Assembly (NCBI GenBank): GCA_903836945.1
Contig: CAILSO010000008.1
Span: forward strand, 1 to 64,000
Direction: 5' to 3'
DNA: 64,000 nucleotides
From: an uncultured Actinomycetes bacterium
Lineage (GTDB): Bacteria > Actinomycetota > Actinomycetes > Nanopelagicales > Nanopelagicaceae
Position numbers and translations under genes: made by a program. Shown here piece after piece: positions 1 to 64,000 of this stretch (its first letter is position 1; every line of letters begins with the position of its first letter). Below the pieces are notes generated by a model, which did not search any database, was not told where the DNA came from, and saw nothing but the letters and a program-made list of their open reading frames with translations.

Positions 1-1
1 G

Positions 2-145
2 GGTGAATATCAAGGCGCCGTAGTGCTTGTAAGCCACGATGAGGGCGCAGTGCGCGCGTTAAAGCCTGATCGGGTTCTTCTATTGCCAGATGGCGATGAA
101 GATTTGTGGGGCGAGCAGTACTTGGAGCTTATTGCGCTTGAATAA
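2..145 (+). CDS. C-terminal fragment of an ABC-F-type ATP-binding protein (truncated by window start)
   Basis: Manual translation from nt 2: GEYQGAVVLVSHDEGAVRALKPDRVLLLPDGDEDLWGEQYLELIALE*; the H-loop region VLVSHD and tail resemble ABC-F proteins. Confidence 0.75.
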   Translation, partial: GEYQGAVVLVSHDEGAVRALKPDRVLLLPDGDEDLWGEQYLELIALE

Positions 146-1537
146 TTAAGCGCGCAAAGCAACTGCAAGTTGGCGGAAATCCTCCACCAAAATATCAATC
201 TCTTTTTGGGTATGCGCCAAAGAGATCAACCATTGTTCATCAAGTCCCGGAGGCGTCACGATTCCGCGATTTAGCGACCATAGCCAAGAAAGTTCGGCGA
301 TCGCAAAGTCTGTTGCCTTGTAATCGCGGTAATTTCTAACTGGTTCTGGTGACCAAGTTATGCAACCTTTAACGCCAAACCCGACGGTGTGGGCTGGAAG
401 TTCAAATTCATTGATGATTTCAGTGATGCGATCTAGGGCTTGATTATTTAGCGCCTCGGCTTTAGCAAGGGCTTCATCTGTACAGATGCGATCCATAGCG
501 CGAACACCGGCCATCGCAAGAGGATTGCCGTTGAAGGTTCCAAAGTGTGGCATCTTGTTATCGGCAATTGCATCCATAACCTTCTTCTTACCGCCAAATG
601 CAGCAAGTGGAAGTCCCCCGCCAATTGATTTAGCAAGTGTTATCAGATCAGGTTGCACACCAATTCGCGCAGCTGCGCCTTTAGGTCCGGCGGTGAGTCC
701 AGTCTTTACCTCATCGAAAATTAAGACAATGTTGTACTTGTCGCAAAGTTCGCGTACACCCTGCAAATATCCCGCATCCGGTAGAACAATTCCAAGATTC
801 TCAAGTACTGGTTCAAGAATAAAGCAGGCAATCGATTCATGATCGCGGGCAAATACTTTTTCCAACGCAGGTAAATTGTTAAATGGAACTACAAATACAA
901 CGCCAGGTGTTGTTCCTGGTTGTAAAACTGAATTTGGTTCTTCGGCCGATCCAGCAAGTGCTAAATCTGGTTTAGCTGAAACAGTCATGGCATCACTTGA
1001 ACCGTGATAGCCGCCTTCCAATTTTACAATCGCATTCTTTCCGGTGTAAGCCTTGGCAGTTCGAACTGCATACATAGTTGCTTCAGTACCGGAGTTGGCA
1101 AAGCGAACTTGATCGATACTAAAACGCTTACAAAGTCTTTCCGCAGCATCTCGCGAAATCGGTGATGGGGTAACGAATAACATTCCCTCGCCAAGTGCGT
1201 GTTCGATTTCTTTCACAACTTCTGGATTCAAGTGTCCGGCAAGCATTGCGCCAAAGCCCATTGAAAGATCTAATAATTGACGGCCATCAACATCGGTCAT
1301 CCAGGCACCTTTTGCCGAGACGATGCTAATTGGATGTGGATCCCAATATTGGAAGCTGGAGGTAACGCCTAACGGTGAGCTCTGCTTTGCAATCTCACTT
1401 TCAACTCCAGAGTTAAATGTTGAGGCTAAGAAGCGCTCCCATTCAGAGGCCATTAATTCGGCGACTCTTTTTGGATCTACTGGGCGGTGAGAGTTTGGGG
1501 TCTTACGGTAGGTCTGAGGATCTAAAGTCCAGGTCAT
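146..1537 (-). CDS. Class III PLP aminotransferase (glutamate-1-semialdehyde aminomutase-like)
   Basis: ORF 146..1576; NSGTEATMYAVRTAKAYTGK, IFDEVKTG, TLAKSIGGGLPLAAFGG (PLP Lys) motifs; start likely at the internal ATG (1537). Confidence 0.88.
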   Translation of the reverse strand: MTWTLDPQTYRKTPNSHRPVDPKRVAELMASEWERFLASTFNSGVESEIAKQSSPLGVTSSFQYWDPHPISIVSAKGAWMTDVDGRQLLDLSMGFGAMLAGHLNPEVVKEIEHALGEGMLFVTPSPISRDAAERLCKRFSIDQVRFANSGTEATMYAVRTAKAYTGKNAIVKLEGGYHGSSDAMTVSAKPDLALAGSAEEPNSVLQPGTTPGVVFVVPFNNLPALEKVFARDHESIACFILEPVLENLGIVLPDAGYLQGVRELCDKYNIVLIFDEVKTGLTAGPKGAAARIGVQPDLITLAKSIGGGLPLAAFGGKKKVMDAIADNKMPHFGTFNGNPLAMAGVRAMDRICTDEALAKAEALNNQALDRITEIINEFELPAHTVGFGVKGCITWSPEPVRNYRDYKATDFAIAELSWLWSLNRGIVTPPGLDEQWLISLAHTQKEIDILVEDFRQLAVALRA

Positions 1538-1678
1538 TTTGGAAAAGTACCTTTTGTTGGATTGCAATGTAACCAATCCCTTTTGGGGTACGGGCTCCTT
1601 TGTTTGGTAATTACGTTTGGCGAGATTACTTTAAATCTCCTTTGCTTAAGACGAAGGTAGCAGAAGGCCATTTTTTTT

Positions 1679-1733
1679 GCACTTTTAGCGAAAAAGGTGC
1701 GTGTTTAAGTTGGACTTTTTTTGAAAAAAGTTC
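1679..1733. promoter_or_regulatory. Two similar 22-nt imperfect palindromes (1679-1700 and 1712-1733) in a divergent intergenic region; candidate operator pair
   Basis: GCACTTTTAGCGAAAAAGGTGC and GGACTTTTTTTGAAAAAAGTTC, 16/22 identical, starts 33 bp apart. Confidence 0.5.
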
Positions 1734-1754
1734 AAAACAGTGCAGACTTCACCC

Positions 1755-2462
1755 ATGTCGCAAAATAAAAAAAGAGTAATCCTTGCAATTCAAAATGATA
1801 AGAACGATCCGCCACATTTAGCCGGTCGTTGGTTAATGGAACTTGGTTTTGAAATAAAAATTTTGCGTGCATATGAAGGCGAGGAAGTTCCCACAACTGT
1901 CCCGGAAGATATCTGCGCATTGATGCCAATGGGCGGACATATGAATGCCTTGGCAGATGACTATGCACCTTGGTTACCAAATGAACGTGCGCTTCTTGCT
2001 GATGCTGTTGCAAGAGATATTCCAGTATTCGCCATCTGTCTTGGTACTCAATTATTGGCCGCAGCAACTGGGGGCGTTGTTTCGCGCGCACCTGCACCAG
2101 AAATCGGAATTTATGAGATTAAGAGCAATGGAATTTCGGATGAAGTTTTTGATTTTAAAAATCCAGTCGTCGCCGCGCAATGGCATGAAGATCAAGTCTC
2201 GCAATTGCCAAATGGTGCGACTTGCCTGGCTTCAAGTGAACTTTGCGCAAATCAAATTTATAAAATGGGTACAAACACATACGGCGTCCAATTCCACCCA
2301 GAAGTTGATGCAGCAATGGTCCAACTTTGGGAGGATCACGCAGATAACGCATTCCAAAGTTCTGGTAAATCAGGAATTAGGGCTGAAGTAGAAGAGGTTG
2401 AGGCCAAACTCGTTGAAATATGGAAGCCAATTATTCAAAACTGGGGTCGTCAAATCGCCTAG
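1755..2462 (+). CDS. Type 1 glutamine amidotransferase (GMP synthase-like GATase domain)
   Basis: ORF 1740..2462; nucleophile motif FAICLGTQLLA and VQFHPEV; ATG at 1755. Confidence 0.85.
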   Translation: MSQNKKRVILAIQNDKNDPPHLAGRWLMELGFEIKILRAYEGEEVPTTVPEDICALMPMGGHMNALADDYAPWLPNERALLADAVARDIPVFAICLGTQLLAAATGGVVSRAPAPEIGIYEIKSNGISDEVFDFKNPVVAAQWHEDQVSQLPNGATCLASSELCANQIYKMGTNTYGVQFHPEVDAAMVQLWEDHADNAFQSSGKSGIRAEVEEVEAKLVEIWKPIIQNWGRQIA

Positions 2463-2528
2463 TTTACTTGGTTCGACTAAACTACCCGGAACCAATTAAC
2501 TAAACGTTAAAAATTAAGGGGATTTTTC

Positions 2529-3992
2529 TTGTCTAAAAATCATGTCGAAGATGGCTTAGATCCAAATCGTTGGCGCGCACTTATGGTGATCGCAATCGCC
2601 TCACTAATGGTTGTGCTTGATGCCTCCATTGTTAACATCGCACTTCCAAGTGCACAAAAGTCACTCCATATTTCTAATGAAAATCGCCAATGGGTCGTAA
2701 CTGCCTACTCACTCGCCTTTGGTAGCTTGCTACTTCTTGGCGGAAGAATCGCGGATTATGTTGGTCGCAAGAAGATCTTCATTGTCGGATTGCTAGGTTT
2801 CGCCGGCGCCTCCGCCCTCGGTGGAATCGCATCAACTCAAGGTCTGCTCTTTGCAGCTCGCGCACTTCAAGGCGCGTTTGGTGCATTACTTGCTCCGGCA
2901 GCACTTGCTCTCATCAATGTAACTTTCACTGTTCCAAAAGAGCGCGCTCGTGCCTTTGGTGTTTACGGCGCGATCTCTGGTGGCGGCGCAGCTATTGGCC
3001 TGATTGTTGGTGGTGTACTTACTGAATACGCTAACTGGCGATGGTGCTTGGGCGTAAATGTTCCAATCGCACTGATCGCAGTTCTCCTTGCCATTCCAAA
3101 TATTCATGAATCAAAGGCAAAGGGCGATAACAAGTACGACATCCCTGGCGCAACTACTGTAACTCTTGGTCTGGTCTCACTCGTTTATGGCCTTAGCCAA
3201 GCAGCGAGCAAGGGTTGGGGAAATTTTGCCACCTACAAGTTCTTTATTGTTGCCGCAATTCTTTTAGCTGCCTTCTTTGTGATCGAAGCTAAAGTTCCAA
3301 ACCCACTTCTACCACTTCGCGTATTGACCGAACGAAATCGTGCCGGTTCATATATCGGTGGCTTGTTAGTCGGAACCGGATTATTTGCAATGTTCCTATT
3401 CTTGAGTATCTACCTACAAGGTGTATTGCATTACTCATCACTTAAATCTGGCTTTGCATTCTTGCCGTTCTCGGCCGGAATCATCGTCTTTGCTGGCGTA
3501 GCATCACAGTTACTCCCAAAGATTGGTCCGCGACCACTTATGGTTACTGGACTAACGGCTGGTGCTATTGGACTCCTTCTTCTTTCAAGAATTACTCCAA
3601 CCTCAAGTTATGCAACCCACGTACTGCCAGCAATCATTGTTATGAGTACTGGTTTGGCGCTTTTCTTTATCCCAAGTGCGAGCACCGGACTTCATAATTC
3701 GGGCGGGCACGACGCTGGAGTTGCTGGAGCGGTTCTTAATACCTCACAACAAATTGGTGGTTCTTTAGGAGCAGCGCTTCTAAATACTGTTGCCATCTCA
3801 TCAGCATCTTCGTATGCAGCTGGCCACACCTCACTCGGAGCAAAACTCCAAGTAACTGCACAGGTCCATGGCTTTAGCACCACCTTTATTTACGGCGCTG
3901 GATTCTTATTGATTGCAGCAGTCGTATCTTTCTTTACGATCAACGTTGGCAAGGATTCACTTGTTGAATCTGAAACAGGTGTTGCGCTCTAA
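2529..3992 (+). CDS. MFS transporter, DHA2/EmrB-QacA family
   Basis: 487 aa, multi-TM; LDASIVNIALPSAQ, GRIADYVGRKKIF motifs. Confidence 0.9.
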   Translation: MSKNHVEDGLDPNRWRALMVIAIASLMVVLDASIVNIALPSAQKSLHISNENRQWVVTAYSLAFGSLLLLGGRIADYVGRKKIFIVGLLGFAGASALGGIASTQGLLFAARALQGAFGALLAPAALALINVTFTVPKERARAFGVYGAISGGGAAIGLIVGGVLTEYANWRWCLGVNVPIALIAVLLAIPNIHESKAKGDNKYDIPGATTVTLGLVSLVYGLSQAASKGWGNFATYKFFIVAAILLAAFFVIEAKVPNPLLPLRVLTERNRAGSYIGGLLVGTGLFAMFLFLSIYLQGVLHYSSLKSGFAFLPFSAGIIVFAGVASQLLPKIGPRPLMVTGLTAGAIGLLLLSRITPTSSYATHVLPAIIVMSTGLALFFIPSASTGLHNSGGHDAGVAGAVLNTSQQIGGSLGAALLNTVAISSASSYAAGHTSLGAKLQVTAQVHGFSTTFIYGAGFLLIAAVVSFFTINVGKDSLVESETGVAL

Positions 3993-4081
3993 AGCTTATC
4001 TTTTAGGTAGATCCAAATACCAAAGAGGATAGTTAAGACTATTAATATCGTTGAAGTGGCGTAGATGGCATTCGTGCTCAT
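3989..4081 (-). CDS. Candidate 30-aa single-TM peptide MSTNAIYATSTILIVLTILFGIWIYLKDKL
   Basis: Manual reverse-strand translation of an otherwise empty gap downstream of the SDR gene; one hydrophobic segment with a positive tail; shorter than the ORF-track cutoff. Confidence 0.35.
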   Translation of the reverse strand: MSTNAIYATSTILIVLTILFGIWIYLKDKL

Positions 4082-4134
4082 TTGCGCCACTTTTTCATTT
4101 CCATCTAGATTTTCTATACTCTCTTGAATTCGAT

Positions 4135-4965
4135 TTAGTCGAGAAAGAAATCGAGTAAGAAATCTTTAGTGCCGGGAACTACCGCATATTTATCAAAATC
4201 GGTAACCCCCACCGAAGCCAAGACTTCATCATCGATATAGAAATTACCAGTGGCTTGCGCACTTGGGCGATTTAATATTTCGTAGGCGGCGTCGGCCAAA
4301 ATCTCAGGTTTGCGACAAAAATCGGTATCAATTCCCGGGATCATCTGCAGGGCTGCGGTATCTATTGCAGTTCGCGGCCACAAGGCATTTACTGCAACGC
4401 CATCTCGCTTAAATTCCTCAGACATTCCTAGGACGCACATGCTCATTCCATATTTCGACATGGTGTAAGCAACATGGTTCTTAAACCACTTTGCCTTCAT
4501 AGAGAGAGGTGGCGAGAGCGTCAAGATATGTGGGTTGCGACCCTCTTCTGCGCTCTTCTTTAGATATGGAATTGCTGCCTGCGAAGTTAGGAAGGTGCCA
4601 CGTATATTTACATCGAACATAAGATCAAAGCGTTTGGCAGGTGTCTTCTCAGTTGGAGTTAAATTGATAGCACTTGCATTATTTATCAGAATATCTATGC
4701 CACCAAATTTAGCTACCGCTTTTGCGATTGCTGCTTCGATCTGAATTTCATCGCGAATGTCGGCCTGAATAGCGAGAGCTACTCCCCCAGCCTGCTCAAT
4801 CTCTTTTGCTGCGGTAAAAATAGTTCCGGGAAGCTTTGGATTTTCTTCAGCGGTCTTAGCGGCAATGACAATATTTGCACCATCACGAGCCGCTCGAAGC
4901 GCTATTGCTAGACCAATTCCTCTTGAACCACCAGTTATGAATATCGTTTTCCCAGCTAGTGACAT
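4135..4965 (-). CDS. SDR-family NAD(P)-dependent oxidoreductase (HSDL2-like)
   Basis: FITGGSRGIGLAIALRAARDGANIVIAAKT; LINNASAI; YTMSKYG. Confidence 0.9.
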   Translation of the reverse strand: MSLAGKTIFITGGSRGIGLAIALRAARDGANIVIAAKTAEENPKLPGTIFTAAKEIEQAGGVALAIQADIRDEIQIEAAIAKAVAKFGGIDILINNASAINLTPTEKTPAKRFDLMFDVNIRGTFLTSQAAIPYLKKSAEEGRNPHILTLSPPLSMKAKWFKNHVAYTMSKYGMSMCVLGMSEEFKRDGVAVNALWPRTAIDTAALQMIPGIDTDFCRKPEILADAAYEILNRPSAQATGNFYIDDEVLASVGVTDFDKYAVVPGTKDFLLDFFLD

Positions 4966-4967
4966 CG

Positions 4968-5720
4968 TCAGACCTTCTTCTCGCTCTTGCTCGCTAAGAA
5001 TTTCATGAAGGCATCCTTGGCCTCGTCCGACTCTAGAGCCATCTGGAATAGCTCACCTTCGACTTTCATCACAACTTCTAGCGCATCATGAGACCCGCTC
5101 TTGAGTAAGGCCTTGGTATTCATAACCGAGGTTGGGGGTTGTTGATTAATAAGTTCGGCCATTTCCTTGGCCTTTACTAATGGCTGCGGGGTGACTTCGT
5201 TGATAATTTTAAATTCCTTGGCTTCACTTGCATCAAAACTTCTACCGGTTAGAAAAATTTCTGAAGCTTTCACATGCCCCGCAAGTCGCGGGAAGAGCAA
5301 GCTTGAACCGGCCTCTGGCACCAGTCCTAACGAGACAAATGGCATCGAGAACTTTGAATCATCGGCGGCATAGACCAAATCGCAATGCAATAGCATCGTG
5401 GTGCCGATACCTACAGCATTGCCATGCACTGCAGCAATAAGTGGCTTTGGGAAGTTATGTAGCGTTGCTAAAAATTTCATAACCGGACTATCGGGACCAG
5501 TGGGTGGTGTATTTAGAAAATCAAAGATGTCATTTCCCGCCGTGAAAGCGGAGCCAGCGCCGGTTATTACTACCGTGCGGATACTGAAATCCCCCGCGGC
5601 TTTGCTGAACAATCTATTTAACTCCGAATACATATCGGGAGTGAGTGCATTCTTCTTCTCGGGGCGATTTAAGGTAATTACCATCGTGGCGCCAAGGCTT
5701 TCATTTAAAACTTCGCTCAT
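4968..5720 (-). CDS. Enoyl-CoA hydratase/isomerase family protein
   Basis: Crotonase fold motifs: LNRPEKKNALT, AGNDIFDF, AVHGNAVGIGTTMLLHCDLVYA. Confidence 0.9.
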   Translation of the reverse strand: MSEVLNESLGATMVITLNRPEKKNALTPDMYSELNRLFSKAAGDFSIRTVVITGAGSAFTAGNDIFDFLNTPPTGPDSPVMKFLATLHNFPKPLIAAVHGNAVGIGTTMLLHCDLVYAADDSKFSMPFVSLGLVPEAGSSLLFPRLAGHVKASEIFLTGRSFDASEAKEFKIINEVTPQPLVKAKEMAELINQQPPTSVMNTKALLKSGSHDALEVVMKVEGELFQMALESDEAKDAFMKFLASKSEKKV

Positions 5721-5801
5721 TCGCTCAGTTTATGCCGATCCATTGCAAGCACAAGTACCAATTTTCGGGCAGAATACGAATGTTGGTTGGATTCCTAGAA
5801 A

Positions 5802-6128
5802 TTGGAGAGCTTCTTGGATATCAGAATTTTGAGTCGTGAGTTGACGCCCTTTGAGCATTTAGTCGCCGAAAATCTTTGTGATGGGCTCTCCAATTCAGCC
5901 ATCGCTAAGTCAACCGCGCATACTGAAAAAGTTATTGAGAATACTGTTTCTAGAATGGCCCGAGCTTTTGGAATTAAATCTGATAGCGATACAAATATCC
6001 GAGTTCTCTTGGCGCTTGCTTACCGCTCGCAATTTGGTGATGGCGCTTTCGATAAGTTAGGCATGCCTTGCCAACATTTTGAAGTTGGTCCTGATGGAAA
6101 AAGTTACTGCAACCGCCATATTGAATAA
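5802..6128 (+). CDS. LuxR-type HTH protein with C-terminal Cys/His motif
   Basis: LTPFEHLVAENLCDGLSNSAIAKSTAHTEKVIENTVSRMARAFGI resembles a LuxR HTH; C-terminus CQHFEVGPDGKSYCNRH. Confidence 0.65.
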   Translation: MESFLDIRILSRELTPFEHLVAENLCDGLSNSAIAKSTAHTEKVIENTVSRMARAFGIKSDSDTNIRVLLALAYRSQFGDGAFDKLGMPCQHFEVGPDGKSYCNRHIE

Positions 6129-6179
6129 GTGATCTGGCCCATAGGGCTACCACTCAGAACTTTCCGCTTTCTCCTTACT

Positions 6180-6193
6180 AAGTGCTAGCACTT
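6180..6193. promoter_or_regulatory. Perfect 14-nt palindrome AAGTGCTAGCACTT
   Basis: Direct inspection; intergenic, upstream of the 6310 gene. Confidence 0.4.
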
Positions 6194-6309
6194 GTCTTTT
6201 GCGCGTCTATAGCAATTCCTTGGTGCCAAACTTCACTTGAAACGAAATCTCTCCAAATTTCGCTTCTAAATATTTCGGAGAGCAGTAGTGAAGAGAAAAG
6301 GAAATAGAA

Positions 6310-6906
6310 ATGAACAGAAAGAGTTTCGACAAGATTGCGAGTTCAATCGGCTTAATTTTGGCAGTAGTTTTAATTGGTGCGGGAGTCCTACTTCAATGGG
6401 GTGGCAACTTTGCTCACACCCAGGTTAAGGAACAAATTGGCCAACAGAAAGTCTTCTTCCCTAAGACGACTGATGGTGGATTTATGGCCCTTCCTTCTGC
6501 AGATCAAAAGGAGATGGCAAAGTATGCCGGACAACAAATGCTTACCGGCGCCCAAGCAAATACTTTCTCTAATCACTACATTGCAGTTCATCTAAATGGC
6601 GTGGCTGGCGGAAAAGTTTATGAGGAAGTTTCAGGCGAATTCATGGCCGCAAATGCTGCGTTGAAGGCGACACCAAATGATGCCGCACTTCAAGCAAAAG
6701 CTGCGCAACTTGGTGGCCAACGCACAACGCTGTTCATGGGCTCAACACTTCGTGGACTTCTAGGTTTCTCTTATGCCTTTAGCGTCCTTGGCAATATTGC
6801 AATGATCGCAAGCTATGGCGCCTTCGCAAGTGGAGCATTGTTCTTTATTTTGGCAATGCTTGGCTTTGCTCACTTACGTAGAGCCGAAACTGACTCCGTA
6901 ATCTAA
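6310..6906 (+). CDS. Hypothetical membrane protein with N- and C-terminal TM segments
   Basis: 198 aa; hydrophobic segments at both ends flanking a hydrophilic middle; RBS-like aaggaaa upstream. Confidence 0.75.
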   Translation: MNRKSFDKIASSIGLILAVVLIGAGVLLQWGGNFAHTQVKEQIGQQKVFFPKTTDGGFMALPSADQKEMAKYAGQQMLTGAQANTFSNHYIAVHLNGVAGGKVYEEVSGEFMAANAALKATPNDAALQAKAAQLGGQRTTLFMGSTLRGLLGFSYAFSVLGNIAMIASYGAFASGALFFILAMLGFAHLRRAETDSVI

Positions 6907-6924
6907 TCCTCATCTCTCCGTGGG

Positions 6925-6963
6925 GAAAAGCCCTCGAACTCCAAGTGAGTTCGGGGGCTTTTA
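6925..6963 (+). terminator. Rho-independent terminator
   Basis: AAAAGCCCTCGAACTC-caagt-GAGTTCGGGGGCTTTT hairpin with T tract. Confidence 0.8.
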
Positions 6964-6978
6964 GATTATGATCGGTAA

Positions 6979-7629
6979 ATGCCAATCGTAATTCCAACTC
7001 GAATCTGGGAATACGTTGTTGCCGCAGTCGTGATTATTTTGGCTCCGGGCCCCTCGGTCCTTTTTGTAATAGCAAGAGCAATCGCTTGGGGCCGCGCAAC
7101 CGCTGTTGCAACAGTTGCCGGAAATGTCTTGGGCGCTTTCTCCTTATCGGTCGTGGTCGCCATCGGACTAGGTCCAATTCTGCAACGCTCACACATTGCC
7201 TTTACTTCAGTGCAATTTCTCGGCGGTTCATATTTAATCTATCTAGGCATCGATGCCATAAGACATAGTCAGATTCATGCAAGTGATATGACCTCGCAGG
7301 GTGAGATTCGGCCAAGTAAATTTAAATCAGCACGCGATGGCTTCTGGGTCGGCGCTCTAAATCCAAAGGGTATGGTCTTCTTTGCGGCGATCCTTCCGCA
7401 ATTTATTGATCGATCTCGCGGTCACGTGACTTCACAATTAATTTTGATGGGCGCCATCTTCGCAGTAATTGCCTTCTTCTCAGATGGCGGCTGGGGGGTC
7501 TTAGCCGGAACTATCCGCAACTGGTTAGCCACTGAAATCAAACGGCTAGTGCGAATGCGCGTTACTGGCGGCACCGTAATGATTCTGCTTGGACTTTTCA
7601 CACTTATATCGGCGGTTCGTCAGGCTTGA
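6979..7629 (+). CDS. LysE/RhtB-family amino-acid exporter
   Basis: APGPSVLFVIARA, GGSYLIYLGIDAIR, GALNPKGMVFFAAILPQF. Confidence 0.9.
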   Translation: MPIVIPTRIWEYVVAAVVIILAPGPSVLFVIARAIAWGRATAVATVAGNVLGAFSLSVVVAIGLGPILQRSHIAFTSVQFLGGSYLIYLGIDAIRHSQIHASDMTSQGEIRPSKFKSARDGFWVGALNPKGMVFFAAILPQFIDRSRGHVTSQLILMGAIFAVIAFFSDGGWGVLAGTIRNWLATEIKRLVRMRVTGGTVMILLGLFTLISAVRQA

Positions 7630-7651
7630 TGTCGGTGCTCCATAGGAGAGT

Positions 7652-8341
7652 ATGACCATGGAACTTTCACCGACCGCACGTGCATTCATCAGCCCAAGCG
7701 ATCTAACTTATGGCTGGGACAATTGCCATCGCTGCTTATGGCTCTATTACAACCATCAAGTAAAAGCGCCTTTAACAATGCCATTGGTTGGTGACCTCGC
7801 TGAAATGCAAGAGCTCTCCTACATCGGTAAAGCATCCGTTGATATGCATCCCGATATGCCCGAGGGTAAGGTCCACAAGCATGCAGGCTGGGTCGTTTCA
7901 AAACCGATTGAAGTAGATGGAGAAGTTACGCCCTTTGCTGTGCGCGGTAAATATGACCTGCTTATGGAACACCCAGATGGCGCATTTGGAATCGTTGATT
8001 GTAAGTTCCAAGCAAAGCCAACTGATAAGTCGAAGTTCTACGCCGCCCAGTTAGAGGCCTATGCCTTTGCTCTGGAAAATCCGGCTAAAGATGCGGCAGT
8101 TTCAATAACGACAGCCGGTCTCTTGGTCTGGTCGCCAGTAAAGATTCGCGGAAAATCCTCGGAGAATTTCGGAATGGAACTTGCCTGCAATTGGTTCCCC
8201 ACAAAGCGAGATCCAGAATTTATTGCCAACCGCTTAACTGAATTTATAAAGATGATCACGGGGCCAGTCCCGGAGTCAAAAGATAATTGCGAACAATGTC
8301 GCTACATTCAAGCCCGTACCGAGATATTAGCTAAAGCTTAA
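7652..8341 (+). CDS. Stand-alone PD-(D/E)XK nuclease, Cas4/RecB-like, putative Fe-S cluster
   Basis: CHRC near the N-terminus, GKYDLL, IVDCKFQ, QLEAYAF, C-terminal CEQC. Confidence 0.75.
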   Translation: MTMELSPTARAFISPSDLTYGWDNCHRCLWLYYNHQVKAPLTMPLVGDLAEMQELSYIGKASVDMHPDMPEGKVHKHAGWVVSKPIEVDGEVTPFAVRGKYDLLMEHPDGAFGIVDCKFQAKPTDKSKFYAAQLEAYAFALENPAKDAAVSITTAGLLVWSPVKIRGKSSENFGMELACNWFPTKRDPEFIANRLTEFIKMITGPVPESKDNCEQCRYIQARTEILAKA

Positions 8342-9078
8342 GGCTTCTTCTTCGTTGTGCGCTTCTTAACCGGAGCGCTCTTCTTAGCTTCCTTCATGGC
8401 TTCGCGCTTTTCTTTAAGCAATAGCAGCTTGGCTTCTGACGCATACATCTCCACATATTCTTGACCGGAGAGCTCTTGAATTTTATTCATGATCTCATCT
8501 GTAATCTGTCGAAGAACTTTAAGATCTGAACTATCACCATCGAAATACATCGCTTCGCCAAATACCATCTCAACGCGGCGCACATTTGGAACTACCTGGC
8601 CTGTTGGTTGAATCTCAGCGGTATTAAACATCGCAACTGGAACAATTGCTGCGCCAGATTCAATCGCCATACGCGCAATTCCAGTCCGACCCTTATAGAG
8701 CCGACCATCTGGCGATCTGGTTCCTTCTGGATAAATACCGATACAGGCGCCATCGGCTAAAAGTTCTAAGCCAGTTAGTAGTGCGGCTTCACTTCTGCGT
8801 CCACCGGAGCGATCAACCGGAACTTGCCCAAGAGCTAAGAAGGTAATTTTCTTAATAAAACCTTTAATGCCAGGCGATGTGAAATATTCACTCTTTGCAA
8901 GGAAGGTTACTTTGCGAGGAACTACGAGCGGCATAAAAATTGAGTCACTAAAAGATAAATGGTTGGAGGCAATAATTACCGGCCCACTTTGTGGCACATT
9001 TCGAAGACCAGTTACCTTTGGCCGAAAGAGCAGCGTCAGAATTGGAATTAGAAAAGATTTAAGAGCTTGATAGACCAT
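8338..9078 (-). CDS. plsC: 1-acyl-sn-glycerol-3-phosphate acyltransferase with Lys-rich tail
   Basis: ASNHLSFSDS (HX4D-type), YPEGTRSPDGRLYKGRTG; C-terminal KKRTTKKKP. Confidence 0.9.
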   Translation of the reverse strand: MVYQALKSFLIPILTLLFRPKVTGLRNVPQSGPVIIASNHLSFSDSIFMPLVVPRKVTFLAKSEYFTSPGIKGFIKKITFLALGQVPVDRSGGRRSEAALLTGLELLADGACIGIYPEGTRSPDGRLYKGRTGIARMAIESGAAIVPVAMFNTAEIQPTGQVVPNVRRVEMVFGEAMYFDGDSSDLKVLRQITDEIMNKIQELSGQEYVEMYASEAKLLLLKEKREAMKEAKKSAPVKKRTTKKKP

Positions 9079-9189
9079 TACTGCTCATCCCTTCCCTAAA
9101 TCATTTGCCTCTTGGTGCGTACTGGCATAAATATTTATTCCGAGGAGCATAATTTAGGGGTTATCCGGCATCTGTGACACCATCTGAGC

Positions 9190-10317
9190 GTGAGCAAGAT
9201 CCCAAACTCCGAATCTATCTACCGTTCTGGTGGGCAAATCGGAGTTTTGCTCATCCATGGCTTCCTGGGAACGCCGGTTTCGATAAAACCGTGGGCCCAA
9301 TCCTTAATCGAAGAAGGCTACACAGTAAGCGCCCCACTTCTACCCGGTCATGGAACTTCGCCAAATGCTCTAAATAAGACAACTTGGGAAGATTGGTATT
9401 CGTGTGTTGAGCGCGAATTCTTAAAATTAAGGAACGAATGTGAGCGAGTATTTGTTGCGGGTTTCTCGATGGGCGGGGCGTTAGCGCTTCGACTCTCCCA
9501 GATACGCGGTTCGGAAATTGAAGGAACAATTTTATTGAATGCATCAATCTATGATGAACGAAAAATCTTTCACTTAGTTCCAGTGCTTTCCAAATTACTT
9601 CCAACACTTAAGGGTGGTCCGACCGATGTCGCGAAACCAAATCCACCAATACATACCTATGATCGGATTCCACTTCGCGCTCTGGATTCACTTCGTAAAC
9701 TTTGGAAGATTGTAGAAAGAGATTTGTATCTAGTTGATCTTCCTTTAATGGTTGCTTACTCAATAAATGATCACACGGTCCATCCGGTGTGTAGCGAGAC
9801 AATCATTGACAATGTCTTCTCGGTCGATATTCGAGAAGTTATCTTCGAAAAGTCATTTCACAACGTCTGCCTTGACTATGACTCCGAAGGTTTAAATGAA
9901 GAGACCATTGAATTTATTCGCGCTGTACTTTCCGGAGATCTAATGCGAGGAGAGTCTTATGCCGAAATGGATGAGCGGGAGTTGATTGATGCCGAATTTG
10001 AATCGATAGTTTCTGGCCTATCCCTCGACGAATCGGCCCCTACGACATATTTAGATGAATTAGATGCAAGAAAATATGACCCTGAAGGATTTACTCCTCC
10101 ATCTCCCCGGGCCCCAAGAATTGATCAGAAGTACCGCGCCGCACTCTTTGGAATTATTGGCGGCGCCGGATATTTACTAATAGAGATAACCACCGGTTTT
10201 GATTTTCTGGGACTAGGCCCATGGCCGGGCATCTTGGGCTTTATTGGTGGTGTTGCCACATTTATTTGGCGAACCGCAAAGCCAAATGAAGACTTTGATG
10301 AAGGTGTGGAACTTTAA
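9190..10317 (+). CDS. Alpha/beta hydrolase (esterase/monoacylglycerol lipase-like) fused to a C-terminal membrane domain
   Basis: LLIHGFLGTP, GFSMGGALAL (nucleophile elbow), FEKSFHNVCLD; C-terminal hydrophobic AALFGIIGGAGYLLIEITTG...GILGFIGGVATFIW. Confidence 0.87.
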   Translation: MSKIPNSESIYRSGGQIGVLLIHGFLGTPVSIKPWAQSLIEEGYTVSAPLLPGHGTSPNALNKTTWEDWYSCVEREFLKLRNECERVFVAGFSMGGALALRLSQIRGSEIEGTILLNASIYDERKIFHLVPVLSKLLPTLKGGPTDVAKPNPPIHTYDRIPLRALDSLRKLWKIVERDLYLVDLPLMVAYSINDHTVHPVCSETIIDNVFSVDIREVIFEKSFHNVCLDYDSEGLNEETIEFIRAVLSGDLMRGESYAEMDERELIDAEFESIVSGLSLDESAPTTYLDELDARKYDPEGFTPPSPRAPRIDQKYRAALFGIIGGAGYLLIEITTGFDFLGLGPWPGILGFIGGVATFIWRTAKPNEDFDEGVEL

Positions 10318-11274
10318 TTAGCGGCGGGCTAGGTCGGCAACACCTACCAGTCCTGCATCATTTCCTAATTTTGCAGCAACCACCTGTGGCAATTTCTGGT
10401 TCTTAGCGAAGCGAATATTTTCTTCCAACGACTTTCTAGTTGGCTCAAGTAATAAATCTCCCGCATCAACTACACCTCCGCCGATCACAATGATCTCCGG
10501 ATCAAGTGCTGCGGCAAGTGATGCCGCCCCAACCCCAAGCCAATAACCAGTTTGGGCAAGTAATTGTGCAGCTAACTCATCGCCCGCCTTTGCCGCAAAA
10601 GTTATGTGCTCGCCCTTTAAACCTTCGATAGTTCCATCACCGAAAGAGAGAATTTTCGAGCCGCTTGAAATATCTGATGAGAGCGCTTGCCTGGTGTGAC
10701 GCATCAGCGCCGTACCTGAAGCGTATTGCTCTAAGCATCCGTGAGAGCCACAACCGCATGCCAGCCCATTATCTACTGCGCGGATATGTCCAAACTCTGC
10801 GGCAACCCCATGCGCACCGCGATAGAGCGAACCATTTACGATAAGTCCGCCGCCAATGCCAGTGCCTACTGTGAGGATTACAGCATGATCAATTCCTTTT
10901 GCTGCGCCATGGATTGCTTCACCCCAGGCTGCTGAATTCGCATCGTTCTCCACAACACACTCCAACTTTGTTAAAGCAAAGAGTTCGTTGCGCAGATTAA
11001 TGCCATCCCAATCAGCAATATTTGGCGCGCCGATGAGGGTTTGGCGATCTGATGAGACAAGTGTTGCAGCCGAAATTCCAACGCTAGTAACTTCATATTT
11101 TCCAGCTAGCTCAAGAATGACCTCAGAAATAGTTGAAGTTAAAGCTTTACCGCCACTCTTGGGAGTATCGCGCCGGGTACTTTCTAAAATTTCGCCCGCT
11201 AAATTTACAACTCCACCGAGGACCTTAGTGCCGCCAATATCGACGCCAATACTTAGCAAAAAATTATCCTTCAA
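10318..11274 (-). CDS. ROK-family sugar kinase (glucokinase-like)
   Basis: GVDIGGTKVLGGVV, TVGTGIGGGLIVNG, EFGHIRAVDNGLACGCGSHGCLEQYASG. Confidence 0.93.
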   Translation of the reverse strand: MKDNFLLSIGVDIGGTKVLGGVVNLAGEILESTRRDTPKSGGKALTSTISEVILELAGKYEVTSVGISAATLVSSDRQTLIGAPNIADWDGINLRNELFALTKLECVVENDANSAAWGEAIHGAAKGIDHAVILTVGTGIGGGLIVNGSLYRGAHGVAAEFGHIRAVDNGLACGCGSHGCLEQYASGTALMRHTRQALSSDISSGSKILSFGDGTIEGLKGEHITFAAKAGDELAAQLLAQTGYWLGVGAASLAAALDPEIIVIGGGVVDAGDLLLEPTRKSLEENIRFAKNQKLPQVVAAKLGNDAGLVGVADLARR

Positions 11275-11707
11275 TCTTCTTCTTCAATTGGTTCAAGGCT
11301 AAATCAATGGTGGCCCGCTCTTGTTTATTACGCATCATGGCCGGCACCGGCATCGAAAGTCCCACTGTCAATTCGTAGGTAACAGTTGTGGTCTCATCGC
11401 CATTATCTTTAATATCAAATGCCCCGCTCATCTCGGTTAGCAAATCTGCATCATCCAAAGAGAACTCGATACGTGCTGGAGCTTTACTCCAGTCATAATC
11501 TAAGGTGACGTTATCTCGGACAACCCCGGCTTCGATGGAGATCGCTACCTTGGTCGGGCGATCAGAACCATCCTTCGCCAAAATACTTACGCTCTTAGTT
11601 GAAGTCGACCAGGAAGGATAACTGGCCAAGTCGAATAGGAGTTCGGTTACTTGGGAGGCAGGTGCTTCAATCAAAATAGAATTCTTAGAAATCTCGCTCA
11701 TGGTCAA
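11264..11707 (-). CDS. SRPBCC-family protein (polyketide cyclase/START-like)
   Basis: IEAPASQVTELLFDLASYPSWSTSTKSVSIL; position matches the conserved actinobacterial block. Confidence 0.85.
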   Translation of the reverse strand: MTMSEISKNSILIEAPASQVTELLFDLASYPSWSTSTKSVSILAKDGSDRPTKVAISIEAGVVRDNVTLDYDWSKAPARIEFSLDDADLLTEMSGAFDIKDNGDETTTVTYELTVGLSMPVPAMMRNKQERATIDLALNQLKKKIEG

Positions 11708-11783
11708 AGATTACCCATAAAGAGCGCACACATATTCTAGAAAAATCTAGAAAAAGAGAGGAATTCGGCGCTAGCGTTGGCCC

Positions 11784-13568
11784 ATGGATCTCTTCACAGT
11801 GCCAGCTCTGGTCCCACCAGCAACATCTGGAAATTTAAGTGACTTACTTTCAAAGCGAAGTGAGACCGAGCCTGATCGCATAATCCTCTCGCGTCCGCTG
11901 GGCGATGGTTGGCAGAGCGTTACTGCACGCGAATTTGAGAAGGAAGTAATAGCTGCTGCAAAAGGTTTAATCGCTGGTGGTATTGCGCAAGGTGATCGCG
12001 TGGCGCTTATGGCTAAGACCAGGTATGAGTGGACCGTTCTTGATTTCGCAATTTGGTATGCCGGCGCGGTTACGGTTCCGATCTATGAAACCTCAAGTAC
12101 CGAACAAGTCGAATGGATTCTCTCAGATTCAGGTGCGGTTGCCATCATCGTTGAAACCCCACAACTTCGCGAAATTGTTACACCAGCGCTAACCGCAAAA
12201 GTTAAATCAGTCTGGACAATCACTGATGGCGCCATCTCCCAGTTAGAAAATTCTGGAGTCGCTATCACCGCCGAAGAAATCACTAATCGCAGAAAAGCTC
12301 TGGCCCCTGATTCACTTGCAACGCTAATTTATACGTCTGGAACAACCGGAAAGCCAAAGGGTGTTTCGCTAACTCACGGCAACTTCCTATCGGAGTGTGG
12401 AAATGTCGTGCAAGGCGCATCGGATCTATTCTTAAAGCCAGGCGGCTCAACTTTATTGTTCTTGCCGATTGCACATGTCTTTGGTCGGATGGTTCAAGTA
12501 GGCGCCATCACTGCCGGACTTCATATGGCTCATTGCGGCGATATCACCCGACTCCCAGTTGACTTAGCATCCTTCAAACCAACCTTCGTTTTAGCAGTCC
12601 CACGAATCTTTGAAAAGGTATACAACGGCGCAGAAGCAAAGGCCGATGCAGCAGGCAAGGGAAAGATCTTTAGAAAGGCCGCTGATATTGCGATTGCATA
12701 TAGCGAAGGCTTAGATGCAAATAAAATTTCATTTAGCCTTCGAATTAAACATTTAATCTTTGACAAGCTGGTCTACTCAAAGATTCGAACCGCCCTAGGT
12801 GGGCGAGTTGAAGCAGCAATCTCTGGTGGCGCGCCACTTGGCAGCCGGCTTGGTCATTTCTATCGTGGCGCCGGTATAAATATCTTTGAAGGTTATGGCC
12901 TAACCGAGACCACAGCTGGTGCGACTTTAAACTTAACTACAGCCCAAAAGATTGGTTCGGTTGGCAAGCCGCTTCCTGGAACAACGATCAAGATTGCACC
13001 AGATGGCGAAGTCCTAATTAAGGGCGCAATCATCATGAGTGGTTATTGGCAAAATGATGCTGCAAATATAGAGGCCCTTGAATCAGATGGCTACTTCCAC
13101 AGTGGCGACCTTGGCTCGCTAGATGATCAAGGTTTCCTATCTATCACTGGACGTAAGAAAGAATTAATCGTAACTTCGGGCGGTAAAAACGTTGCGCCGG
13201 CCGTTCTGGAGGATCGAGTAAGGGCGCATCCATTGGTTAGCCAATGCATGGTGGTCGGAGATAACAAGCCATTTATTGCAGCTCTCGTAACAATAGATCC
13301 AGATGCAATTAAGAGTTGGATCGCGAGCAATAAGAAGGATGGGGCAACGATCCCAGCTTTGGTAAATGATCCAGATTTAATTGCCGTTGTACAGACTGCA
13401 ATTGATGAAGCAAATAAAGCGGTTAGCCGAGCTGAATCAATTAGAAAATTTGTAATACTTCCTAGTGATTTCACGGTAGCTGGTGGCCAACTAACCGCAA
13501 AGATGTCCGTTAAACGACATGTGGTTAGCACGGAATTTGCATCGGAGATTGCCGCCCTATACGCGTGA
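11784..13568 (+). CDS. Long-chain acyl-CoA synthetase (FadD15-like)
   Basis: IYTSGTTGKPKGVSLTHGN, GYGLTETTAG, GRKKELIVTSGGKNVAP. Confidence 0.93.
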   Translation: MDLFTVPALVPPATSGNLSDLLSKRSETEPDRIILSRPLGDGWQSVTAREFEKEVIAAAKGLIAGGIAQGDRVALMAKTRYEWTVLDFAIWYAGAVTVPIYETSSTEQVEWILSDSGAVAIIVETPQLREIVTPALTAKVKSVWTITDGAISQLENSGVAITAEEITNRRKALAPDSLATLIYTSGTTGKPKGVSLTHGNFLSECGNVVQGASDLFLKPGGSTLLFLPIAHVFGRMVQVGAITAGLHMAHCGDITRLPVDLASFKPTFVLAVPRIFEKVYNGAEAKADAAGKGKIFRKAADIAIAYSEGLDANKISFSLRIKHLIFDKLVYSKIRTALGGRVEAAISGGAPLGSRLGHFYRGAGINIFEGYGLTETTAGATLNLTTAQKIGSVGKPLPGTTIKIAPDGEVLIKGAIIMSGYWQNDAANIEALESDGYFHSGDLGSLDDQGFLSITGRKKELIVTSGGKNVAPAVLEDRVRAHPLVSQCMVVGDNKPFIAALVTIDPDAIKSWIASNKKDGATIPALVNDPDLIAVVQTAIDEANKAVSRAESIRKFVILPSDFTVAGGQLTAKMSVKRHVVSTEFASEIAALYA

Positions 13569-14125
13569 ATTTAATAAAGCAGTTGCACGATGAATTGGCT
13601 GATCACTTAAGGGTGGTCTCCAATCAAATTGATTCAGCAATCGGCGATGACTCTTTAGATCAAAAAACCAGAAGCGAACTTCGATCAATAGTCGCAAATT
13701 TTGATGAACTCCTAGAGCAATTACGCGCTGATTTACTTCCCTCTACCGGCAAGAGCCCGCAAGTCTTTTCAATAGCAATCCGAAAATTAATCGCAGATAT
13801 TTTAGATAAAGCGAAGGTGATTCAGGGCAATGCGCTGAGTTCGGAACTTGCCAATCAGGTCACCGAACTTCTTTCATTTCCAAGGGAGCTACTAACTTCA
13901 CCTAAAATCAAATTTGAACCAGAGAGCTCACTAAGCGCCCGCGAGCGAGAAGTCCTGAAACTACTTCCGCAAGGTTTAACCTCAAAAGAGATGGCCTTAA
14001 GCCTCTTCTTAACTGAGGCAACGATAAAAACACATTTGGCTAGCATCTACCGAAAACTTCAAGTAGGAAATCGAGTTCAGGCAATCGCCGTCGCGCTGGA
14101 AAGCGGTTTAATTAAGAGTAAGTAA
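13565..14125 (+). CDS. LuxR-type HTH transcriptional regulator without recognisable receiver domain
   Basis: LSAREREVLKLLPQGLTSKEMALSLFLTEATIKTHLASIYRKLQVGNRVQAI. Confidence 0.85.
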   Translation: MNLIKQLHDELADHLRVVSNQIDSAIGDDSLDQKTRSELRSIVANFDELLEQLRADLLPSTGKSPQVFSIAIRKLIADILDKAKVIQGNALSSELANQVTELLSFPRELLTSPKIKFEPESSLSAREREVLKLLPQGLTSKEMALSLFLTEATIKTHLASIYRKLQVGNRVQAIAVALESGLIKSK

Positions 14126-15265
14126 CTCGGAAAATTTCTTGCCCCATATTTTCCAAGCCCAATTTTCAACTACCCAATTGCGACCAGTAGCGCCCAACTC
14201 TTTTAGCTTCGGTAAATCAGAGAGCGCAGCGTTTACAACATCGCTGATATCTCTTGGGCTCTTTCCATCTACTAAATATCCGGTCTTCCCAACTAGTACC
14301 GCATCAGGTGCGCCGCCAGATTTTCCGGCGATAACTGGAAGGCCACAAGCGCTTGCTTCGAGATAAACAATTCCAAGTCCTTCAACTTCTAAACCAAAGA
14401 GCCTTGATCTAGAGGGCATAATAAATAAATCTGCCATCAATAAATGCTTAGGAAGTTCGGGGTAGGTAAGCCGGCCAAGGAACAATACATTTGAACCAAT
14501 TCCCAATTTGGCAACCATCGATTCGAGTTTTGCGGCTCGCGGACCTTCACCGATTAAAACCAATACTGCCTTCGGATATTTCTTCAAGATTTCCGGCACT
14601 GCTTGAATTAATTTATCGCCACCTTTTCTATGAACCAAGCGACCAACACACATGATTACCAAGTTATTGGTCAAGTTATATTTCGCTAGAAGATCTGTGG
14701 GTTTTGGACCTGGCTTAAAATGTTCAATATCAATACCAGGTGCGATGTGAACTAATTTTGGTGAATTGCCAAGAGCTGGGGCTATTGCTTGTTTGGTGTA
14801 CTCCCCCAAATAAGTTATTACATCGACGCTATTTCCAATACGACGCATCGCCCATTTGAATATCGCTACCTTGGACCACCAGACCTCATGGCCGTGAGTA
14901 AGTGCAATAATCTTTTTGGCGCCAGCCTTTTTTAATGAGGGTGACATCCACGCCAATGGCGCAGCTGCTCCAAACCAAACTACCTCGCACTTAAATTTTT
15001 GTAGCACCTGTTTCACTTCACGAGTTACACGTGGTGTGGGCAATAAGACTTTGCTCTTATCGCGTAAAACAAGTACGCCATATTTTTTTGCGAGTTCTTT
15101 ATCAAACTGATCAGCGCCCGCTTGGCTTGAGGTGTAAATAACGATCTCCTCGCCATTTAATTGCTCGATTAGCCCAAGAATAAAAGTTTCAATACCGCCA
15201 GCGCGAGGTCCTAAATCATTTGTTACTAGCAGGATCCGCCGCGTGTTAGATGCGCTTTGCACCAT
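14108..15265 (-). CDS. GT4 glycosyltransferase (PimB-like mannosyltransferase)
   Basis: RRILLVTNDLGPRAGGIETFI, GRLVHRKGGDKLIQAVP, EGLGIVYLEASACGLPVIAGKSGGAPDAV; start likely internal ATG at 15265 (ORF extends to 15295). Confidence 0.88.
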   Translation of the reverse strand: MVQSASNTRRILLVTNDLGPRAGGIETFILGLIEQLNGEEIVIYTSSQAGADQFDKELAKKYGVLVLRDKSKVLLPTPRVTREVKQVLQKFKCEVVWFGAAAPLAWMSPSLKKAGAKKIIALTHGHEVWWSKVAIFKWAMRRIGNSVDVITYLGEYTKQAIAPALGNSPKLVHIAPGIDIEHFKPGPKPTDLLAKYNLTNNLVIMCVGRLVHRKGGDKLIQAVPEILKKYPKAVLVLIGEGPRAAKLESMVAKLGIGSNVLFLGRLTYPELPKHLLMADLFIMPSRSRLFGLEVEGLGIVYLEASACGLPVIAGKSGGAPDAVLVGKTGYLVDGKSPRDISDVVNAALSDLPKLKELGATGRNWVVENWAWKIWGKKFSELLTLN

Positions 15266-16268
15266 AGAAAATTTCAGAGCCGAAGGTTTGTCCAAAACTT
15301 TCTACCTTTACGCGCGCGCCAGGGTGTGGTGCATTAACCATGCGACCATCCCCCAGATAGATACCAACGTGCGAGATGTAATGGTGACGACCGAAGAAGA
15401 CTAAATCTCCCGGTTGTAATTTATTAAAGGGAACAGATTTACCAAAGCCGGCTTGAGCTGCGGCAGAATGTGGGAGCGAGACACCGGCTCGACCAAAACC
15501 AACCATCGTTAAACCACTGCAATCCCAGTAAGTCATTCCGGCTGCGCCGAATGAATAACGCTTACCAATTTGAGAGATCGCAAATCTAAGAGCGATCGCG
15601 CCGCGTCCCGATCCGAGGTTTGCCTTAGCGGCTTCGGCGATAGAAGCTGCTTGATCAGCATTCTCCTGCGAATCAACTAGCGCTGCCAATCTGGCACGTT
15701 CGGCCTTGCTAAGTGAATCCAAAAGCTTTTGAGCTTCAGCTAACTTGTCATTAGCCGCCTTCTCTTGCGCCACATATCTAGCTTGCGCAGCCTTTGCCAA
15801 TGTAACTTGATCGGTAACTGTTAGCGAGGTCGCGGTTAAGCGTTGCTTTGCAACACTATATTGACGCAATTGCTCGGATTGGTGCTTAGTAACCGATTGC
15901 AATGAACCTGCAGCATTTAAAAATAACTTTGGGTCGGATGAGAATAAGAGCTGCATGCTCTGGCTAAGTCCGCCACTCTTGTATTGCTCTCTGGCAATCG
16001 CACCTAGCGTTTTTTGAAATTGGGAAACCGTCTTAGCTTCTGCATCAGCTTGCTTTTGAACTGAGGTCAGTGTGCGATTTAAATTATTTAATTGAACCTG
16101 TGCATGTTGCGCTGCTTCACCGGCCGCAGCAGCATCCTCTTGAAGCGCCCGAACCTTTGCTTGCACATCTTGAATGGATGGCGCGGCATAAGCCGAATTT
16201 GGGAGCAGAGTAGCCAGCAGAGCCAGCGCCGCGATTGATCGCAATACTCGGCCAAGATTCATCTGCAA
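15246..16268 (-). CDS. Secreted NlpC/P60 (C40) peptidoglycan hydrolase, RipA-like
   Basis: Signal peptide, coiled-coil N-terminus, YWDCSGLTMVGF (Cys), LQPGDLVFFGRHHYISHVGIYLGDG. Confidence 0.92.
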   Translation of the reverse strand: MQMNLGRVLRSIAALALLATLLPNSAYAAPSIQDVQAKVRALQEDAAAAGEAAQHAQVQLNNLNRTLTSVQKQADAEAKTVSQFQKTLGAIAREQYKSGGLSQSMQLLFSSDPKLFLNAAGSLQSVTKHQSEQLRQYSVAKQRLTATSLTVTDQVTLAKAAQARYVAQEKAANDKLAEAQKLLDSLSKAERARLAALVDSQENADQAASIAEAAKANLGSGRGAIALRFAISQIGKRYSFGAAGMTYWDCSGLTMVGFGRAGVSLPHSAAAQAGFGKSVPFNKLQPGDLVFFGRHHYISHVGIYLGDGRMVNAPHPGARVKVESFGQTFGSEIFYGAKRI

Positions 16269-16318
16269 AGGGTAACAAAGAGGCTCTTAATAGGAGTAAT
16301 TCACAATACCTTTACGCT

Positions 16319-16822
16319 GTGAGAGTAAGCGCAAACTTGGTCATTGGATCTGATGGAAGCACCACAATTGCCGGTCATTCGGCGGGACTGAGTTCGCAAA
16401 TAGATCGCAAGAGATTTCATCAATTGCGGGAAAATTCTCAGGTAATTCTGATCGGAGGAAATACCGCTAGAAATGAGCCTTATTCAAAAACTCCAAAGCA
16501 ATTAATCGTGGTTACTAAATTACCAGAAATTGAAAATCTTGCGCCAAATACAATTTTTTTAAATCTAGACCCGGTTGAGGCACTCACTAAAGTTAAAGAA
16601 GATTTCTCTGGACAAATACTTATAGAAGGCGGGCCAAGTTTTCTAAAACCACTTCTCTCCAACCAATTGATAGAAAATTTCTACGTGACGGTTTCAAAGG
16701 TAAGTGGTGGTGAAGGTCAGATTGATTTGCAGGAACTAACTCAGAATTATGAATTAGTCCAAAGTCTTGATAATGATGAAGACCCTGCGGAAAAATTCTT
16801 ACTCTTTAAGCCAAAGAAATAA
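16319..16822 (+). CDS. RibD C-terminal/dihydrofolate reductase-like protein
   Basis: ANLVIGSDGSTTIAGHSAGLSSQIDRKRFHQLRENSQVILIGGNTAR, ILIEGGPSFLKPLL; GTG start in frame with ORF 16235. Confidence 0.8.
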   Translation: MRVSANLVIGSDGSTTIAGHSAGLSSQIDRKRFHQLRENSQVILIGGNTARNEPYSKTPKQLIVVTKLPEIENLAPNTIFLNLDPVEALTKVKEDFSGQILIEGGPSFLKPLLSNQLIENFYVTVSKVSGGEGQIDLQELTQNYELVQSLDNDEDPAEKFLLFKPKK

Positions 16823-17645
16823 CAGCAACACCACTTACTGCAAGCAAAATCCCAAGATATTGAATTTTGTGCAGCCGCTCGTGTAAAAATCGAAAAGCTA
16901 AGAGCGCGGTAACTATTGGGAATAATGAACCAAGAACCATCGCAATCGATACCAACCCCTTGGTTGTGGCGATGCCTAATAGGTAATTTGCCAGAAAATC
17001 ACTCACCCCGATTGCACTAAGTGCTACAAGATCTACTTTCCCAAAGCCACCAAAAGTTCTATATCTAGCTGCAAGAATTAGTGAGATAAAGACCGTGATG
17101 ATTCTCATCGAGGTCATAGTAAATAGCGCACTGGTCTTTGATCCTTGAGCCATAAAGGTAAGTGCAGTTCCAAAACCAATGGCAGCGCCCAAGCCAAAGA
17201 AAAGTGGCTTAACTGGGAGACCTTTAACGATATCCGGACCAGATGCGCAAAAGGCGCCCACAAGAGCAATCGCCATTCCAATTAAGGCAAATGACTTTGG
17301 TCGTTCACCATTTATAAATGCATAAGCAAGTGGAATTACAACGCTGAGAGAACTTATTGGAGAGACAACACCCATGCGCCCGGTCGCTAACCCGGAATAA
17401 AAAGAGATCAAGCCTAAAAATCCAGCGATACCGGCGCCGAGTGCTGGGAGAAAATAGCCATTCCACGAAAAATTAGGAGCAATAAATTTTCCACCGAGCA
17501 AAATCAAAGATAAACCAACTAACAATCCGATAGTTTGCGAAGCACCAGTTACTGCCAAGGCTTTAAATCTCTTAGATAAATTTCCACCTAGAAAATCGGC
17601 GGTCCCCCAAAGCAAACTTGAAAAGAGGGCTAATAGTGAGGCCAT
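16806..17645 (-). CDS. EamA/DMT-family transporter
   Basis: Multi-TM; LLWGTADFLGGN, C-terminal RFLHERLHKIQYLGILLAVSGVAVI. Confidence 0.88.
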   Translation of the reverse strand: MASLLALFSSLLWGTADFLGGNLSKRFKALAVTGASQTIGLLVGLSLILLGGKFIAPNFSWNGYFLPALGAGIAGFLGLISFYSGLATGRMGVVSPISSLSVVIPLAYAFINGERPKSFALIGMAIALVGAFCASGPDIVKGLPVKPLFFGLGAAIGFGTALTFMAQGSKTSALFTMTSMRIITVFISLILAARYRTFGGFGKVDLVALSAIGVSDFLANYLLGIATTKGLVSIAMVLGSLFPIVTALLAFRFLHERLHKIQYLGILLAVSGVAVISLA

Positions 17646-17716
17646 GTGATTACCTTAGGCCAAACCCCTGCTCGCGCCTTCGCAAATAAGGCAACCTTGC
17701 GCCTTACCATTTAGCA

Positions 17717-18259
17717 GTGCGCGCAATTGATTTCTCCGAAACGATAGCCGCTATTCGCGCGATCAAGCCTCGGACTGAGATTCTCTTGGAAGAGGTTCCA
17801 GCCCCACAAAAGCTTGCACCATTCGCCTTTGCGATGACCGCCGATGTTTTAGAAGATGCGGCAACCGGTCGTTTTGTTTTATTGCATGACCCTGATGGCC
17901 AAGATGGTTGGGGCGGAAATTATCGTTGTGTCACCTTTGTCCGGGCGGCTATCGATACTGAGATGGCGGCAGATCCGCTGCTCTGCGATGTTGGCTGGAC
18001 TTGGTTGATGGAATCATTAAATAGAAATGGCTGCGATTTCACGGCGCCAAGTGGGACGGTAACTAGAGTTGCAAGTGCCTCATATGGAACTTTAGAAAAT
18101 CGCGATGAAGATAGCGAACTTGAAGTGCGGGCATCTTGGACTCCAACAACTGCAACGGGTATTGCAAACCATGTGCGCGCTTGGCTGGAGTTATTGGAAA
18201 TCTCAGCTGGATTAGCGCCGATTCCGCAGGGCGTGACGCAATTAAGTCACAGCAAATAA
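17717..18259 (+). CDS. DUF3000-family protein
   Basis: APFAFAMTADV, GRFVLLHDPDGQDGWGGNYRCVTFVRA; adjacent to ribonuclease D as in many actinobacteria. Confidence 0.85.
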   Translation: MRAIDFSETIAAIRAIKPRTEILLEEVPAPQKLAPFAFAMTADVLEDAATGRFVLLHDPDGQDGWGGNYRCVTFVRAAIDTEMAADPLLCDVGWTWLMESLNRNGCDFTAPSGTVTRVASASYGTLENRDEDSELEVRASWTPTTATGIANHVRAWLELLEISAGLAPIPQGVTQLSHSK

Positions 18260-18275
18260 ATTCTAGGAATTAAAT

Positions 18276-19550
18276 ATGTCAGAACCATTACTTGCGCCGT
18301 ATAACGGAATTCCTAAATTAGTTGAGAATGAGAGCGAATTAGAAAAAGCGCTAACCCAGTTACTAAATGGCAGTGGTCCAATTGCAATCGATGCCGAACG
18401 CGCATCGGGTTATCGTTATTCAGCACGGGCTTATTTGATTCAAATAAAGCGAACCGATGGTGGCCTACATCTAATTGATCCAATTGCAGTGGGCGAAAGC
18501 GATCTTTGGGGAAAGTTCAGCGAAGATGTTGGCGAAGAAGAGTGGATTATTCATGCTAGCACCCAAGATTTGGCTTGCCTTCGCGAAGTTGGGCTTAACC
18601 CCAAAAAGATATTTGATACCGAACTCGGTGGCCGTATTGCCGGTTGCGAGCGCGTTGGCCTTGGTCCACTAACTGAAGAGTTGCTCGATATCTCACTTGC
18701 AAAAGAACACTCAGCTGTTGATTGGTCACTTCGCCCACTTCGGGAAGAGTGGCTTAGTTATGCCGCACTTGATGTCGAACTTCTTGTAGAACTTCGTGAC
18801 GCGGTTGCTGGAATTTTGCTAGCGCAAGGAAAATTAAATTGGGCGATGGAAGACTTTGCGGCAATCCTTAGCGCCCCGCCCCCACCACCTCGCGTTGATC
18901 CATGGCGACGAACCTCTGGCATGCACAAGGTTCGCGATCGTTTGACCCTTGGCGTTATTCGGGCGCTCTGGTTGGCTCGTGATTCATATGCCCGCGAGAT
19001 TGATCTAGCCCCCGGTCGCGTCTTTAACGATGAGACTCTCATGGAGGTAATCAATAAGAAGCCAAATGGCCTGGGAGATTTTCGCAAAATTATTTCAAGA
19101 CGTACGCGTGTGCAGAACGCTCCGGTGGAGAGTTGGTATGAGACCTACTTAGCTGCGCTAGCGGCGCCGCTATCGGAACAACCCGAACTTCGAATTCCTT
19201 CAAATACCCTGCCGCCAGTAAAGATTTGGCAGACCAGAAATCCCTTGGGCTATGCCCGCATAACTCATGCCCGCGCAATCGTCCACGAACTATCCGAGGA
19301 TTTAGTTATGGCCCCAGAAAACCTCATCTCGCCGGAGGCCGTTAGAAGAGTCTGTTGGAGCGAGCCTCCTGCAAGCGCCGATCAATACTTACCCTACGTA
19401 GAGGCAACGCTGGCCGAGTATGGGGCTAGAAAGTGGCAAATTCGGGCTATTTCAAGTGGCCTAGCTGGCATCTTGAACGTTACCGAGCCCATTGTGACCC
19501 CGGATGCGGAAAGAACCGAGTCGGTGAATGAGGGCGTGGAAAGTGATTAA
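18276..19550 (+). CDS. Ribonuclease D family 3'-5' exonuclease with HRDC domain
   Basis: AIDAERASGYRYSARAYLIQI, IIHASTQDLACLREVGL, WLSYAALDVELLVELRD. Confidence 0.92.
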   Translation: MSEPLLAPYNGIPKLVENESELEKALTQLLNGSGPIAIDAERASGYRYSARAYLIQIKRTDGGLHLIDPIAVGESDLWGKFSEDVGEEEWIIHASTQDLACLREVGLNPKKIFDTELGGRIAGCERVGLGPLTEELLDISLAKEHSAVDWSLRPLREEWLSYAALDVELLVELRDAVAGILLAQGKLNWAMEDFAAILSAPPPPPRVDPWRRTSGMHKVRDRLTLGVIRALWLARDSYAREIDLAPGRVFNDETLMEVINKKPNGLGDFRKIISRRTRVQNAPVESWYETYLAALAAPLSEQPELRIPSNTLPPVKIWQTRNPLGYARITHARAIVHELSEDLVMAPENLISPEAVRRVCWSEPPASADQYLPYVEATLAEYGARKWQIRAISSGLAGILNVTEPIVTPDAERTESVNEGVESD

Positions 19551-19602
19551 TTACGCAACATTTGAGTTGCGTAAATGCCATAACCGGTTCTAGGCTTTAG
19601 GG

Positions 19603-20415
19603 GTGTTGAGCACCTTTCTAATCGCACTTCGCGAGGGCGTTGAAGCCTCGTTGATCATTGGCATTTTGGTTGCTTACTTGAAGAAGGCGAATCGCGAAAA
19701 GTCACTACCTGCCATTTGGCTAGGTGTTGGTGTCGCAGCGACCTTGGCACTTGGCTTTGGCGCCTTTCTAACATTTACCTCAACTCAATTATCGGTTCGC
19801 GGCGAAGAGATCTTTGCCGGTACAACTTCGATCGCTGCAGTTTTGATGGTCACCTTTATGGTCTTTTGGATGAAGGCAAGCGCCCGCGGAATCAAGGCAG
19901 ATTTACACGGCAAGCTCGATGCCGCACTTCCTCTTGGAAATCTGGCTCTAACTGTCACCGCCTTCTTTGCAGTAGCACGTGAAGGTCTTGAGACCGCGCT
20001 CTTTGTCTTTAGTAATTTTAAAAATGTCTCAAAGGATTCGGCGCCATCACTCGGTTTAATCCTTGGTTTACTTGCCGCCATCTCACTTGGCATTGCAATC
20101 TATCGCCGCAGTATTCAAATTAATTTAGGAAAGTTTTTCACGGTAACTGGCAGCGCGCTATTGGTCATCGCCGCCGGAGTTCTTGCCCATGGCGTAAATG
20201 AATTCCAAAAATTTAACGCCCTACCTGGTGCTGGTGCCTACATTTGGAATTGGAAGTCGGCCAATTCAGTTCTCTCCACAGTTCTAGATGGAACGATCGG
20301 TATTGGAACTTCGATCACCTGGTTGCAACTATTCATCTGGGCGGCTTACCTATCCCTGACCCTTCGTAGCTATCTAAAGAAGCCGGCGCCAGCCCCTCAA
20401 TTGGTTAAGGCGTAA
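19603..20415 (+). CDS. FTR1-family high-affinity iron permease (EfeU-like)
   Basis: LREGVEASLIIGILVAYLKK and FAVAREGLETALFVF REXXE-type motifs. Confidence 0.92.
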   Translation: MLSTFLIALREGVEASLIIGILVAYLKKANREKSLPAIWLGVGVAATLALGFGAFLTFTSTQLSVRGEEIFAGTTSIAAVLMVTFMVFWMKASARGIKADLHGKLDAALPLGNLALTVTAFFAVAREGLETALFVFSNFKNVSKDSAPSLGLILGLLAAISLGIAIYRRSIQINLGKFFTVTGSALLVIAAGVLAHGVNEFQKFNALPGAGAYIWNWKSANSVLSTVLDGTIGIGTSITWLQLFIWAAYLSLTLRSYLKKPAPAPQLVKA

Positions 20416-20477
20416 TTACTTAAGGCTGAAATTACTTAAGGGCGAAATTACTTAAGGCTGAAATTACTTAAGGCTGA
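20414..20477. repeat. 4 x 16-nt tandem repeat (aattacttaaggctga)
   Basis: Four consecutive units 20414-20429, 20430-20445 (variant ...gggcga), 20446-20461, 20462-20477; first unit overlaps the FTR1 stop. Confidence 0.97.
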
Positions 20478-20517
20478 ATAGTTCCCATTTAACCTACCGG
20501 CGAGTAACCTAGCTGGT

Positions 20518-21729
20518 ATGAGTAACGATCAGCCAATGAACCTCAAGAATGTAGTCCTAGTCGATGCCGCCCGCTCTCCATTTGGTAAAGCCGGCAGCCT
20601 CTATCAAGGAACTCGCGCCGATGACATCATGGTCCGCACCTTGCGCGGTCTACTCGAGCGAAATCCAAAGGTTGATCTAACGGCGATCGATGATGTTGCG
20701 ATTGCAGCCGCAACACAAGTTGGCGATCAAGGTATGAATATCGGTCGAAGCGTTTCACTTTTGGCTGGTATCCCAAATACTGTTCCGGGTTACTCAATCG
20801 ATCGTTGGTGCGCGGGCGCGCTTACTGCAGTAACTACGATCTCTGGCGCAATTGCAATGGGCCAATATGAATTAGCAATTGCTGGTGGCGTTGAACATAT
20901 GGGCAACCACCCAATGGGCGATTTGATGGATCCAAATCCAAGATACCTAGCTGAAAAATTAGTTGATCAAGATGCGCTAGCGATGGGCGCAACGGCCGAG
21001 CGTTTACATGACAAGTTTCCACACTTAACAAAAGAGCGCGCCGATAAATATGCTCTGGCTTCACAACAAAAGACGGCTGCGGCTTATGAAGCTGGAAAAA
21101 TTCAACGAGATTTAATACCAGTCGCAGTTAGATCAACTGAGCTTGGTTATGGGATTGCAACCGTTGATGAACCACCACGTCCCGGAACAACACTTGAAGC
21201 ACTCGCTGCGCTTAAAACACCGTTTCGTGCCGCCGGTCGCGTAACTGCCGGAAATGCAGCTGGCTTAAATGATGGTGCTACAGCTGCGATCTTGGCTAGT
21301 GAAGATTACGCAAAGGAAAATGGCTTAGGAATAAAGGCCCGGCTAGTTTCATTTGCCTTTGCTGGTGTTGAACCAGAGATTATGGGATATGGCCCGGTTC
21401 CAAGCACGATCAAGGCGCTAGCAAAAGCTGGTTTAAAGATTGAAGATATTGGTTTATTTGAAGTAAATGAAGCTTTTGCAATTCAAGTGCTCTCATTCCT
21501 AGATCACTTTGGAATTGCCGATGATGATTCACGGGTAAATAAATATGGCGGTGCTATTGCGGTGGGACATCCACTGGCCTCTTCCGGCGTTCGCTTAATG
21601 ATTAATCTCGCTCGAGGATTTGAGGAGCATCCAGAAGTTCGTTATGGCTTAACCACCATGTGTATCGGTCTTGGAATGGGTGGCAGCGTAATTTGGGAGA
21701 ACCCACACTTCAACGGAAAGCAGGCATAA
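20518..21729 (+). CDS. fadA: Acetyl-CoA acyltransferase (thiolase), FadA-like
   Basis: RWCAGALTAV, NEAFAIQVL, GGAIAVGHPLASSGVR, CIGLGMGG. Confidence 0.93.
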   Translation: MSNDQPMNLKNVVLVDAARSPFGKAGSLYQGTRADDIMVRTLRGLLERNPKVDLTAIDDVAIAAATQVGDQGMNIGRSVSLLAGIPNTVPGYSIDRWCAGALTAVTTISGAIAMGQYELAIAGGVEHMGNHPMGDLMDPNPRYLAEKLVDQDALAMGATAERLHDKFPHLTKERADKYALASQQKTAAAYEAGKIQRDLIPVAVRSTELGYGIATVDEPPRPGTTLEALAALKTPFRAAGRVTAGNAAGLNDGATAAILASEDYAKENGLGIKARLVSFAFAGVEPEIMGYGPVPSTIKALAKAGLKIEDIGLFEVNEAFAIQVLSFLDHFGIADDDSRVNKYGGAIAVGHPLASSGVRLMINLARGFEEHPEVRYGLTTMCIGLGMGGSVIWENPHFNGKQA

Positions 21730-21730
21730 C

Positions 21731-23842
21731 ATGAGCGAACTTACCTTGCCACAAGGCGCCCCGGAAGAAGTTGTTACTGCTGCACTTCACCGCGAAGTTG
21801 ATCTAACTCCCTTTGGTCATAAGGGCACACTTTCATTAATAACCCTTGATAACGGGATGGATCACAACCGCCCAAATACCTTCGGGCCAAAATCACTAGC
21901 CGCACTTAATGACGCAATCAGCACCGCCGAGGCAAGTAGCTCGGTCGCGATAGCAATTACTGGAAAACCATTTATCTTTGCCGCTGGTGCGGATCTATCC
22001 GCTCTCTCCTTTTTAGATAAGAAAGAGCAAGCCCTTGCGATTGGAAAATTAGGGCACGATGTCTTTCGCCGACTTGGCTCATCCACCAAACCAACCTTTG
22101 CCTTTATCAATGGTCTGGCCCTAGGTGGCGGATTAGAAGTCGGATTACATTGCAATTACCGAACCATGGCTACCACCACATTTAGCGCACTGCCAGAGTG
22201 CTTCCTTGGGTTAGTTCCTGGTTGGGGCGGGGCAACTATTTTGCCTAAATTAATTGGTCCAGAAAAGGCAGTTCAAGTAATCATTTTGAATGCGCTAAAT
22301 AACAACACCATGTTGCGCGCTAAGGATGCTCTTGCTCTTGGAGTTAGTGATGCCATATTTGAGCCATCAGATTTTCTAGAGAACTCTGTGAAATTTGCAG
22401 CTGATGTCTTAAGCGGAAAACGAAAAATTGAACGGAGCAATTTCACCAAAGATGATGCAGCTTGGGACGTTGCACTCGCCACCGGCAAGGCCGCCATCGC
22501 AAAGAAATATGGTGGCGCGCAAATTACCGCTCCCCTAAAAGCCTTGGATCTAATTGGTGCGGCAAAATCCAATTCCCTTAGCGAAGGTTTTGCAGCGGAA
22601 GATATTGCCCTAGCCGAGCTAACAATGAGCGACCCACTTCGCGCCTCGTTATATGCCTTTAATTTGATTCAAAAGAAGCGTAAGAAAGTTGAGGGAGCGC
22701 CAAAGCCGGCACTTGCCCGAAAGGTTACAAAGGTGGGCGTTGTTGGCGCTGGCCTGATGGCTTCGCAGCTCGCGCTTATCATGCTGCGCAATTTGAAGGT
22801 TCCTGTTGTGATAACCGATCTAGACCAAGAGCGAGTTGATAAGGGGCTTGCCTACATAAAGAGCGAATTAGCCAAGTTGGTTGAAAAAAAGCGCATGAGC
22901 CAAGAGAGCGCCGCTCGCCTTTCAACTTTAATCACCGGCTCTACGGATAAGTCAATATTTGCCGATGCAAATTTTGTTATTGAAGCCATCTTTGAAGAAC
23001 TCTCGCTAAAGCAAGAACTCTTTAAAGAACTTGAATCAATCGTTGCCCCTGATTGCATATTGGCAACAAATACCTCATCGCTTTCCGTAACCAAAATGTC
23101 GGATGGGTTAAAAAATCCCGAACGTGTAATTGGATTTCACTTCTTCAATCCGGTTGCCGTCATGCCGCTTTTGGAAATTGCCCGCACCGCCGCCACGGAT
23201 GATGCAACTACTGCCACTGCGGTTGCAGTCGGAAAAGAGCTAAAGAAGACGATGGTGATCGTTAAAGATTCACCAGCCTTTGTAGTAAACCGACTACTGA
23301 CAAGATTCATGGGCGAAATAACCGATGCGATTGATGAAGGTACGCCACCTGATGTGGCTGATTCGGCGATGGTGCCTCTTGGTCTGCCGATGAGTTCACT
23401 TGAGTTGCTTGGATTAGTTGGGCCTGGAGTCGCACTGCATGTAGCGCAAACACTTCACGCAAACCTTGGCGACCGTTATCGCATCTCCCCAACCATGGAG
23501 CGCTTTGTTAAAGAAGGCATAAAGACCTTCTACATTAAAGATGATGCGGGCAATCGAGTTGCAAATCCTGCTGCACTTGCTTTGATCGAGAAGGGCACAA
23601 CGCCATCTAGCGCCGAGGAAGTTCGTATTCGGGCACTTAGCGCCTTGGCGCAGGAGGCTCGCATGATGCTAGATGAAGGCGTTGTTGCAACAGCTGCTGA
23701 AATTGATTTGTGCATGTTGCTTGGATGCGGCTGGCCAATGCACCTTGGCGGAATCTTGCCTTACTTAGATCGCGAAGGCTTTAGCGAGAAGGTTTCTGGT
23801 TCTCGTTTTCATCCACCTGGAGTTGCTTCGCTTCCGAAGTAA
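21731..23842 (+). CDS. fadB: Multifunctional 3-hydroxyacyl-CoA dehydrogenase/enoyl-CoA hydratase, FadB/FadJ-like
   Basis: N-terminal crotonase (FAAGADLSALSF, GLALGGGLEVGLHC) plus VGVVGAGLMASQLAL and GFHFFNPVAVMPLLEI. Confidence 0.93.
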   Translation: MSELTLPQGAPEEVVTAALHREVDLTPFGHKGTLSLITLDNGMDHNRPNTFGPKSLAALNDAISTAEASSSVAIAITGKPFIFAAGADLSALSFLDKKEQALAIGKLGHDVFRRLGSSTKPTFAFINGLALGGGLEVGLHCNYRTMATTTFSALPECFLGLVPGWGGATILPKLIGPEKAVQVIILNALNNNTMLRAKDALALGVSDAIFEPSDFLENSVKFAADVLSGKRKIERSNFTKDDAAWDVALATGKAAIAKKYGGAQITAPLKALDLIGAAKSNSLSEGFAAEDIALAELTMSDPLRASLYAFNLIQKKRKKVEGAPKPALARKVTKVGVVGAGLMASQLALIMLRNLKVPVVITDLDQERVDKGLAYIKSELAKLVEKKRMSQESAARLSTLITGSTDKSIFADANFVIEAIFEELSLKQELFKELESIVAPDCILATNTSSLSVTKMSDGLKNPERVIGFHFFNPVAVMPLLEIARTAATDDATTATAVAVGKELKKTMVIVKDSPAFVVNRLLTRFMGEITDAIDEGTPPDVADSAMVPLGLPMSSLELLGLVGPGVALHVAQTLHANLGDRYRISPTMERFVKEGIKTFYIKDDAGNRVANPAALALIEKGTTPSSAEEVRIRALSALAQEARMMLDEGVVATAAEIDLCMLLGCGWPMHLGGILPYLDREGFSEKVSGSRFHPPGVASLPK

Positions 23843-25730
23843 AGTCATCTTTATCGCTACTGCTCCACGCGACTAACTTCTGCGTGATGTTTTGCGAGGT
23901 TATGCCGAGGTCGCTAAGGATCTCACTTCGCTTTGAGTGTTCGATAAATTCAAGTGGCACGCCAATAGAATGAATTGCAACTTGTAGATCTTCTTCGCGG
24001 AACATCTCCGAAATTGTCGAAGCAATACCGCCATGCTTTATTCCATCTTCAACAACTACCACGCTCTTGTAGCGACGAGCCATCGTAAGCAGACTCTTTG
24101 GAAGTGGCTTTACCCATCTTGGATCAATTACCGTAACGCCAACGCCTTCGCGATAGGCCTGAGATGCCGCTTCAACGCAAATACCAGCCATTGCGCCAAC
24201 GCTTACGAGAAGTACATCTGCGCTCTCGCCACGATATAGAACATCAATTCCATCGCGTCGTTCGAAGGATGGAATATCACTTCCCACTGGACCCTTTGGA
24301 AAACGAATCAAAGTGGGCGCATTTGAAATATCTAGTGCTTCGCGAAGAGTTTCACGAAGGCGTGCCCCATCGCGCGGTGCAGCAACATGAAGGGTAGGAA
24401 CAATTCCAGTCAGAGCCAAATCCCAAATACCGTGATGCGATGGACCATCATCGCCGGTAATTCCGGCTCGATCCAATACGAAAGTTACTCCGGCCTTATG
24501 CAGAGCAACATCTAATAGGAGTTGGTCGAAGGCGCGATTTAAAAATGTTGAGTAAACAGCTATCACTGGATGAAGCCCGGCATAGGCCATTCCGGCAGCA
24601 GCGGTTGTCGCGTGTTGTTCGGCGATACCCACATCGATGGTTCGTTCTGGGAATTTCTCTTGGAATTTATCTAAACCGGTCGGTCCCAGCATCGCGGCGG
24701 TAATCGCAACAATATCTTTTCGCTCGCTGCCGATTTCCACCATTTCATCTGCAAAAACGCTAGTCCAGTTAGGGGCAGATTTAGCTACTGGGATTCCAGT
24801 TGCTGGATCGACAATTCCAACTGCGTGAAATTTTTCGGCTGAGTCATTAACAGCTGGCGCGTGACCGCGACCTTTTTCGGTTATGACATGGACGATCACG
24901 GGTTCGCCAAAATTCTTAGCCCGCTGCAGTGCAACTTCCATCTCTTCGATGTTGTGACCATCGATCGGTCCTAAATATTTAAGTCCTAAATCTTCAAACA
25001 TTCCTTGCGGCGCAACAATATCTTTGATTCCTTTTTTAACTCCGTGCAGAGTTTCATAAATTGGTTGGCCAACAACAGGGGTCTTCTCTAAAACTCCCTT
25101 CCCCCAATCTAAGAACTTCTCATAGCCACTAGTTGCGCGAAGCGTTGAAAGATAGGTTGCCATGCCACCAATCGTTGGCGAATAAGATCTTTCGTTATCG
25201 TTTACAACAATAACTAGGCGAAGATCATCATTCGCGGCAATGTTATTTATGGCTTCCCATGACATACCCCCTGTTAGGGCACCATCTCCAACTACGCAAA
25301 CAACTGAACGTTCCTTCTCGCCTTTAATCGCAAAACCTCTAGCGACGCCATCGGCCCATGAAAGGGCTGTTGAGGCATGTGAATTTTCAATGACATCATG
25401 TTCGCTCTCTTCGCGATTTGGATATCCCGCAATGCCACCGCGTTGGCGAAGTTTGTCAAAGCCAGAACTGCGGCCGGTCAGAATCTTATGGACATAACTT
25501 TGATGTCCAGTGTCGAAGAGGACTACATCTTTTGGTGAATCAAAAATTCGATGAACCGCAATTGAAAGTTCAACCACGCCAAGGTTTGGTCCTAGATGGC
25601 CACCGCTTTTAGAAACTTTCTCAACGAGAAATTCACGAATCTCAGCCGAAAGTTCTGCTAATTGGGAATAGTTCAAATCCGCCAGGTCAGCTGGCTTATT
25701 GATCCCGGCCATATATTTGGACATAGCCAA
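23781..25730 (-). CDS. dxs: 1-deoxy-D-xylulose-5-phosphate synthase
   Basis: GHLGPNLGVVELSIAVHRIF, DTGHQSYVHKILTGR, GDGALTGGMSWEAINN, DRAGITGDDGPSHHG. Confidence 0.96.
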   Translation of the reverse strand: MAMSKYMAGINKPADLADLNYSQLAELSAEIREFLVEKVSKSGGHLGPNLGVVELSIAVHRIFDSPKDVVLFDTGHQSYVHKILTGRSSGFDKLRQRGGIAGYPNREESEHDVIENSHASTALSWADGVARGFAIKGEKERSVVCVVGDGALTGGMSWEAINNIAANDDLRLVIVVNDNERSYSPTIGGMATYLSTLRATSGYEKFLDWGKGVLEKTPVVGQPIYETLHGVKKGIKDIVAPQGMFEDLGLKYLGPIDGHNIEEMEVALQRAKNFGEPVIVHVITEKGRGHAPAVNDSAEKFHAVGIVDPATGIPVAKSAPNWTSVFADEMVEIGSERKDIVAITAAMLGPTGLDKFQEKFPERTIDVGIAEQHATTAAAGMAYAGLHPVIAVYSTFLNRAFDQLLLDVALHKAGVTFVLDRAGITGDDGPSHHGIWDLALTGIVPTLHVAAPRDGARLRETLREALDISNAPTLIRFPKGPVGSDIPSFERRDGIDVLYRGESADVLLVSVGAMAGICVEAASQAYREGVGVTVIDPRWVKPLPKSLLTMARRYKSVVVVEDGIKHGGIASTISEMFREEDLQVAIHSIGVPLEFIEHSKRSEILSDLGITSQNITQKLVAWSSSDKDDFTSEAKQLQVDENENQKPSR

Positions 25731-25749
25731 AGTGTAGATCAGTCAGGGC

Positions 25750-28407
25750 TTAATTAAGTAGTGAACGTAATACGTACTGCATAATCCCACCGTGACGGAA
25801 GTAATCTGCCTCACCTGGGGTATCAATTCGTACGATCGCATCAAAACTCTTATCGCCTGCCATGACCTTTACCGTCTTCGGCGTCTTGCCCTGATTTAGT
25901 TCTTCAATTCCAGAAATACTAAATACCTCTTCACCAGTTAGGCCAAGTGTCTGCGCATTCGTTCCTGCAGCAAATTGAAGTGGAAGAACTCCCATACCAA
26001 TGAGATTGGAACGGTGAATTCTTTCAAATGATTCTGCGATAACTGCTTTAACACCTAGTAGCGCGGTTCCCTTTGCCGCCCAGTCTCTAGAAGATCCCGA
26101 GCCATATTCTTTACCAGCAAGAATAACTAGTGGAACGCCGGCGCTTTGATAGGCCATTGAGGCATCATAAATTGTGCTCTGTTCGCCATTGCTTAGGAAG
26201 TTGCGAGTAAAGCCACCTTCAACACCATCTAGTAGCAAATTCTTCAAGCGAATATTGGCAAAGGTGCCGCGGATCATTACTTCGTGATTACCGCGACGTG
26301 AACCATAGGAGTTGAAATCTGCACGATCAATTCCATGTTCGGCTAAGTATTTACCGGCCGGTGAATCAATTTTGATATTTCCAGCTGGTGAAATGTGATC
26401 GGTTGTTACGGAATCGCCCAAGATCGCCATAACTCTGGCGCCGGAGATATCTTTAACCGGAACTGGGTTGCGTGGCATACCCTCAAAATATGGAGGCTTT
26501 CGAACGTAGGTCGACTTTGCATCCCATTCAAAAGTGTTGCCGGTAGGCGTTGCAAGTGACTTCCAACGATGATCGCCATCAAAGACGCTGGCGTAATCCT
26601 TCTTAAACATCTCAGATGAGATTGAAGAATCGATTACTGATTGAATCTCGGCGGCGCTTGGCCAGATATCCTTTAGGAAGACGGGATTTCCATCTTTATC
26701 ATTGCCGATCGAATCATTTTCAAAATCATGATCCATGGTTCCGGCAAGTGCGTATGCAACCACTAGTGGCGGTGAAGCCAGGTAGTTCATCTTTACATCT
26801 GGGCTGATGCGGCCCTCAAAGTTACGGTTTCCAGAAAGTACTGCAGAGACTGCCAAATCGTTCTCGTTGATCGCCTTACTAATTTCAAGAGGTAGTGGTC
26901 CCGAGTTTCCGATGCAGGTTACGCAACCATAGCCAACTAAGTTAAAGCCGAGTGCCTCCATATAAGTTGTGAGACCAGCTTTATCGTAATAATCGGTTAC
27001 TACCTTTGATCCTGGTGCCAAAGTTGTTTTAACCCAAGGCTTACTCTTTAGCCCTTTTTCAACGGCCTTCTTGGCAAGCAAAGCAGCGCCAATCATCACA
27101 CTTGGATTAGATGTATTTGTACATGAGGTAATCGATGCAATTACGACTGCGCCATTTTGTACTGAGGTTGCGCTTCCATTCACCGAGACTGGAATAGCTG
27201 ACTTTGAAGTCTTATCTGAGAAATATGTTGGTGAAATTTTTTCATAAGCGCTCTTGGCATCTGAAAGTGAGATTCGATCTTGTGGTCGCTTAGGTCCAGC
27301 GATTGATGGAACAACGGTTCCTAGATCCAACTCCAAGTTTTCTGAGAAGCGTGGCTTATCTGATGGGTTGTGCCATAAACCAACGCGCTTTGCATACTCT
27401 TCAACCAAAGCAATCTCATCATTACCGCGACCAGTCAAAGATAGGTAGCGAATAGTCTCTTCATCGATTGGGAAGATGGCGCAGGTCGATCCATATTCCG
27501 GAGACATATTTCCGATCGTGGTTCGGTTTGCCATTGGTAGCGCGGTAACGCCAGGACCATAAAATTCAACAAACTTTCCAACAACGCCATGCTTGCGAAG
27601 CATCTCGGTAATAACGAGCACTAAGTCAGTGGCAGTTGTTCCGGTTGGGAGTTGGCCATTTAATTTAAATCCGACAACTCGAGGAATCAACATTGATACC
27701 GGCTGACCTAATAAGGCCGCCTCGGCTTCAATTCCACCTACGCCCCAGCCCAGTACGCCCAGACCGTTAACCATTGTGGTGTGTGAGTCAGTTCCGACAA
27801 CGGTATCTGGATAGGCTCGAAGAACCCCATCAACGGTACGCGTCATTACAACTCGCGCGAGGTATTCAATATTTACTTGGTGAACAATTCCGGTTCCTGG
27901 TGGAACAACTTTGAATTCATCAAAGGCGGTCTGGCCCCAACGCAAGAATCGATAGCGCTCTTGATTGCGTTCGTATTCAATATCGGTGTTCTCTTCAAAG
28001 GATGTCTTGGTGCCAAATTTATCGGCAATTACTGAGTGATCGATTACTAATTCAGCAGGTGCCAAGGGATTTACTTTGCTGGCATCTCCGCCAAGTTCGA
28101 CGATCGCCTCTCGCATGGTTGCAAGATCCACAACGCAAGGTACGCCAGTGAAATCTTGCATAATCACTCGCGCTGGAGTGAATTGAATTTCAGTATCTGG
28201 CTCTGCCTCTGGCTTCCAATTCGCTAACGCCTTGATTTGTTCAGCGGTGATATTGGCACCATCCTCGGTGCGCAGTAGATTTTCAAGGAGCACCTTTAAG
28301 CTAAAAGGCAGGTCCTTGCTTTCAGGAAGTTTTGAGAGATCAAAAATCTCATACTGCTTTCCGGCAACGGTAATGGTGGTCTTGGCATCAAATGAATTCT
28401 TGCTCAC
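25750..28407 (-). CDS. acnA: Aconitate hydratase
   Basis: [64 protein letters not shown]. Confidence 0.96.
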
Positions 28408-28416
28408 GCCGCTATC

Positions 28417-29613
28417 TTAGCCACGAGTAAAGCGAGCAACACATTCAACATGTTGGGTCATCGGGAATAGATCGAATCCCACGATGTGATCTAAGTGATA
28501 TCCCCCAGCCTCTAACTGCTTTGCATCTCTAACCAAAGAGGCCGGATCGCAAGAGATATAGACAATTGTCCGTGGCGCCTTGGCCAGCATTTCGCGGACG
28601 ACTAATTCACCAGCACCAGTTCGGGGCGGATCTAGCAAAATCACATCGACCTTTTTGATTGCAGGAAGTTTCTGTTCTACTCGTCCGGAGTGGACCTGAA
28701 CCTGCTTAACCTTTTCGAAAATCTTTAGCGCATCTTGCGTCGCGCGATGACTTGATTCAATTAAATGAACCTTGCCGATATCACCGACATCATCAGCCAT
28801 TGGAGCAGTAAATAAACCAACGCCGCCATATAGATCGCAGACATGATCACCTGCGCGAAGCGCTAGAAGATCCATCGCCAAAGTAACCAAGGTATTAGGC
28901 GCATTTCGATGAGCTTGCCAGAAAGATGAAGGTGAGATTTCGTAGGTGTACTCCCCTACTTTTTCATGTAACTGTGTTGGACCAGCCAGACTTCGACCAC
29001 CACGTGAGAGATTTCGTTCGCCAGTACTAGAAACCGATAGCTCTAGGCGATCATCGCCCTTCCAATTCTTAGCAAAGATCTCTGATTCGTTAATGGCTTC
29101 AACGGCAATTAAACATTTATCGATCTCGGTAACTTCATTACTTCGAGATGAGAAGAGACCGGGCTTACCATTCTTGGAAATTGCAAAATCCATCCTGGTG
29201 CGCCAGTGCAGTCCATCCTTTGGTTCTACCGCGTGAACATCTAAATCAATCTCCATCTTTCCAAGGCGGGAGAATTGTTCTCGAATTACCGAACGCTTTA
29301 ATTCAGTCTGCGCCGAAATAGCTACATGCTGAAAATCGCAACCACCACAGCCACCAGGTACTGCATATTTACATGGTGCGACCACGCGATCCTTTGATGG
29401 TCGAAGGATTTCGATTGCATCACCGCGGGCTAGCTTTGAAGATATTGAGGTAATTTCAACAACCGCGCTCTCACCGGTAATTGCATGACGGACAAAAATA
29501 ACTTGGCCGTTATGGCGCGCAACAAAATGGCCACCATGTGCCACTGCGCCAATTTCAACGGTAACCCGATCTCCGACGGCTAGTTGTGGGAGGTTCTGCG
29601 GGTTCGATTCCAT
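28417..29613 (-). CDS. TrmA/RumA-family class I SAM-dependent RNA methyltransferase with TRAM domain
   Basis: GGCGGCDFQH, DLYGGVGLFTAPMA, LLDPPRTGAGELV, YISCDPASLVRD. Confidence 0.92.
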   Translation of the reverse strand: MESNPQNLPQLAVGDRVTVEIGAVAHGGHFVARHNGQVIFVRHAITGESAVVEITSISSKLARGDAIEILRPSKDRVVAPCKYAVPGGCGGCDFQHVAISAQTELKRSVIREQFSRLGKMEIDLDVHAVEPKDGLHWRTRMDFAISKNGKPGLFSSRSNEVTEIDKCLIAVEAINESEIFAKNWKGDDRLELSVSSTGERNLSRGGRSLAGPTQLHEKVGEYTYEISPSSFWQAHRNAPNTLVTLAMDLLALRAGDHVCDLYGGVGLFTAPMADDVGDIGKVHLIESSHRATQDALKIFEKVKQVQVHSGRVEQKLPAIKKVDVILLDPPRTGAGELVVREMLAKAPRTIVYISCDPASLVRDAKQLEAGGYHLDHIVGFDLFPMTQHVECVARFTRG

Positions 29614-29635
29614 AGGGCCACCTTATGGGTGTAAG

Positions 29636-30307
29636 TTGTACTTCGTGCACGTAGTCATCATGGGTTGTGGTCGCGTCGGATCTGGTCTAGCAATTGATCT
29701 TGAAAGCGCTGGTCACTCAGTTGCCATCATCGATCAAAACCGCGAGGCATTTCGTCGCCTAGGGGCAGATTTCAAGGGCAAGACAATCGCTGGCGTCGGA
29801 TTTGATCGCGATATCTTGATGGAAGCTGGTATCGAAAAGGCTGAAGCCTTCGCCGCGGTTTCAAATGGCGATAACTCAAATATCTTGGCTGCTCGCGTAG
29901 CGCGCGAGACATATGGCGTTCAAAATGTTGTTGCCCGAATCTACGATCCAGCTCGAGCGGAAATTTATCAACGCCTCGGCATCCCAACAGTTGCAACTGT
30001 TCTCTGGGCCACCGACCAAATTCTTCGCCGCCTAGTTCCTGAAGGAACTCGTTCCGAGTGGCGCGATGCAAGTGGCGTCATACAACTATGTGAAGTTCAT
30101 TTACACAAGGAATGGTTTGGTCAACCGGTTTCTTTAATTGAGACTATTACTAAAGCTCGAGTCGCTTTCATTACTCGCCTTGGTGAAGGAATGATTCCAA
30201 GTGAGAAGACCGTCCTTCAAGAGGGAGATCTGGTCCACGTTATGGTTGCCGATAAAGAACTGCCGGTTGTTGAAGCCGCTCTAGCTAAATCTCCGGAAGA
30301 GGCTTAA
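29636..30307 (+). CDS. TrkA-family potassium uptake regulatory protein (first of pair)
   Basis: VIMGCGRVGSGLAIDLESAGHSVAIIDQN Rossmann motif and TrkA-C-like end. Confidence 0.9.
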   Translation: MYFVHVVIMGCGRVGSGLAIDLESAGHSVAIIDQNREAFRRLGADFKGKTIAGVGFDRDILMEAGIEKAEAFAAVSNGDNSNILAARVARETYGVQNVVARIYDPARAEIYQRLGIPTVATVLWATDQILRRLVPEGTRSEWRDASGVIQLCEVHLHKEWFGQPVSLIETITKARVAFITRLGEGMIPSEKTVLQEGDLVHVMVADKELPVVEAALAKSPEEA

Positions 30308-30310
30308 TCA

Positions 30311-30967
30311 ATGAAAATTGCTATTGCTGGTGCCGGAAATGTTGGTCGCTCAATTGCCCGTGAATTGTTAGAAAATGGCCATCACGTTCTTCTAATTGAT
30401 CGTGATCCAAAGGCGCTTAAAATGGATAGCGTCCCAAGCGCGGAATGGTTACTTGCAGATGTCTGCGAAATTACCTCTTTAGATAATGCAAAGTTAGATA
30501 CCTGCCAGGTACTCATTGCCGCTACTGGCGATGACAAAGTTAATTTAGTTTCATCCCTGCTTGCAAAGACCGAATATGGCGTCCCGCGCGTAGTTGCCCG
30601 GGTAAATCATCCCAAGAATGAATGGATGTTCGATGCCTCATGGGGCGTAGATGTTGCAGTATCAACACCAAGAATTATCTCGGCAATTGTTGAAGAGGCA
30701 GTGTCTGTCGGCGATGTCGTTCGCCTATTCCAACTGCGCAAAGGCGAAGCGAGCTTGGTTGAAATCACCTTGCCTGATAGTGCCAAGGCCTGCGGTCGCA
30801 CCGTTGAAGAAGTTCAACTCCCAGAAAATGCAACCCTTGCTGCGATTGTTCGTGATGGTCAGGTTATTCCGCCACACTCACATGATGTTTATTCAGCTGG
30901 CGATGAATTGATCTTTATTGCTACCGCAGCTGCTGAAGATCAATTGAAGTCGTGCTTTATCGCTTAA
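30311..30967 (+). CDS. TrkA-family potassium uptake regulatory protein (second of pair)
   Basis: IAIAGAGNVGRSIARELLENGHHVLLIDRD; adjacent to the first TrkA gene. Confidence 0.9.
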   Translation: MKIAIAGAGNVGRSIARELLENGHHVLLIDRDPKALKMDSVPSAEWLLADVCEITSLDNAKLDTCQVLIAATGDDKVNLVSSLLAKTEYGVPRVVARVNHPKNEWMFDASWGVDVAVSTPRIISAIVEEAVSVGDVVRLFQLRKGEASLVEITLPDSAKACGRTVEEVQLPENATLAAIVRDGQVIPPHSHDVYSAGDELIFIATAAAEDQLKSCFIA

Positions 30968-31578
30968 TTTTCCTTAGTTTTTGTAACTGGCACAGATTTA
31001 ATTACCAACCAAGTAGCCCACAGCGTTACTAGATAAAGCGGAAAGCCCAAGAAGACATTGGCTATTCCTAGAGCATTCAAATGATTTGATTTATAAAGTG
31101 GATACTGAATTAATAAACGAATTCCAAATAACCAGAACCAGATCCAGCTGGCTCGCGAATAGGCCTTTAGCCGACGAGAATCCTTGCGCCAGGTGAAATT
31201 CTCACCAAGGATCGGCCCCAGCATTACGCCAATTAATGGCCACTTAATCAATATTGAAATTAAATAAACCACGGCAAATGCCGAATTTTTCCAAAGACTT
31301 GGGGCGTAGTAACTCTTCGCACTTCCCGTCTTCCAGGCAAACCAGCCACAGAAAACAACTCCGATAAAGCCACTGATCGCATGCATCAAGGTGTCTTTTC
31401 GCACGATCCGAAGCAACATAAGAGCAAGAGCGCAACCGATTGAGATGTAAAGACATTGTCGTAAATTGTGAGTGATATTAAATGCAACCAAGAAAACTAA
31501 TGAGGGAACGGTCGAATCAAAGAGGCCACTCTTGCCACCAAGAGCGTTAATTACTTTGGACTTATCCTCTTCTTGCAT
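30964..31578 (-). CDS. DUF3159-family membrane protein
   Basis: GGKSGLFDSTVPSLVFLVAFNIT, FCGWFAWKTGSAKSYYAPSLWKN; multi-TM. Confidence 0.85.
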   Translation of the reverse strand: MQEEDKSKVINALGGKSGLFDSTVPSLVFLVAFNITHNLRQCLYISIGCALALMLLRIVRKDTLMHAISGFIGVVFCGWFAWKTGSAKSYYAPSLWKNSAFAVVYLISILIKWPLIGVMLGPILGENFTWRKDSRRLKAYSRASWIWFWLFGIRLLIQYPLYKSNHLNALGIANVFLGFPLYLVTLWATWLVIKSVPVTKTKEN

Positions 31579-32021
31579 TAAGAGCTCTTTCCTGTCGAAC
31601 CAAAGCCACCGGCGCCGCGGTCACTTCCAGGCAGCGAATCGACTTCAATAAATTCTGCGCGCTCTACCTGTTGAATTACTAATTGTGCGATTCGATCACC
31701 CTTTTTAAATGAGATCGACTCTTTTTGATCATGATTGATCAAAATTACTTGAAGCTCACCACGATAAGCCGCATCTACAGTTCCGGGCGTATTAGCAATG
31801 GAGACTCCATGCTTAATAGCTAAACCTGAGCGCGGGTGAACTAAAGCGACGTAACCATTTGGCAGGGCTAGTGAAATTCCGGTTGGGACCAATATGCGTT
31901 GACCGGGTTCGATTGTGAAATCGATTCTGGTGGCTAGGTCCGCCCCGGCATCTCCTGGTTTTGCATAACTAGGTAACGGAACCGATTCATCCAACCTGGT
32001 TATAAGTACTTTGACGCTCAT
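31578..32021 (-). CDS. dut: dUTP diphosphatase
   Basis: KPGDAGADLATRIDF, PRSGLAIKHGVSIANTPGTVDAAYRGE, RGAGGFGSTG. Confidence 0.96.
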   Translation of the reverse strand: MSVKVLITRLDESVPLPSYAKPGDAGADLATRIDFTIEPGQRILVPTGISLALPNGYVALVHPRSGLAIKHGVSIANTPGTVDAAYRGELQVILINHDQKESISFKKGDRIAQLVIQQVERAEFIEVDSLPGSDRGAGGFGSTGKSS

Positions 32022-32623
32022 GGATTTATCTCAAATTCTGGATCGACGAATGCCAAAAGTTCTGGGTGCGCGGTTACGTGATCGATATAGGCCTTAGGTG
32101 CGTTCTCTAGGAAATGTTTCATTGGAACGATAATAAATAAGGCCGATGCCTTGACGGCAACTGGGCCATCGGGCGCACCGATTCGCCCTTCGGCGGCGCA
32201 AAAAACCTTACGATTTTCTTGACCAGTGATCTGTGCTGAAATATAAAGTTCGGAACCGATTGGAACCGGCAAAATAAAATCTGTCTCCAGTCGCGCCGTA
32301 ACGGCTGGTGATCGAATTAACCACATCAACTTTCCAAGCGCTTCATCAAAGGCCAGTGATAGCAATCCCCCGTGGGCCAAACCCGGTGCACCCTGGTGAT
32401 TTTCGGTAACGGTAAATTTCGCCGTTAAATCTTGGCCAGCACCTGCGTGCGCGATTAAATGCAATCCAGTTGGATGTAATTCACCGCAACCAAAACAATG
32501 TCCGAAGTGTGAAGGTATTTGGGTTCCTGGGGCGGGCGCCTTTGGATGACGCGGCGGAACGCTGGCGCCTTCTGGCGGCACAGTGCTTGGAACTCTGCTC
32601 ATGTCGATAAGCCTAACCTGCAA
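32018..32623 (-). CDS. PaaI-like hotdog thioesterase
   Basis: FGCGELHPTGLHL, HQGAPGLAHGGLLSLAFDEALG. Confidence 0.88.
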   Translation of the reverse strand: MQVRLIDMSRVPSTVPPEGASVPPRHPKAPAPGTQIPSHFGHCFGCGELHPTGLHLIAHAGAGQDLTAKFTVTENHQGAPGLAHGGLLSLAFDEALGKLMWLIRSPAVTARLETDFILPVPIGSELYISAQITGQENRKVFCAAEGRIGAPDGPVAVKASALFIIVPMKHFLENAPKAYIDHVTAHPELLAFVDPEFEINP

Positions 32624-32658
32624 CTTAATAAAGTTCGCTATTCAAGTAGGGTTGGCAC

Positions 32659-33153
32659 ATGGCATTTTCAAATAGAAATTCCGCGCGTCATGCGGATTTA
32701 AATTATGGAACGCCGCTTTATTCCGAGAAGATCCGCTGGCCGTTATGGCTCTGGGCCTTTATCTTATTTCTAAGCGCTTCAATTGATTTGGCCATCTGGG
32801 CCGCGCTCTCAAGCACCGCCACCATTCTGACGACTGTGGCAAGCATTGCGCTAATTATTTATGCCAATCAAATGACGACGCTGCGAATAACCGTCACCAA
32901 GGGTTGGTTCTTAGTTGGTCCTGCTGCAATCGAGCGCGCTTTTATCCACAACTTTCGCGCCCTGGATTCCAAGGCGATGCGGGAAGTACGGGGTGTGGGC
33001 GCTGATCCGGCTTGTTATTTGGAACTTCGTTTTTGGGTCCCTACCGGATTGAAGTTGGAACTTCGAGATCCGAAAGACAAAACGCCCTATTGGTTAATTA
33101 GCACCAATAGAGCGAATGAATTATTAAAGATATTAAATTTAGCTGATCATTAA
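32659..33153 (+). CDS. DUF3093-family membrane protein
   Basis: YSEKIRWPLWLWAFILF, LRITVTKGWFLVGPAAIE, D-P-A-CYLELRFWVPTGLKLELRDPKDKTPYWLISTN. Confidence 0.85.
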   Translation: MAFSNRNSARHADLNYGTPLYSEKIRWPLWLWAFILFLSASIDLAIWAALSSTATILTTVASIALIIYANQMTTLRITVTKGWFLVGPAAIERAFIHNFRALDSKAMREVRGVGADPACYLELRFWVPTGLKLELRDPKDKTPYWLISTNRANELLKILNLADH

Positions 33154-33446
33154 GCGCAATCAACGCATACTGCATTGGCGCCAGTGCCCTTTGCTAATTG
33201 AGTGCTGTGGTGAACCATAAAGCAGCGAGAACAAGTAAATTCATCATCTTGTTTCGGCACAACGCGCACTGTTAATTCTTCACCGGAAAGATCAGCACCT
33301 GGAAGTTCTAGATTTTCAGCGGCTTCTTCTTCATCGATATCGACTTGGCCAGATTGCGCATCGGCTCGGCGAGCTTTGAGCTCTTCGAGCGACTCTTCAT
33401 GAAGTTCTTCATCCGTTTTTCGCGGGGTATCGTAATCTGTTGCCAT
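33150..33446 (-). CDS. DUF4193-family protein with C-terminal zinc-ribbon-like motif
   Basis: MATDYDTPRKTDEELHEESLEELKARR; CSRC...CVDC. Confidence 0.88.
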   Translation of the reverse strand: MATDYDTPRKTDEELHEESLEELKARRADAQSGQVDIDEEEAAENLELPGADLSGEELTVRVVPKQDDEFTCSRCFMVHHSTQLAKGTGANAVCVDCA

Positions 33447-33554
33447 GGGGCGGATAGTGTCCTATAAAGTTGTTGGTTACCTAATCAACGCTCGGCGTGT
33501 CGGAAATATTCCGTAGATGTGGATTACTTTTACCTTTTGGCTTGCTAAAGAACC

Positions 33555-34541
33555 TTAAAACTTATCGAGAACCTGGCGATCTAGATGCACCGGCTCTTGT
33601 CCTCTTGCAACTAGACGCTCAAAGTGAGTGTCACGCTTTTCAATAAAGCGGGAGACATCATCTTCTGCGCCCTTGATATAGGCGGCAAGTTCTACTCGCG
33701 CAGCTTCGCCTTCACCGGTTAGGTCGGTTCGATCAAAAACATTCCACGCCCGCAGAACTGGGGCAACAACATCTTCTAAATGGAGTTGCAGGTCATAAAT
33801 TCCAGCAAGGGCAATGCCAACCGACTTACGACCCCAACCAGGCATGCCAGCACCAGGCATTTGGAAGTTGGTTACGACATCTTTAATCGCGATCATCGCG
33901 GCATTTGGTTCGAGATCCAAGGCTTTTCCTAGAAGGTTTCGATAGAAGAGCATGTGAAGATTTTCATCTAGCGCAACGCGGGCCAACATTCCTTCAGCAA
34001 TATCATCATTGGCAATACGTCCGGTATTTCGGTGAGAAATACGAGTAGCTAGCTCTTGGAAGGAGACATAGGCAACGGTGTGCAACATATCGTTGTCGTA
34101 TGGAGTTTCATAGCCAACCTGCATGTGAGCCATACGTAAATCTTCGAGTTCATTTGGATCAACGCCACGAGTTGCCATTAAGTAATCGCGAATAACAATT
34201 GAGTGGCGCGCTTCTTCAGCGGTCCAACGATTGATCCAGGTATTCCATGCGCCTTCGCGGCCCATGGAAAGTGCAATCTCCGTGTGATAACTAGGAAGAT
34301 TATCTTCGGTAAGCAAATTTAATACCAAAGAATCTTGAGCGATCGCAGTCAATTTTGAATCTTTAGCTTCCCAAGCATCGCCATTTAGTGGGCCAGGAAA
34401 ATTACGACCTTCACTCCATGGGACATACTCGTGTGGATACCAATCTTTGGCTATCTTCATATGGCGTTCTAATTCAACGGCGACCGCTGGTTCTAGGTCG
34501 CGAATTAATCGCGTCTGGATCTTTGGGTCGATGCTGGCCAT
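33555..34541 (-). CDS. Acyl-ACP desaturase (ferritin-like diiron)
   Basis: WTAEEARHSIVIRDY and DENLHMLFYRN diiron motifs. Confidence 0.93.
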   Translation of the reverse strand: MASIDPKIQTRLIRDLEPAVAVELERHMKIAKDWYPHEYVPWSEGRNFPGPLNGDAWEAKDSKLTAIAQDSLVLNLLTEDNLPSYHTEIALSMGREGAWNTWINRWTAEEARHSIVIRDYLMATRGVDPNELEDLRMAHMQVGYETPYDNDMLHTVAYVSFQELATRISHRNTGRIANDDIAEGMLARVALDENLHMLFYRNLLGKALDLEPNAAMIAIKDVVTNFQMPGAGMPGWGRKSVGIALAGIYDLQLHLEDVVAPVLRAWNVFDRTDLTGEGEAARVELAAYIKGAEDDVSRFIEKRDTHFERLVARGQEPVHLDRQVLDKF

Positions 34542-34609
34542 GAGTAGAACTTACCCCAGAACCTATGGTTACTCGCCAGTTATGGATAACGATTTAATTA
34601 ATGATCTGG

Positions 34610-35314
34610 TTAATTCTTCAAATTCTGCGTACGAAGCAAGGCCTGTGTCCGGCGCCACTTAGCTATCTCAGCATGGTTGCCAGATAGCAAAACTTCCGGA
34701 ACCTTTAACCCGCGCCACTCTTGTGGCTTGGTGTAGTTGGGATATTCAACAAGGGTGCCATCAGAATTAGTCAAAGTGTGTGACTCTTCGGTTAAAGATT
34801 CTGGATTACCAATAACGCCTGGAATCAATCTAATGATTGCCTCCATGATTACCAATGTTGCAACTTCCCCGCCACCTAGTACGTAGTCACCAATCGAAAT
34901 TTCACGCACTTTAAAATTTGGGGCGCTTTGATAAAAATCAGTGACGCGAATATCAATTCCTTCATATCGGCCGCAAGCAAAGATTAGATGCTCGGATTCC
35001 ACGAGTTCTTGCGCCAAAGCCTGGGTAAGTTTTTCACCAGCTGGTGTTAAGACAATGAGTTCGTGAGTGAGATTTGGATTTTGCAAAGCTACTTCATCAA
35101 TCGCCTTACCCCATGGCTCCGGCGACATAACCATGCCGGCGCCACCTCCGTAAGGAGTGTCATCTACCGAGCCGTGAATATCTGAAGTCTGCGCGCGTAG
35201 GTCATGAATGCCGACCTCAATCAAGCCAGCCTTTTTTGCCTTGCCGATTAGAGAAAGTTCTAAGGGCGCAAAATACTCTGGGAAAATTGTGATTACATCA
35301 AAGCGATTACTCAT
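34610..35314 (-). CDS. trmD: tRNA (guanine-N1)-methyltransferase TrmD
   Basis: [37 protein letters not shown] at 35314. Confidence 0.96.
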
Positions 35315-35810
35315 CAAGCAATCCTTCTGGCGGAATAACGCGAATTTTCTTATTGACCACATCCACATCTGGCACGATCGCCTTCACAAATGGGATAAGT
35401 ACATCCTTGCCGTTATATTCAACGGCTAATAAATCTTGACCTGGCAGATTTACAACCTCTATTACAGGGCCAAGTTCTAATCCGCTATCGGTTGTGACAA
35501 TACAACCTAGTAATTCCTGAACGTGAAAGTCATCTTCGGTTGAATCGGCATGGATATCAACATCAGCGAGAAGTAAGACGTTGCGGAAGTTTTCGATCTG
35601 GTTGCGATCGGAGATACCTTCAAAACCCAAGAGTAGGGTTCCGTTGTGATCTCTTGCAGAGGAGATTGTTAATGGACCAAGATTTGTTGGGTCGGTTTGA
35701 AGGACTGACCCAACATAAAATCTATCTTCTGGTTGATCTGTGCGAACTTCGATTGTTGCTTCGCCAAGAACTCCATGTGCGCGCCCAATTCGAGCAACGA
35801 CTAGAAGCAC
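35307..35810 (-). CDS. rimM: Ribosome maturation factor RimM
   Basis: [30 protein letters not shown]-barrel-like C-terminus; operon position. Confidence 0.93.
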
Positions 35811-35812
35811 TT

Positions 35813-36052
35813 TTAACGAGCCTCGTCGGCCTCGATGAGATCAACGCGAACTGAGCGACCAGCAATCGCACTTACAACAGTACGTAGTGCGCGAGCAGTA
35901 CGACCGTTGCGACCAATTACTTTGCCAATATCATCTGGATGAACGCGAACCTCAAGAGTGGTTCCACGACGATGATCCTTAGTGGTGATTACGACATCAC
36001 CAGGATTATCGACGATGCCCTTAACTAGATGTTCTAGAGCTTCATCAATCAT
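35813..36052 (-). CDS. khpA: KH-domain RNA-binding protein KhpA
   Basis: VHPDDIGKVIGRNGRTARALRTVV; between rpsP and rimM. Confidence 0.93.
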   Translation of the reverse strand: MIDEALEHLVKGIVDNPGDVVITTKDHRRGTTLEVRVHPDDIGKVIGRNGRTARALRTVVSAIAGRSVRVDLIEADEAR

Positions 36053-36054
36053 GG

Positions 36055-36615
36055 TTATTCGGCAGCCGCTTCTTCTGCTGGAGCTTGTTCAACTACAGGT
36101 GTTTCGACAACTGCTTCTGCCACTAGAGCTTCTTCGACTACAGGTGTTTCGACAACTGCTTCTGATGCAGGAGTTTCTGCCACTGGAGCTTCTTCAACTG
36201 CAGGTGCAGCCTTAGCAGCTAACTTGTCAGCAGCCTTCTTCTTTAAAGTTGTTGCGCCATCTGCTGGCTCATTTTGTGCTTCTTTAACCGCAGCTTCGTA
36301 AGCAATTAACTTGCTTGGCTTTGGTGCAATCTTGCGAAGGGTTCCTTCGGTTCCTGGAAGGCCCTTAGCCTTTTGCCAGTCACCGGTAATTTTTAGAAGT
36401 GCCTCTACAGCTTCGGTTGGTTGTGCACCAACAGACATCCAATACAAAGCGCGTTCTGATTTAACTTCAATAAGTGAAGGCTCTGTACTTGGTGAATAAC
36501 GACCGATCTCTTCAATCGCGCGAGAGTTACGAGCTGCGCGTGAATCCGTAACAACAATACGGAAGTGAGGAGTACGGATCTTTCCTAAACGCATTAAACG
36601 AATTTTTACGGCCAC
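36055..36615 (-). CDS. rpsP: 30S ribosomal protein S16 with long acidic/Ala-Val-Pro C-terminal extension
   Basis: [42 protein letters not shown] from GTG at 36615; tail [26 protein letters not shown]... Confidence 0.95.
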
Positions 36616-36792
36616 GAAGGCTTTCTCCTTGAGTTTGGCGGCAATCCATATCCATGACAGTGGGAGCGTCACTTCAATTTCAAACCTATTTTTTATTGCT
36701 GTGCCGGTTTGGCCCAGATCGCTTGGGGGTAGAGGGCCCCTAGCAGGTGGCCAATTCTGCCAGCCACGGGGTCAGATCCCAAATTGAGGCGG

Positions 36793-38241
36793 TTAGCTTT
36801 CCAGTGCACGCTTAGCTGGATTACCAGAACGCGATTTCTTCTTTGGTGGTTGAACTGGCTTGGAAATTGCTGGCGCCGCCATCCCCGGTGGCATCTGCAT
36901 TCCTGGTGGCATCTGCATGCCGCCCTTACCGGTGCGCATCTGACGCATCATCTTCTGGGCCGCTTGGAAACGGTCGACAAGTGAGTTCACATCAGAAACT
37001 GCGCGGCCACTTCCCTTTGCGATGCGGGCTCGTCTTGAACCATTTAAAACTTTTGGATCATTGCGTTCGATTGGCGTCATTGACTGAACAATCGATTGTG
37101 TCTTTATTAATTCGTTATCATCAAATTGTTCGAGTTGCTTCTTTATGGCGCCCGAATTTGCCCCCGGAATCATTCCAAGTAGCTTGGTCATCGACCCCAT
37201 CTTCTTCATGGCTTCTAGCTGCGAGAGGAAATCATCCAAAGTGAAATCTGCACCTTCGATAAATTTCTTCTCAAACTTCGCAGTGGTTTCAGCATCCATT
37301 GCGCTCTTTGCCGTCTCGGCCAGAGTCTGAATATCTCCAAGACCCAAAATTCGAGAAGCCAAACGATCTGGGTAGAAGAGATCGAAATCGCTTACCTTTT
37401 CACCGGTCGCAGCGAACATGATTGGCTTGCCAGTAATTTGGGTAATTGAAAGCGCCGCGCCACCGCGGGCATCACCATCTAGTTTCGTTAAAACAACGGC
37501 ATCAAAGCCAACGCCATCTAAAAACGCCTGCGCTGTGCGAACCGCATCTTGGCCCACCATCGCATCAACCACATAAAGGACTTCATCAGGATTAACCGCA
37601 TCGCGAATATCGCGTGCTTGTTGCATCAATTCTTGATCAATACCCAATCGACCTGCGGTATCTACAATGACAATGTTATGTAATTTATCCTTGGCAAACT
37701 TGATGCCATCTTTTGCCACCCGAATTGGATCACCAACTCCGTTACCTGGTTCCGGTGCAAATACGGGAACTCCAACCGACTCCCCTACAACTTGGAGTTG
37801 GGTTACCGCATTTGGTCGTTGTAAATCTGAGGCGATCAAGATTGGTGTATTTCCCTGATCCTTTAACCATTTAGCCAACTTGCCAGCTAGCGAGGTTTTA
37901 CCTGCGCCTTGCAGGCCAGTAAGCAAAATAACTGTAGGCGGATTTTTTGCTAGGCGAATTCGCCTAGCGCTGCCACCGAGAATTGCAGTTAGTTCTTCGT
38001 TAACGATATTAAATATTGCCTGCGATGGGTTGGTTGATTTATTTACATCATCTAGCACCGCAAGTGATCGATCTTCGATCTGCTTTACAAAAGCCTCGGC
38101 CACCGAAATGGCTACATCCGAATCCAGTAAGGCTAGCTTTATCTCATTTGCAATATCCGATAAATCTCCGGACTTGAGCCGTCCCTTATTGCGCAGCGCA
38201 GAGAAAGCGCCAGCAAATTTATTGGAAAGGGATTCAAACAT
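36793..38241 (-). CDS. ffh: Signal recognition particle protein Ffh
   Basis: LTGLQGAGKTSLAGKLA, VDTAGRLGID, TKLDGDARGG; Met-rich M domain. Confidence 0.96.
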   Translation of the reverse strand: MFESLSNKFAGAFSALRNKGRLKSGDLSDIANEIKLALLDSDVAISVAEAFVKQIEDRSLAVLDDVNKSTNPSQAIFNIVNEELTAILGGSARRIRLAKNPPTVILLTGLQGAGKTSLAGKLAKWLKDQGNTPILIASDLQRPNAVTQLQVVGESVGVPVFAPEPGNGVGDPIRVAKDGIKFAKDKLHNIVIVDTAGRLGIDQELMQQARDIRDAVNPDEVLYVVDAMVGQDAVRTAQAFLDGVGFDAVVLTKLDGDARGGAALSITQITGKPIMFAATGEKVSDFDLFYPDRLASRILGLGDIQTLAETAKSAMDAETTAKFEKKFIEGADFTLDDFLSQLEAMKKMGSMTKLLGMIPGANSGAIKKQLEQFDDNELIKTQSIVQSMTPIERNDPKVLNGSRRARIAKGSGRAVSDVNSLVDRFQAAQKMMRQMRTGKGGMQMPPGMQMPPGMAAPAISKPVQPPKKKSRSGNPAKRALES

Positions 38242-38285
38242 GGGGCAATCCTACTAGGTGCCACAGGTGAGAAATTAACTTGCAG

Positions 38286-40541
38286 TTAGTTGGAGGTTAG
38301 CAAGATATTTTCAACTTGATTTGCCAATAACTTGGCTTGCGCCTCACTAAGTGCGCTTCCTGAGATATCTGAAACATAAAGCGTGTCAAAGGCCTCGGCT
38401 CCTAGAGTTGAAACTATTGCAGCATTTATATCGACGCCAAATCGAGAGATTGCCTTTGCCACAGTAAATAAAACTCCGGGGCGATCATGCATTCGAACTT
38501 CGATTACCGTTGCATTTGTCGCAATGTCATTAGTTGCCGAAACAATCGGTGGCGGGGTTGGGATTCCGGGATACTTTCGATAACTATTTACTCGCTCGTC
38601 AATGCGTTTGGCTAAATCTATTTCCCCATTTAAGCCACGTTGAATTAGCTCTAATAGTTTGTCGGCTTCAGGATATTCCGCATTTGGATCAGGGGAAACA
38701 GTCCAACGCATTACAGCAACATCATCAGTGGTCTTGGTGCGGGCAGATCTAACTTCCAATCTTGAAATGGTAAACACTCCAGCCACAACTGAAAGCAACC
38801 CAACTTGATCGCGGGCAATAATCTCAACATCAACCACGCCACCACTTGAGGTAAGTTTTAGATTCAAATCTGACTCTAGATTTGCTGGCGGCGTCAATTC
38901 CGGTTGCGCCACTGGTTTAGTCCCAGCCATGGCGGAGAGAACTCGACTAACTAAAGATGCGACGAGTCCGGCTTTCCAATCACTCCACGCCGACCGGCCA
39001 GTTGCCTCACCGTCGGAAATACTCAGGGCATGAAGCAGTTCGAGGGTATCTGGATTAGCTACCTTCTCGGCGACAAATTGAATTGTTTGAGGATCATCTA
39101 GGTCACGTCTGGTTGCAACAGTAGAAAGCAGGAGATGTTCTTTTACAAGTAGCGCCAGAACTTCTGCATCCTCTTTTGAAAAACCAATTCGTATCGCAAG
39201 CGGTTCAATTAATTCCGCGCCATATTCCGAGTGATCTAACCCGGCATAACCCTTGCCGATATCGTGAAGTAGCGCCGCAACTAGCAACAAATCTGGTCGC
39301 TTTACCGTGCGGGTTAAGGCAGCTGCATGAACCGCAGTTTCAAGCATATGTCGATCAACGGTGTGATGATGCAGAACATTTCGTTGTGGAAGAAATCGAA
39401 CGTGTCCCCACTCGGCAATCCATTGCTCTATCAAGCCCTCTTGATCCAAGGCTTCAAATACTCGAATCATCTCTTTACCGGCGCCAATTAACGAGACTAA
39501 ATCCTCGCGAGCCTGGCGCGGCCATGGAGTTGGGAGGTTGGCAAAATTCTCCGCCATCGCGATACAAGCATCAATTGAAAGTGGAACTCCCCGTTGCGCG
39601 GCAGCCGCTGCTGCTCGAAGCCCAATCTCTGGATCACTTCCTAAGTCATAACCACTTTCGATAGTGATTTCATTCTTATCCAGCACTAGGCCCTTTGCGA
39701 TTTTAACTGCACTCTTTCTTTTAAAAAATGATTTGCTGCCTTCATGGTCTAAGCGATGCCAGGTTAAATCCATTACATAATCAACGGTTCGAGCCGCCTT
39801 GGCAATATCTAACATGAGCGCGTCAGCATCTGCATATTGCATTATTTCTGCAACTTGATCTTGTTCTGTAAGCATCAGCTGATCACGTGGTTTGCTCAGA
39901 ATTGAGTGAAGCACATCTCGAACATTTGCCAAAAGCGCTTCTGCAACACCAATCCGATCAAGTGAAATGTTAAGTACTCCGGCGGCATCAATTGCTCGAA
40001 GCGCCGTAATATCGCGCAGTCCACCACGTGCCTCTTTTAAATCTGGCTCCAGTAAAAAAGCAAGTTCGCCAGATCGTTCGGCTCGCTCTTTGATTGCCGC
40101 TTTAACCTTAGGAAAATTCCTTCGATAATCTTTACGCCAATCTTCATTCGAATCGGTTAAGACCGAATCGAATAGCTCTCGATTTCCAGCAACCAGTCGA
40201 AGATCTAACAAGCCCATAGCCACGCGAATATCTTCATTCGCAATTTCACGCGTCTGTGATCTAGTTCGAACTGAATGATCTACTGCTCTCCCGCTTGACC
40301 AAAGTGGATAGAGAAAAGTATTTACAAACTCGGTTAATCGCTCAGTCTTCTCTGAGCCAGCATGCAAAATCAAAAGATCTAAGTCAGAGCCTGGAGAAAG
40401 TTCGCCTCGGCCATAACCCCCAACAGCGCAAAGTGTGACCGAATTTGCATCAGATAACTTCGCACTTGCCGCGGAAATAAAAGAACCCGAGAGTTCAGTG
40501 TCGATCGTTGCCGATCGTTCTCTGCGCTCTCGAGTTCCCAT
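38286..40541 (-). CDS. glnD: [Protein-PII] uridylyltransferase
   Basis: GGYGRGELSPGSDLDLL (NTase), LLHDIGKGYAGLDHSEYG (HD), two C-terminal ACT-like regions. Confidence 0.95.
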   Translation of the reverse strand: MGTRERRERSATIDTELSGSFISAASAKLSDANSVTLCAVGGYGRGELSPGSDLDLLILHAGSEKTERLTEFVNTFLYPLWSSGRAVDHSVRTRSQTREIANEDIRVAMGLLDLRLVAGNRELFDSVLTDSNEDWRKDYRRNFPKVKAAIKERAERSGELAFLLEPDLKEARGGLRDITALRAIDAAGVLNISLDRIGVAEALLANVRDVLHSILSKPRDQLMLTEQDQVAEIMQYADADALMLDIAKAARTVDYVMDLTWHRLDHEGSKSFFKRKSAVKIAKGLVLDKNEITIESGYDLGSDPEIGLRAAAAAAQRGVPLSIDACIAMAENFANLPTPWPRQAREDLVSLIGAGKEMIRVFEALDQEGLIEQWIAEWGHVRFLPQRNVLHHHTVDRHMLETAVHAAALTRTVKRPDLLLVAALLHDIGKGYAGLDHSEYGAELIEPLAIRIGFSKEDAEVLALLVKEHLLLSTVATRRDLDDPQTIQFVAEKVANPDTLELLHALSISDGEATGRSAWSDWKAGLVASLVSRVLSAMAGTKPVAQPELTPPANLESDLNLKLTSSGGVVDVEIIARDQVGLLSVVAGVFTISRLEVRSARTKTTDDVAVMRWTVSPDPNAEYPEADKLLELIQRGLNGEIDLAKRIDERVNSYRKYPGIPTPPPIVSATNDIATNATVIEVRMHDRPGVLFTVAKAISRFGVDINAAIVSTLGAEAFDTLYVSDISGSALSEAQAKLLANQVENILLTSN

Positions 40542-40545
40542 GTCT

Positions 40546-40939
<394 letters not shown>

Positions 40940-40954
40940 TTATTTCACCAGTCC

Positions 40955-42187
40955 TTAGTTAGCTGTCTCGTAAGCGGATTCGCCATGTTGCGAACGATCT
41001 AGACCTTCATATTCAGCCTCTTCAGAGATGCGTAGTCCGACGGTCTTATCCATTATCTGCGCCAAGATGTAGGTCGCAATAAATGAGTACGCAACAACGG
41101 CTAGTACTGCCACCGCTTGATGTCCCATCAAAGTCCAACCACCCTTGTAGAAGAAACCATTAGCTCCTGCAGAGTTAGTCATCTTGGTTGCAAAGAGACC
41201 AATTAGAAGGGCGCCAAGTACGCCGCCAACTAAGTGAACTCCTACAACATCAAGGGCATCATCAAACTTGAACTTATTCTTCAAGCCAACGGCCAAGCAA
41301 CAGATAATTCCAGCTGCAAAACCGATTGCGATTGATCCCATAGGGCTTACGAAACCGCAAGCAGGAGTAATTGCAACTAGACCTGCTACAGCGCCAGATG
41401 CCGCGCCGAGAGTTGTTGCATGGCCATCACGAATCTTTTCAGTTAACAACCAGGCAAGTAGTGCAGCTCCAGTTGCGGTGTTGGTATTAACAAATGCGAA
41501 GGCAGAAAGAGTATTTGCACCCAACGCTGATCCGGCGTTAAAGCCAAACCAACCAAACCAGAGAAGACCGGCGCCTAGCAAAACGAAAGGTACGTTGTGT
41601 GGACGCATACGTTCTTTTGGCCAGCCCTTGCGCTTTCCAATTACAAGAACAACGGCGAGTGCAGCTGCACCAGCATTGGCATGCACAACGGTTCCACCAG
41701 CGAAGTCGAGCGCGCCTAATTTAAATAACCAGCCACTTGGTGAGAAGACCCAGTGAGCAACTGGTGCATAAACCAAGATTAACCAGAGCCCGCTAAATAC
41801 GGTCCATGCGCCAAACTTAATACGGTCTGCCGTTCCACCAGTTATAAGTGCTGGAGTAATAATCGCAAACATTAATTGAAATGCGCAAAATACCAATGGC
41901 GGAATTGTTAGCGTTTCAAATCCAGTTGCTTGTTGCCATATGTGGTTGAGGCCAAATTGGTGAAGATCACCGATCCACTTTCCTTTTCCACTAAATGCCA
42001 AGCTATAAACACCAGTAATCCAAAGAACGCTTACAACGCCCATGGTTACATAGTTTTGTGCCAACATGCCCAATACATTCTTTGAGCGAACCATGCCACC
42101 GTAGAAGAAGGCAAGACCAGGTGTCATAAGAAGTACGAGCGCTGCGGCAACGATAATCCAAGCGGTATCGCCGGTATTGAAATTCAT
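40955..42187 (-). CDS. amt: Ammonium transporter
   Basis: ALVLLMTPGLAFFYGGMVRSKNVL; GGTVVHANAGAAALA. Confidence 0.96.
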   Translation of the reverse strand: MNFNTGDTAWIIVAAALVLLMTPGLAFFYGGMVRSKNVLGMLAQNYVTMGVVSVLWITGVYSLAFSGKGKWIGDLHQFGLNHIWQQATGFETLTIPPLVFCAFQLMFAIITPALITGGTADRIKFGAWTVFSGLWLILVYAPVAHWVFSPSGWLFKLGALDFAGGTVVHANAGAAALAVVLVIGKRKGWPKERMRPHNVPFVLLGAGLLWFGWFGFNAGSALGANTLSAFAFVNTNTATGAALLAWLLTEKIRDGHATTLGAASGAVAGLVAITPACGFVSPMGSIAIGFAAGIICCLAVGLKNKFKFDDALDVVGVHLVGGVLGALLIGLFATKMTNSAGANGFFYKGGWTLMGHQAVAVLAVVAYSFIATYILAQIMDKTVGLRISEEAEYEGLDRSQHGESAYETAN

Positions 42188-42282
42188 TTTTGCTCCAAAC
42201 TTTTCAGCTTTGTTTAGGAGTTACTCGCCATTGAGATGACCGTAGATTGCCCAACCTTGATTACGGGAGGGTGCCTAATTGC

Positions 42283-42318
42283 GTTTCGTTTGGGTGACAG
42301 TTTTCGCCCATTTGTTAC
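42283..42318 (-). promoter_or_regulatory. Candidate GlnR-box-like element upstream of amt
   Basis: Minus strand reads GTAAC-aaatgggcgaaaact-GTCAC-ccaaac-GAAAC; the second half is exactly GTnAC-n6-GAAAC. Confidence 0.45.
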
Positions 42319-42352
42319 AAACCTATTAACAGCGCTGGAAAACAGAGCGCGT

Positions 42353-43201
42353 TTACGCTTGGAATAACCCCTGTAGGTATGTGGTGGCATCAAAGGCGGC
42401 GAAATCCCCCGCCCCCTCCCCGGTTCCGATGAACTTAATGGGAATTTTGGTTTCCCGTTCGATCGCAAGGGCGATGCCGCCCTTTGCCGAGCCATCTAAT
42501 TTGGTCAAAATTAAACCAGTAACCGAGACGCTCTCTGCGAAAATCTTTGCTTGGTTAATTCCATTCTGCCCAGTTGTGGCATCAACGACTAATAGCACCT
42601 CATCAACCGGAGTTAGCTTTTCAATAACTCGGCGAACTTTTCCAAGTTCATCCATTAAATCGGATTTTGTATGCAATCTTCCAGCAGTATCAACTATTAA
42701 GTAACTGGCATTACTTTCCTTCGCTGCCGCGGCGCCATTAAAAGCAACTGATGCCGGATCGCCATTTTGTGGCCCAGCTACTACTTCAAGATTTAACCGG
42801 GCGCCCCAAGTTTGCAACTGCTCTGTAGCTGCGGCGCGAAAGGTGTCGGCAGCTGCAAGAACAACCTTCGCACCATCGTTATTGAGTAGTGATGCAAGTT
42901 TGGCGGTCGATGTTGTTTTACCTGTGCCGTTAACTCCAACCACCATCACGGTTGTTAATCGATCGCTATTTGATGCAAGCTGCCTTGAATTTGTACTTAG
43001 CCAGCTAGATAAGGCGCTAGTTAAAGAACTTTCAATATCTTCCCCGCGCTCTTTCTTTGCGAGTTCAATAATCTCACTAACGCCTTTGACTCCCAGATCA
43101 GATTCAATGAGTGCTCGCTCAAGTTCTTGCCAATCACTTGCCGATATTTGCGAACCACTCTCGCCCTTAACCTTGGCAATTAATCGGCTAAATAAACCCA
43201 T
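42353..43201 (-). CDS. ftsY: Signal recognition particle receptor FtsY
   Basis: VGVNGTGKTTSTAKLAS, DTAGRLHTK, TKLDGSAKGG. Confidence 0.96.
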   Translation of the reverse strand: MGLFSRLIAKVKGESGSQISASDWQELERALIESDLGVKGVSEIIELAKKERGEDIESSLTSALSSWLSTNSRQLASNSDRLTTVMVVGVNGTGKTTSTAKLASLLNNDGAKVVLAAADTFRAAATEQLQTWGARLNLEVVAGPQNGDPASVAFNGAAAAKESNASYLIVDTAGRLHTKSDLMDELGKVRRVIEKLTPVDEVLLVVDATTGQNGINQAKIFAESVSVTGLILTKLDGSAKGGIALAIERETKIPIKFIGTGEGAGDFAAFDATTYLQGLFQA

Positions 43202-43209
43202 TTCTTAAA

Positions 43210-46200
43210 TTAAGAAGCGCTTTCAGATTCGCGAAGACGTTGAGAGATAACTTCAGAAACTCCATCGCCGCGCATGGTGACGCCATAAAGCGCATCGGCG
43301 ATTTCCATCGTGCGCTTTTGGTGAGTAATAACAATAAGTTGTGACTTCTCGCGAAGTTCTTCAAAGACTCCTAGTAGGCGACCAAGGTTTGTGTCATCCA
43401 AAGCTGCTTCAACTTCATCCATTACATAGAACGGACTTGGGCGAGCCTTAAAGATTGCAACTAGAAGTGCGACGGCGACCAATGATCGCTCTCCGCCAGA
43501 GAGAAGTGAGAGCCGCTTAACGCGCTTTCCTGGTGGGCGGGCCTCAACATCGACTCCAGCGTTCATCAAATCTTCTGGATTGGTCATAATCAAACGACCA
43601 TCGCCACCTGGAAATAGTCTGGCAAATATCTTCTCAAATTCACGAGCAGTGTCGTCGTATGCCTCTTTGAAGATCTGCTGCACCTTATCGTCTACTTCTT
43701 TAACGATATCTAAGAGATCCTTCTTCGTTTTCTTCAAATCTTCTAATTGTTCGGCTAGATAGCGCAGACGTTCTTCAAGGGATGAATACTCTTCAAGAGC
43801 CAACGGATTGATCTTGCCTAGAAGTGCAAGGGAGCGTTCGGCTGAGGCTAATCGCTTCTCTTGTTGATCACGACGATATGGAATTAATTCACCCGGAACA
43901 AAGTTTCCTTCTTCATCTTCAACAAAAGTAGGCACATCATTAACCGGGCCATATTCATTGACCAAGGTTGTTACATCAATTCCTAGCTCTTCGACAGCTC
44001 GTTGTTCAAGTTGTTCGATCCGCAATCTTTGTTCTGCGCGAGCAATTTCATCGCGATGAACGCTAGAGGTTAGGACTTCTAATTCAGATGTTAGTTCACG
44101 GCTGCGTACACGTATGGCTAGGACTTCTGATTCGCGTTCAGAACGTGCAATCTCTAGTCGCTCGCGTTCGGCCGCCGCCTTTGAAATAGATACTTCGATC
44201 TGAATTAAAGTCTCATAAGCAGCATCAGCGATTGATTGCGCGGTTAGCGCCGCAACGCCGCGTTGTTCGCGTCTAGTCACGGCCTTGGTGGCAGATTCGC
44301 GTTCGTTTGTCGCGGCTTGCTCTAGTGATAGAGCGCGTTGCGCGATGGCTGTTACTCGCTCTTCTAGCGTACGAAGATTTAGGCGGGCTTCTACTTCTGA
44401 AGATCTAGAAGCAGAAACTCGAGAACGAAGATCCTCAAGGTGTGTTAAATCAGGTTCTGCCGGTTCTTGATGAGATTCAAATTGCGCGATCGCTGCAGCT
44501 AAGTCAGCTTCATCAGATGTGCGTTGGGTATTGGCCTCAACCAAAGAGGCGCTAATGCGTTCTACTTCTGCTTGGGCGCTCTTTACATTCTGCCCAGCCA
44601 CCGCCATTTGTTCGGCCAGTCCAGACATTCGCGCATCTGACTCATTTAACTTTGAGAGCGCTAGATCATGAATATTTTTACGTGAGCTCAAGGTCTCATT
44701 CGCTCTAGCAAGTTCGAACTTCAGAGAATCGCAAGTGGCAATAGCTGCTTGTAATTCATTCTCGGTCTTATCGATCATTGCTGAAATTTCAATCGCCGAA
44801 TTTGCAGAACTTGAACCACCTCGAACGCGAATTCGGCTTAGTACATCGCCATCACGAGTAATTGCAATTACAGATGGATCTGCATTTAGCGCGCTCTCTG
44901 CCTCTTGCAGATTTTCTACTGCTACAAATCCAGATAAGAGCGAGGCGATAGCCTGCGAAACTTCACTTGATGAGACCAGGCTAGCTAGTGAGGTAAAACC
45001 ACTTGGGATTGATCGAGATGATCCGGTGAAACCAGAATCGCCATCTACAACCAAGAGTTCGGATTGGCCGGCGCCTTCGCGCTTTAACAAAGTCAGCGCA
45101 GATACTGCAGAAGAAACATCAGAAACAACTACTGCATCAGAAAGTGGCCCAAGCGCAGCGGCAACTGCAGCTTCCCAACCTTTTGAGACTGAGATTAATG
45201 AAGATAGTCGACCACGAGTTCTAGTTGCGGAAGACAGAATAACTCCGGAGCCATCGCGTAAAACCAAACTCTCTTGCAGTGCACGAACTCTCGCTTCAAG
45301 TGAGGAACGATCACGGTTGGCCTGTGATTCCTTCTCTTGTAATTGTGTTAATTCTTTTTGGGCAACTTCCAATGAACTCTTGGCGCTTTCGTAATCTTGA
45401 TCTAACCCTGGTTCACCAGCATCTACCGATGCAATCTGAGTTTCTAGTAATGCAAACTCTTCTTGGAAATTTTGTAATCTGCTTGCCGCTTCATCACGTG
45501 ATTTGGTGAGACGAGTAATTTCTGCATTTGTTGCATCTATGCGAGAGCGAAGTCCGTTGATGTGTCCCTCTTGACGGGCGGTACCTTCTCGTTGATCTGC
45601 GATTGCTCGAAGCGCAGCAGATACTGAATTTTCTTCGGCGACTAACTGCGCCTCTAAATTGTGAAGTTCTTGCGTCAGTGCGGTTAACGCGGTTGTTGCG
45701 GTGGCAACGGCACCTTGTTGTTCGCTCTCTTCAAGCCGTAGAACTCTTGCTTCATTATCAAGGGCTTCTGGATCGCGACCACTTGCCCGCGCCTCATCCG
45801 CCTCCTCCGATAGGAATCTGGCACGCTCCGAAGATAGATTTTGAATTCCGCGGAATTTTTCGCGTTGAGCGGTAAGTTGATAGAAATTCTCTTGAGCGCG
45901 AATCAGCAAAGGATTCTCGGTAGCTGAAATTCGATCGAGTTCTTCTTCGCGAGCTCGCGCGGCATTTAATTCGCTTTCAACGCTATCTTTGCGAGCGCGA
46001 AGTGAAGTCTCATCTGCTACTTCGGCATCAACGGTAGAGCGAAGTTGAATTAGATCATCGGCCAAAATGCGAAGTCGGGCATCACGTACATCAGATTGAA
46101 TAACCGATGCCTTTCGAGCTACTTCTGCTTGCTTGCCAAGCGGCTTTAGTTGCCGACGAAGTTCGACGGTTAAATCTTGGATACGGGCCAGGTTGGTCTG

Positions 46201-46752
46201 CATCGAATCGAGTTTGCGAAGCGCCTTCTCTTTACGTTTACGGTGCTTTAAAACTCCGGCGGCTTCTTCAATAAAGGCCCGGCGTTCCTCTGGATTTGCC
46301 AGCAAGATCGCATCTAGTTGACCCTGACCAACAATCACGTGCATCTCTCGACCAATTCCAGAGTCAGAGAGCAGTTCTTGAATATCTAGGAGTCGAGTCT
46401 GTTCACCATTTAATTGGTATTCACTCGCGCCATTTCTAAAAAGGATTCTCGAGATTGTCACTTCGGTGAAATCGATAGGCAAAACGCCTGAGGTGTTATC
46501 GATAGTTACAGCGACTTCGGCGCGACCAAGCGGCGCTCGGCCAGAGGTGCCGGCGAAAATTACATCTTCCATCTTTCCGCCACGCAAAGACTTGGCGCCC
46601 TGTTCACCCATAACCCAAGAAAGGGCATCAACCACATTTGATTTTCCAGAGCCATTTGGACCAACCACGCAGGTAATACCTGGCTCGAAATTGAGCGTCG
46701 TGGCAGAGGCAAAGGATTTAAATCCCTTGAGGGTCATGCTCTTCAAATACAC
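43210..46752 (-). CDS. smc: Chromosome segregation protein SMC
   Basis: 1180 aa; GPNGSGKSNVVDALSWVMGEQGAKSLRGGKMEDVIFAGT, LSGGERSLVAVALLVAIF, MDEVEAALDD. Confidence 0.97.
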   Translation of the reverse strand: MYLKSMTLKGFKSFASATTLNFEPGITCVVGPNGSGKSNVVDALSWVMGEQGAKSLRGGKMEDVIFAGTSGRAPLGRAEVAVTIDNTSGVLPIDFTEVTISRILFRNGASEYQLNGEQTRLLDIQELLSDSGIGREMHVIVGQGQLDAILLANPEERRAFIEEAAGVLKHRKRKEKALRKLDSMQTNLARIQDLTVELRRQLKPLGKQAEVARKASVIQSDVRDARLRILADDLIQLRSTVDAEVADETSLRARKDSVESELNAARAREEELDRISATENPLLIRAQENFYQLTAQREKFRGIQNLSSERARFLSEEADEARASGRDPEALDNEARVLRLEESEQQGAVATATTALTALTQELHNLEAQLVAEENSVSAALRAIADQREGTARQEGHINGLRSRIDATNAEITRLTKSRDEAASRLQNFQEEFALLETQIASVDAGEPGLDQDYESAKSSLEVAQKELTQLQEKESQANRDRSSLEARVRALQESLVLRDGSGVILSSATRTRGRLSSLISVSKGWEAAVAAALGPLSDAVVVSDVSSAVSALTLLKREGAGQSELLVVDGDSGFTGSSRSIPSGFTSLASLVSSSEVSQAIASLLSGFVAVENLQEAESALNADPSVIAITRDGDVLSRIRVRGGSSSANSAIEISAMIDKTENELQAAIATCDSLKFELARANETLSSRKNIHDLALSKLNESDARMSGLAEQMAVAGQNVKSAQAEVERISASLVEANTQRTSDEADLAAAIAQFESHQEPAEPDLTHLEDLRSRVSASRSSEVEARLNLRTLEERVTAIAQRALSLEQAATNERESATKAVTRREQRGVAALTAQSIADAAYETLIQIEVSISKAAAERERLEIARSERESEVLAIRVRSRELTSELEVLTSSVHRDEIARAEQRLRIEQLEQRAVEELGIDVTTLVNEYGPVNDVPTFVEDEEGNFVPGELIPYRRDQQEKRLASAERSLALLGKINPLALEEYSSLEERLRYLAEQLEDLKKTKKDLLDIVKEVDDKVQQIFKEAYDDTAREFEKIFARLFPGGDGRLIMTNPEDLMNAGVDVEARPPGKRVKRLSLLSGGERSLVAVALLVAIFKARPSPFYVMDEVEAALDDTNLGRLLGVFEELREKSQLIVITHQKRTMEIADALYGVTMRGDGVSEVISQRLRESESAS

Positions 46753-46779
46753 AAGCGCAACCTATCGGAAATTGAGGGG

Positions 46780-47619
46780 CTACTTTCCGCTCTTACGCGG
46801 TGTGGGCTGACATTTTGGGCAAAAATGGGAGGATCGATTGGAAAATGAGATCCGTTTAATGGCGGTGCCACACCTCGGGCAGGGCTCGCCTTCTTGGCCG
46901 TAGACCGCCAGCGACCTCTCGAAATACCCGCTCTCGCCATTTACATTTATATATAGATCATCAAATGAGGTGCCGCCCTGACTTATCGCCTCGGTCATGA
47001 CTTCGCTCGCACATTGAATTAGCTCTTGGATCTTTGCGCTCTTTAATTTTTCTATTCGAGTTTCCGGATGGATCCTTGCCCGCCAAAGAGATTCATCGGC
47101 GTAAATATTTCCAACCCCGCTTATTACCTCTTGATCTAACAAGGCCTTCTTCACCTGCGTTTTACGAGCGCTAAAACGATTCACTGCTCTTGTTAAATCA
47201 AACTCCTCATCAAATGGATCTAGCGCGATATGAGCTGCTGAGGAGGGCACACCATCGCTAAGAGTTTCTACCGATAACCAACCAAAGGTTCGTTGATCGA
47301 TAAAACGAAGTTCATTTCGCTTCATCACAAAACGTGCCCGCAGGTGCTTCTCATCGGCAGCTGATTTAGGTTGAATCAAGAATTGCCCACTCATTCCGAG
47401 GTGAGCCACAAGTACTTCTGGGCGATTAAAGGTGAGCCAGAGAAATTTGCCTCGGCGATTTACTTCCAGAACCTTGGCACCGCTTAAAGATTCAATGCGA
47501 GCTAAGGAATTCTTAGATGTTGCTCGTTCGTGCCTAACCTCGATCTTTTTAAATTTCTCGCCGACTATATTCGCTGCAAGGCCTCGGCGTACTGTCTCAA
47601 CCTCTGGAAGTTCGGGCAT
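46780..47619 (-). CDS. mutM: Formamidopyrimidine-DNA glycosylase
   Basis: MPELPEVETVRRGL; C-terminal zinc finger CPRCGTAIKRI...CPKCQ. Confidence 0.96.
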   Translation of the reverse strand: MPELPEVETVRRGLAANIVGEKFKKIEVRHERATSKNSLARIESLSGAKVLEVNRRGKFLWLTFNRPEVLVAHLGMSGQFLIQPKSAADEKHLRARFVMKRNELRFIDQRTFGWLSVETLSDGVPSSAAHIALDPFDEEFDLTRAVNRFSARKTQVKKALLDQEVISGVGNIYADESLWRARIHPETRIEKLKSAKIQELIQCASEVMTEAISQGGTSFDDLYINVNGESGYFERSLAVYGQEGEPCPRCGTAIKRISFSNRSSHFCPKCQPTPRKSGK

Positions 47620-48283
47620 TTAGCGCATCATAAGCAATGCGCGCAACGGCCTGTTCTGCCTCACGCTTGCTCTTGCCATGTCCAGTTTCGAATTTCTCAC
47701 CTGAGAGCAGCACCTGTGCCATAAAGCTTTTATCGTGATCTGGCCCCGTCTCAGAAACTATATATTCCGGGGAAGAGAGTGCGAGTGATGCTGCTAATTC
47801 TTGGAGTGCGGTTTTTGCATCAACGCCAACGCCCATCTCATTTGCATTAGTTATTACTGGTCGAAACCAATTTAAAATAATTTTCGAAGTCTTATCAAAA
47901 CCTTGATCTAAGTAAATAGCGCCAACTAGGGCCTCAAGCGAATCGGCCAAAATAGAATTCTTATCTCGTCCGCCAGAACTTTCTTCGCCTTTGCCGATCC
48001 GCAGATATTCGCCAAGTTTTAAATCACGAGCTATCTGAGCAAGTGCTTTGGTATTTACAACGCCAGATCGAAGTGGTGAAAGTTTGGACTCATCTAAATC
48101 CGGAAAGGTTGTATAAAGTTCTTGAGTAACAACTAAGCCAAGGACACTGTCTCCCAAAAATTCCAGGCGTTCATTTGTTGGGATACCACCAAGCTCATAA
48201 GCAAAAGAGCGGTGAGTTAAAGCAAGTTCAAGCAAGCCACTTGAAATTTCAATTCCAAGCGATGCGCTTAAGCCTTGGTACAG
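47597..48283 (-). CDS. rnc: Ribonuclease III (proposed CTG start; ORF track starts at TTG 48235)
   Basis: LTHRSFAYELGGIPTNERLEFLGDSVLG; homologous-looking N-terminus LYQGLSASLGIEISSGLLELA lies upstream of 48235 in frame. Confidence 0.9.
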   Translation of the reverse strand: MYQGLSASLGIEISSGLLELALTHRSFAYELGGIPTNERLEFLGDSVLGLVVTQELYTTFPDLDESKLSPLRSGVVNTKALAQIARDLKLGEYLRIGKGEESSGGRDKNSILADSLEALVGAIYLDQGFDKTSKIILNWFRPVITNANEMGVGVDAKTALQELAASLALSSPEYIVSETGPDHDKSFMAQVLLSGEKFETGHGKSKREAEQAVARIAYDALNARTSRG

Positions 48284-48284
48284 A

Positions 48285-48458
48285 TCAAACCTCTAGGACT
48301 TGGCGGCGGTTATATGTTCCGCAAGTTGGGCATGCTGTGTGTTGCAACTTTGGTTGTTGGCATTGCGCACATGTTGCGATTGCAGCAGGAGTTGTTTTCC
48401 ATGCGCTACGGCGATGACGTGTACGGGAGCGAGACATTTTTCGCTTTGGTACTGGCAT
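48285..48458 (-). CDS. rpmF: 50S ribosomal protein L32 (missed by ORF track, 57 aa)
   Basis: Manual translation MPVPKRKMSRSRTRHRRSAWKTTPAAIATCAQCQQPKLQHTACPTCGTYNRRQVLEV*. Confidence 0.96.
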   Translation of the reverse strand: MPVPKRKMSRSRTRHRRSAWKTTPAAIATCAQCQQPKLQHTACPTCGTYNRRQVLEV

Positions 48459-48585
48459 GGTGGCACCCTTTCAAAAACGGTTTAAATCTGACTTCTTTCG
48501 CCCGAACTTCGAGCAGGGGGTAAGTATCGCCTATCCCCCAGCAATTTCCAAAATGAGCATCGGCCGTAGCTGGAGCGCCTCTGGG

Positions 48586-49185
48586 CTACTCAGGTAGGCC
48601 CTCTAGTTTTCCCTTTAAATTTTCAAGTCCGGCCCAGCGGATATCGCCTTTTCCATGGTCGTGATCCTCTGGAAGTTCGATCCACTTAACGCCGCAATCC
48701 GGGCAGAGCCCTGGGCAATCTGGCGAACACAATGGATTGATCGGAAGGTTCAAAATAATTGCATCGCGAATTGGACCATCCAAATCAATATCATCGCCAA
48801 TCATTTGGCGAACTTCATCCTCTAAGTCATCTTCCTCTTCTTCGGCAGGCTTGCGCGCCTTATGGTGCTTGGCCTTCTTTCGCGCTTGGCGTAGATCTTC
48901 TTGATATTCAAAGAGCTCTTGAAAGCTTTCATCGACCTCGTAGGCAACTGGATCTAGGCAGCGGCCACACTCTCCGGTAGCTAGCGTTCTTACATTTGCA
49001 CTGGCAAGTACGCCATCTGCCACCGATTCGATCTTTAAATCAATTTCGATTAACTCATCTTTTGCAATTGCCAAGACATCAAAACCCAAAACTTCGTGCT
49101 CGGATATATCTAACTCATATTCGCGCATCTCGCCAGGACGCCTTGGAAGATCATGAGTGTTAAATAAAAATGGATTTCTTGGCAT
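48586..49185 (-). CDS. DUF177/YceD-family protein
   Basis: ECGRCLDPVAYEVDESFQELF, CSPDCPGLCPDCGV; immediately upstream of rpmF. Confidence 0.92.
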   Translation of the reverse strand: MPRNPFLFNTHDLPRRPGEMREYELDISEHEVLGFDVLAIAKDELIEIDLKIESVADGVLASANVRTLATGECGRCLDPVAYEVDESFQELFEYQEDLRQARKKAKHHKARKPAEEEEDDLEDEVRQMIGDDIDLDGPIRDAIILNLPINPLCSPDCPGLCPDCGVKWIELPEDHDHGKGDIRWAGLENLKGKLEGLPE

Positions 49186-49192
49186 TTAAAAG

Positions 49193-49675
49193 TTATTTCT
49201 TGTCAGAAAGTTGCGCAAGTGCAGATTTTGAATCTACGCCAGCCAAGCTATCGCGACCACGAGCAACAACATCCATGGTCTTGGTCAAAATAACTTCTAA
49301 TGTAGCAAGTCGGGAATCAACGTAAGCATCAATCTCTTCTTGTTGAACTTCAGCTTCATCTTGAACCTCATCCAAAATCTTCTTCGCTTCCTTGCGAGCT
49401 GCGGCAACGATCTCGGTCTGCGCAACCATTGAGGCAACTTCAGCTCGAGCATGTTCGATCAATTGATCGGCCTGCACTCTGGCATCTTCTAGAATCTCAT
49501 CACGTTCGCGAAGAATCTTCTGAGCAAGGTACAAATCTGATGGGAAGGCGTTCTTTGCGCCTTCTAGGATTTCAACTAATTCACCACGGTGCAATACGCA
49601 ACTGGCAGAAAGTGGAACGCCACGAGCTTCCTCGACCATGGTGATCGCGTTTTGCAAGCGATTAATAACATCCAT
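49193..49675 (-). CDS. SepIVA/DivIVA-like coiled-coil protein
   Basis: MDVINRLQNAITMVEEARGVPLSASCVLHRGELVEILEGAKNAFPSDL; position between coaD and DUF177. Confidence 0.75.
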   Translation of the reverse strand: MDVINRLQNAITMVEEARGVPLSASCVLHRGELVEILEGAKNAFPSDLYLAQKILRERDEILEDARVQADQLIEHARAEVASMVAQTEIVAAARKEAKKILDEVQDEAEVQQEEIDAYVDSRLATLEVILTKTMDVVARGRDSLAGVDSKSALAQLSDKK

Positions 49676-49701
49676 TTTCTTACCTCCTATTTAGCTTTCA
49701 A

Positions 49702-50181
49702 TTATTTCGATTTCAATCGACTCTTGAGTCGATCCAATAAAACCGCCGGAATATAGCTAGAGACATCGCCGCCAAAACTAGCGATCTCCTTTACAAGAGA
49801 TGATGAGAGAAATGAGTGGGCCGGTGCGGTGGACATGAACAAGGTCTCAACGCCCTGCAATTGGAGATTGATCTGAGACATTTGAAGTTCATAATCAAAA
49901 TCGGTTACAGCTCGAAGGCCCTTTACGATCATTGGAATCTCATTCTGCTTGCAATAATCCACGAGCAGGCCAGACCATGAATCCACCGTTACATTTGAAT
50001 ATTCTTTGGTGACCTCTTGAATCATCGAGATACGTTCTTCAACAGTAAAGAGGGTCTTCTTAGTTTGATTTACTAGAACCGCGATCACAACTTCATCGAA
50101 GATCGATGAGGCTCTTTTGATGATATCTAAATGCCCAAAAGTAATTGGATCAAAGGATCCAGGGCAGACAACGCGTTTCAC
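49702..50181 (-). CDS. coaD: Phosphopantetheine adenylyltransferase
   Basis: VCPGSFDPITFGHLDIIKRAS. Confidence 0.96.
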   Translation of the reverse strand: MKRVVCPGSFDPITFGHLDIIKRASSIFDEVVIAVLVNQTKKTLFTVEERISMIQEVTKEYSNVTVDSWSGLLVDYCKQNEIPMIVKGLRAVTDFDYELQMSQINLQLQGVETLFMSTAPAHSFLSSSLVKEIASFGGDVSSYIPAVLLDRLKSRLKSK

Positions 50182-50753
50182 GGCAAAACGCTAGCAGAAT
50201 ATCCGCCGTAGAAGATACTTCCTTGTCCATATGAGCGGATCTTCTCCTGAATAAATGGGCTAGGCCAGTTAAATGGCTTCATCTTGGTTTCACGCTCGAT
50301 GGCGACAATCCCATTTCGCTTCAATAAATTATTTTCATAAATATCGGTTAGCAATTTCTCAATAACTAAATTTGCAACTTCATATGGCGGATCCATAAAA
50401 ATAATGTCGAATGAGATTTGATGAGGCGCCGCCACAAATCGTTCTGCAGTAGTAGAAATTACGGAAAATTTTCCAGCTGGGTTCTTAACTAATTCAAAAT
50501 TTTGGGTTGCGATTCGAGCCGTTGGTTCGTGATCTTCTACTGAAAATACATTTGCCGCGCCTCTAGATAGCGCTTCCACACCTACTGCTCCGGAACCAGA
50601 GTAAAGGTCGAGAAAATTCAATTCATTCATGGAACCAAACTCGGATTCAAGTGAAGAGAAGAGCCCTTCGCGCGCCCGATCTGAAGTTGGCCGAGTTTTT
50701 TCGGTAGGAGAAAAGAGCGTTTTCCCTTTTGAAGATCCGGCAATTATTCGCAT
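50178..50753 (-). CDS. rsmD: 16S rRNA (guanine966-N2)-methyltransferase RsmD
   Basis: MRIIAGSSKGKTL, RPTSDRAREGLFSSL, FLDLYSGSGAVGVEALSRGA, FMDPPYEV. Confidence 0.95.
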   Translation of the reverse strand: MRIIAGSSKGKTLFSPTEKTRPTSDRAREGLFSSLESEFGSMNELNFLDLYSGSGAVGVEALSRGAANVFSVEDHEPTARIATQNFELVKNPAGKFSVISTTAERFVAAPHQISFDIIFMDPPYEVANLVIEKLLTDIYENNLLKRNGIVAIERETKMKPFNWPSPFIQEKIRSYGQGSIFYGGYSASVLP

Positions 50754-50759
50754 TAAAAG

Positions 50760-52976
50760 TTAACCCTTATCCAAGAAATCTGAACTCTCTTCGGCCTTCA
50801 ATAACGATACTTCATTAGCTAGGTTGGGAAAACTTGCCAGCGTTGGATCCTTGGAAATTAACTTGGTTGCAACGGTTCTAGCGGATTCAATTAACTCTTC
50901 ATCTCGCAAAACTCGAAGGAGACGTAAGTGCGACTTGGTTCCAGATTGTGCCTTGCCCAAAACATCACCCTCGCGACGTTGATCTAAATCGATCCGCGAA
51001 AGTTCAAAGCCATCTAAAGTGCCGGCGACTGCTGTAAGTCTGGCCATCGCTGGCGAATCTTCACTGGCGCCAGAAACTAATAAACAAAGTCCGGGGGCGC
51101 TTCCTCGGCCAACCCGTCCACGTAATTGATGGAGTTGTGAGACGCCAAATCGATCAGCATCCATAATCACCATCATTGTTGCATTTGGAACGTCTACGCC
51201 AACTTCGATGACGGTTGTAGAGACCAAAACATCTATCTGACCACTTGCAAATGCCGCCATCGTTTCATCTTTAAGTTCGGCGCTTTGGCGACCATGAAGC
51301 GGCGCCAATTTCAAACCTTTTAGAGCCCCGGTTGCTAGTTCTGGTGCGAGTTCTTCAACACTTGCCATATCTCCTTCGCCAGCAAATTCCTCGGCCGATA
51401 TTTCATCGCCCATCAACTTTGCAAAAGCGATCTCTTTCTCGGTGATCTTTACCTTTGTCTCATCTCGCTCGGGTGCCACGATTCGTGGTGCAACGATGTA
51501 AGCCTGATGACCCTTCGCAACCTCTTCTCTTACCCGTTCCCAGGCGCGATCTAAATAATGAGGCTTTGCCAATACTGGAATTACGTGAGTTGTGATTGGT
51601 GATCTGCCTGAAGGAAGTTGGCGCAGCGTTGAAATATCTAGATCGCCAAAGATGGTCATCGCAACTGTGCGTGGAATAGGAGTTGCGGTCATAACTAATA
51701 GGTGTGGCGGCAATTTAGCCTTCATTCGCAAGGCATCACGTTGTTCAACGCCAAATCGATGTTGTTCATCGACAACAACTAAAGCCAGATCCGCGAATTC
51801 AACGCCCTCGCTTAGAAGGGCATGCGTTCCTATAACAATTCCAGCTAGGCCGTTAGCAATCTGCCCTAGCGCCTCCTTCTTTGCAGCGGTACTCATGGAG
51901 CCAGTAAGAAGGGCTACTTGCGTTCCTTCACCACTTCCTTGCAACGTTCCGGCTAGAGCTAACTCGCCCAACATTTTTGTGATTGTTTTGAAATGTTGCT
52001 GCGCTAAAACTTCAGTCGGAGCGAGCAGTGCGGCTTGACCACCAGATTCAATAACCGAAAGCATTGCTCGAAGTGCGATTACCGTCTTGCCGGAACCAAC
52101 TTCTCCCTGCAGCAAACGGTGCATTGGGTGGGGCTCTTGCATATCCCCTTCAATTTGCGAATTAATTTCGCGCTGACCTTCGGTAAATTTAAATGGCAAT
52201 TTAGCTTCAAAGTTTGAGACCAGACCATTTGTTGAGATTTTTCGCGGCGTTGCAGCTAAAGCCTTCAATTCGGCTTTACGTTGCGCCAATACCAACTGCA
52301 ATAAAATTGCTTCATCAAATGTCAACCTGGTTTTCGCAAGTTCTGCAGCTTCTGGTGATTCTGGCTCATGAATATTGAATAGCGCATCCTTCAAATTTGG
52401 ATAGCCGAATTCGGTTATTACTTCTTCGGGCAAATAATCTGGAATATCATCGAGGCTATCTAAAATTATTGAAATACTGTTTGCGATCTTCCAAGATGGA
52501 AGCTTTCCGCCCGCGGGATAGACCGGGAGATATTTTCCGGCGAATTCTCCAACTGCGCTATCGACATCATCGCCATCTGGAATCAATTGATAATCCGGGT
52601 GTGAGAGTTGACGCTTATCTTTGAACATCCCGACCTTGCCTGCGAACATTCCCTTTTTTCCGACCTTGAGTTCTTTCTCGCGCCAAATCTGATTAAAAAA
52701 GGTAAGTGACATCTTTGCACTGCCATCGGTTACTTCAACTTCTAGAATGGTCCGGCCATTAATTCGCTTTACCGATACCTTTGATATCTCGGCAAGGACG
52801 GTTACCTCATCGCCTTCCAACAACTCAGAGATATCCGAGAGTTCACCTCGCGCCACATAACGACGCGGGTAATGCCGGAGTAAATCTTCGACGGTTTTCA
52901 TTCCAAAGGTCTTATAAAAGGCCTCGGCCGTTCGATCGCCAATAACCGCCTTTAGCGGATCGGTGAGTGTGGCCAT
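50760..52976 (-). CDS. recG: ATP-dependent DNA helicase RecG
   Basis: LLQGEVGSGKTVIALRAML, VVDEQHRFGVEQRDAL, QLHQLRGRVGRG. Confidence 0.96.
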   Translation of the reverse strand: MATLTDPLKAVIGDRTAEAFYKTFGMKTVEDLLRHYPRRYVARGELSDISELLEGDEVTVLAEISKVSVKRINGRTILEVEVTDGSAKMSLTFFNQIWREKELKVGKKGMFAGKVGMFKDKRQLSHPDYQLIPDGDDVDSAVGEFAGKYLPVYPAGGKLPSWKIANSISIILDSLDDIPDYLPEEVITEFGYPNLKDALFNIHEPESPEAAELAKTRLTFDEAILLQLVLAQRKAELKALAATPRKISTNGLVSNFEAKLPFKFTEGQREINSQIEGDMQEPHPMHRLLQGEVGSGKTVIALRAMLSVIESGGQAALLAPTEVLAQQHFKTITKMLGELALAGTLQGSGEGTQVALLTGSMSTAAKKEALGQIANGLAGIVIGTHALLSEGVEFADLALVVVDEQHRFGVEQRDALRMKAKLPPHLLVMTATPIPRTVAMTIFGDLDISTLRQLPSGRSPITTHVIPVLAKPHYLDRAWERVREEVAKGHQAYIVAPRIVAPERDETKVKITEKEIAFAKLMGDEISAEEFAGEGDMASVEELAPELATGALKGLKLAPLHGRQSAELKDETMAAFASGQIDVLVSTTVIEVGVDVPNATMMVIMDADRFGVSQLHQLRGRVGRGSAPGLCLLVSGASEDSPAMARLTAVAGTLDGFELSRIDLDQRREGDVLGKAQSGTKSHLRLLRVLRDEELIESARTVATKLISKDPTLASFPNLANEVSLLKAEESSDFLDKG

Positions 52977-53111
52977 GGGGATATCTTCTCGCCAAGGAGG
53001 CCCTAAACCGCGGATTAGCCAATCCCCGCGCCTTAACGCTAATCTTGGCCCCTAGTTACAATTCACGAGTTACGAAATACGTATACGAGTTTAATTTCAA
53101 GGGAGTCAAAG

Positions 53112-53297
53112 ATGGCCTCTAACTGCGATATCTGCGGAAAAGGACCTAGCTTCGGCAACAAGGTCTCCCACTCAATGCGAAAGACTCGTCGCCGCTGGAA
53201 TCCAAATATCCAACGCATCCGCACTCTTGTTGGTGGAACACCAAAGCGCCAAAACGTTTGCTCATCTTGTCTAAAGGCTGGAAAAGTAACCCGCTAA
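53112..53297 (+). CDS. rpmB: 50S ribosomal protein L28
   Basis: CDICGKGPSFGNKVSHSMRKTRRRWNPNIQRI. Confidence 0.97.
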   Translation: MASNCDICGKGPSFGNKVSHSMRKTRRRWNPNIQRIRTLVGGTPKRQNVCSSCLKAGKVTR

Positions 53298-53308
53298 ATT
53301 AAAATTAC

Positions 53309-53344
53309 AAAGACCCGAGGCGCAAAGCTTCGGGTCTTTTTTTA
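53309..53344 (+). terminator. Rho-independent terminator of rpmB
   Basis: AAGACCCGAGGC-gcaaa-GCTTCGGGTCTT followed by T run. Confidence 0.9.
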
Positions 53345-53347
53345 TAA

Positions 53348-54364
53348 CTAAAAAGCGGTTGTGTAACCGTTAATGGCAGGTTGTCCCCCAAGGTGAACAT
53401 AGAGAACTTTGGAACCCTCTTTGAAATAACCCTCTTTAATTAAATCGATCATTGCCGCCATAGATTTACCTTCATAAACCGGATCGGTGATCATTCCCTC
53501 AAGACGCCCAACCAACTTGATTGCCGCAATCGTGTGTTCGCTAGCAACGCCATAAATTCCATCGTGCCAGCGATCCAAAAGTACGATCTCATCGTCACGA
53601 AGTTCACGCCCTAGTTCGATCAACTTTGCTGTGCGAGTTGCAATGCGCTTGATTTGATCCCAAGTCTTTTCAACTGTAGCTGAAGCGTCGATTCCAATAA
53701 TGTCTTGAGCACGATTGCTGTGCGCAAGGCCAGCGATCATTCCGCCTTGGGAAGAGCCGGTTACCGAACAAACAATAAAATTATCGAATTTAAAGCCAAG
53801 ATCCTCCTCTTGATCTTCCAATTCAAAAGCCCAACCGGCAAAACCATGGCCACCTAATTCGTGATCCGAGGCACCGGCTGGAATTGCGTAAGGCTTTCCG
53901 CCCCTTGCAATTACATCTGCAATTGCCTCTTCCCATGACTTTCTAAAACCGATATCAAAACCAGCAGGATCTAGGCGAACTTCAGCTCCCATGATTCGGC
54001 TAAGTAAAATATTTCCAGTTTTCTCATAATTAACTTCATCCCAATCAACCCAGTGCTCTTGCACGAGTACGCACTTAAGACCTAAGTGGGCTGCAACTGC
54101 CGCAACTTGTCTTGTGTGATTTGATTGAACGCCACCGATTGAGACCAAGGTGTCGCAACCTTTGGCAATTGCATCCGCCGCAAGATATTCAAGTTTGCGA
54201 GTCTTATTTCCACCATAGGCAAGGCCTGAATTCACATCTTCGCGCTTAGCCCAAATCTCAACTTTGCCGCCAAGATGTTCGGTGAGGCGATCAAGTCGTT
54301 GGAGTGGAGATGGACCAAAGGTTAATTTTTCCTTTGGAAAAGATTCAAGTTTAGATCTGGACAT
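53348..54364 (-). CDS. acdS: 1-aminocyclopropane-1-carboxylate (ACC) deaminase-like PLP enzyme
   Basis: [69 protein letters not shown]. Confidence 0.85.
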
Positions 54365-54386
54365 CGGGTAATCCTTTCAGGATTTA

Positions 54387-55313
54387 TTAGAAATGGCTAT
54401 AACCAGCGGCTTTTATATTTGAAAGATTTAATATTTCAACGCCAGTACCGCTAACAACCTTGCCTATGACGATTGCACCACTTGGAACCTTATTTGAAGT
54501 CGTGGCAACGAAAGCATGATCCTCGCCGCCATTTAAAATCCACTCCCAAACATCATTGCCAGATTGCTCGGCAAGAAATGAGAGCGTGCCAAACCCAGGC
54601 AGAGCCGCAAATAATTCTGGATCAATCTCTATTCTAACTCCCGAGGCCGTAGCAATATGGTCAAGTTCTGAGAGCAAACCATCACTTACATCAGACATGG
54701 AGTTAACTAAATATTCAGGCTGAGCAAAGTCTTTGGCCATTGCGTAATTTAGATTCGGCTTTTTATGAGCTTTTATAAATGGGGAGTCGGTAAATCCAGC
54801 CTTTAATTCAAATAACCCTGCCGCCGAATTGCCGGTGAGATTGGAAAGGATCACTAAGTCGCCAACCTTTGCGCCCGACCTCGTTATAGGTTTTGTAACC
54901 TCGCCAATAGCCGAAATAGAAATAACCAACTGATCAGCTTTGGAGATATCGCCACCAATTACTTGTGCGCCAACTAAATCGGCCTCGCTCTTTATTCCTT
55001 GCGCGAGCTCTTTGATTTGTGGAATTGAAAAATCTTTTGTTAGACCAACGCTGACCAGAAGGTATTTTGCCTGCGCCCCCATCGCATAAATGTCAGCGAG
55101 ATTTGCGGCGGCAATCTTGGCCCCAATTTCATGCAGGGAGGACCATCTGCGATCGAAGTGCACACCTTCAACTGCCATATCTGCGGCGGCAACAATGTTT
55201 GGCGAGCTGCTTTGAAAAACTGCCGCATCATCGCCAATCGTAACTATGAGTTGTGGGTTGGGCTTGGCAAAGATCTGCGCGAGTGCACTTATTAACTCGC
55301 CCTCACTTGCCAT
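54387..55313 (-). CDS. thiL: Thiamine-monophosphate kinase
   Basis: TIGDDAAVF, DMAVEGVHFDRRW, GGDISKAD, SDVSDGLLSELDHIA; probable ATG at 55313 (ORF open to 55445). Confidence 0.93.
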   Translation of the reverse strand: MASEGELISALAQIFAKPNPQLIVTIGDDAAVFQSSSPNIVAAADMAVEGVHFDRRWSSLHEIGAKIAAANLADIYAMGAQAKYLLVSVGLTKDFSIPQIKELAQGIKSEADLVGAQVIGGDISKADQLVISISAIGEVTKPITRSGAKVGDLVILSNLTGNSAAGLFELKAGFTDSPFIKAHKKPNLNYAMAKDFAQPEYLVNSMSDVSDGLLSELDHIATASGVRIEIDPELFAALPGFGTLSFLAEQSGNDVWEWILNGGEDHAFVATTSNKVPSGAIVIGKVVSGTGVEILNLSNIKAAGYSHF

Positions 55314-55343
55314 GTCCACCCGCGCCTTCCTATTCAATGTCTT

Positions 55344-55391
55344 GCTCAAATTCCTGCTCAAATTCCTGCTCAAATTCCTGCTCAAATTCCT
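55344..55391. repeat. 4 x perfect 12-nt tandem repeat (gctcaaattcct)
   Basis: Four identical units upstream of the likely thiL start; in frame would read (RNLS)n. Confidence 0.97.
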
Positions 55392-55508
55392 GACGAAAAC
55401 TAGTTCCAAACCTAACTCTAGACGCGGTAACCTTAACTCCTGCAATCACAGTGCCGTGGATTGAAGAATTAAAGGTAGCTTTAACTCAGAATTAAGGGAG
55501 AAATCCAA

Positions 55509-55745
55509 ATGTCAGTACAGGTATACATCCTCATTCAAACTGAAGTTGGCAAGGCATCAAGTGTTGCTAAGACTGTTGGCGCAATCCCTGGCGTGACCCT
55601 CGCTGAAGGCGTAACCGGTCCTTACGATGTAATCATGCGCGCTGAATCTCCAAGTATGGAAGAACTCGGCCGCGCTGTTCTATCCAAGGTGCAGAGCGTT
55701 CCAGGAATTACCCGCACACTTACTTGCCCTGTAACTTCTTACTAG
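55509..55745 (+). CDS. Stand-alone Lrp/AsnC-type ligand-binding (RAM) domain protein
   Basis: 78 aa; VYILIQTEVGKASSVAKTVGAIPGVTLAEGVTGPYDVIMRAE; no HTH. Confidence 0.9.
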   Translation: MSVQVYILIQTEVGKASSVAKTVGAIPGVTLAEGVTGPYDVIMRAESPSMEELGRAVLSKVQSVPGITRTLTCPVTSY

Positions 55746-55767
55746 TTTTTTTAGTATTTTTAAAAAC

Positions 55768-56805
55768 TTAGCGAGTTACATCTAGCGGACGAGTGATCGC
55801 CGCTTCAATAAGCTTAGTTATTAATTCCGTATAACCAATTCCGCCGGCTTGCCACAACTTTGGAAATACTGAAGTTGCGGTAAAGCCCGGCATGGTATTA
55901 ATTTCATTAATAATTATTTCACTTCCAGTATAAAAGAAATCAACTCGAGCCAATCCCTCACAACAAAGCGCGTTAAAGGCTGTTGTTGCGGCATCTTGAA
56001 TAGCTTCGGTTACGCCAAATGGCAATTTAACCGGTGTAATTAACTCTGTTGAGTCATCTAAATATTTAGCTTCAAAATCATAGAACTCATGGTTGCCCAG
56101 AATCTTAATTTCGCCAAGCGGTGAGGCTAAGGCAACGCCATTGACTTGAATGACTGCACATTCGATCTCGCGCCCGACAATTGCGCTTTCGATCATAACT
56201 TTTGTGTCATATTCAAATGCGAAGTTGATTGCCTTCTTTAACTCATCAGCCTTTTTAACCTTGCTTGTGCCACGTGAAGATCCAGAACGAGCCGGTTTAA
56301 CAAATAGCGGATTGCCGTATTTTGTCGCATCGGCCAAGATGCGAAGTTCATCAATTAACCAATCACTCTGTTGAATCACCATTCCGGGAGCCACAGATAA
56401 TCCGTGTGCCTCAAAGATTGGCTTGGCAAAAGATTTATCCATGCCGGTTGCCGAAGCTAGTACGCCCGACCCAACATATTTAATGCCCGCCATCTCGCAT
56501 TGACCTTGAAAGGTGCCATCCTCGCCGTAAGGTCCATGTAGAACTGGAAAGAGTAGGTCAACATCTAATTGATCGATCGTGGTCTGCGGCAAATCTTCAG
56601 AGATGGTTGGCAGGTTCTTGCCATCAATAGTTAATTTGTAATCCTCTGGTGGCAAGACCCACTTGCCGGCTTTGGTAATTCCAATTAAAACTGGCTCGTA
56701 GATATCGCGATCTATCGCAGAGAGAACACCATTTGCTGAAATACAAGAGATTTCATGCTCACTAGATTTTCCGCCAGCAACAATTCCAACTTTAAGTTTT
56801 GCCAC
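55768..56805 (-). CDS. ddl: D-alanine--D-alanine ligase
   Basis: GGKSSEHEISCISA, PVLHGPYGEDGTFQG, EINTMPGFTATSVFPKLW. Confidence 0.96.
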   Translation of the reverse strand: MAKLKVGIVAGGKSSEHEISCISANGVLSAIDRDIYEPVLIGITKAGKWVLPPEDYKLTIDGKNLPTISEDLPQTTIDQLDVDLLFPVLHGPYGEDGTFQGQCEMAGIKYVGSGVLASATGMDKSFAKPIFEAHGLSVAPGMVIQQSDWLIDELRILADATKYGNPLFVKPARSGSSRGTSKVKKADELKKAINFAFEYDTKVMIESAIVGREIECAVIQVNGVALASPLGEIKILGNHEFYDFEAKYLDDSTELITPVKLPFGVTEAIQDAATTAFNALCCEGLARVDFFYTGSEIIINEINTMPGFTATSVFPKLWQAGGIGYTELITKLIEAAITRPLDVTR

Positions 56806-56807
56806 GA

Positions 56808-57806
56808 TTAAATCTCAGCTCGCATAGATACCGTCATAATCCGGGTCATTGCATCAACTGGAGTAATTCGATCTTGTACAACGTCGGCAACTACTTCAAT
56901 GATCGGTACTTCTACCCCAACTCGGTGTGCCAACTCTTGAATCGCGGCAGCTGAGGCAACACCCTCAACGGTCTTTGAAACTTGGGCCCGCGCGGTTGCC
57001 ATATTTCCACTGCGTCCAAGGGCTTCACCGAAAGTTCTATTTCTAGAAAGGCCCGACCCGCACGAGGCAACTAAATCGCCCATACCTGCGAGGCCTAAGA
57101 AGGTGAGTGGATCTGCGCCATAACCATTTCCAAATCTTGCTACTTCTGAAAGTCCGCGAGTGATAATCATTGCCTGGGTATTTTCGCCAAGGTCAAGGCC
57201 AATCGCCATACCAACGGCAAGTGCGATTACCGATTTAGCAGCGCCGGCTAATTCACAACCAACTAAATCTTGTGATGGGTAAACGCGGAAATAAGGTGTT
57301 GTGAAAATATCGATCATTAACTTTGATACCAGGGCGTTTGAAGATGCGGCCACCGCGCCAGATGGTTGACGAAGAGACATCTCCCCCGCCAAGTTCGGGC
57401 CGGTTATCAAACCAAGTTGCTCGGGTGAAGTTCCTAGAATCTCGGTTACGACTTCAGTCATGCGCATCTGACTATGGGCTTCGATGCCCTTAAGCGTTGA
57501 AATTATCGGCAAGTGCTTTGGGAAATTATCCTTCCAAAGCTCTAAGTTTTCGCGAAGTGATTGCGCGGGGATTGCTAAAACGATCGCCGATCCGAAATCA
57601 AAGGCCTCTTGTATATTCGTTGTTGCAAGTAAATTATCTGGAAGTTTCACACCAGGCAAGAATTTATTATTAGTGTGAGTTGAATTTATCTCGGAAACTA
57701 CATCGCTATTGCGACCCCAAATCAAAACCTCTTGGCCAGCATCGCATAGCACTTGCCCAAGGGTGCTACCCCAAGCGCCAGCGCCAAGTACTGCGATCTT
57801 CGCCAT
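56808..57806 (-). CDS. gpsA: NAD(P)-dependent glycerol-3-phosphate dehydrogenase
   Basis: VLGAGAWGSTLGQVL, GPNLAGEM, CELAGAAKSVIALAVGM. Confidence 0.96.
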   Translation of the reverse strand: MAKIAVLGAGAWGSTLGQVLCDAGQEVLIWGRNSDVVSEINSTHTNNKFLPGVKLPDNLLATTNIQEAFDFGSAIVLAIPAQSLRENLELWKDNFPKHLPIISTLKGIEAHSQMRMTEVVTEILGTSPEQLGLITGPNLAGEMSLRQPSGAVAASSNALVSKLMIDIFTTPYFRVYPSQDLVGCELAGAAKSVIALAVGMAIGLDLGENTQAMIITRGLSEVARFGNGYGADPLTFLGLAGMGDLVASCGSGLSRNRTFGEALGRSGNMATARAQVSKTVEGVASAAAIQELAHRVGVEVPIIEVVADVVQDRITPVDAMTRIMTVSMRAEI

Positions 57807-57817
57807 CTACTACTTCC

Positions 57818-58615
57818 CTACTTCTCGAACTTCTTCTTATTTTGCGCCTTCAAATAATTACCAGTTCTAGGCAGCTCTGATTTATGAGGATCAAAGATCT
57901 GCGCCGGAGCCGATTCTCCCCTAATTTCCTCTAGGAGTTTAGTTATTGCAGCCATTATCGCTGCCGTTGCCTCGACTAGCGCCCTTGGATCATCTGACTT
58001 ACCCGCCCATTTTGAGAGATCGACCGGTTTTCCAGCCCAGATTGAAATCTTCGTCCGGCGCCAGAAGACAATCTTCTTGCTATAGCGCGGCATTAAATTT
58101 TGATCGCCCCACTGCGCAAAAGGGATTACCGGTGCGCCACTAATTAGCGCCAATCTTGCAATTCCAGTCTTGGCAACCATCGGCCATAAATTTTCATCGC
58201 GCGTTAGCGTTCCTTCTGGGTATACCCCAAGACAGTGACCTAACTCCAAGATCTTAAGCGCCTGATCAATCGCATGTGAGGCCTTATCACTCTCGCGAGC
58301 CACCGGGACCTGTCCTGCGTTGTAAACGATTCGGCCGATTACCGGAACTTTAAATACCGATTCCTTACCCAAGTATCTTGGCGCCCGGCCATTTTCATAA
58401 AGATACTGGGCCCACAAAAGCACATCGATATAACTCATGTGATTACAAGCAACAATTACTGGGCCGGATTTAGGCAGATTTTCCATACCGCGCCAGTCAC
58501 GTTTAGTTAGCGCCTTCAAAATTGGGATGACAATCGCTGAACAAATTCTAAATGTTCGATTTGTACCGAGTGGCTTTCCCGATGGCGCAGTGAAAGTTCG
58601 ATTTAACTCGCGCAT
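57818..58615 (-). CDS. 1-acyl-sn-glycerol-3-phosphate acyltransferase (second plsC-like)
   Basis: VACNHMSYIDVLLW, GVYPEGTLTRD; adjacent to gpsA. Confidence 0.92.
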   Translation of the reverse strand: MRELNRTFTAPSGKPLGTNRTFRICSAIVIPILKALTKRDWRGMENLPKSGPVIVACNHMSYIDVLLWAQYLYENGRAPRYLGKESVFKVPVIGRIVYNAGQVPVARESDKASHAIDQALKILELGHCLGVYPEGTLTRDENLWPMVAKTGIARLALISGAPVIPFAQWGDQNLMPRYSKKIVFWRRTKISIWAGKPVDLSKWAGKSDDPRALVEATAAIMAAITKLLEEIRGESAPAQIFDPHKSELPRTGNYLKAQNKKKFEK

Positions 58616-58642
58616 GAACCTATCTTAATAATGAAACCTCAA

Positions 58643-58677
58643 ATAAAAAAGCGGGGCCCATGGTGGCCCCCGCTAAA
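58643..58677 (-). terminator. Rho-independent terminator downstream of HU gene
   Basis: Minus strand AGCGGGGGCCACCATGGGCCCCGCTTTTTTATTT. Confidence 0.85.
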
Positions 58678-58687
58678 TTATTATTAA

Positions 58688-59110
58688 TTACTTGCGCTTC
58701 TTTGCAACTTTCTTTGCAACTTTCTTTGCAGCCTTCTTAGGTGCTGACTTCTTAGCGGCCTTCTTTGGAGCAGCCTTAGCAGCCTTAACTGGTGCAGCCT
58801 TTACAGGTGGCTTTGGAGCAGCATCAAGCTTGCGTGCGCCTGAGATAACTTCCTTAAGTGACTTTGCAGGAAGGAAACGAACCTTCTTGCTTGCCTTGAT
58901 TTGAATGGTTTCGCCAGTGAATGGGTTGCGACCCTTACGAGCTGGGCGATCAACCTTCTTGAACTTACCGAAATCATTGATCATTACATCTTCGCCCTTT
59001 GAGATGGTGCGAATGATTGTGTCGAAAACGATATCTACAGAGCGAGCTGCTTCCTTCTTGTTGTTATCGAAGTGTGGCGCAAGCGCTGCGATGAACTGGG
59101 CCTTGTTCAT
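58688..59110 (-). CDS. HU-family DNA-binding protein with Lys/Ala-rich C-terminal tail
   Basis: MNKAQFIAALA, GKFKKVDRPARKGRNPFTGETIQIKASKKVRFLPAKSLK; tail KAAPKKAAKKSAPKKAAKKVAKKVAKKRK. Confidence 0.96.
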   Translation of the reverse strand: MNKAQFIAALAPHFDNNKKEAARSVDIVFDTIIRTISKGEDVMINDFGKFKKVDRPARKGRNPFTGETIQIKASKKVRFLPAKSLKEVISGARKLDAAPKPPVKAAPVKAAKAAPKKAAKKSAPKKAAKKVAKKVAKKRK

Positions 59111-59122
59111 TAATTCCCCTTA

Positions 59123-59153
59123 TTTACGCGTAAATGTTAAACGTTCGTTTAAC
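59123..59153. promoter_or_regulatory. Adjacent palindromes TTTACGCGTAAA (59123-59134) and GTTAAACG-tt-CGTTTAAC (59136-59153) upstream of HU
   Basis: Direct inspection; 13 to 43 nt upstream of the HU ATG. Confidence 0.5.
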
Positions 59154-59254
59154 GTGAATCGAAATCTACGCGCGCAAAAGAGGTTAAACCCGCATTTTTT
59201 AGGGTGTGTCGCAATTTATGATTTTTATAAATTAATAAAAGTTGCACTTTTTAT

Positions 59255-59288
59255 GCGTAAAAAACTCTAAATAATTACTTTAGAGTTC
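59255..59288 (-). terminator. Candidate rho-independent terminator downstream of leuCD
   Basis: Minus strand AACTCTAAA-gtaatta-TTTAGAGTT followed by TTTTA. Confidence 0.7.
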
Positions 59289-59315
59289 ACTTTGATTGAA
59301 TTTCACAAAGTGAAA

Positions 59316-59915
59316 TTAAGAGAGCGCCGGAATGGTTTTAGGCTTAAAAGCAGCTCTTTTCGCCTCAAATGCTGAGACTTCATCGATCTTTTTCATTGTT
59401 AGACCAATATCATCAAGCCCTTCCATCAAACGCCAGCGGGTGTAATCATCAATCTCAAAGTAGATGGATTTGCCGGAGTAAGAAACCGTTTTGCTCTCTA
59501 GATCAACAGTGAGTTCTGTCTTTGGATCGCTCTCAATTGCGCTCCAGATCGCTTCGACTTCTCCTTGTGGCAATACAACTGTTAGGAGTCCAGCCTTCTG
59601 GGAATTTCCGCGGAAGATATCGGCAAAACGGCTTGAGATAACAACCTTAAATCCATAGTTTTGCAGCGCCCAGACGGCATGCTCTCTTGAAGAGCCGGTT
59701 CCAAAATCAACGCCCGCTACCAAGATCGTCGCTCCGCTAAATTCTGGTTTATTTAAAACAAATTCTGGATCGTTTCGCCAAGCGCCAAAGAGGCCATCTT
59801 CAAATCCGCTCTTGGTAACGCGCTTTAAATAGACGGCTGGAATGATTTGATCGGTATCAACATTTGAACGGCGAAGCGGAAGCACGCTTCCGGTATGTGA
59901 AATATATTTATCCAT
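59316..59915 (-). CDS. leuD: 3-isopropylmalate dehydratase small subunit
   Basis: [39 protein letters not shown]. Confidence 0.96.
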
Positions 59916-59942
59916 TTTTTTTCTCTCTTCTCTTAATCTCTC

Positions 59943-61340
59943 TTAAAGATCCGCCGGTGATGACAAGGTGCCCCGAATTGCAGTAGCTGCTGCTACCAGT
60001 GGGCTTACTAAGTGGGTACGACCACCCTTGCCCTGACGACCTTCGAAGTTACGGTTAGATGTTGAAGCGGCTCGTTCGCCAACAGTGAGTTGATCAGGAT
60101 TCATGCCAAGGCACATTGAGCAACCGGCAGTACGCCATTCCGCACCAAAATCAATAAATACTTTATCTAGGCCCTCTGCTTCTGCCTGCAAGCGAACTCT
60201 TGCTGATCCTGGAACAACTAACATGCGAACTTTTTCATTCTTCTTCTTGCCCTTAATGACATCTGCCGCTGCGCGAAGATCCTCAATGCGACCATTGGTG
60301 CATGAGCCGAGAAAGATCGTATCTACGGTGATTTCTTTTAGCGGCGTACCAGCTGTTAGACCCATATAAGTCAGCGCTCTTTCCGCTGCGCCACGTTCTT
60401 CAACGTCGGCGATATCTGCCGGGTTTGGCACCTTTGCATTTAGAGGTAGTCCTTGGCCAGGATTGGTGCCCCAAGTTACAAATGGCTCTAATTCATCGGC
60501 GTTAATCGTGATCTCTTTATCGAACTTTGCATCCGCATCGCTCTTGAGCGTCTTCCAGTATGCAATAGCTGCTTCCCAATCCGCCCCCTTAGGCGCATGA
60601 GGCTTCTCCTTTAAATATTCAAAGGTAACTTCATCAGGTGCGATCAATCCGGCGCGGGCCCCGGCTTCAATCGACATGTTGCAAACGGTCATGCGTGATT
60701 CCATCGAAAGTGCTTGAATCGCAGAGCCGCGATATTCAAGGACATAGCCTTGACCGCCACCGGTTCCAATTTTTGCAATGATCGCCAAGATAATATCTTT
60801 TGAAGTAACGCCAGGCTTTAACTTTCCTTCAACGTTGATCGCCATTGTCTTTGGGCGAACCAATGGAAGCGTCTGTGTCGCTAGAACGTGTTCAACTTCA
60901 GATGTGCCGATACCAAAGGCAAGTGCGCCAAATGCGCCATGCGTTGAGGTGTGTGAATCACCGCAGACGATGGTCATTCCTGGTTGGGTAATTCCAAGTT
61001 GTGGTCCTACTACATGGACGATTCCTTGATCGATATCGCCAAGTGAGTGAATGCGAACACCAAACTCAGCAGCATTCTTGCGAAGCGTATCGACCTGCAA
61101 TTTAGAAACTGGATCGGCGATTGGTTTATCAATATTTAGCGTTGGCACATTGTGATCTTCGGTAGCGATAGTTAAATCGGGACGACGCACCTTGCGATTA
61201 GCCAGACGCAAGCCATCAAAAGCTTGTGGGCTAGTAACTTCGTGAATCAGGTGTAGATCGATGTAGAGCAGATCTGGTTCGCCGGGATTGCTTGAAACAA
61301 TATGATCGGCCCAAATCTTCTGCGCTAACGTGTTTCCCAT
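59943..61340 (-). CDS. leuC: 3-isopropylmalate dehydratase large subunit
   Basis: [64 protein letters not shown]. Confidence 0.97.
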
Positions 61341-61365
61341 TTAACCTCTCCAAAGAGCTAAACTT

Positions 61366-61386
61366 GCATTTCACTATATGAGATGC
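61366..61386. promoter_or_regulatory. Imperfect 21-nt palindrome between leuC and divergent IclR gene
   Basis: GCATTTCAcTATAtGAGATGC-type dyad. Confidence 0.4.
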
Positions 61387-61398
61387 GAGTATTACATC

Positions 61399-62115
61399 GT
61401 GGACAATAAGAATAGCGGAGTTGGCGTTTTAGACAAAGCCGTAGCAATCCTGGCCTGCTTAGAAGCCGGCCCGCATTCACTTTCTGATTTAGTTGCTGCG
61501 ACTGGAATTGCTAGACCAACTGCCCATCGATTAGCCGTGGCCTTAGAACACCACCGCTTAGTCTCACGCGATTATTCTGGGCGCTTTGTTCTCGGCAACC
61601 GCTCCTCTGAATTAGCCCAAGCAGCTGGTGAAGATCGATTACTTGCAGTTGCAAGTTCGGCCCTTACCGCACTTCGAGATGCAACAAGTGAGAGCGCGCA
61701 GCTTTATCGCAGACTTGGCGATCAAAGAATCTGTGTTGCAACCGAGGAGCGCTTATCTGGACTACGCGATTCTGTTCCGATCGGTACCGTCTTAACCATG
61801 CAGGCTGGTTCGGCGGCGCAAGTTTTACTTGCGTGGGAGGAGCCAGAGAAATTACGACGCGGCTTGGTAAATGCAAAGTTTACTGCCGCCTCCCTTTCTG
61901 CAGTACGTCGTCGTGGTTGGGCGCAATCAGTTGGCGAACGTGAAGCCGGCGTCGCCTCGGTTTCAGCACCTGTGCGCGGGCCAAATAATAAAGTTATCGC
62001 AGCAGTAAGTATTTCTGGTCCAGTTGAAAGACTAGGCCGCCAACCTGGTCGTCTTCATGCTGCGGCAGTGATGGCTACCGCGGCACGCTTGACTGAGTAT
62101 GTCTCTAAAAAATAG
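61399..62115 (+). CDS. IclR-family transcriptional regulator (LtbR/NdgR-like by position)
   Basis: GVGVLDKAVAILACLEAGPHSLSDLVAATGIARPTAHRLAVALE; divergent from leuCD; GTG at 61399 or ATG at 61378. Confidence 0.9.
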   Translation: MDNKNSGVGVLDKAVAILACLEAGPHSLSDLVAATGIARPTAHRLAVALEHHRLVSRDYSGRFVLGNRSSELAQAAGEDRLLAVASSALTALRDATSESAQLYRRLGDQRICVATEERLSGLRDSVPIGTVLTMQAGSAAQVLLAWEEPEKLRRGLVNAKFTAASLSAVRRRGWAQSVGEREAGVASVSAPVRGPNNKVIAAVSISGPVERLGRQPGRLHAAAVMATAARLTEYVSKK

Positions 62116-62157
62116 GCTCTGACAAGTAGGCAATAAGAATTCAATAAGAATTAAGGT

Positions 62158-62667
62158 ATGAAAATGAAGCACAAATCTATTTATGTGGGGCTAATTAGCG
62201 CGCTACTTATAACAAATTCCATCCCAGTAAATGCCATGTCTATGGGAGCTATTGGCCTACCTAATCCAAAGTTAACTCCCGGTGCAATCGATCCTCGAGT
62301 GACACAATCAAATATTTCTTCAACCATCTGTGTAATTGGATATACCAAGACGGTTCGCCCGCCAGTTAGTTACACAAATGGCCTCAAGTATCGCCAGCTA
62401 CATAGTGGCTACAACGTTCAGGGCGATTTAAATATGCGCGATTACGAAGAGGATCATTTAATTCCACTTGAAGTTGGTGGCAATCCAAGTAGCGAGAAGA
62501 ATCTCTTTCCACAATATTATGCAGCTACCTTTGGCGCGCGAGTTAAAGATCAATTAGAAAATAAGATTCACTTGCTAGTTTGTTCTGGACGGATCTCATT
62601 GAAAGAAGGCCAGAGCGCTTTTACGCCCGACTGGAGCATTGGTTATAAAAAATATATGAAGTACTGA
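62158..62667 (+). CDS. Secreted HNH-like nuclease family protein
   Basis: N-terminal signal sequence; DYEEDHLIPLEVGGNPSSEKNLFPQ. Confidence 0.7.
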   Translation: MKMKHKSIYVGLISALLITNSIPVNAMSMGAIGLPNPKLTPGAIDPRVTQSNISSTICVIGYTKTVRPPVSYTNGLKYRQLHSGYNVQGDLNMRDYEEDHLIPLEVGGNPSSEKNLFPQYYAATFGARVKDQLENKIHLLVCSGRISLKEGQSAFTPDWSIGYKKYMKY

Positions 62668-62681
62668 TTCCTAGGTTTTGT

Positions 62682-62757
62682 TGGTAGCCCCGACGGGATT
62701 CGAACCCGCGTAGCTGGCTTGAGAAGCCAGAGTCCTAGGCCACTAGACGACGGGGCC
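62682..62757 (-). tRNA. tRNA-Glu (CTC), CCA encoded
   Basis: Minus strand GGCCCCGTCGTCTAGTGGCCTAGGACTCTGGCTTCTCAAGCCAGCTACGCGGGTTCGAATCCCGTCGGGGCTACCA; anticodon loop TTCTCAA. Confidence 0.95.
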
Positions 62758-62787
62758 AAGATTTTCGTGCGTATTAAGTTTTTCTAG

Positions 62788-62859
62788 CTGGGGTACCAGG
62801 ACTCGAACCTAGACAAGCTGAACCAGAATCAGCTGGGCTGCCAATTACCCCATACCCCA
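62788..62859 (-). tRNA. tRNA-Gln (CTG), CCA not encoded
   Basis: Minus strand TGGGGTATGGGGTAATTGGCAGCCCAGCTGATTCTGGTTCAGCTTGTCTAGGTTCGAGTCCTGGTACCCCAG; anticodon loop TTCTGGT. Confidence 0.94.
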
Positions 62860-62931
62860 CCAACTTCATTTACCAGCCCACTTTGAGCCATTAAAGAAAT
62901 TAGTTGGCTAAGGATACCTGACGGCGCCTGG

Positions 62932-64000
62932 CTAATTTATCGCAGCCGCTATGCGGGCAAGGGCTCGATCGCGACCAAGTAATTCCATAGATTCAAAGAG
63001 CGGCGGAGAAATATGACTTCCAGTGATGGCCACACGGACCGCACCGAATGCGATTCGAGGCTTAAGGGCCATCTCCTCTATTAAGGCGGCGCGAAGGATT
63101 TCTTCAATTGAAGAATGACTCCAATCAGAGAGCCCCTGCAGAACTTCACTTGCTTTAGCTAGAACTGCCTGCGATTGCGCATCAGCAATCTTTGGCAGCT
63201 CCTCACTATCAATTACGAAGTTCTTGGCAAATAGGAATTTGAGCATCGGCGTAACCTCGGCCAAGGTCGCAATTCGCTCTTGAATAATTGGAAGCGCGGT
63301 CTTTACGATTGTCAGCTCTTCTGGAGTTCCAGAAATTACGCCATCTTTAATTAAGAATGGCACGCTACGGCTTAGCAAATCATCAATAGTTAGCAATCGA
63401 ATCTTGTCGCCGTTTATGGCTTCCAACTTCTTCATATCGAATCTAGCTGGACTTGAGTGAACTCGTTCTACTGTGAATAGCTCGGTTAGCTCTTGCATCG
63501 TTACGTTCTCACGATCTTCACCAGGTGACCAACCTAGAAGTGCTAAGTAATTGCAGATCGCCTCTGGTAAGAATCCGCGATCGCGATACCAGGCGATTGA
63601 AACTTCACCATTTCGCTTTGAAAGTTTGGCATTATCTTGACCCATTACAAATGGCAGATGCGCAAAAGTTGGATAATCAGATGGCGCAACGCCCATCGCT
63701 TGGTAGACCCGAATCTGTCTTGGGGTTGAGGAGAGCAAATCTTCACCTCTAAGTACATGGGTTACCTTCATCATCACATCATCGACTGCGACGGCCAAGG
63801 TGTAGAGCGGTGAACCATCACCGCGAACTAGTACAAAATCCGGCACGAAGTTGTGATCGAAGGTAACTTCTCCGCGAATAGAATCGGTGAAAGTTGTTGA
63901 GCCATCCGGCATGCGCATCCGCAATACTGGCTTGCGACCTTCCGACTTGTAACGAGCTAAATCTGATTCCGAGATGGTGCGGCACTTTCCATCATAACCC
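62932..64000 (-). CDS. gltX: Glutamyl-tRNA synthetase (5' part lies beyond window end)
   Basis: DFVLVRGDGSPLYTLAVAVDDVMMKVTHVLRGEDLLSSTPRQI, KLSKRNGEVSI; the frame continues through 64000. Confidence 0.95.
   Translation of the reverse strand, partial: GYDGKCRTISESDLARYKSEGRKPVLRMRMPDGSTTFTDSIRGEVTFDHNFVPDFVLVRGDGSPLYTLAVAVDDVMMKVTHVLRGEDLLSSTPRQIRVYQAMGVAPSDYPTFAHLPFVMGQDNAKLSKRNGEVSIAWYRDRGFLPEAICNYLALLGWSPGEDRENVTMQELTELFTVERVHSSPARFDMKKLEAINGDKIRLLTIDDLLSRSVPFLIKDGVISGTPEELTIVKTALPIIQERIATLAEVTPMLKFLFAKNFVIDSEELPKIADAQSQAVLAKASEVLQGLSDWSHSSIEEILRAALIEEMALKPRIAFGAVRVAITGSHISPPLFESMELLGRDRALARIAAAIN

Follow-up and report, generated by a model that had tools for sequence, protein, structure and literature searches.

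If a Cas4-like nuclease gene is found on its own, is it the relic of a CRISPR-Cas system, or does its product have a chromosomal task independent of CRISPR? The question is raised by a gene in the 64,000-nt stretch of DNA analysed here (the window), whose host family is probably acI/Nanopelagicaceae, a group of streamlined actinobacteria. The gene, its motifs and its immediate neighbours are as follows.

6979..7629, + strand: LysE-type exporter, upstream neighbour on the same strand, separated from the nuclease gene by a 23-bp gap
7644..7648, + strand: AGGAG ribosome-binding site, read from the sequence, 9 nt before the ATG at 7658
7652..8341, + strand: stand-alone PD-(D/E)XK (RecB/Cas4-like) nuclease gene, 229 aa as annotated (PF12705, AlphaFold2 model, fold match)
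7724..7735, + strand: N-terminal CxxC, C25-H-R-C28 (C25 in 50 of 50 and C28 in 48 of 50 covering rows)
7955..7957, + strand: motif II Asp, D102 in GKYD, invariant in 51 rows
7997..8005, + strand: motif III, D116-C117-K118 in VDCK, invariant in 51 rows
8048..8062, + strand: QhxxY motif, Q133 to Y137 (QLEAY), invariant in 51 rows
8288..8299, + strand: C-terminal CxxC, C213-E-Q-C216, invariant in 51 rows
8315..8317, + strand: R222, at the third canonical C-terminal Cys position, Arg in all family rows
8338..9078, - strand: plsC, convergent downstream neighbour, overlapping the nuclease gene by 4 bp

The reading frame is genuine and conserved, and both neighbours are those originally named. Translation probably begins at the second ATG, at 7658, which gives a protein of 227 aa, because the AGGAG is spaced 9 nt from this codon and only 3 nt from the ATG at 7652, and because the closest homologue begins there too. 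Elsewhere in the window, short tandem arrays are present at 20405-20478 (period 16, 4.7 copies; TTAAGGCTGAAATTAC), 40545-40604 (period 15, 4.0 copies) and 55343-55392 (period 12, 4.2 copies, 100% matches).

Sequence comparisons place the protein in the PF12705 (PDDEXK_1) superfamily rather than in Cas4 proper. It scores 34.8 bits against the Pfam model, for which the gathering cut-off is 22, and 18 of 20 relatives match the same model. In contrast, it reaches 18.9 bits against the NCBI Cas4 model (TIGR00372), where the cut-off is 65, PF01930 (Cas4) was not reported for it in the Pfam search, and the PADLOC models for Cas4 and for Argonaute-associated Cas4-like proteins match it weakly. The catalytic motifs are those of the PF12705 superfamily (AddB, AdnB and stand-alone RecB-family exonucleases). 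They are also those of Cas4 and solo-Cas4 (COG1468, TIGR00372, PF01930; SSO0001, PDB 4ic1), with which the query has in common the catalytic D, D-x-K and QhxxY and a length of about 200-230 aa. Although it falls short of the Cas4 models, the nuclease probably works like a Cas4/RecB nuclease.

Structure prediction agrees with this assignment. An AlphaFold2 model built from five sequences had a pLDDT of 44.6, and the addition of a viral homologue as a sixth raised this to 80.7 (pTM 0.79; two models out of five were of low quality). The best PDB match of the resulting model is the Cas4 protein SSO0001 (E 7.8e-7, aligned over 212 columns), and further matches include human EXO5, AdnAB, an Argonaute-associated Cas4-family protein, MGME1 and a type I-C Cas4. 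Nearly all of the 23 PDB matches at E <= 0.001 are of the PD-(D/E)XK class, and a search of a viral library gave Cas4-like proteins and nucleases of phages. At TM-scores of about 0.5, the fold class of the predicted model is secure and its fine geometry is not. The nuclease domains of EXO5, MGME1 and AdnAB (E 2e-5 to 1e-3) are only 12-19% identical to the query and stand in a different domain context. Together with the Pfam score, these matches support the PD-(D/E)XK (RecB/Cas4) fold originally proposed for the protein.

The RecB-type catalytic set, D, (D/E)-x-K and QhxxY, is present throughout the family. D102, D116, C117, K118, Q133 and Y137, as well as C213 and C216, are found in 51 of 51 homologous rows of the alignment, a number that slightly overstates the independent count because the query is itself one row and some genes appear twice through two collections (e.g. 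L004 and L033). All five motifs singled out beforehand (CHRC, GKYD, VDCK, QLEAY and CEQC) are therefore real and conserved beyond chance. No clear counterpart of the canonical motif I His is seen; an invariant Q53-E54 lies near its place, where the alignment is uncertain.

The cysteines depart from the known pattern. In Cas4 and AddB, one N-terminal Cys is combined with three C-terminal ones, C-x2-C-x5-C (PMC4176176, PMC3466216), and the homologous termini meet at one cluster (PMC4176176); in a RecB-like DUF3799 nuclease, a four-Cys site holds zinc (PMC3466216). The four cysteines had been described as the typical Fe-S signature of Cas4/AddB nucleases, but the query has two at each end rather than one and three, with an invariant R222 at the fourth canonical position. 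Every family row that covers both ends has an N-terminal CxxC and a C-terminal CxxC-x5-R, except two members in which C28 is replaced by Glu. By comparison, the 17 canonical stand-alone RecBs retrieved from the same bacterial family all carry CxxCx5C at the C terminus, with Cys where the query family has Arg, as does the AdnB end of the host's own genome. Judged from these alignments, one ligand position appears to have become Arg and one Cys to have been added beside the N-terminal Cys. Two CxxC motifs arise in 0.6% of shuffles of the query composition, and their conservation is the stronger evidence. A 2+2 CxxC pattern may also occur in nucleases of other phyla (CPR), so that this layout may be commoner than the present comparisons show.

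No link to CRISPR was found. A Cas4 of the CRISPR type is recognised by its linkage to cas1/cas2 or an array, solo-Cas4 being without it, and the query has no such linkage. The 64,000-nt window contains no CRISPR-like array and no cas genes neighbour the query; Cas1 was found neither in the host's own genome (90% complete) nor in any of the 121 order genomes searched. The proposal of a nuclease acting outside CRISPR is thus supported. The general situation, a solo nuclease in a small genome devoid of CRISPR, is already known, as solo-Cas4 is over-represented in such genomes and is inherited predominantly vertically (PMC5704561).

Relatives among mobile elements are scarce. Single-sequence searches of phages and plasmids gave no significant homologue, and scans of viral contigs gave one remote homologue only, the viral protein at L125 4986-5672 (IMGVR_UViG_3300021138_000007), which is 29% identical to the query over its full length (pairwise E 5e-26). 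It has in common with the query the ISPSDLT start and the catalytic D and K. Its QhxxY motif is without the Gln, and of the four cysteines it retains C28 but not C25, C213 or C216, from which it follows that the staple is not essential to the fold; given also the two members with Glu at C28, the staple may be dispensable. The viral protein is uncharacterised and weakly matches PHROG 31195. By eye, its neighbours on the 112-kb viral contig are a RusA-like protein, a Fic-like protein and a UDP-glucose dehydrogenase. Loci put forward as relatives by a motif scan were rejected as unrelated.

Within its own family, the nuclease is a vertically inherited, single-copy core gene at a fixed locus and is not patchy. 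It is present in 179 of 201 order genomes and in 102 of the 108 good ones, all of the sampled genomes listed belonging to one family. A class sample of 395 genomes gave 39 with a match, all from that same family, and about 350 genomes outside it without one; in a phylum sample outside the family, the only match was a 57-residue stretch of a 1055-aa frame. Most genera share the gene order LysE, nuclease, plsC, lipase, ROK kinase. The protein has diverged little, about as much as plsC, as measured by dN alone since dS is saturated and dN/dS could not be used. Retention in a streamlined genome had been pointed out, and these counts support strong retention in the lineage, but it is not universal: the gene was not found in four genera (g6, g10, g13 and g15), which live without it, and it is hence not essential. 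In g10, LysE and plsC simply abut. Conversely, g9 (L032, L081) has the nuclease and no LysE in the upstream stretch fetched. The association of the nuclease with its neighbours is therefore not obligatory. A second, divergent copy, 33% identical to the query and without LysE or plsC as neighbours, is present at L051 1753-2439 (G022 contig 16) and could be a paralogue, a transfer or a contaminating contig; a few other genomes show two or three nuclease matches.

Genera without the query gene carry two canonical stand-alone RecBs, here called types A and B, the first of which is also found in g4 and g16. Like the query, both are single-domain PD-(D/E)XK nucleases, and their distribution is complementary to it; in contrast, they occupy a different locus, have canonical cysteines (C plus CxxCx5C) and gave no useful profile-profile alignment with the query family in hhalign, so that the query does not group with them. 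Type B occurs in nine genomes, all from the four query-lacking genera, and it never coexists with the query in a genome. The plsC tree also separates carriers from non-carriers of the query, and the exchange of one gene for the other was thus probably a single historical event, which is weak evidence for equivalent function. Type A presumably resembles the RecB-like exonuclease Rv2119 of M. tuberculosis. In a recA mutant exposed to mitomycin C, Rv2119 was among the DNA repair genes that were overexpressed (PMC8151990). A stand-alone RecB/Cas4-like nuclease of yet another, third type was seen at L116 1096-2172 (G051 contig 78); its 359-aa frame is extended at the C terminus and has the canonical 1+3 Cys, and it scores 59.2 bits against TIGR00372, just under the cut-off of 65.

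Genera g1 and g2 have the query and AdnAB, with no canonical stand-alone RecB detected. In g17 (G042, G053, G513, G519, G543, G557 and others), neither AdnA nor a canonical stand-alone RecB was found, and the query is the only RecB-type nuclease detected. The two near-complete g17 genomes G042 and G053 gave no PF12705 match, and the loss of AdnB in this genus is read solely from that scan. Because the same scan of the host's own genome (AdnB/AdnA at L001 1-3038) missed the query itself, absences drawn from it alone are soft, and the loss of AdnA was rechecked with an AdnA query: AdnA was missing in 12 of 12 g17 genomes, where the best matches were UvrD-like, and was found in 5 of 5 controls from other genera.

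The explanation favoured here, with confidence somewhat above even, is that the gene encodes a CRISPR-independent, stand-alone RecB/Cas4-type repair nuclease that processes single-stranded DNA and has a rearranged 2+2 Cys staple. Using Mg2+ or Mn2+, such an enzyme would probably trim ends or flaps of single-stranded DNA in repair or replication; the metal would be bound by D102 and D116, catalysis would involve K118, and Q133 and Y137 would complete the RecB-type site. The two CxxC pairs would probably clamp the chain ends together at a single structural metal site, occupied by Fe-S or zinc; this would be the canonical 1+3 "iron staple" in a 2+2 form. The repair or genome-maintenance role originally suggested is the most economical reading, and it is the distribution of the gene and the nature of its relatives that point to it. 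An alternative to the proposed staple is that the four cysteines would not form one site, but two separate CxxC pairs, or that they would serve a redox or structural purpose and bind no Fe-S cluster. The replacement of C28 by Glu in two members and the viral homologue, which keeps C28 alone, are compatible with this view, as is the presence among the fold matches of MGME1, which is not known to contain an Fe-S cluster. In view of the near or complete invariance of C25, C213 and C216, of the alignment of the model with SSO0001 over 212 columns, and of the single cluster at which the homologous Cas4/AddB termini meet (PMC4176176), we regard this alternative as unlikely.

Other alternatives concern what the nuclease acts on. 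An innate defence nuclease degrading phage or other foreign DNA would fit the occurrence of Cas4-like nucleases in defence systems, the weak PADLOC matches and the solved Argonaute-associated protein among the fold matches. Defence genes are typically patchy, however, whereas this gene is vertical, single-copy, at a fixed locus and nearly universal in its family, and no defence gene was found among the neighbours traced in 10-kb loci; a defence role is accordingly unlikely. It is very unlikely that the protein works with the LysE exporter or plsC and not on chromosomal DNA, since the argument from the short same-strand gap to LysE and the adjacency kept across most genera is weakened by the two natural separations, the g9 nuclease without LysE and the g10 LysE adjoining plsC without the nuclease. 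Least probable is that the gene is a Cas4 left over from a CRISPR-Cas system that has decayed or escaped detection: the closest fold is indeed that of a Cas4, SSO0001, but the missing Cas1, the low score against the NCBI Cas4 model, the non-canonical cysteines and the vertical inheritance largely refute it.

Overall, this is a real nuclease with an ordinary predicted fold, a modestly unusual and conserved cysteine arrangement, and an informative distribution. A bolder and rather doubtful interpretation is that the protein, with its 2+2 staple, replaced the canonical RecB-type nucleases in DNA-end processing in this lineage and that in g17, as the sole RecB-type nuclease, it would serve double-strand-break repair without a classical helicase-nuclease. 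Published accounts of Cas4 and AddB treat the 1+3 Cys arrangement as a signature, and the conservation of a 2+2 arrangement throughout a family suggests a staple open to rewiring and lets one ask what it is for. Genus g17, which seems to have lost AdnAB while keeping the small nuclease, offers a natural minimal case for DNA-end processing.
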